From contig JAHBMJ010000204.1 in the NCBI GenBank assembly GCA_018398765.1, forward strand, positions 5,001-32,500: DNA of 27,500 bases, read 5' to 3'. The notes below the pieces were generated by a model. That model was not told the origin of the DNA, did no database searches, and saw only the letters and a program-made list of their open reading frames with translations. A program made the translations under genes and the position numbers. Origin of the DNA: Chromera velia. Its lineage: Eukaryota; Sar; Chromeraceae. Positions 1 to 27,500 of this stretch are shown here, one piece after another (the first letter of the stretch is position 1; every line of letters starts with the position of its first letter).

Positions 1-1550
1 CGGGCGGGACCTGGGGACGGAGAAAGAGAGCTTCAGAGACGGATCGATTGATCGAGACGGACAGAGTGAGTGAGTGCGGGATTGAGTGACAGAGTGTCCA
101 AGATTGGAATTCGTCTCGATCAGTCATCCCGTGTCGCGCTGCTTTCACTCACTTTCTTCCGTCTCGCCCCGGCATTCGTGCAGCATGCAGGCGTACTCTC
201 CTTCTGTACGTGGGAATCCTTGCAGGCGTGCGTCTTTGGCTGTGTGTATGTGGTCGGCTCGAGTCGGTACCGTTCTTCTTGTTTGCCGCAGAGCGTGGTT
301 TTATGAAACAAATAGTGCATGACTGCGCTGAAACAATCAATTTGTTGAGACGTTTGTTCGAGAGCACGGACACTTCTTGTCCACACAGAAGAAGAGAGAG
401 CGGGGGGGGTTGTCAACGAACGGAAGATCGTTCGTTCAGTCCTTTTCCGAACTTTCCTGCTGATAATTTGTTTGTGCTTTGCTGTTTGTGCTGTTGGTTC
501 TTTGTTGCTTTCACCTTGTAAGGGCAAGAATAGGTGATCGACATCTCGCTGTGTGATGCGATGACATGCATGGATAGGGGAGAGGCAGGTAAGGGACGGG
601 AGAAGAAGTTTCCCCATCGTGTCGGATCGCTACAATTAAATGGAGACGAGAATTCGGGAAGAAAGAAAAAAGAAACAGGGGCCGCCTGGTGGTGGAGGAG
701 GAAGAACAAAAGAGAAGATCTCGGTGCACACCACCCGAGGGAGGGTCTAATTCAACCAGCTGGATTCGGCTTTGGCAGCTACAGAAAGGGACTGTGCAGC
801 GGGTAGAAAAAGAAAATAGGTTCAGAAGGGGAAAGGGGAATGAAGACGCCATAGTCAACTGTGGTCGTGCATCATCATCCTTCCTTCTGCTGCTTCCTTG
901 TACTCTTTTCTTCTACCCGTTGTCAGAAAAACTTTTTCCATGCGCCTTTCTTTTCTTTTCTTTCCTTCCCCCAAATTGTTGCTCTCACTTTCTCCCACCC
1001 TCGTCACCCGGACCCATCCGTATGTTCTGAATCTCTTCCCTGTCTCTTCTTTCTTTTTTCTCCTTCTCGTTCTTCTTTTGTCTCCTCGATTGGGAGGTTT
1101 GGTTCGACTTTCCATGCGTTCAGTCCGTACAGAATTCTCCAATGCACCTCGACCCGCTCATGCAGTTCCGTTCGAAAACTATGAAATATCTCTCCTTCAT
1201 TCCCTCTCGTTTTCTCCCGTCTTCACTGCTGTCACCAGTGAGGGGACGGTCAGGAATTAAATAAAACAGTTCATGCATGCGACGGCATCGAGACGACCGA
1301 GGGTGCCAAACGCGATTGATCAAAATGCTAGGAGTAGGGTGGGGCCCGTGACTGCCCGTCTCCATTTGCAAGTGAAACCTTCAATGCCACCAGGATCTGC
1401 CTGTGACTATAGGCCTGTGATGGAATTAGATGAAATCATGCTAGGAAATCATGGAAGCAGACGCGGACATGCTGGCAAGCTAGCTGGCAAGCAAACATGC
1501 AGTCACTCCTATTTGATGAACCTGAGCAATTTGAAGAAAGCCTAGAATTA
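1..1550. other. Pyrimidine/purine-skewed region without a supportable gene
   Basis: I see no credible exon here. Between about 860 and 1250 the + strand is strongly C/T-rich, so both strands carry open frames (the longest on the minus strand is about 165 codons, 120-617) with serine-, proline- or arginine-biased translations that look like composition artefacts. The stretch could be intron or untranslated DNA of a gene lying outside the window. Confidence 0.5.
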
Positions 1551-2264
1551 AGAAAGCCAGAAACTATATGGTAGGTGAAAACCACTGGCATAACGATTTA
1601 TTTAACGATTACATATATCATATATATATAGTAATATATTGAAATTAATTAGGATTTTTTTGTGCACTATGAATTGAATTAAATTGAATTGAGACGGTTA
1701 AAGCCGGTGAGCCATCACTTAGGCTCTGGCCAACCATGAGATATGATATATGCAATGTTGGTTTATTAACCTAGCGCATTGACTCAATAACATAAGACAA
1801 CACGAAATCATGTTAATTTGCCTATACATTCCTCTACCGCCCCATATCTGCCAAAGGCTAGAACGATGATATAAGGGCGCAATCATTTCTCAAACTCTCT
1901 TTTCGCTCTCTTCCACTCCTCTACCAGCTAAAACAGCGACCCATTGCGCAATTCCCACACATTTCTCAATATTTTTGAATGAGCATACGCTCCTTTATTC
2001 TGCAGATTGCCCACCTGAAAGCGGCAAACGCGTACATTCGGGGGACCAAAGGAGTGCAGGGGGGGGGCTGGGAGGAAGGAGGAGTAGGCAATGCGCTGGT
2101 TATAACTGAAGGGTAGGAAGTACTTAGCAAATGCCGAAGAAGGCATTCGCATAGAGGAGCGTCAAGTATGTTATTGAGGTCGCATGAGAGGGGGAGCTAG
2201 CAGCGAGAGCAGTAACCAGGATAGAAAAAAGAGACGAAAGACGTATAGGCCAGACACTAGGAAC

Positions 2265-2281
2265 AAACTTTAAGTCAATGC
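2265..2281. repeat. Left copy of 17-bp direct repeat
   Basis: Exact copy of the 17-mer at 2912-2928; read here as the left target-site duplication of the 2282-2911 insertion. Confidence 0.6.
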
Positions 2282-2911
2282 AAGATCCTTTATTCTGCTA
2301 ATGAGACCGTTCAGCTTTTTTCTCTCCCTCTTTGTGTCTGCACATTCCTAGGCATATTCCGTGAGTAGGTGAATCTTATCCCAAATTTTCCGGCTATAGG
2401 AAGTTGAATAGGTCTTGTCCAGCTCACCTCTCTGCACCTAACCACCCGTCATCGCTCTTAAGAGACTGCAGGTGTTTGCAGACGATTTAACAAGAGAGTA
2501 GGACAGCGAGCGTATATGTAGATCACGTTTCCTGTGTTTGACGGACGTGACTGCTATTTCCTTTCTGCAAGAAAGAGCTAGCATGGAGAGCCTCTGTCTG
2601 GAAGGGTTCTCTCTTTGAAAGTCAGATTGAGTGAGGTACAGTGAGGGCAGCAAGAGGATGAAAGATTCTAGCTGTCTCTAGTACACTGATAATGAGGTGA
2701 CTTAACCCACCAGCTATCGTGTCCCAATGGCAAAGAGCAGTTACACTAGTTTGTGCATATGTCACGCGGTAATAGCGGTGATATACAGAGAAGAGAGTCA
2801 AGTGCACATAGGGTTGAACGCAAGCGATAGAGCAACCGTGAGAAGAGTTAAACAAAAAAGAAGAAGAAGAAGAAGAAGAAGAAGAAGAATATAATACTAG
2901 AAATTATAAAA
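2282..2911. mobile_element. Putative retroposon-like insertion flanked by a 17-bp target-site duplication
   Basis: The 17-base string AAACTTTAAGTCAATGC occurs at 2265-2281 and again, identically, at 2912-2928. It brackets about 630 bp that ends with an (AAG)n run (2858-2889) and a short AT-rich stretch. A long exact direct repeat around a segment with a simple-repeat tail is the usual footprint of target-primed (LINE/SINE-type) insertion. No reverse transcriptase, RNA polymerase III box or recognisable parent gene was found inside, so the class is not determined. Confidence 0.45.
2858..2889. repeat. (AAG)n microsatellite
   Basis: About ten consecutive AAG units close to the 3' end of the putative insertion. 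Confidence 0.9.
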
Positions 2912-2928
2912 AAACTTTAAGTCAATGC
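2912..2928. repeat. Right copy of 17-bp direct repeat
   Basis: Exact copy of the 17-mer at 2265-2281, immediately after the AAG-rich and AT-rich tail of the enclosed segment. Confidence 0.6.
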
Positions 2929-5642
2929 CCGGCGTTGCCTGCCGTGGCTGTATATCATTACATTTTTTTTAAAAAAAAGTTATATACATAGTTTTTAAAC
3001 TCTTCTAATTTTTTGAATATTCAAAAGACATTCCTGAACCTAACTACCACTTAAAAGTTCAAGCCACATTTTTTTATAAGCTTGAAAGTCCGCACCGCAG
3101 GCGTGGATCATTTATGGTATCTTGAAAGCCAAAGCCGCATATCTGAATGGTGTGTTAACCATCTACACCGCAGACGTAGACAGTCTCTTGAAAAACGATG
3201 TTGCAGATAGAGATCATCTTGATTTTATTTTTTCAAGTGGCACTTAGGTTCAGGCAGGTAATTCAAAAAAATCAATCAATTATTCAATCGGTCAGAACCT
3301 AGGTCGAGACTCAAGGCAATTTTTAGCTAAATTTTTAGAGTTACAAGCAATCTATTAAAACCTACATCAAAAGCTTCTAAACCCTCAACCTCGACCACTT
3401 ATGAGCTCTCCATGTCTTCCCACAACCTTGCTTTTTCCGTTAGAAGCGGCTGATCGTCACTCCTTCTATCCGAGTGCTACCGCTGCCGCTGTCCCTCCCT
3501 CAATGCTTACTCTTCACACCTCTCCCCTGGTGCTCCGCAGGCACCTGCTGGCTACTTTGTAGTACGCTGCCTGCATTTTTGCCTTCATGTATGCGCACAC
3601 TTGCCCGTATGTCTTATCCTACTTCAGACTCACAAGATGCAAAGAAAAATTTTTTAAAACGGTCTCCAACACTCAAACGGTCTCCGGAAATATTCAATGC
3701 CTAAATATTTTTTATAGTGTTACAACGTAATTAAAGTTAATTTAAAATGATATTTACGTCCTTAAATCATTGTTAAACAACTTAAAAGCAAGACTTTTTC
3801 CTTAAATTGATGATTTGGAACAGATTTTTTTTTTTTTGAAAAAATATTTTTTTAATTATAACGAGGGAGTAATAGTTTTGTTATGTTAACTTTAAGTAAC
3901 TTATAAGTTTTAAAAAAAGTTATGTATACAATAAATAGGAATTACAATTAAATTGTATAAATTAGAATATAGTAAATTAGCTACTAAATGAAAAATAAAG
4001 AGAAAAAAATAGTACACATCTTCTTTAGGAACATCTCGATGTCCTTTTCGAGGGCCCTATCTACACTGCTGGCGAGGGGTAAAACTGTTTTTATAGAGTA
4101 AATGAAGATATGGGACCTACTGTGGGACCATTGACGGGAGTTTAGTATACCTTTCTAAGTTGGCTGCATGCTAGGTTTGCTTATATATATACTAAAAACG
4201 TATATGCTCTCTGAGAGTCTAACATCAAACATTAAAGTATATTTAAATTATGATTAAACGCTTTGAACGGGCCGATTTGGATGCTGTATGATGATGATGG
4301 ACCCATTGATAGTGGATTTTAAGTTTAACCAAAACTTTGAATCAAAGTACCAATTTACTACTACTAAATATCCGAAGTTGATTCTCAAGCTATCAAATCA
4401 ATTTTAATTATTAATATAATTATACTACTTTAACAGCAGTTTCAATCTGTATTATCGTAAATAATACTAGATCTAGTTATGATCGAAGGGGGGGGGGGCA
4501 TTTAAGCTATGTTCCTAGCACGTCCGGCTTGTTAATATATAAAACAACTCTCCACACTTCCTATGCAGCATTGCAACACACCATTACACATGCAAGGTGA
4601 CGCAACATTACAATACATGTGTCATAACTCTTAAAACAGTTTCATATAATATTGTAATACATGGTTATACTCTTATTCTATGGCTGCGTCTGTGGCTTTC
4701 TTACTAGCTTTAATTCTTACTTAAATTCTTATGAGTTATATATCACGAGTACACCTAGTAGCTAGCCTGGTAGTGAAGAAAACTTATAAAAATAACTAAG
4801 TCTTAATCCATCCTGGACTCCCCGGACCTGGAGTCTACTGGAGTCTATCTTTTATCTATATTTTGGATTGATTGATTTATTATAACTGAATCTAGTAACT
4901 GATTGATTATAAATCTTAGATGTACCCATAGTATATATACAAAAACTCTTTGAAAATTCAACTCATTCTTTTAATTATTTCTATCCATTTTCACGACCTA
5001 TATGCAACCTGACGGAATTCAATAAAAACATTGGAGGTCATATCAAAAGCTTCCTTACCTATGTACATCAACTTGAACCGTATTTTCACAATATGAAAAG
5101 AAAAAAATATAACCCTAGCTCCTGCATCACTAGCTTAAACAAATTTTGTCCAGTCACTGCAGCAGAGCGACAACTTTTTCGTGGTCACCTAGGTAGTCAC
5201 ACGCTCTGGCATTGTGAAGGGGGGTGCACCCGCTCTGCAAGCAACAACCGTGTGGAACCAATGTATGAAACCTGTCCCATATCTGTACGTATTCACGATA
5301 TTATGCATGCACAGCAGACCTAAATAGAGCTATTACATGATCTAAATGACCCTATGCTTCTGCTCTTTTCTACACCGACTGCAGAAAGAGGAGCACATGT
5401 GTCTTCTGCCACATCTGCCGGCTCATGCATTTATCTTCATACAAAAAAAGAAAAAGAATTCTGTATATGAATAAATGCAAAAAATCTTTAGCCACATCTG
5501 CCGGCTCAAAAAGTTAAACAGGATCATGAACAGATAGGGACACTCCAGAGTCCAAACCGAAAAAAAGTCTCTGCTCAGTCAACCAGCCACAAAATAGGAT
5601 CGGGGCACGGAAAGGAACTGGATAAAAAAGAAGAAAACTCAC

Positions 5643-7440
5643 TTTGGTTGCCTTGTCCTTATCCGCCCCTGCCGTAACAAGGATCGAAACGACCGCATCG
5701 TGGCCTCCAGAAGCGGCGATGTAGAGCAGTGTCTCCCCATACTGCAGCAGCAAAAAGATATCATCCATCAGGCTGACAATTTTTGAAATCGAAACACTGT
5801 GAGCACATCGCAAAGAGATTAAAGGAAGAAGAACACGAAGTACCACTGTCACCCGATGCAATCTGTTGACTGTCCGTTTAATCTATCAACAATTCATGGA
5901 AGGACCGAGAAACTCTGAAAAAGAAATGAACAATATCTCACATACTTCAAACGATACAATTCAGAATAGTAGAATCAGAGGTGCAGAATACAGGTACGCG
6001 TCGAGAAAGAATAACGGAAAGAGAAAAAAAAGGAGACTCAAGTCGTCTGCTTCATCCTTATCCACCCCCTGATCTGCCCCTGCCTCAAGCAGGATCAATA
6101 CTACGGTACCATGGCCACACTTAGCTGCGATGTAGAGCGGAGTTTTCCCTGACTGCATGCATGAAAAAAAAGTATTATCCATGGAAAAGAACATAAAAAG
6201 ACACCGCACAGCCTAAAGTGAAAAAAGGTCTCTGCTTAGTCAAGCAGCCACAAAATGGCATCGGGGCACGGAAGGGAACTGGATAAAGAAGAAAAAAACT
6301 CACTTCGGTTGCCTTGTCCTTATCCACCCCTGCCGCAACAAGGATCGAAACGACCGTATCGTAGCCTCTAAAAGCGGTGACGTAGAACGGCGTTGACCCA
6401 CTCTGTAGCAGCAAAAAGACAATGTCATCATCGGTCAGGCTGACAAATCGAAACACTGCAGGCATACTGTAAAACAATTGGTGAAAAATTGGAGAGGGCA
6501 TGCCAGTGTTACCCGACGCAATGTGCTGACTATCTGTTCGATCCATCAGCAATTAATTGAAAGACCAAGGAACTCTGATAAAGAAATGAACAAGATCTCA
6601 CATACTTCAAACGATAAAATTCAGAATAGCAGAATCAGAGATGCAGAATATAGGTACGCGTCGAGAAAGAACAAGGGAAAGAGGAAAAAGAGGACTCATA
6701 TTGGTTGCCTTGTTCTGATCCGCCCCTGCCTCAAGCAGGATCGACACTACGGTGCCGAGGCCATGCTTAGCTACGATGTAGAGCGGAGTTGCCCCTGACT
6801 GCATGCATAAAAAAAGTGTTATCCACCAAGAGGAACAGAAAAAGACACCTAAGAGCCCAAATAAAAAAAAAGTTTCTGTTCAGTCAATCAGTCATAGACT
6901 GGAATCGGGGCATAGAAAGAAACTGGATGAAGAAAAAGAAGACTCACTTCGGTTGCTTTGTCCTTATCCGCCCCTGCCGCAAGCAGGATCGATACGACTG
7001 TATCGTGGCCTCTAAAAGCGGCGGTATAGAGGGGCTTGCGCCCAGTCTGCAACAGTAAAACGGGATCATCGGTCAGGCTGACAAATTGAAACACTGCAGG
7101 CACACTTCAAAAAAATCGAAGGAAATTTGGAGAGGATGTGCCAGTGTCACCCGACGCAATCTGCTGACTGTTTGTTCGATCCATCAGCAATTCAGGAAAG
7201 GACCGAGGAACTCTGACAAAGAAATAAACAACATCTCACATACTGTAAACGATAAAAATGAGAACAGCAGAATCAAAGATGCAAAATACAGGTACGTGAC
7301 GAGAAAGAACAGTTAAGGGGAAGAGGAAAAAAAAGACTCACGTCGTCTGCCTGGTCCTTCTCCGCCCCTGCTTCAAGAAGCAGCGAAACGGTAGTATCGC
7401 AGCCATAAAAGGCTGCAGTGAAGAGTGGCGACTGCCCATC
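5643..7440 (-). CDS. Ankyrin-repeat gene fragment: six single-repeat exons (possibly decaying)
   Basis: Six minus-strand exons each encode one ankyrin repeat: 7440-7342, 7046-6948, 6798-6700, 6402-6304, 6152-6042 and 5741-5643. Five are exactly 99 nt (33 codons); the fifth is 111 nt with a 4-codon insertion. All are read in phase 0, so they can be joined without breaking frame. Each shows the family core TPLYxAA..G..TVVSILL.AGAD. Ankyrin repeats mediate protein-protein contacts; no partner can be inferred. Exons alternate between two types (type 1 with LLEAGADQ, type 2 with AAGADKDKAT), and introns alternate 295, 149, 297, 151, 300 nt. Defects: the third and fifth exons have ATGAGT and TTGAGT where the others have GTGAGT donors, and the first lacks a clean AG acceptor at the repeat boundary (CAA instead of CAG; an upstream CAG at about 7493 would extend the exon). 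No start codon exon or certain 3' exon was found. It may be the middle of a longer ankyrin gene or a partly dead tandem array. Confidence 0.72.
5643..7440 (-). repeat. Three tandem copies of a ~645-bp two-exon unit
   Basis: Equivalent exon ends are spaced 642 and 646 bp (type 1) and 644 and 661 bp (type 2). Intron sequence is also conserved between units: the stretch around 5880-6010 recurs near 6545-6670 and 7190-7310 with few changes, and the intron following the type-2 exon is similarly repeated. Conservation of non-coding DNA shows that whole genomic segments were duplicated recently, rather than ancient repeats being retained by selection. Confidence 0.85.
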
Positions 7441-7499
7441 TTGCAGGAACAAAGAGGAGCCATGCACAAGACTGCATGCCAAACGGAGAAACTGCAAGC

Positions 7500-7629
7500 A
7501 GACTAACCCCCTTTATTGCTACACTTCCCTTCGCACAGCCTGCCTGAAGGAGGTCCGAAGGTGCATGTACGGTGATTCAACAAAATGTACTATTTGAGCT
7601 GCGCGGGATCTACGAGAGGGAATGCGAGA
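7500..7629. other. Short spacer between ankyrin exons and TIR element
   Basis: No exon is supported. On the minus strand a TAG and TAA lie close together before a CAG at about 7493, so any upstream ankyrin exon would have to lie beyond the neighbouring element. Confidence 0.35.
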
Positions 7630-7640
7630 TAGGGGTGTAA
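7629..7640 (+). repeat. Left terminal inverted repeat of the 871-bp element
   Basis: Perfect 12-bp inverted match to 8490-8501. Confidence 0.6.
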
Positions 7641-8500
7641 AATCTCTTTTGGACAGGGGGGGGGGACCCCGTCGGCGGGGCAGGCAGGAGCCTGCCCGAC
7701 GGGGGGGCCCGTCCTTCGGGCGGGGCCGCAGAGCGCGAACGGGGGGGGGGACCCGTCGGATCAAACGGGAGGGGGGGGCGCGCGGAGTTTGTGCGCACGA
7801 TCAAAATTAATTTTTCGAGTCTATCATTGAATGATTCACCTACCCCGCCATGCCCCGCCTTCTGTGAACAGTCGCTTTCTTATATGGTTTTTCTGTTTTC
7901 CCTTGCTTTACACTGCTGCTGACTGTTATGCCTTCACACCGCTCACTGCTGCTGATTTTACTGCTCAAGCCCGGACCCCATTGAGATCGTTGATCCGTTG
8001 CCGACCATTAATTTTTTCATTGTCTTTCCCTCTGAAGTCTTTTCAAGATGCTGTGAAGATTCGTACTTCAAAAGGGCACATCGATTACCTAATATCTATA
8101 TCATAAGTGTTTTTGCCTCTGCCATTCTTTGTTTGATGACAAATTAGAAAAAATTAGAAGCTGATTAATGATACCTCATGACGGAGTTAAATTTAATTGA
8201 TGCTGAAGTTAATTTTATTTAAGTTACAAAATGTTATAAGAAGATTTTAGCTAGAATTTCAGAAGTTTAAGTATGTTTTAAGTTAGAGTTGAGAATAGTT
8301 TAGGCATGTTTAGGCTTCATGAAGGTCATCATCTAGGTTGTCTTTATGACCTAGCACTTTTTCTCACCTAGAGCTCTCCAAACAGGGGGGTCTCCGTTCA
8401 TAGAGGTCTAATCTCCCTAGAGCTTGAACGGGGGGGACCCCGTCAGATCTGGAGTCCTAAGAGCTCGAACGCACCCCCCCCACCCGTTCTTACACCCCTA
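7630..8500. mobile_element. Non-autonomous DNA-transposon-like element with terminal inverted repeats and G-rich ends
   Basis: The left end ATAGGGGTGTAA (7629-7640) is matched by its exact reverse complement TTACACCCCTAT at 8490-8501. Both ends are followed inward by poly-G tracts (read outward-in), and a GAACGGGGGG(G)GACCCCGTC-type motif occurs near 7737 and 8426. The outermost TA on each side could be a Tc1/mariner-type TA target duplication. About 150 bp of the left end is extremely GC-rich with hairpins (GGGCAGGC/GCCTGCCC at about 7676-7700), while the interior (8100-8340) is AT-rich. The only notable open frame (7831-8106, +) has no recognisable transposase motif. I infer a roughly 870-bp MITE-like element. 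Confidence 0.5.
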
Positions 8501-8501
8501 T
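8490..8501 (-). repeat. Right terminal inverted repeat of the 871-bp element
   Basis: Perfect 12-bp inverted match to 7629-7640, preceded by a C-run that mirrors the G-run at the left end. Confidence 0.6.
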
Positions 8502-8714
8502 AATGTGAGGCGGTATGAGAGGATCCATAACATTAGCCTTGTCCTTTTCATTTTCCGCTCTAACCCATATTGAAAGACTCATGCAGTTTGGATGAAGAAA
8601 TGACGTACGGACACATGTTATGCAGACTTAATTATCGTCTGACTAGCCACTGAAAGAATTTGATTGAAGGAACGCAGATGGAAATAATTAAGGCATCAAC
8701 ATCTCTCGTTACAG

Positions 8715-9129
8715 GGCCAAGAATGGTGTGAACACAAAACGGGAAGAAGGAAAGGGAAACGAGTGGATCAAAGGAAAATTCGATCGCGGCGAGGAGTCTC
8801 AGACCATCAAGCCGGCAGAAGAAAAGAATAAAAGTGAAGCTGAAAGGCCCGAGAAAAACAGACCTTGTTTGGCTGTAATGGCGAAGCGCCGCACTTGATA
8901 AGCACTTTGACGAGTTTAGACGTCATGTTTGGGCCCATTTCAACCTGACGGAGAACGAAGTGGAGGAGCGGATCGCCGTTCTGCAAGCAGAAGTAGGGAT
9001 TTAATCAGTTCAAGAGGGAGCGTCTAAAGGAAGACGTTGGCATTTTTTGGTATTCTTCAGCGGGAACATATTTACCCACCGGGAGACGTGTACAAGTATC
9101 CATCAAGTTATGGAGCAAAAGAAGATTGA
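8715..9129 (+). CDS. Small unidentified protein gene, exon joins partly uncertain
   Basis: Three exon-like segments lie close together. Segment 1 starts after the acceptor TTACAG at 8714 and is open for about 60 codons, with a charged translation containing NEWIKGKFDRGEES. Segment 2 lies in another frame between about 8887 and 8992 (FDEFRRHVWAHFNLTENEVE), ending at GAA|GTAGGG. Segment 3 starts after TTCTTCAG at 9061, encodes REHIYPPGDVYKYPSSYG plus four residues and stops at TGA 9127-9129. The 2-to-3 join (intron 8993-9060, 68 nt, phase 0) is clean. The 1-to-2 join is unclear: candidate donors are GAGGA|GTCTCA or AAAA|GTGAAG, with an AAG acceptor near 8886 or 8902. The start codon has not been found. 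The residue choice looks like a compact soluble protein or small complex subunit, but I do not recognise the family. Confidence 0.38.
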
Positions 9130-10008
9130 GTGAGAGCATCACATGTCACTGCCAGCAATTTTAAGGGGATAGAGTCTTGCATGGTAAGAGAAAAGAAGAG
9201 AAGAGAAGAAGAGAACTTAGAGATGCATGGGATGGAGGCTTAAGGATGGACCGACCATAGGCACGTTCGAGTTTGCACCGAGAAGCATCAAATTATGAAA
9301 TTCCTGGATCGCCTGCTGCCCCCCGGTGCGAGACACCTCCAATGCACCCTCCCGTATCTGGTCCTGTTGGCATGGAGATGAGAGGAGAGCTAGCTAGGAG
9401 ATGCGGGGGGAGGCGGGACAGCATCAGATGCAGGTTATGAATGGAAAAGATTGCAGAGAGAGGGGATGGTTCGAGAAATCAACTGAGTAAGTGCATGAGT
9501 ACACAAACAGAAACGATTAGTGATGGAGACTGGAGACTAAAAAAATGGGACAGCAGGCCAAAAGGCGAGAGAGAAAGAAACGACGAGCAAAACGAAAAGG
9601 TGCGGAGAGACGGGCACTTGGCAAGAAGGAAGACGGACGGACCGGATCAACGGAGCGAAATTTTTTGATGTATGCCCAGACTCTCTACAGCCGATGAATG
9701 CATGGATGGAGACAGATAGACAGGGAGGCAGAGAGAAAGACAGAAAGAAAGAACGCAAGAAAGAAAGAAAAATATATATAGAGCATGAGTGTGTTGATAC
9801 TACCAACCTATTTCTTTAAATTTGCCTGTCTGCACATAATTGGTTTCAAGTCTATCTGCGTCTTGTAAATGCGTTGATTGTGCTGAGCTGCCACCGTTCG
9901 TTCATGTATGGTAGACGTCGAAGAAGCAGGGGGAGAGCTGTATATGCTGACGTAGAAGCTTCCTTAAGCGACGTTTGTTAAGTCACTCACCTCTGACAGG
10001 TCCTTCTA
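9130..10008. other. Purine-rich stretch without a supportable gene
   Basis: The + strand is rich in GAAAG/GAGAA tracts (for example 9188-9215 and 9721-9771), giving charged or serine/phenylalanine-rich open frames on both strands that I regard as composition artefacts. A short open stretch at about 9255-9440 has no convincing splice sites. Confidence 0.4.
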
Positions 10009-10048
10009 TTGTCGCTGTTCTTTCTCGTTTTCCACCTGAAGTGTTGTG

Positions 10049-10468
10049 ATGCCCCCTTGTACGATAACAGCTTTAGGAGACGGCAAAGAAGAGGAAGACG
10101 AGCAGGGAAGACCGCTGTTGCCGACTCCCTCAGCACTTGTCTCCTCAACTTCTTTACTGTGTCCGACGCCACCCACACTATCGAGTTCCGATTCATGTAA
10201 GCTCATTCTGTGCTCATACCGCTGTGGGGATTTCTCTGAATGTAGCCAGATGACAGGAGATACAAAGTAAATCGATCAACCCTTGGATCGATAGACAATG
10301 TAACCACTACTTGTTGTTCAGGTCATTGCCCCTGCTGCGACTTTAAATCATCACAGCATGCACGTTCTGGTGCGTTCGGCTTTTCGTTCCTCAATTACAG
10401 GTCCGGTGGAGAGAACAACGACCCTGGCGATCCCTGGCTGCCATTGCAAGTCAGCAGAGGGCAGATGA
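10049..10468 (+). CDS. Weak two-exon candidate encoding a short disordered protein
   Basis: An ATG at 10049 opens 49 codons rich in E, D, S, T and P, ending at a good donor TTCAT|GTAAGC (exon 10049-10196, phase 1). A matching-phase exon begins after AATTACAG at 10401 and stops at TGA 10466-10468. The result would be about 71 residues with no recognisable domain. An alternative is an internal exon beginning after CTGACAG near 10000 in another frame, or a minus-strand open frame over the same DNA. Evidence is only the splice signals and phase agreement. Confidence 0.2.
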
Positions 10469-10502
10469 GGGCAGAGATGGGCAGAGCCTGTAGTATTATT
10501 AA

Positions 10503-10530
10503 TAATACCCTAGATGACAAAATTATTGAA
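10503..10530 (+). repeat. Left TIR of the 398-bp element
   Basis: 24 of 28 bases match the inverted right end at 10873-10900. Confidence 0.7.
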
Positions 10531-10872
10531 GAAACTTCAAGTAATAAAAAAAAATTAAAGAGATAGGGCAAAGAAGGAAACAATACTTTTAATTAAATTG
10601 TTTTGAAAATGGTTTTATTTTGTTACTGTGTTAAGGCTATTCTATATCTATTTGCTATTAATCTTGTGAAAATATGTTTTTTACACACCGTAAACAACCC
10701 TAGCGGTCTCAAATTGGGTGTGTTGGTTTCAATAGTAGTTATATAGGCAAAGATGAGCCAATACAGCCCTAGTATCATACTAGCAACTACACTGGCTCTA
10801 AAACTTTCAAAGAAGGGAGCTTGATCCAATGTCGTCCCCGAAAATGAAATTTCGCCAAACTCAAAAATTTTA

Positions 10873-10900
10873 TTCAATAATTTTGTTGCCTAGGGTAGTA
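10873..10900 (-). repeat. Right TIR of the 398-bp element
   Basis: Inverted partner of 10503-10530. Confidence 0.7.
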
Positions 10901-11232
10901 ACGATTCAGCTGGAGCTAGGAAGTGGCCCGGCGCGCGGGGTCCGCGTGCATGCATGTACGACGCGAGCTTCAATGACCGAGCTGTATATAGCTTGATTTG
11001 TCTCTTCTTCACATAGAATTCCAGACACTAGCTGTGTCGCCATCTCGATCGGTCATTCGACACTCCAAACTCTTTCCTCCTCCTTCGAACCTCCTGCGCA
11101 GGCTTCAGGGGAACGGATGAGAACGGAAGAACAACGGCTGCACATACATAGACGGGTGAATGCAACTTACACGACGTTTCCAAACTGTCTGACCTTCGTA
11201 CAGGCAGACACAGCAGCAAAACCTTTAGATAC

Positions 11233-11751
11233 ATGGCAGCTCTCCCAAGCCAACCAGGAGTTCCGCTACTCCGGTCCGTTGACGTTCTCTTTGACCTTGC
11301 CGAAAAGGGTGTCTGGGCATTTCTCCATGTCGGTCGGTTGAAGGAGTTTGTCTGTAGAGGAGAACAAATTGTCCACCGCCAGCAACTGCAGAAAGATCAC
11401 CCAGAGCTCTTCTGGCAAAAGGACCAGGGGAGGGACCTCGTAATCCACGCACTCTCCTACCCCTGGTTGAGCAAGGACCACCCAGACCCCCACGGAATCA
11501 TCACAGAAAGAATCTGCAAATTCCAGGGCCTCAAAGACAAAAGTGCGTCCAGAGTGCACGCAGTCTGCATCAATGAACCTGCTGCCTCCGCACGCAAGCG
11601 TTCGTGCGTGCGTCAGGCGAAGCTGCTGCTGAGCTGAAAGAAAGATGCGAATGGTGAAACCAAAAACAGGAAGCATTGAACTCTGCGTGCATCTCCGTCC
11701 ACATATGTCCACCTATCTCATTGCGTGTAGCTTCTCACTTGGACCTCTCTT

Positions 11752-11787
<36 letters not shown>

Positions 11788-14700
11788 TTCCCCGCCCCCC
11801 TCTGTCTTTTTTTTGCTCCCTCTCTCTCTATGTGGGTGTGCATGTGTGCATGCGTGCATTTTCTGTCTGTATGTGTGAATAATCCATACATTATGGAGAC
11901 ACGTGGCCGCGCTACACAGAGGGATGTCTGGTTTAATTCCCCTCTTTCGACCGACACGCACGGTTTTCTTTCTCTTTCTTTTTCTCTCTCTTTGCCTTTG
12001 TGCAAACACGCCAACCGACGCCCCTTCTTGCCTTCATTCACCCTGCCTGAATGGATCGACGAGCAGCTCTACTGTTTTGGGACTTCGCGTCCCTCCACCA
12101 GCACCCCCCAGGACGGGAGAGGACGGAGGAGGAGACGCTACTCTTCCACGAGGCCCTTCAGTCCCTCCCTCTCCTCTACGGGAACCAGCACCCTCAGGTC
12201 AGATCGGTCGGCCCGGGAGCAGACATGGATGGCATGGTGCATGCGGCTGTTGCCATCCATCCATGCAGGTGCAGAAGCCGGCCACGCAATGAATGATCCA
12301 CTGTATGTTCGATCGAATCAAACAAAAAGGTCCCAAAACATCGAATTCCTTCCTTCCCTCCTCCCTTCCATCCTCTTCTGCCAGATCGGATCGGATCAGA
12401 GGGTCATGCGCCCTCAATGCGAGGATCATTGGATGTGCCCTGCATGGCCACAGCTTATCTGTCAATATATGCATGCCACCCATGCAGATCTCTCTCTCAT
12501 GCAGCAGCACCTCAACCCAAGCATGACGTTCAATGGAGCTAGGTACATTTAACTATTTTTGTCTTCTCTCTCTCGATGTTTACATATATATGTGCCTTTC
12601 ACGCCGCTTCATGCCTGCACTCGATCAGGTGGTCTTTCTGAGATGCACTGCCGGACCCTCAGAAACAAAAACAGCGGAGACGGGAGGAAACACGCGGCCC
12701 TACTGGTTTCGTGGGTGGTCAGTCAGTCGGTGCGTGCATGTGAACACTCGAGTGCATGCATGGTGCGCATGTGAAGTGAGAGCAGATCAGGCTATCCGTC
12801 TTATATCGTCCTTTCTTCGGGGTAGTCAGCATGCCTCGGGCGTCAATTGAATTAAGTGTTCGCGGACCGCCAGCTGACTGCCATTCTGACTGCATGCTGT
12901 CTGGCCAGGGGTTTTGAAGAATGGGTGTAGGGAAGGACAAGAAGAAACTTTCTGTCTCTTTGTCAATCAATTTCTCTGTCTCTTCGCCGTTCAAGAGAAG
13001 GAAAGGAGAGCCTGTCTGCGTGCTTGTCTTTCTGTGAATATGTGTATTTCTCTGTCTGTCTGTTAGTCTATTTGTCTGTGTGTAGGTCTATTCTTCTGCT
13101 TCTGTATGTGTGGGTTTGAAGGTAATGTCCGTTTTCTTTTTTTTGGTGAGCGAGTGTAGGAGATAAGGGCGAAACCTCACCCAGATACGCACCGACAAGG
13201 GTGAACAAATCAATAAACAAACGAATCAGCGATCAAACAAAAACTACGCACATGTAGTTCTGTTTTCTGTCTGCAAGCAGGTGCACATTCGAGTCGTTTG
13301 TTGCCAATGGCAAGGGCAACCACTTTTTCATTCTGGATGTAGACACGGAGTCCGGTACTGAGGGCCCAGAGGCCCAAAATGAAAATAGGAATTTGGAAAC
13401 CGAGAAGCCCTCTGTGCAGGTCCGAAAGGCTCAGGCCAAAATTCCCAGAGCGCCCGCGGACTTTCGAAAGTGCGTCAGAAGAGATCAGATCAAATCACAA
13501 GAGATCAGATTGTCTTCCTTCCTGCGTGGCCTGTCTGCCTCTCTGCCTGTCTGCCTGTCTGCCTGTCTTCCTGTCTGCCTGTCTGCAGCTGTCCGGTTTG
13601 ACAATGAGTCAACAGAAAGGGAAGGGAAGGAAAGAAACGAAAAGAACTTATCGTCTGTCAGTCTACCTGTGTGCCTGCATGTGTGTTCGCATGTCAACAC
13701 ATCTTTGTCCGCACGCGGCTTCTTCACCGAGACAGTTGCACCGCTGGTTCCTTTCCTGAGCTCCCATCCTCCCCATCTGCCTCCCTCCGCCCCTCCCTCC
13801 CTGAAATTAAGATTTCTTCTCCCTCCCTGAAATCAAGATTTCTTCAAGCGCATGCATCGAGATATTTCCCTAGCTTAATTCTTCCCCCGCATGCAGGCTG
13901 CTTGAGGAGAAGGAGCAAGGAGAGAGCGGCCTCCCGGTGATAGCTTTCACGAACGCCTCTGATTGCAGCAGAGTAGCTGACCTCTACGAAGCATATGCTC
14001 GACTCTTCGTAAAGTCTCTGAAGGAACTGCGACTCGAGACGGTCTCTCTGAAGGGAGAGGGTGCTGCGTCTTTCCTCGCTTCTTTTCTGTCCTTTGTTGC
14101 AGACTGCCTGGAAGAAGAAGCAGGAGAGCTGATCAATCAGGAAGAAGTCGCAGGAGCAGTGCGAAAGGGAAAATCCAAAAGAAAGCCAAAATACGCTTCT
14201 CTTAAAAAAGCTCCAGCAATTCCCAGACCGTCACGACCGCCGTCCTTCGGTCTCTCTAAGATTGTTCTTTTCGGCACTGGTTTGACAGACAGAGAGCTGA
14301 CCGAGCTAACCCCTGCCTTCTGCCGACTGTCCTCTCTGACCTCTCTTCACCTATCCAACAACGAGGACCTGACCTCAGAGGGCGTGACCGCACTGGCCGA
14401 CGCCCTCTCCCGGCACCCCGGAGTCGAGGTTCCCCTAGAGCTGCTGGACCTGTCCTGGTCCCCCCAGGTATGTATGTCTAGCTGTCGGCCGAGCTTCCTT
14501 CCTTCCTTCCTTCCTTCCTTGTTGGATCGATATGATCGGAATGCTTTGTGTATTCATTTGATTTTGTGAGAACAGATTCTTCTCCAACACACACACGCTG
14601 CACCTCTCCAGTTCAACTGTTTGCATGTCTCTAGCTCTCAACATGTCCGTATTGCAGTGCTGCATTGAATTATTCCAACGTGACGTTCGGCTCGAGTCCT

Positions 14701-15169
14701 TTCATGCGGCCGCAATGCAATGCAGCCCCCCTCTTGGCGTCGTTACCCACCCTTCTTGAAACGTGTTTCCCACTCCGCCATTCATTTTTTCTGCACGGCG
14801 CACACAGCTAGGAGACATTCCGTGCACATCGATAAATCGGTAAAAGCATGGCCTTTCGGACCGGCTCATGCAAATTACCCACGAACTAAAGTGGGCCGGG
14901 ACACAATGACTTTCGTTCACACACTGCATGTGGATGGTGTCCGATCCTTAGACTGGTTTTGTGTCCCTGCAACGCCCTGGCTGCAGGTGGATGACCGGTG
15001 CGTGGAGGCGCTGGCTCGGTGGGCAGCTGGGAGGCACAGACGTGGAGTGAAAGTCTGGATGGACAAGAGTGAGGGGAACAGCCTGTATGTTGAGGGAACG
15101 GGAATCACAGACAAGGGGGAACGTCTGTTTGCAGACACACTCAAACACGAACTCAATCAAGCTATTTAA
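11233..15169 (+). CDS. WDFASLHQ/RGWCTFES-domain protein with C-terminal leucine-rich repeats
   Basis: Six exons join in frame with standard GT-AG sites: 11233-11542, 12067-12197, 12629-12717, 13281-13469, 13897-14467 and 14987-15169 (TAA at 15167). The product is 490 aa. ATG 11233 is the first Met after an in-frame TAG at 11149. Residues ~1-240 carry ordered motifs split over exons: HALSYPWLSKDHPDP (~74-88), LLFWDFASLHQ (~105-115), RTEEE..LFHEALQSLPLLYG, VVFLRC (~148), RPYWFRGWCTFESF across the exon 3/4 junction (~170-183), then PRAPADFR and AFTNASDCSRVADLY. I recall this W-D-[FY]-S-x-x-Q / R-G-W-x-x-F-E pattern from predicted proteins of algae, alveolates and oomycetes; I know no established function. 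Residues ~335-460 contain ribonuclease-inhibitor-like LRRs (LTSLHLSNNEDLTSEGVTAL, LELLDLSWSP). A K/R-rich linker lies at about 305-325. The LRR likely binds a ligand or protein. Every phase matches at all five junctions, so the structure is strong; the function is unknown. Confidence 0.82.
11752..11783. repeat. (CT)n microsatellite in intron 1 of the domain-LRR gene
   Basis: About sixteen CT units in the first intron (11543-12066). Confidence 0.9.
13530..13587. repeat. CTGC/CTGT tetranucleotide tract in intron 4
   Basis: Degenerate CTGCCTGT units inside the intron between exons 4 and 5 of the domain-LRR gene. Confidence 0.85.
14494..14520. repeat. (CCTT)n tract just after exon 5
   Basis: Tetranucleotide run starting about 26 bp downstream of the donor CAG|GTATGT at 14467/14468. 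Confidence 0.85.
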
Positions 15170-16130
15170 TGTAGCAATAAATCTGGCAATAAATGTAGAT
15201 AGATTACTGCTAAACTTATCTAAACTGTACCTAACTGTACCAAGCTTAGGCAAGCTGCATGACAAACAGATAGTGCTAGGAAAAGGTTCAAGGTTTAAGG
15301 TTCAAGGTTCACTTCGAAGTAATGAACCTGAATCAGGTTCAAAAACAGGTTCACTTTTAATTAATAGAAACCTCATTTTTTCGTGTTATTTTATGCCTTT
15401 AAATTAGGCTTTAATGCATTTTTAGAACGTTTTATTATAGAATCTATGCCTTAGTAGTGTTTTTAAATAGTTTAAATCAATATTTATGCTTAAAACAGAA
15501 CGTGTTTCATCTGGTTTTAACAGTTCTAGCAATAGTTTCATTTAACGCAATTCAATGATTCTATCAACTGTATTTACTGGTAGTTACTAATAAAAGTAAA
15601 CTTGAGAAGAACTAAAAAAATAGTCAAAGTTACTAGTAAAAGTATAGCTAAAAACATGGAATTAAATTATTCAAGTTAGCTTTAATATATACAATTCAAA
15701 ATTTTTTTACTATACTATATAACTAGCTAGCTACATAACTATAGCTATAGAACTATAGTTACAGACTCACAGTAAGGTTTTCAAAAGTTAACTATTCATT
15801 GTTTGATTATATACCGTTTAAGGAGGAACACGACTTATATCAATTTGATGAATTTAATTAACAAAAGTTACAAAACTGTTGATCACTTTGCCCAATAGGC
15901 TACCCAAAGGTTCAAAAAACAACACTGGCATCTAGACTAGCATGCATGCAGTTGTAATCCAATTTATTGGTTGCATATATCAAATCAATATTAATATGAA
16001 TATTTAATCCATATAATATTTTATTTAAAAAACAATTTAAATTTTTTTTTTAAAAAAACTCTTAATTCAAAAACTGTTTGAAAAACAATGTAAACAAATT
16101 TAAAGGATAAGATAGTTTCTGTTTTCACCG
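15170..16130. other. AT-rich region 3' of the domain-LRR gene, with GGTTCA repeats
   Basis: Immediately after the TAA the composition becomes AT-rich. At 15283-15352 the motif AGGTTCA (or AGGTTTA) recurs several times, including an inverted arrangement GAACCTGAATCAGGTTC. No coding exon was found. It resembles the AT-rich block at 1550-5640 and is probably repeat-derived; the 3' untranslated region and poly(A) site of the preceding gene may lie in its first few hundred bases (AATAAA occurs at about 15175 and 15188). Confidence 0.45.
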
Positions 16131-16134
16131 TTTC

Positions 16135-16200
16135 AGAGGAATCTGCTGCTGGTGTTGCTGTTGTGAACGCTGCTGCCTCTGTTGTTCAAATTGATGGCTC
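16135..16200. other. Ambiguous exon-like segment (either strand)
   Basis: On the + strand the segment is open between an acceptor CGTTTCAG (16135) and a possible donor CTCACG|GTTTGT (16204/16205), encoding an Ala/Val-rich piece. On the minus strand the same DNA is open between AACAACAG and CTGAAACG|GTGAAA, encoding a Gln-rich piece whose phase would fit the candidate minus-strand gene next to it. GCT/CTG triplet bias (AGC/CAG on the other strand) explains why both look open, so I cannot decide. Confidence 0.2.
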
Positions 16201-16484
16201 TCACGGTTTGTCCTCCCCCCCACCATTTCTTTCATGTGTTTGCCCATGCATGCTGCTTCTCCATGGTACATTCACCCTTATCAGAAACAGTCTCATGATT
16301 CATTCGATCTTAGTATAGACCTCCCCAAAGGAACAATTAATGAGAAACAAAATGGGTCAAGCTCAAGAACCTCCATCAATAAAGAAAAAGAAAGGGGGGG
16401 GGTAAAGAAGAAGAAAAGGAGAGAGGACAACAAGCAGCAGCTACTAGTAGGGGAATCGTGGAGGCAGAAAGCGACTAAGCACTG

Positions 16485-16864
16485 AGCAAAAAGCTGAAAG
16501 GGGGCAAGAGAATGAGATATTTACCGCAGCAGCATCAGTGCCAAGAGAACCTCCAGAACCAGACTTGTCCTCCGGAAGTTCAACAACAGCCTTCAGTCGA
16601 CAGAGTAAAGGAGACCCGAAGCACACATTCATGTTAACTATTTTTGCATAAGCAATTTGAAAGAAGATCAAGTGTGCTCACACCCCACAAGATAATCTGC
16701 GGGGACTTCAAAGTCTCTAAGTTGCCCCCTGCAGCAACAAAAAGCTTTTCTTCGTCGAGAAGAGATCGACCGATCTTGCGTACTTCAAGAAAAGAGAGAT
16801 GCTTGAATTTTTCGAGTCTCTCAACAGCAAGAACAAACTCTCCGACACGATCTGACTCCAACAT
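16485..16864 (-). CDS. Unidentified gene, two candidate exons
   Basis: Exon 1 would run from ATG 16864 (or from an acceptor TGAAAG just upstream, in frame) to about 16682, with donor TGGGGT|GTGAGC. It encodes about 61 residues with LESDRVGEFVLAVERLEKF, then LLDEEKLFVAAGGN. Exon 2 follows an acceptor CTGAAG near 16590 and ends at GCTGCTGCG|GTAAATATC near 16525, giving AVVELPEDKSGSGGSLGTDA in matching phase 0. No stop was placed, so the gene probably continues to lower coordinates, perhaps through the ambiguous segment at 16135-16200. No domain is recognised. The composition is that of a soluble protein with a Gly/Ser linker. Splice signals plus phase agreement are the only evidence; the stated left edge is approximate. 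Confidence 0.35.
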
Positions 16865-16929
16865 CGAAACGAACTTTCAGGAAAAAGAAAGACGTGGTTC
16901 TCTACTGATTATACTATCATTATAGACTT

Positions 16930-17820
16930 CAAGATGTGGCTATGTGCAGACGACAAAAGTTAATCAATAACTTTGTACTCGTACAGCAGAGGATGGACTG
17001 TTCACATGTTCAATCGACGAAACGAGAACCCATGAACCCACTGAGGCCTGTTCAGGCTCTCTCTACCATGTAGAGAAGTCAACAGCTATTTGTAGCTACT
17101 GTTCGATCATACAGATAAAGGTACTATCATGCATAGTCTGTACTGCAATCTCCTATCTTCCAGCTGAACAACAGATCGATCATTGCCCATTCACTGCATG
17201 AATCTAGATCGATACAATTCATGCATGCAGTATATATGTACGTCTGCGTGCATGTATGCAAGTATGCATGCCATATGATACGTTCATGGCCATGCCCACT
17301 TTTAGCGCGGTCCTGACACAACTGCTTCTCAAAGTCGCACTGTCGGAGTCCGACCTCGATCGATCCACAATGCATGCTACGAATATCATATGTACAACAC
17401 TAGATCCGCCCCCCCCCTCAAAAGATCCGCCCCTCATATATGGGGACACGGCATGCATAATAAGACTTTAAATTATTAATATCATATGTACGATAATATT
17501 AGATAATATAGCTTAACATAGCTAGGTCTGAACCTACTTAACTGAGCCATCAAACACTCTAACTAGCACTAGAGTACATTCATTTCATTTGATATTATTC
17601 GATATACCCTAGTTCATACTACGATGATTACTAACGTTATTAAGACAAAAACCATTTATACTAGCATGTGAAATGATCAAATCAACTAAAGAATGTACTA
17701 TCATATCAATGTAATAAAAGCTGTTAGGTGAATTGCTTGACATAGAGACCAACTAGCCGAATCGGCAGAGGTTAGTGCTGAATCGACTTCCGTCACCCCT
17801 CTCTCCCCCGCAACATTGAA
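16930..17820. other. Intergenic DNA with AT-rich tail
   Basis: 17200-17290 is dense in GCATGC/ATGCAT/CATATG palindromes, and 17460-17760 is AT-rich with no open frame of note. No gene was recognised. Confidence 0.4.
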
Positions 17821-17821
17821 G

Positions 17822-18112
17822 TCACAGGGGGAGGGCAATGTCCTTTTCCCCCTTCACTGCCGCAACAAGATAGTAGTAGAGAAAGTCAAGAAGGATCAGG
17901 AGATTGAAGAGCTCCGTACAGATGTGAAGCCCGCGACTTGGAATCGCCCCTGAGTGAAAGATTGGATATGTTAACCTGAGGACACACACCACGCACGCAC
18001 ACACGCGAACGAATGAAGACAAACCAGCTCACATATGCATGTGCAGAATCAGAGTACGTCTGTCCCTTCCCCCCCTCCCCCCATCTCTCTCACGCACAGA
18101 CAGAGAGCGATC

Positions 18113-18143
<31 letters not shown>

Positions 18144-18584
18144 TTGCAACTTCGAAAAATGCTAACATGAAAGAGGTCGAGATGTAAGTGCACAACGGGG
18201 AAGAACTGCCAAAGGTCATGATAAGGCGACAGGCCGGAACGCATTATTCTTCCTTCCTCACACACGTTCACATTCACTCCCCTTCTCAGGGACCTCACAA
18301 AGCCAAACGAGAAAAGACGGAAGGGGCAAAGGGAGAGATGCAACAGAAGGAATTCAGGGAGCAAATGGAGAGAGGATGACGGAGAGAGGACTGCCAGGCC
18401 GAAAGGGGAAAAGGGCAAAAACAGAGAGAGGGGGGGGGGGATCAATCTCATCCATCCATCTCCATTGCATGCAGCCCCCCTCGCTCTTACTCACCAGTAG
18501 GATAGCGCACAGAGGCGCGCAATGAAGAGAAGGACCACGAAATGTCCCAAAAGACTCGAAACTCTCCGCGGCCGCCTGCACACG

Positions 18585-18620
<36 letters not shown>

Positions 18621-18998
18621 GAGAGAGAGAGAGAGAGAGAGAGGTGAAGGTGGAGGCAGAAAAAGTCAAATTGATTTTTGTCCCGCCAATCAAAATCGCA
18701 CAAGCAATGTAACTAACTGTATTAATTGTGGTGTGTCTTTCTTTGCTTTTCTGATCATTCAGCAGGAGTGCAGACAGGAGTGCAGCCCTCAGGGGCGTTG
18801 AAAGTTCCGCCCGGGAGTTCAAAGCTCCACCTAGGGTTTGGCACCAATCAATCAATCAATCAATCAATTTTAATCAATCAATCAATCAATCAATTTTAAT
18901 CAATCAATCAATCCATCCATCAATCAATCAATCAATCAATCAATCAATTTTAATCAATCAATCAATCAATCAATCAATTTTAATCAGTCAATCAATCC

Positions 18999-19030
<32 letters not shown>

Positions 19031-19405
19031 CATAGACGCGGGCACCCGGGGACACACTGCACGTCTTCTCTTCCGTTCCACCATGAACCGCGGCACGGAT
19101 TTGTCTGATCGATCGAGAAGCATTTCCTTTTCCATGCAGGTCAAGAGAGGAAAACACAGGGAGTGGAGAGACCGACTGTATGTTCTTTCTTTTCCAAGAC
19201 AGACTATATCGTCTTTTCTTTCCCTTTTTCTCGTTCTTCATTCTCTTCTGTTTTTTTCATTCAGACAGATAGACAGACAGATCGACACTCCGTTTCCGTT
19301 TTGTCTTGCTTTAGCATGGACAGACAAACAGAGAAACAAGTAAATAGAGAGACTGCATCGTTCTCTCTTTCCATTTTCTTTCCCATTCTTTCAACATACG
19401 TAAAC

Positions 19406-19437
<32 letters not shown>

Positions 19438-20322
19438 GCAAACGGACATGAGAATGGGAAACAAGCCATTGTCAGTCGAGGGTCGGAGAGCGACCGAATG
19501 CAATGCGGAAAGGGGGGTCATTACTGACAAAATTTGAAAGAACCAGAAAATAGGAAGGGAACAATCTTTGAAAGCGCTTTCTTCTTCCTCGTGTACAGGC
19601 AAAATGCACTTACTTGTACACACACACACACACACAGACGTAAGGCCAGAGCCAGACTGACTCCCAAGAAACCAAATCTTATCCTACCTGGATGGATGGA
19701 TGACGCAAGAACCAAAACCCACGCATGTTGTACCGACTCACCCACCCACCTACCTGTTGTAGAACATGTACAGTTGGGGGATGAGTGCCAGTGCGAGCAT
19801 CGTATCGTCGAAGCACTCGTACAGAGAGTACAAAGTCGGCAGGCGTGTTCGACGGAAGATGAACAACGGTATCGTGATCACGAACGCGACGAAATACAAA
19901 AAGAACGCGTACACCTTTTTGCCGAGGTTATTGGGAAGAACCCGACAGAATTTCAATCCAAATGTGTCCCGGTCCTTTTCATAACTGCTGTAATACTTTG
20001 TGAAGATGTGGTACCACGAGAAGAATGAGAGGATCGACGTTGAAACGTCACAGATCCAAAATGCCAAACCCAAGCTGAAGTTATACGTCCACGCCAAAAT
20101 CACTTGAAGGACGACGTTGTTGAACTCTGAGAGGAAAAGAGCGAACAGAGACTGCAGGGAGATCCCAGCCGCAGACCGATCCTTCTTGACCTTCCAAATG
20201 ATGATCACGTACCCCAAAAACCAGAAGAGTGCAGTCCCATAATTCATCATGTCGTGCACCCACTCGTAGCTGTCCATGTGCGCATGGAGCGACTGCAGCT
20301 GTGCTTGCGTGTCGTCCGCCAT
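17822..20322 (-). CDS. ERD2/KDEL-receptor-related seven-helix membrane protein
   Basis: Three exons on the minus strand: 20322-19754, 18575-18495 and 17975-17822 (stop TGA at 17824-17822). Phases match at both junctions (AG|G = Arg190, TG|G = Trp217), giving 267 aa from ATG 20322. About seven hydrophobic helices are visible (~30-45, 56-77, 83-106, 135-156, 173-187, 198-218, 238-257). Family landmarks in order: SAAGISLQSLFAL (50-62), YEKDRDTFGLKF (114-125), ALIPQLYMF (179-187), GHF..LLFIARL (200-211) and DFLYYYLVAAVKGEK..ALPL at the C-terminus, which parallels the DFFYLYxTKVLKGKKLSLP end of true receptors. True ERD2 binds H/KDEL-tailed proteins in the Golgi and returns them to the ER. This protein is longer at the N-terminus (~25 extra residues) and resembles the ERD2-related proteins of plants more than ERD2 itself; several ligand-binding positions are changed, so retrieval activity is doubtful. 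Intron 1 (1178 nt) is filled with microsatellites. It is transcribed divergently from the kinesin gene. Confidence 0.88.
18120..18142. repeat. (GA)n tract in intron 2 of the ERD2-like gene
   Basis: Dinucleotide run within the 519-nt second intron (17976-18494). Confidence 0.85.
18590..18643. repeat. (CA)n(GA)n tract abutting a splice acceptor
   Basis: Read on the minus (coding) strand this is (CT)n then (GT)n, ending just before the acceptor GTGCAG|GCGG at 18576/18575. The microsatellite therefore stands where the polypyrimidine tract is expected. Confidence 0.85.
18845..19028. repeat. Higher-order (CAAT)n satellite with TTTTAAT spacers
   Basis: Runs of CAAT are punctuated by the sequence CAATTTTAAT and by CCAT variants, giving a nested repeat of about 180 bp inside intron 1 of the ERD2-like gene. 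Confidence 0.9.
19405..19437. repeat. (CAGA)n microsatellite
   Basis: About eight CAGA units in intron 1 of the ERD2-like gene; a related degenerate tract lies at 19262-19285. Confidence 0.9.
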
Positions 20323-21324
20323 TTTCGGAGCGAGCTGAACGTCGAGACTATCTAACGGCTTCCTTCCACTTTATTTTTTGGGCACGAGGACTGCTCTTGC
20401 TTTCAACCACCACAAATCGATCTGAAAGCAGACTGAAAGCAACAAGCGCAACGCGCAAGCCACTGCCAGAAGCGTCCAGTCAGCTGGATCTCTACCACTC
20501 GGAACTACGAGCAATCGCTACTGCGTTCCGTGCAACTGTTCTGAGTGTTGCTTGGCGACGACTCAACCTTTGTGTTGAGCTGAAGGTAACACGATTTGGA
20601 TTTGCGGTTACGTACGAAGACAACATGTGCGGAACCTATGAAGTCACAAGGAAAAGGGCTCGGTATAACGTCACTGCTTAGTACCAGCTGACGCAAACCC
20701 AGAATCTTACAGAGTATATATTCAATTCAATTCGTGCGTGAATTTGGCTAGCTCATGCTAGCTCATGCAGGATCATGCAGGGTCGACAATGGGTCGACAT
20801 GCAGTTTTTGGCGGCGGGCCACGCGCGCGTGACTCGATCCGGACTCGATCCGGTGCGTGGCTGTGGGCGCGCCGCATCTCAGGCGCACCTGGCATGCTGC
20901 ATGTATTAATTGACTACTTTGCATGTATGTGTGAAAAAAACTTCATGTATATATAGTAACTTGAAATAAAAACATATGTATATAATCGACGCGTACCAGC
21001 GCAGGACGAATTCAAATAGGAATCTACAGGCAGAGAATTGCACAGAGACTTCCAGCAGCGCGAGGGGAAAAGTGCCGTCACTTCAAGAAAGCCGAGCTTG
21101 AAAGTTCAGCAAACAACAGTTGTCGACTCGACTGTCTCTGTCAGAAAGGTAGCATTGTACGTATCAATTTCTTCAGCCGTCCGACCTGTCGAGCAGACCA
21201 ATCGGAGAGAGTTGCAGCATCTTACATGATCTGTTGACACACGTGCCATTCTCTCAGTCACCCAAATGACATGATAACTCTCCGTGTTCACGTTGCTAGG
21301 CATTCGTTCAGTTGATATTGCAAC
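20323..21324. promoter_or_regulatory. Divergent intergenic region between ERD2-like and kinesin genes
   Basis: The two ATGs (20322, minus; 21325, plus) face away from each other, so both promoters should lie here. Candidate sites: a TATATA-containing stretch at 20714-20720, GCTCATGC and GATCATGC repeats at 20751-20780, GGGTCGACA twice (20780-20800), GACTCGATCCGG twice in tandem (20831-20853) and a second TATATA stretch at 20949-20954. No coding exon is supported. Transcription starts cannot be placed from sequence alone. Confidence 0.45.
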
Positions 21325-23200
21325 ATGCAACCAGAATCCCAGCAGGAGAATCATGTTGTGTGTGTGCGAGTGCGGCCATTTATGCACAATGAGAGCTCAC
21401 AGGATCCTTGTGTGCGCTTTATGTCCCAGACAATCATCAAGGTAAGGCTTCCTGCTGGAAGGAAGGTGCGGTGTACGTTTCGAAACAAAGATCATACAAA
21501 CAGAAAAAAACACATGCAAGTTGAGACGAGCTCTGAATCTTGCTCCAGAAGTGTCCATATGGAGTGAGCAGAGAGGGGATGGCACCGTGAGAGTCGTGTG
21601 ACGGAATGGAAGAGGAAAGAGGAGAGGGCCTTTGCCTTTCAATTGCGTTTGCATGTACGGAACATAGACATGCGGCGTGTTGCCCTGCTCGACAAGTGCA
21701 CAAAGATTGTGGGAAATGCTTCCGTCTTCCAGTGAAAGGCACAAATGGTGTACCACATGTGCTCCTACGAGTATTTTTGTGTTTCTGCGTCGTTTTCAGT
21801 CTAGTGCATTGCCGTTGCTGAAATGCTGTCGCTTCAGGTCTGGGACGCGGACGAGTCGAAGTACCAACCTGAAAGACACAGTATCAAATTACACATTATC
21901 ATAGATTGAAGATAAATTTTCTGCATACACTGGTGTTGCAGTACTGTAATGCGAAGAACTCAAAGGACCAAAAGGACCAGAGCCGCGATTTCGCTTTCGA
22001 TCGAGTCTTCTGGTTCGTTTATGTGTCTTCATTGCCATCCCTTCCCTTCCCTCTGCATGCCCCCTCCCCTCTCTTCTCCGATGCGGTCTACTCCCTTTCT
22101 CCTGCAGCCTGCTTATGGTACTTCTGTCATTCGAAACAAATGGAGGCATTTCTGTTTGGCGATCGTCTGCTGTCTGTCTCCCCGTCCATCATTGTATTTC
22201 TACCTCAGGAGACACCGTATCGAAATTGCTCATGTTTCCTCGTGCTTATCGGATCACGTGTCACATCGGATCACGTGTCTCGGACTGGTTCGCTCTTTGA
22301 TTTTGAATCTCAATATTCATGCATCCATCTCACTGCTCTGGCTTGCCTGCCTGCCTGCAGGTCTGTACCTGGAACCGCCGGAGGGTTCGCAGGACAGAGG
22401 GATGTCTTTCACCTTCTCGGAAAGAGAGCGCTTGTGAATGCGTGGAAGGGCTTCAATGGGTGCATCTTCGCGTACGGCCAGACGGGAAGTGGGAAGAGTC
22501 ATTCGATGATCGGCACGGGGGATGACGCTGGCTTGAGTGAGTGAGTGAGTGAGTGAGTGAGTGAGTGGGTGGGGGTGTCCGTTGATTGTGAAGCTGTTTT
22601 TTCCAGGGGTAGGAAGAAAAGAGGAGGGAGGTTACGAAGCCACAATGGAGAAAAGCATTTTTCTTTGATGAAGTCCAACAGAAAATTTCTCTCCTTCCTT
22701 CCTTCCTTCCTTCCTTCCTTCCTTCCTTCCTTCCTTCCTTCCGTCCTTCCTTCCGTCCGTCCTTCTTTTCTTTCTATCTTCTTCGTTCTGTAGAAAAGTA
22801 GGAAGATTCAATCTCTGGTCCCTTCACATCCTTCTGTTCATGTTTTGTGAGGAAGTTCCACCGAGCTGCGAGAGAAAGGCGGTCGATGAATGCACGATTG
22901 AATAATTGCATGCCCCCCGTTCCTGTGCATGAACGAACGCCTGCAGTGCCCCGCGTCTGCCGAAAGTTGTTCATGCTCATCGAGGCGTCAAAAAGGAGAT
23001 CGCGTGCCAACACCCTGACAGGCAGCCAATCGGCAAACGGGAGGCGGGTCTCTGTTGGTGAGATCTCAACACCCCAAGCGAATTCGCGTATGGGCATGGC
23101 CGTGCAGAGGCTGAACACAGAAAAACTCGATGAGATCCTGGCGGAGGATGAGGGTCGGTAGGCACGGGGGGTGGTGGGTGGATGAGTGCGCGGCTCTTAG

Positions 23201-23247
<47 letters not shown>

Positions 23248-25380
23248 GCGCGGGGGGGGGGACAATATCGTGAATCGTGTGGCACAAAAGTCCCATTTCT
23301 TCCTGTTTACCTTTGTTTCTTTCTTCCTTTCTTTCTCTCTGTCAGTCTATCTGAAGATGAGAAATAATAAAGCTGTCTCTCTCTCTATCTGTCTGTCTGT
23401 CTGTGTGAAGGAGCGGAAGAAATCATATAGCCTGCCTGTCTCTCTGTCTTCCTGTCTGTCTTGGCTTGTTTGAGTACTTTGCTTTTCAATCTGTAAGTCG
23501 CTTGGAGTTTCTTTGCTCGAAACAGAACCCGATTTCTGTGACTTCGCGAGATTGCGCAGGTATGCAAAGTCACAATTTTCGGTCAAGTGCCGCCGGAGGA
23601 AATTTGAATCCGCCAAGGCAGCAAGTAGGCGGGTTGAACCTCTTTGACATGACTGCTGCCGGAGGAACGTCACCCGGAATGAACGGAATGAATGATTTGA
23701 ACGCAAGCGAGAACGACGAGAGCGGAAACGCAGAAGGCACTTCGGTGAGTCAGTTGAACCCACACTTTTTCTTTTCTTCGTCTTTTTCTTCTTCTTCTTC
23801 TTCTTCTTCTTCTTCTGCATCTGGTCCGTCTTTCCTTTATCCTTGCTTGTTCTGCCTTTCCGGGGTGATGCGGATGTGAAGGAACGGGACTGGGGGCGAT
23901 AGTCATCGACAGAATTCATAAAAGCTCATCTGCCTGCGTCCTCCTGGCGGCTCCATCAAGCGGTCGGCAGAGAACGTGCCAGTGAAGTCTTTTCATCCAT
24001 TGTGGGTCCTCTCTGGTTCTCGTGCAATCAAAAGAAAAGTCCTGTATGCTTGTTGTATGAACATTTATTTTCGCAGGAAAATTCCATTCGGGTGTTTCTG
24101 TCCTTTATCGAGCTCTACAACGAAAAGGCCTATGACCTCCTCACTCCCCCGGATGGCGAGAACAGAACCCTGTCGGCTGGCGCAAAGGTCGTTTTCGAGC
24201 AAGGAAAAGGAAAAATTAGACAAAAAGAGTGACAGGCAAAATGATTCTCGAGAGAGAGAGACGAGGGCAGAGTAAAGCAGCCCAAGAAGGCCACAAGTAA
24301 TTCAAGAATGCATTCTCCAGAAAAGAAATAGGGGGTCGCAATGTGTTTCAAAGAAAAGAAAACGACAGAGAGCTCATGCACAGGGAGGGCCCAGAATGGG
24401 GATGTAGATTTCATTCATTGACTTTTTGCTCTCGAATCATGTTTCGCTTCTGTGCCCTCAGTTCAGTCCCCTAAGAAAAGTGTCTTCCTTCCTCTTACTG
24501 TTGTCGTCATTGCGTTCCGTTTCTCTTTTTCATTTCTGCATGGAGGTTTGCATGATGACCCTGCGCACCGCCGTTGATTCATTCCTGTTTGTACCTAGTA
24601 CGACATTGGACAACTTCATTGAGACTCGCTCGCTTTTCCTGCATAAGAGCGATGTATGTGATAAATGGAACGTTTTTGTCGCTGGCTTTTTCTCTTCCCT
24701 GCAGGGAGGGGGGCCTGGAGTGGGGCTCTTGAAGGAGGTCGCCATCCGGCAGCATCCCTCTCTTGGTGTCATTCTAGGTGGGGCCAACACTCCCGAGGTA
24801 GACTCTGTGGAGGACCTGAACACTTACCTCAACTACGGGATGAAGAACAGGACCGTGGCGGCAACTCGGAACAACGCACGGTCTTCGAGGTCCCATGCTA
24901 TCTTCACCATCTACCTTTGCAGGTGGGTAGGTAGTAGTAGGTAAGTAGTGCGCAGAGTGAAGGTGAAAGCTCAGTGGGAAAACCCACAGAAACCATGAAG
25001 TTGGAACAAACGCAAAGACAGCATCATGCGTGGACGATTCCTGTTTGACTGCAAAGAGGGGTACGTGGATGTTTCGGTTTTGGTTAATTGGGCTTTGTGG
25101 GCCAAGGGCAGGACCGTAAGTGTTAAGAAAGGCCGGCATGAAATGCAAAAAAGGGAATGAATGTCATGAAGGGAGACATGATTAAGCACAAGCTCTGCAC
25201 AGCAAGCAAATGATCAGATCATGTCAAGGGGGTCCACGAGTTTTGCTTGGGTCTCATCTTTTCAGCCTTTATAAGCAGACGAAGGCCTCATGACGATTCA
25301 TTCTGGGTCTTAGGATCGTTCTTTCTCGCCCATCTTGACATGTGAGTAGGTGTGTGTATCTTTGTGCTTGTCTGAGAACT

Positions 25381-25419
<39 letters not shown>

Positions 25420-26348
25420 CCTGCCGTTTTGCTCAATTCTCTCTCTGCTGTACTCTCTGCTTCTCTGTTGAATGAAATGGTCGAATGAGCAGGATGGGGA
25501 GGGCCCCCTCTGAAGGCACACAAGCAAGGCTCCATATGGTGGACCTCGCGGGGTCCGAATTCTCGCAGAACTTGGGGGGAGGCGCGGGAGCTGCTCAGAG
25601 ACAGGTAGGCGCACATCGGTGTTTCTCCGGGGTGTGTCTGAATGCGTGTGTGTGTGTCTGTATCTGGTGCACAAGAACCTTCAAAAATGTCTCGATGCTT
25701 CTTCTCTCTCTCTTTCGCAGGTGGAGAGTCGATCGATCAACAAAGGCCTCCTCCAGCTCGGCCTCGTCATCAGGCAGCTGGTCGACAGACAGGATGCTAG
25801 AGGTCATTCAGTCAGTACGCCAGTCAGATGCTTGCATGCTCCGCCGCCTTTCTTACTGCTCCCCTTTCCCTCTTCCTCCTTCAATGCGATCCCTCATGGT
25901 CTATATAGAACGCAAAGTGGATTTTGTTACTTTATGTCAGGAAAGAGACGGGAGAAGTGATCAATTCATGGGTAGAGGGCCGTGTCTGTCCTCCCGCCGC
26001 TATGCGTCTTGACCCTTCCAGCTGAGTCATTTCATGAGGCTGCGCTCCCCTCAAAGCGCTGCTCGAGGACAACGCAGTTTCAGGTCTCTCCAGAACGACC
26101 TGCAGCTACTCAATCCGTTACTTTTGAAGGGAGTTAGTGTCTCTGTCTGTCTGACTGACTGACTGACTGTGTCTATCCTCTCACTCGCGCGTGGTGCAGA
26201 CAGCAAGGAGCGGAGAGCAAACGGAATGGAGATGAATCACGTCTCCTTCAGAGGCTCAAAGCTGACCCACCTTCTCTCAGACTCTCTGGCGGGAAATTCC
26301 AGAACTGCGATGCTTGCCAATGTGGCACCAACAAGGTCTGTCTGTCTA

Positions 26349-26379
<31 letters not shown>

Positions 26380-27413
26380 GCGAGTCCTGCCACCTTTTTC
26401 TTCGGCGAATTCTGAACAGCATCGGAGTGATTGTTTTAGCTCTTTTCGGAAGTCCGAGTACGGCAATGGAAGTTTTCTTTTCAATTATATTTCTTATGAT
26501 CCATGAAGAGTCGGCGTATCAGAATCGGTCTGATATCTGGCGCTTTTGAGACCAAACATGTCATGGCGTTTCGTCTTCTCTTCACTGAATTCACCGACAG
26601 GCTTTGATTGATTCTTTTTTCCTCCTTTGCCTGTCTGTCCGCCTGAGTGCCTGCAGGGACTCTGCTGCGTACACACTGTCCACACTCAAATTTGCAGAGC
26701 AGGTAAGGGGACTACCTCAAGGCCTATGTTCTTTTCTTTGCTTTGCTGGGATAGATTTTTCTCTTTTTCTCTCTGCTTCTTGACTGGAAGATTCGGTCTC
26801 CCTTATTTTTGCTGCTCTCCTTTTCGTGCTGAGCACTATGCCAAGCCGCACCCCGGCCTCCCTCCCTTTCCTCTTTTCGAATATGCCCATAGAGATGCTG
26901 GAAGTGTATGTGCATATCCGCGGACCGCAGAAAAAGGGACCGAAATATCCGTCCGTTCTTCCCCTCCTGATTGATGTGTATGTATATGAATGCAGGTGCG
27001 GAAGGTGCACGTGAGAACTCAGAGGAATCAGGACCCTCAAGAGATCCTCCTGCAGGTCAGCAGAGAAAGAAGGAAAGAAAGAAAGAAAGAAACAAAGAAG
27101 AGTGAGCTGAATTAGGGAGTGGACAGAGGACAAAGTGGGAGCGTAGAAAAAGAACAGCACGAGCCACTGTGCCACGGATTTTTTTTTCCCGATTGTAAAT
27201 GGATGGCTCGTCGTGACTGCTTCCGCTCTTCTTCAGGTGAATTAATGCCGACAAAAATTCCGCCGTATGTATGTAAGGAATCCGTAAGCGCTTGCAACCT
27301 ACAGGTACATGCACAATGTATTTAATTGGATGCAGATGAAGAAAGAGGTCGACACTCTACGCACAGGACTCAGGAGAAAGAGCGTGGCTTCCCAGGAGGC
27401 AGCTTTCCTTGAG
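21325..27413 (+). CDS. Kinesin motor protein, 5' part of the gene (14 exons in window)
   Basis: Exons: 21325-21441, 21838-21880, 21942-22012, 22361-22536, 22947-23153, 23560-23744, 24077-24187, 24705-24922, 25493-25604, 25721-25802, 26200-26335, 26657-26702, 26996-27055 and 27336-27413, all GT-AG. All phases agree except exon 2/3, which is off by one base and unresolved. An in-frame TGA 12 nt before ATG 21325 supports that start. Landmarks: VVCVRVRPF (~11-19), FAFDRVFW (~70-77), P-loop AYGQTGSGKS (~114-123), FIELYNEKAYDLL, switch I NNARSSRSH, switch II DLAGSE, INKGLLQLG, SKLTHLLSDSLAGNSRTAML, LSTLKFAEQ and a neck VRKVHV followed by a start of coiled coil. It is an N-terminal motor that should hydrolyse ATP and walk on microtubules. 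All nucleotide-binding motifs are intact. The layout is closest to kinesin-3 by eye, not certain. About 115 extra residues sit between GLMPRVCRKLFMLIEA and strand beta-4. The tail, and so the cargo, lies beyond the window. Confidence 0.9.
22537..22566. repeat. (GTGA)n run starting exactly at a splice donor
   Basis: The donor of kinesin exon 4 (GGCTTGA|GTGAGT at 22536/22537) is the first unit of a run of about seven GTGA repeats. Confidence 0.9.
22692..22766. repeat. (CCTT)n microsatellite in kinesin intron 4
   Basis: Long CCTT run, with CCGT variants at its end. Confidence 0.9.
23206..23261. repeat. (CA)n-(CG)n-G tract in kinesin intron 5
   Basis: About 14 CA units pass directly into about 10 CG units and then a run of G. 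Alternating purine-pyrimidine of this kind is prone to left-handed Z-DNA. Confidence 0.9.
23786..23816. repeat. (CTT)n microsatellite in kinesin intron 6
   Basis: About ten CTT units some 40 bp downstream of the donor TCG|GTGAGT. Confidence 0.9.
25385..25414. repeat. (CA)n microsatellite in kinesin intron 8
   Basis: About fifteen CA units. Confidence 0.9.
26337..26380. repeat. (CTGT)n run immediately after a splice donor
   Basis: The donor of kinesin exon 11 (ACAAG|GTCTGT at 26335/26336) runs directly into about ten CTGT units with one CTAT variant. Confidence 0.9.
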
Positions 27414-27500
27414 GTTGGTCTCCGAGACAAATTGTACACATTTCGTTCTACTATTGAGGAGGGAGGTTTGAAGTCGTCTCTCGGTTTGTGTGAGAGGAGC

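Follow-up and report, generated by a model that had tools for sequence, protein, structure and literature searches.

A candidate HET/TIR-type domain joined to leucine-rich repeats in a large gene family of Chromera velia

What kind of protein carries four conserved N-terminal motifs in front of leucine-rich repeats (LRRs), and does it belong to any described system? This question is raised by a locus in the Chromera velia genome (177.8 Mb, 4040 contigs). The stretch of DNA that was analyzed, here called the window, comprises 27,500 nucleotides (G000:C203:5001-32500). The locus can be read as a single six-exon gene at window positions 11233-15169 on the + strand, the exons of which join in frame to encode 490 amino acids plus a stop. 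This model was built by eye and homology and consists of the following features (window coordinates).

11233-11542, + strand: exon 1, encoding the N-terminal segment with the first motif, SYPWLSKDHPDP
11455-11490, + strand: motif SYPWLSKDHPDP, aa 75-86
11543-12066, + strand: intron 1, GT..AG, containing a CT-rich stretch
12067-12197, + strand: exon 2, FWDFASLHQ, RTEEE and the LPLLYGN segment
12075-12101, + strand: motif FWDFASLHQ, aa 107-115
12120-12134, + strand: motif RTEEE, aa 122-126
12629-12717, + strand: exon 3, VVFLRC segment and beginning of RGWCTFES
12710-13296, + strand: motif RGWCTFES, aa 175-182, spanning intron 3
13281-13469, + strand: exon 4, remainder of RGWCTFES, then the linker
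13291-13293, + strand: codon of E181 (W177 + 4), candidate catalytic glutamate, present in 25 of 25 aligned rows
13470-13896, + strand: intron 4, carrying simple repeats of the CTGTCTGC type at 13511-13593, which match numerous sites across the genome
13897-14467, + strand: exon 5, encoding the family-conserved FTNASD...LYEAY block and the LRR_6 repeat (aa 385-407)
14987-15169, + strand: exon 6, final LRR-like segment, C-terminus and stop
15167-15169, + strand: stop codon

All introns follow the GT..AG rule; the acceptor of exon 2 may be off by one residue. The start methionine is backed by the similar beginning of a piece of the paralog L010 (L010:1230-1508). Single-exon paralogs read through exon junctions 1-4 without a break, and L010 reads through junction 5 in one continuous frame with the sequence LDLSFCPQVDDTFL. 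Intron 3 splits RGWCTFES within the Trp codon. All four motifs listed in the initial annotation are thus recovered in the spliced protein, RGWCTFES across this intron. The remaining 141 rows in which DNA of the locus matched the genome fall on simple-repeat stretches in introns 1, 3 and 4 and do not represent gene copies.

One LRR in the C-terminal part of the protein exceeds the Pfam cut-off: LRR_6 at aa 385-407 scores 25.3 bits (E 1.3e-5), where 23.4 are required; additional repeats are recognizable by eye only. A candidate STAS_2 match (15.2 bits, cut-off 29.2) was rejected. Apart from LRR_6 and this sub-threshold STAS_2, the Pfam scan of the 490-aa protein returned nothing, and neither NACHT nor NB-ARC was found. 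The protein would be a repeat sensor without a NOD module. The LRR_6 score and the in-frame exons bear out the proposed fusion of a conserved domain to LRRs in a sensor-like layout. It could be argued that the model, built by eye and homology, merges two adjacent genes, one for the domain and one for the LRRs. We consider this highly improbable, since exon 4 continues in frame into exon 5 and both halves recur together in paralogs. L010 (G000:C1359:594-4073), the closest paralog by E-value, is 45% identical in the domain and has the same domain-plus-LRR order; the stops between its pieces reflect introns or decay. In L086, a single frame of 708 codons holds the domain together with repeats that look LRR-like by eye.

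Several other features lie in the same window. Short single-ankyrin-repeat frames at 5517-5882, 5964-6212 and 6891-7106 (- strand) are perhaps exons of one gene with one repeat per exon (5517-7106). A frame for an ER lumen protein retaining receptor occupies 19753-20370 (- strand; PF00810, E 1.2e-9). Kinesin motor exons (PF00225) span 22380-24941 (+ strand), with E values of 1.6e-13 at 22380-22541 and 6.6e-12 at 24750-24941.

A confident match of the N-terminal domain to a characterized family was looked for, and no credible match emerged from Pfam, PADLOC, NCBIfam or PDB sequences. The remark that this architecture has no assigned function holds to the extent that none of the scanned curated libraries (Pfam, PADLOC, NCBIfam) covers the domain. 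Specifically, the window protein and 18 family members gave no match to the HET profile PF06985 at E values up to 10 and no match to the TIR profiles PF01582 and PF13676. PF06985 was also absent from the whole genome at E values up to 1; that search was positive in 0 of 14 control genomes, but the profile itself returned 41 matches in fungal-type contigs. A motif of the type W.D..CIDQ, which occurs in other protists, has no exact match in the genome, and the HET motif has none in viral contigs. DNA-pattern scans of viral and genome contigs for relatives matched 29, 44 and 52 stretches, none of which was confirmed by tblastn; phages and plasmids gave no tblastn match. Chromera velia was the only eukaryote genome among the sequences searched.

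Within Chromera velia the domain is abundant. The domain query retrieved at least 89 rows at E <= 0.01, and merging rows within 4 kb yields about 79 places (a lower bound that includes the window gene), 67 of them at E <= 1e-5. With paralog L034 as an additional query (89 rows), the total rises to at least 84 places. The idea that the domain stands alone is therefore not supported. Conservation was assessed in 25 rows, namely the window gene and 24 of 27 fetched paralog loci; L010, L017 and L023 were excluded because they are broken by stops or introns. Eight residues are invariant in all 25 rows (S75, W78, F107, D109, S112, Q115, G176 and E181), and four more are kept in 24 of 25 (W108, R122, R175 and W177). 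After the domain follows an extra conserved block, FTNG..D..V..LY, with F257, T258 and N259 each present in 23 of 25 rows. This pattern and the motifs support the suggestion that the N-terminal domain may adopt an enzyme-like or signalling fold.

Comparison of profiles indicates which fold this may be. HET loci were found via the motif W.DALCINQ (10 loci, 8 of them, fungal in type, in one bin labelled Deltaproteobacteria). The HET profile gave 41 matches in 30 loci of that bin; the 30 segments were extracted and aligned, and the 25 with less than 50% gaps were used. The bin (G001, Deltaproteobacteria bacterium CPC1; L039, L040, L042, L043 and L045-L048) is labelled bacterial, and its 41 HET matches are probably fungal contamination. 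Untrimmed hhalign comparison of the domain with HET covered 75 columns and motifs 1-3 (score 22.7, P 0.02, probability 2.4%), a score that was reached by 1 of 400 column permutations. It paired SYPWLS with SYVWGP, FWDFASLHQ with WIDALCINQ, and LPLLYGN with MGSIYSH. When inserts that differ between the families were cut out, this core alignment extended to 106 columns with four motifs in register (score 30.1, P 7.8e-5). None of 1000 permutations reached this score, and the reversed profile scored 13.7; trimming only the query gave 33.3, and two real-protein controls gave 11.9-16.7. Structures were predicted for fungal HETs, and these gave ambiguous matches.

In these alignments the exon 1 motif SYPWLSKDHPDP corresponds to SYxWG of HET and box 1 of TIR, FWDFASLHQ to WIDALCINQ and TIR box 2, and the LPLLYGN segment to MxxIYxxA of HET. 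This family and fungal HET (PF06985; HET-E, TOL, HET-6) share the order SYxW - [F/W]xDxx[S/C]xxQ - xxx[I/L]Y - RxWxxxE. Its glutamate at W+4 is present in 18 of the 25 HET rows; among all 30 segments, including several truncated ones, the figure is 19. Like HET, the family is large inside one genome, and HET is likewise described together with repeat arrays (PMC4986451). Unlike HET, the family escapes the Pfam HET model, has HPDP after motif 1 and FWD in place of WID, carries the conserved FTNG...LY block downstream, and joins LRRs or ankyrins without NACHT.

The comparison with TIR (PF01582, PF13676; SARM1, plant TIR-NLRs, ThsB) used a profile built from 12 sequences, 10 of them from bacteria and 2 from this genome; of one set of 12 loci, L094 and L098 were left out. 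Similarity to the domain is weak, with scores of 20.4 untrimmed (reached by 1 of 200 permutations) and 18.0 for the core (2 of 200), where an ankyrin control scored 16.7 and 15.6. In the core alignment, box 1 falls opposite the first motif and box 2 opposite the second; a box-1-like SY and a box-2-like WD are the candidate shared positions. The family also has a glutamate at W+4, where TIR NADases have their catalytic glutamate, and the two may correspond. Fungal HET scores 16.4 and 15.0 against the same TIR set (7 and 9 of 200 permutations); by these scores the family is at least as close to TIR as HET itself. TIR-like genes are present separately in this genome. One (L079, G000:C643; PF01582, E 8e-7, over the cut-off) is followed downstream by an ankyrin-rich frame, a layout that parallels the HET-like-ankyrin family; a second (L080, G000:C3505) remains below the cut-offs.

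Based on the hhalign scores and motif alignments with both families, the domain is best placed in or beside the HET/TIR superfamily. Judged by the curated cut-offs, it falls outside both HET and TIR. The initial annotation was right to propose a comparison with both: the motifs are collinear with those of HET, and the likeness to TIR is weak. An unrelated alpha/beta family that converged on similar strand-loop patterns would account for the failure of the curated models scanned and for the untrimmed hhalign probability of 2.4%. It is, however, quite improbable in view of four collinear motifs in register, permutation counts of 0/1000 and 1/400, and the lower scores of the real-protein controls.

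How might such a protein work? HET and TIR domains serve cell death and immunity in fungi, plants and animals. The reading we favor, as moderately likely, is that roughly aa 60-290 form a divergent member of the HET/TIR superfamily, carried by a repeat-based LRR sensor, and that the protein would act as follows. The LRRs, or the ankyrin arrays in many paralogs, would bind a ligand or partner and hold the domain idle. Ligand binding would bring several domains together. The assembled domains may then act like TIRs, either by cleaving NAD+ or by producing an NAD- or nucleotide-derived messenger in a pocket that includes E181, and the outcome would be a stress, defence or cell-death response. The fusion, the order and conservation of the motifs, the family size and the absence of a Pfam NOD module are observations; for the window protein we infer the fold, NAD+ chemistry, oligomerization, ligand and biological role. 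The proposed sequence from sensing to assembly to NAD+ cleavage builds on E181 at W+4, which parallels the glutamate of 18 of the 25 HET rows and may correspond to the TIR catalytic glutamate. Fungal HET-NACHT-WD40 proteins and other NLR receptors likewise combine an effector-type domain with superstructure-forming repeats. In contrast to them, the window protein has no NACHT or NB-ARC match, so that direct repeat-mediated assembly rather than an NLR switch would be needed. Genome-wide, NACHT has 4 matches at E <= 0.01, 1 of them over the cut-off and 0 on contigs of the family.

A HET/TIR-fold relative could instead be a non-enzymatic adaptor that gathers partners through homotypic contacts and whose LRRs or ankyrins would provide the docking sites. 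Animal receptor TIRs are largely adaptors, and ankyrin and LRR partners would suit scaffolding. An adaptor role has also been suggested for HET (PMC4986451). Against this stands the retention of E181, D109, Q115 and S75 in 25 of 25 rows despite the divergence of the family, in which 9 of 17 members are just 26-37% identical to L012. This pattern resembles a pocket more than a docking surface alone, and we hold the adaptor to be unlikely.

The repeats that accompany the domain vary across the family. Ankyrin repeats occur in 17 of 28 scanned paralog ORFs (14 of 20 in one set, 3 of 8 in the other). This tally covers single ORFs in short loci (L010, L017, L023, L025 and L083 were left out), and five ORFs without ankyrin (L081, L082, L084-L086) had been chosen for a layout similar to that of the window gene, so the ankyrin share does not describe a random sample. 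The only Pfam-detected LRR among the 28 is in L034, where ankyrins occur with a sub-threshold LRR_6 (E 3.7e-4). LRRs in the L081-L085 group and L086 are visible by eye only; L081, L082 and L084-L086 gave no Pfam LRR match. Fusion to LRRs, as had been claimed, is found, with LRR-like parts also in L010 and L086, but among the 28 scanned ORFs ankyrins accompany the domain more often than Pfam-detected LRRs do. Mean internal identity of the ankyrin repeats is 0.25-0.60 (15 ORFs) and mostly low, and we do not claim concerted evolution of the kind seen in fungal HET-NACHT-WD40 genes.

Many paralogs are long single-exon frames, in contrast to the five introns of the window gene. This difference could point to a retro-expanded or mobile-element-linked family without an immune role, in which single-exon copies were retroposed from an intron-bearing ancestor similar to the window gene. 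Many of these frames are nevertheless open over 400-1100 codons with the motif residues kept, and we judge this origin decidedly improbable. As for the favored HET/TIR-type sensor, a bolder version is that, in this photosynthetic relative of the malaria parasites, some 80 genes would form an NLR-free recognition repertoire, a new NAD+-cleaving HET/TIR clade coupled directly to ankyrin or LRR sensors and an independent parallel to the fungal incompatibility and plant TIR-NLR systems. We offer this only tentatively and consider it doubtful.

Roles in cell death and incompatibility are described for fungal members of the superfamily (PMC4986451, PMC10197012, PMC12881547). The fungal HET domain is described as inducing cell death by a mechanism called unknown (PMC10890737), and TIR-like NAD+ chemistry has been proposed for it (PMC10890737, PMC10197012, PMC12881547). 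HET homologs are reported outside fungi in stramenopiles, haptophytes, choanoflagellates, green algae and bryophytes (PMC4986451). None of ankyrin, HET, leucine-rich and TIR occurs as a whole word in the main text of the chromerid genome paper (PMC4501334), and PMC6652019 and PMC4083563 contributed nothing on the family. Among open-access papers on Chromera, Vitrella and chromerids, and on HET domains in dinoflagellates, algae and protists, none was found to name such a family.

Fungi are the best-known source of HET-like domains, whose mode of action is described as open (PMC10890737, PMC10197012). With its glutamate at W+4 and a TIR score at least equal to that of fungal HET, the family could bridge the link between HET and TIR, and it could help to test if NAD+ is a substrate that HET-type domains cleave. 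Should the family be a recognition repertoire, it would belong to a lineage adjoining Apicomplexa.
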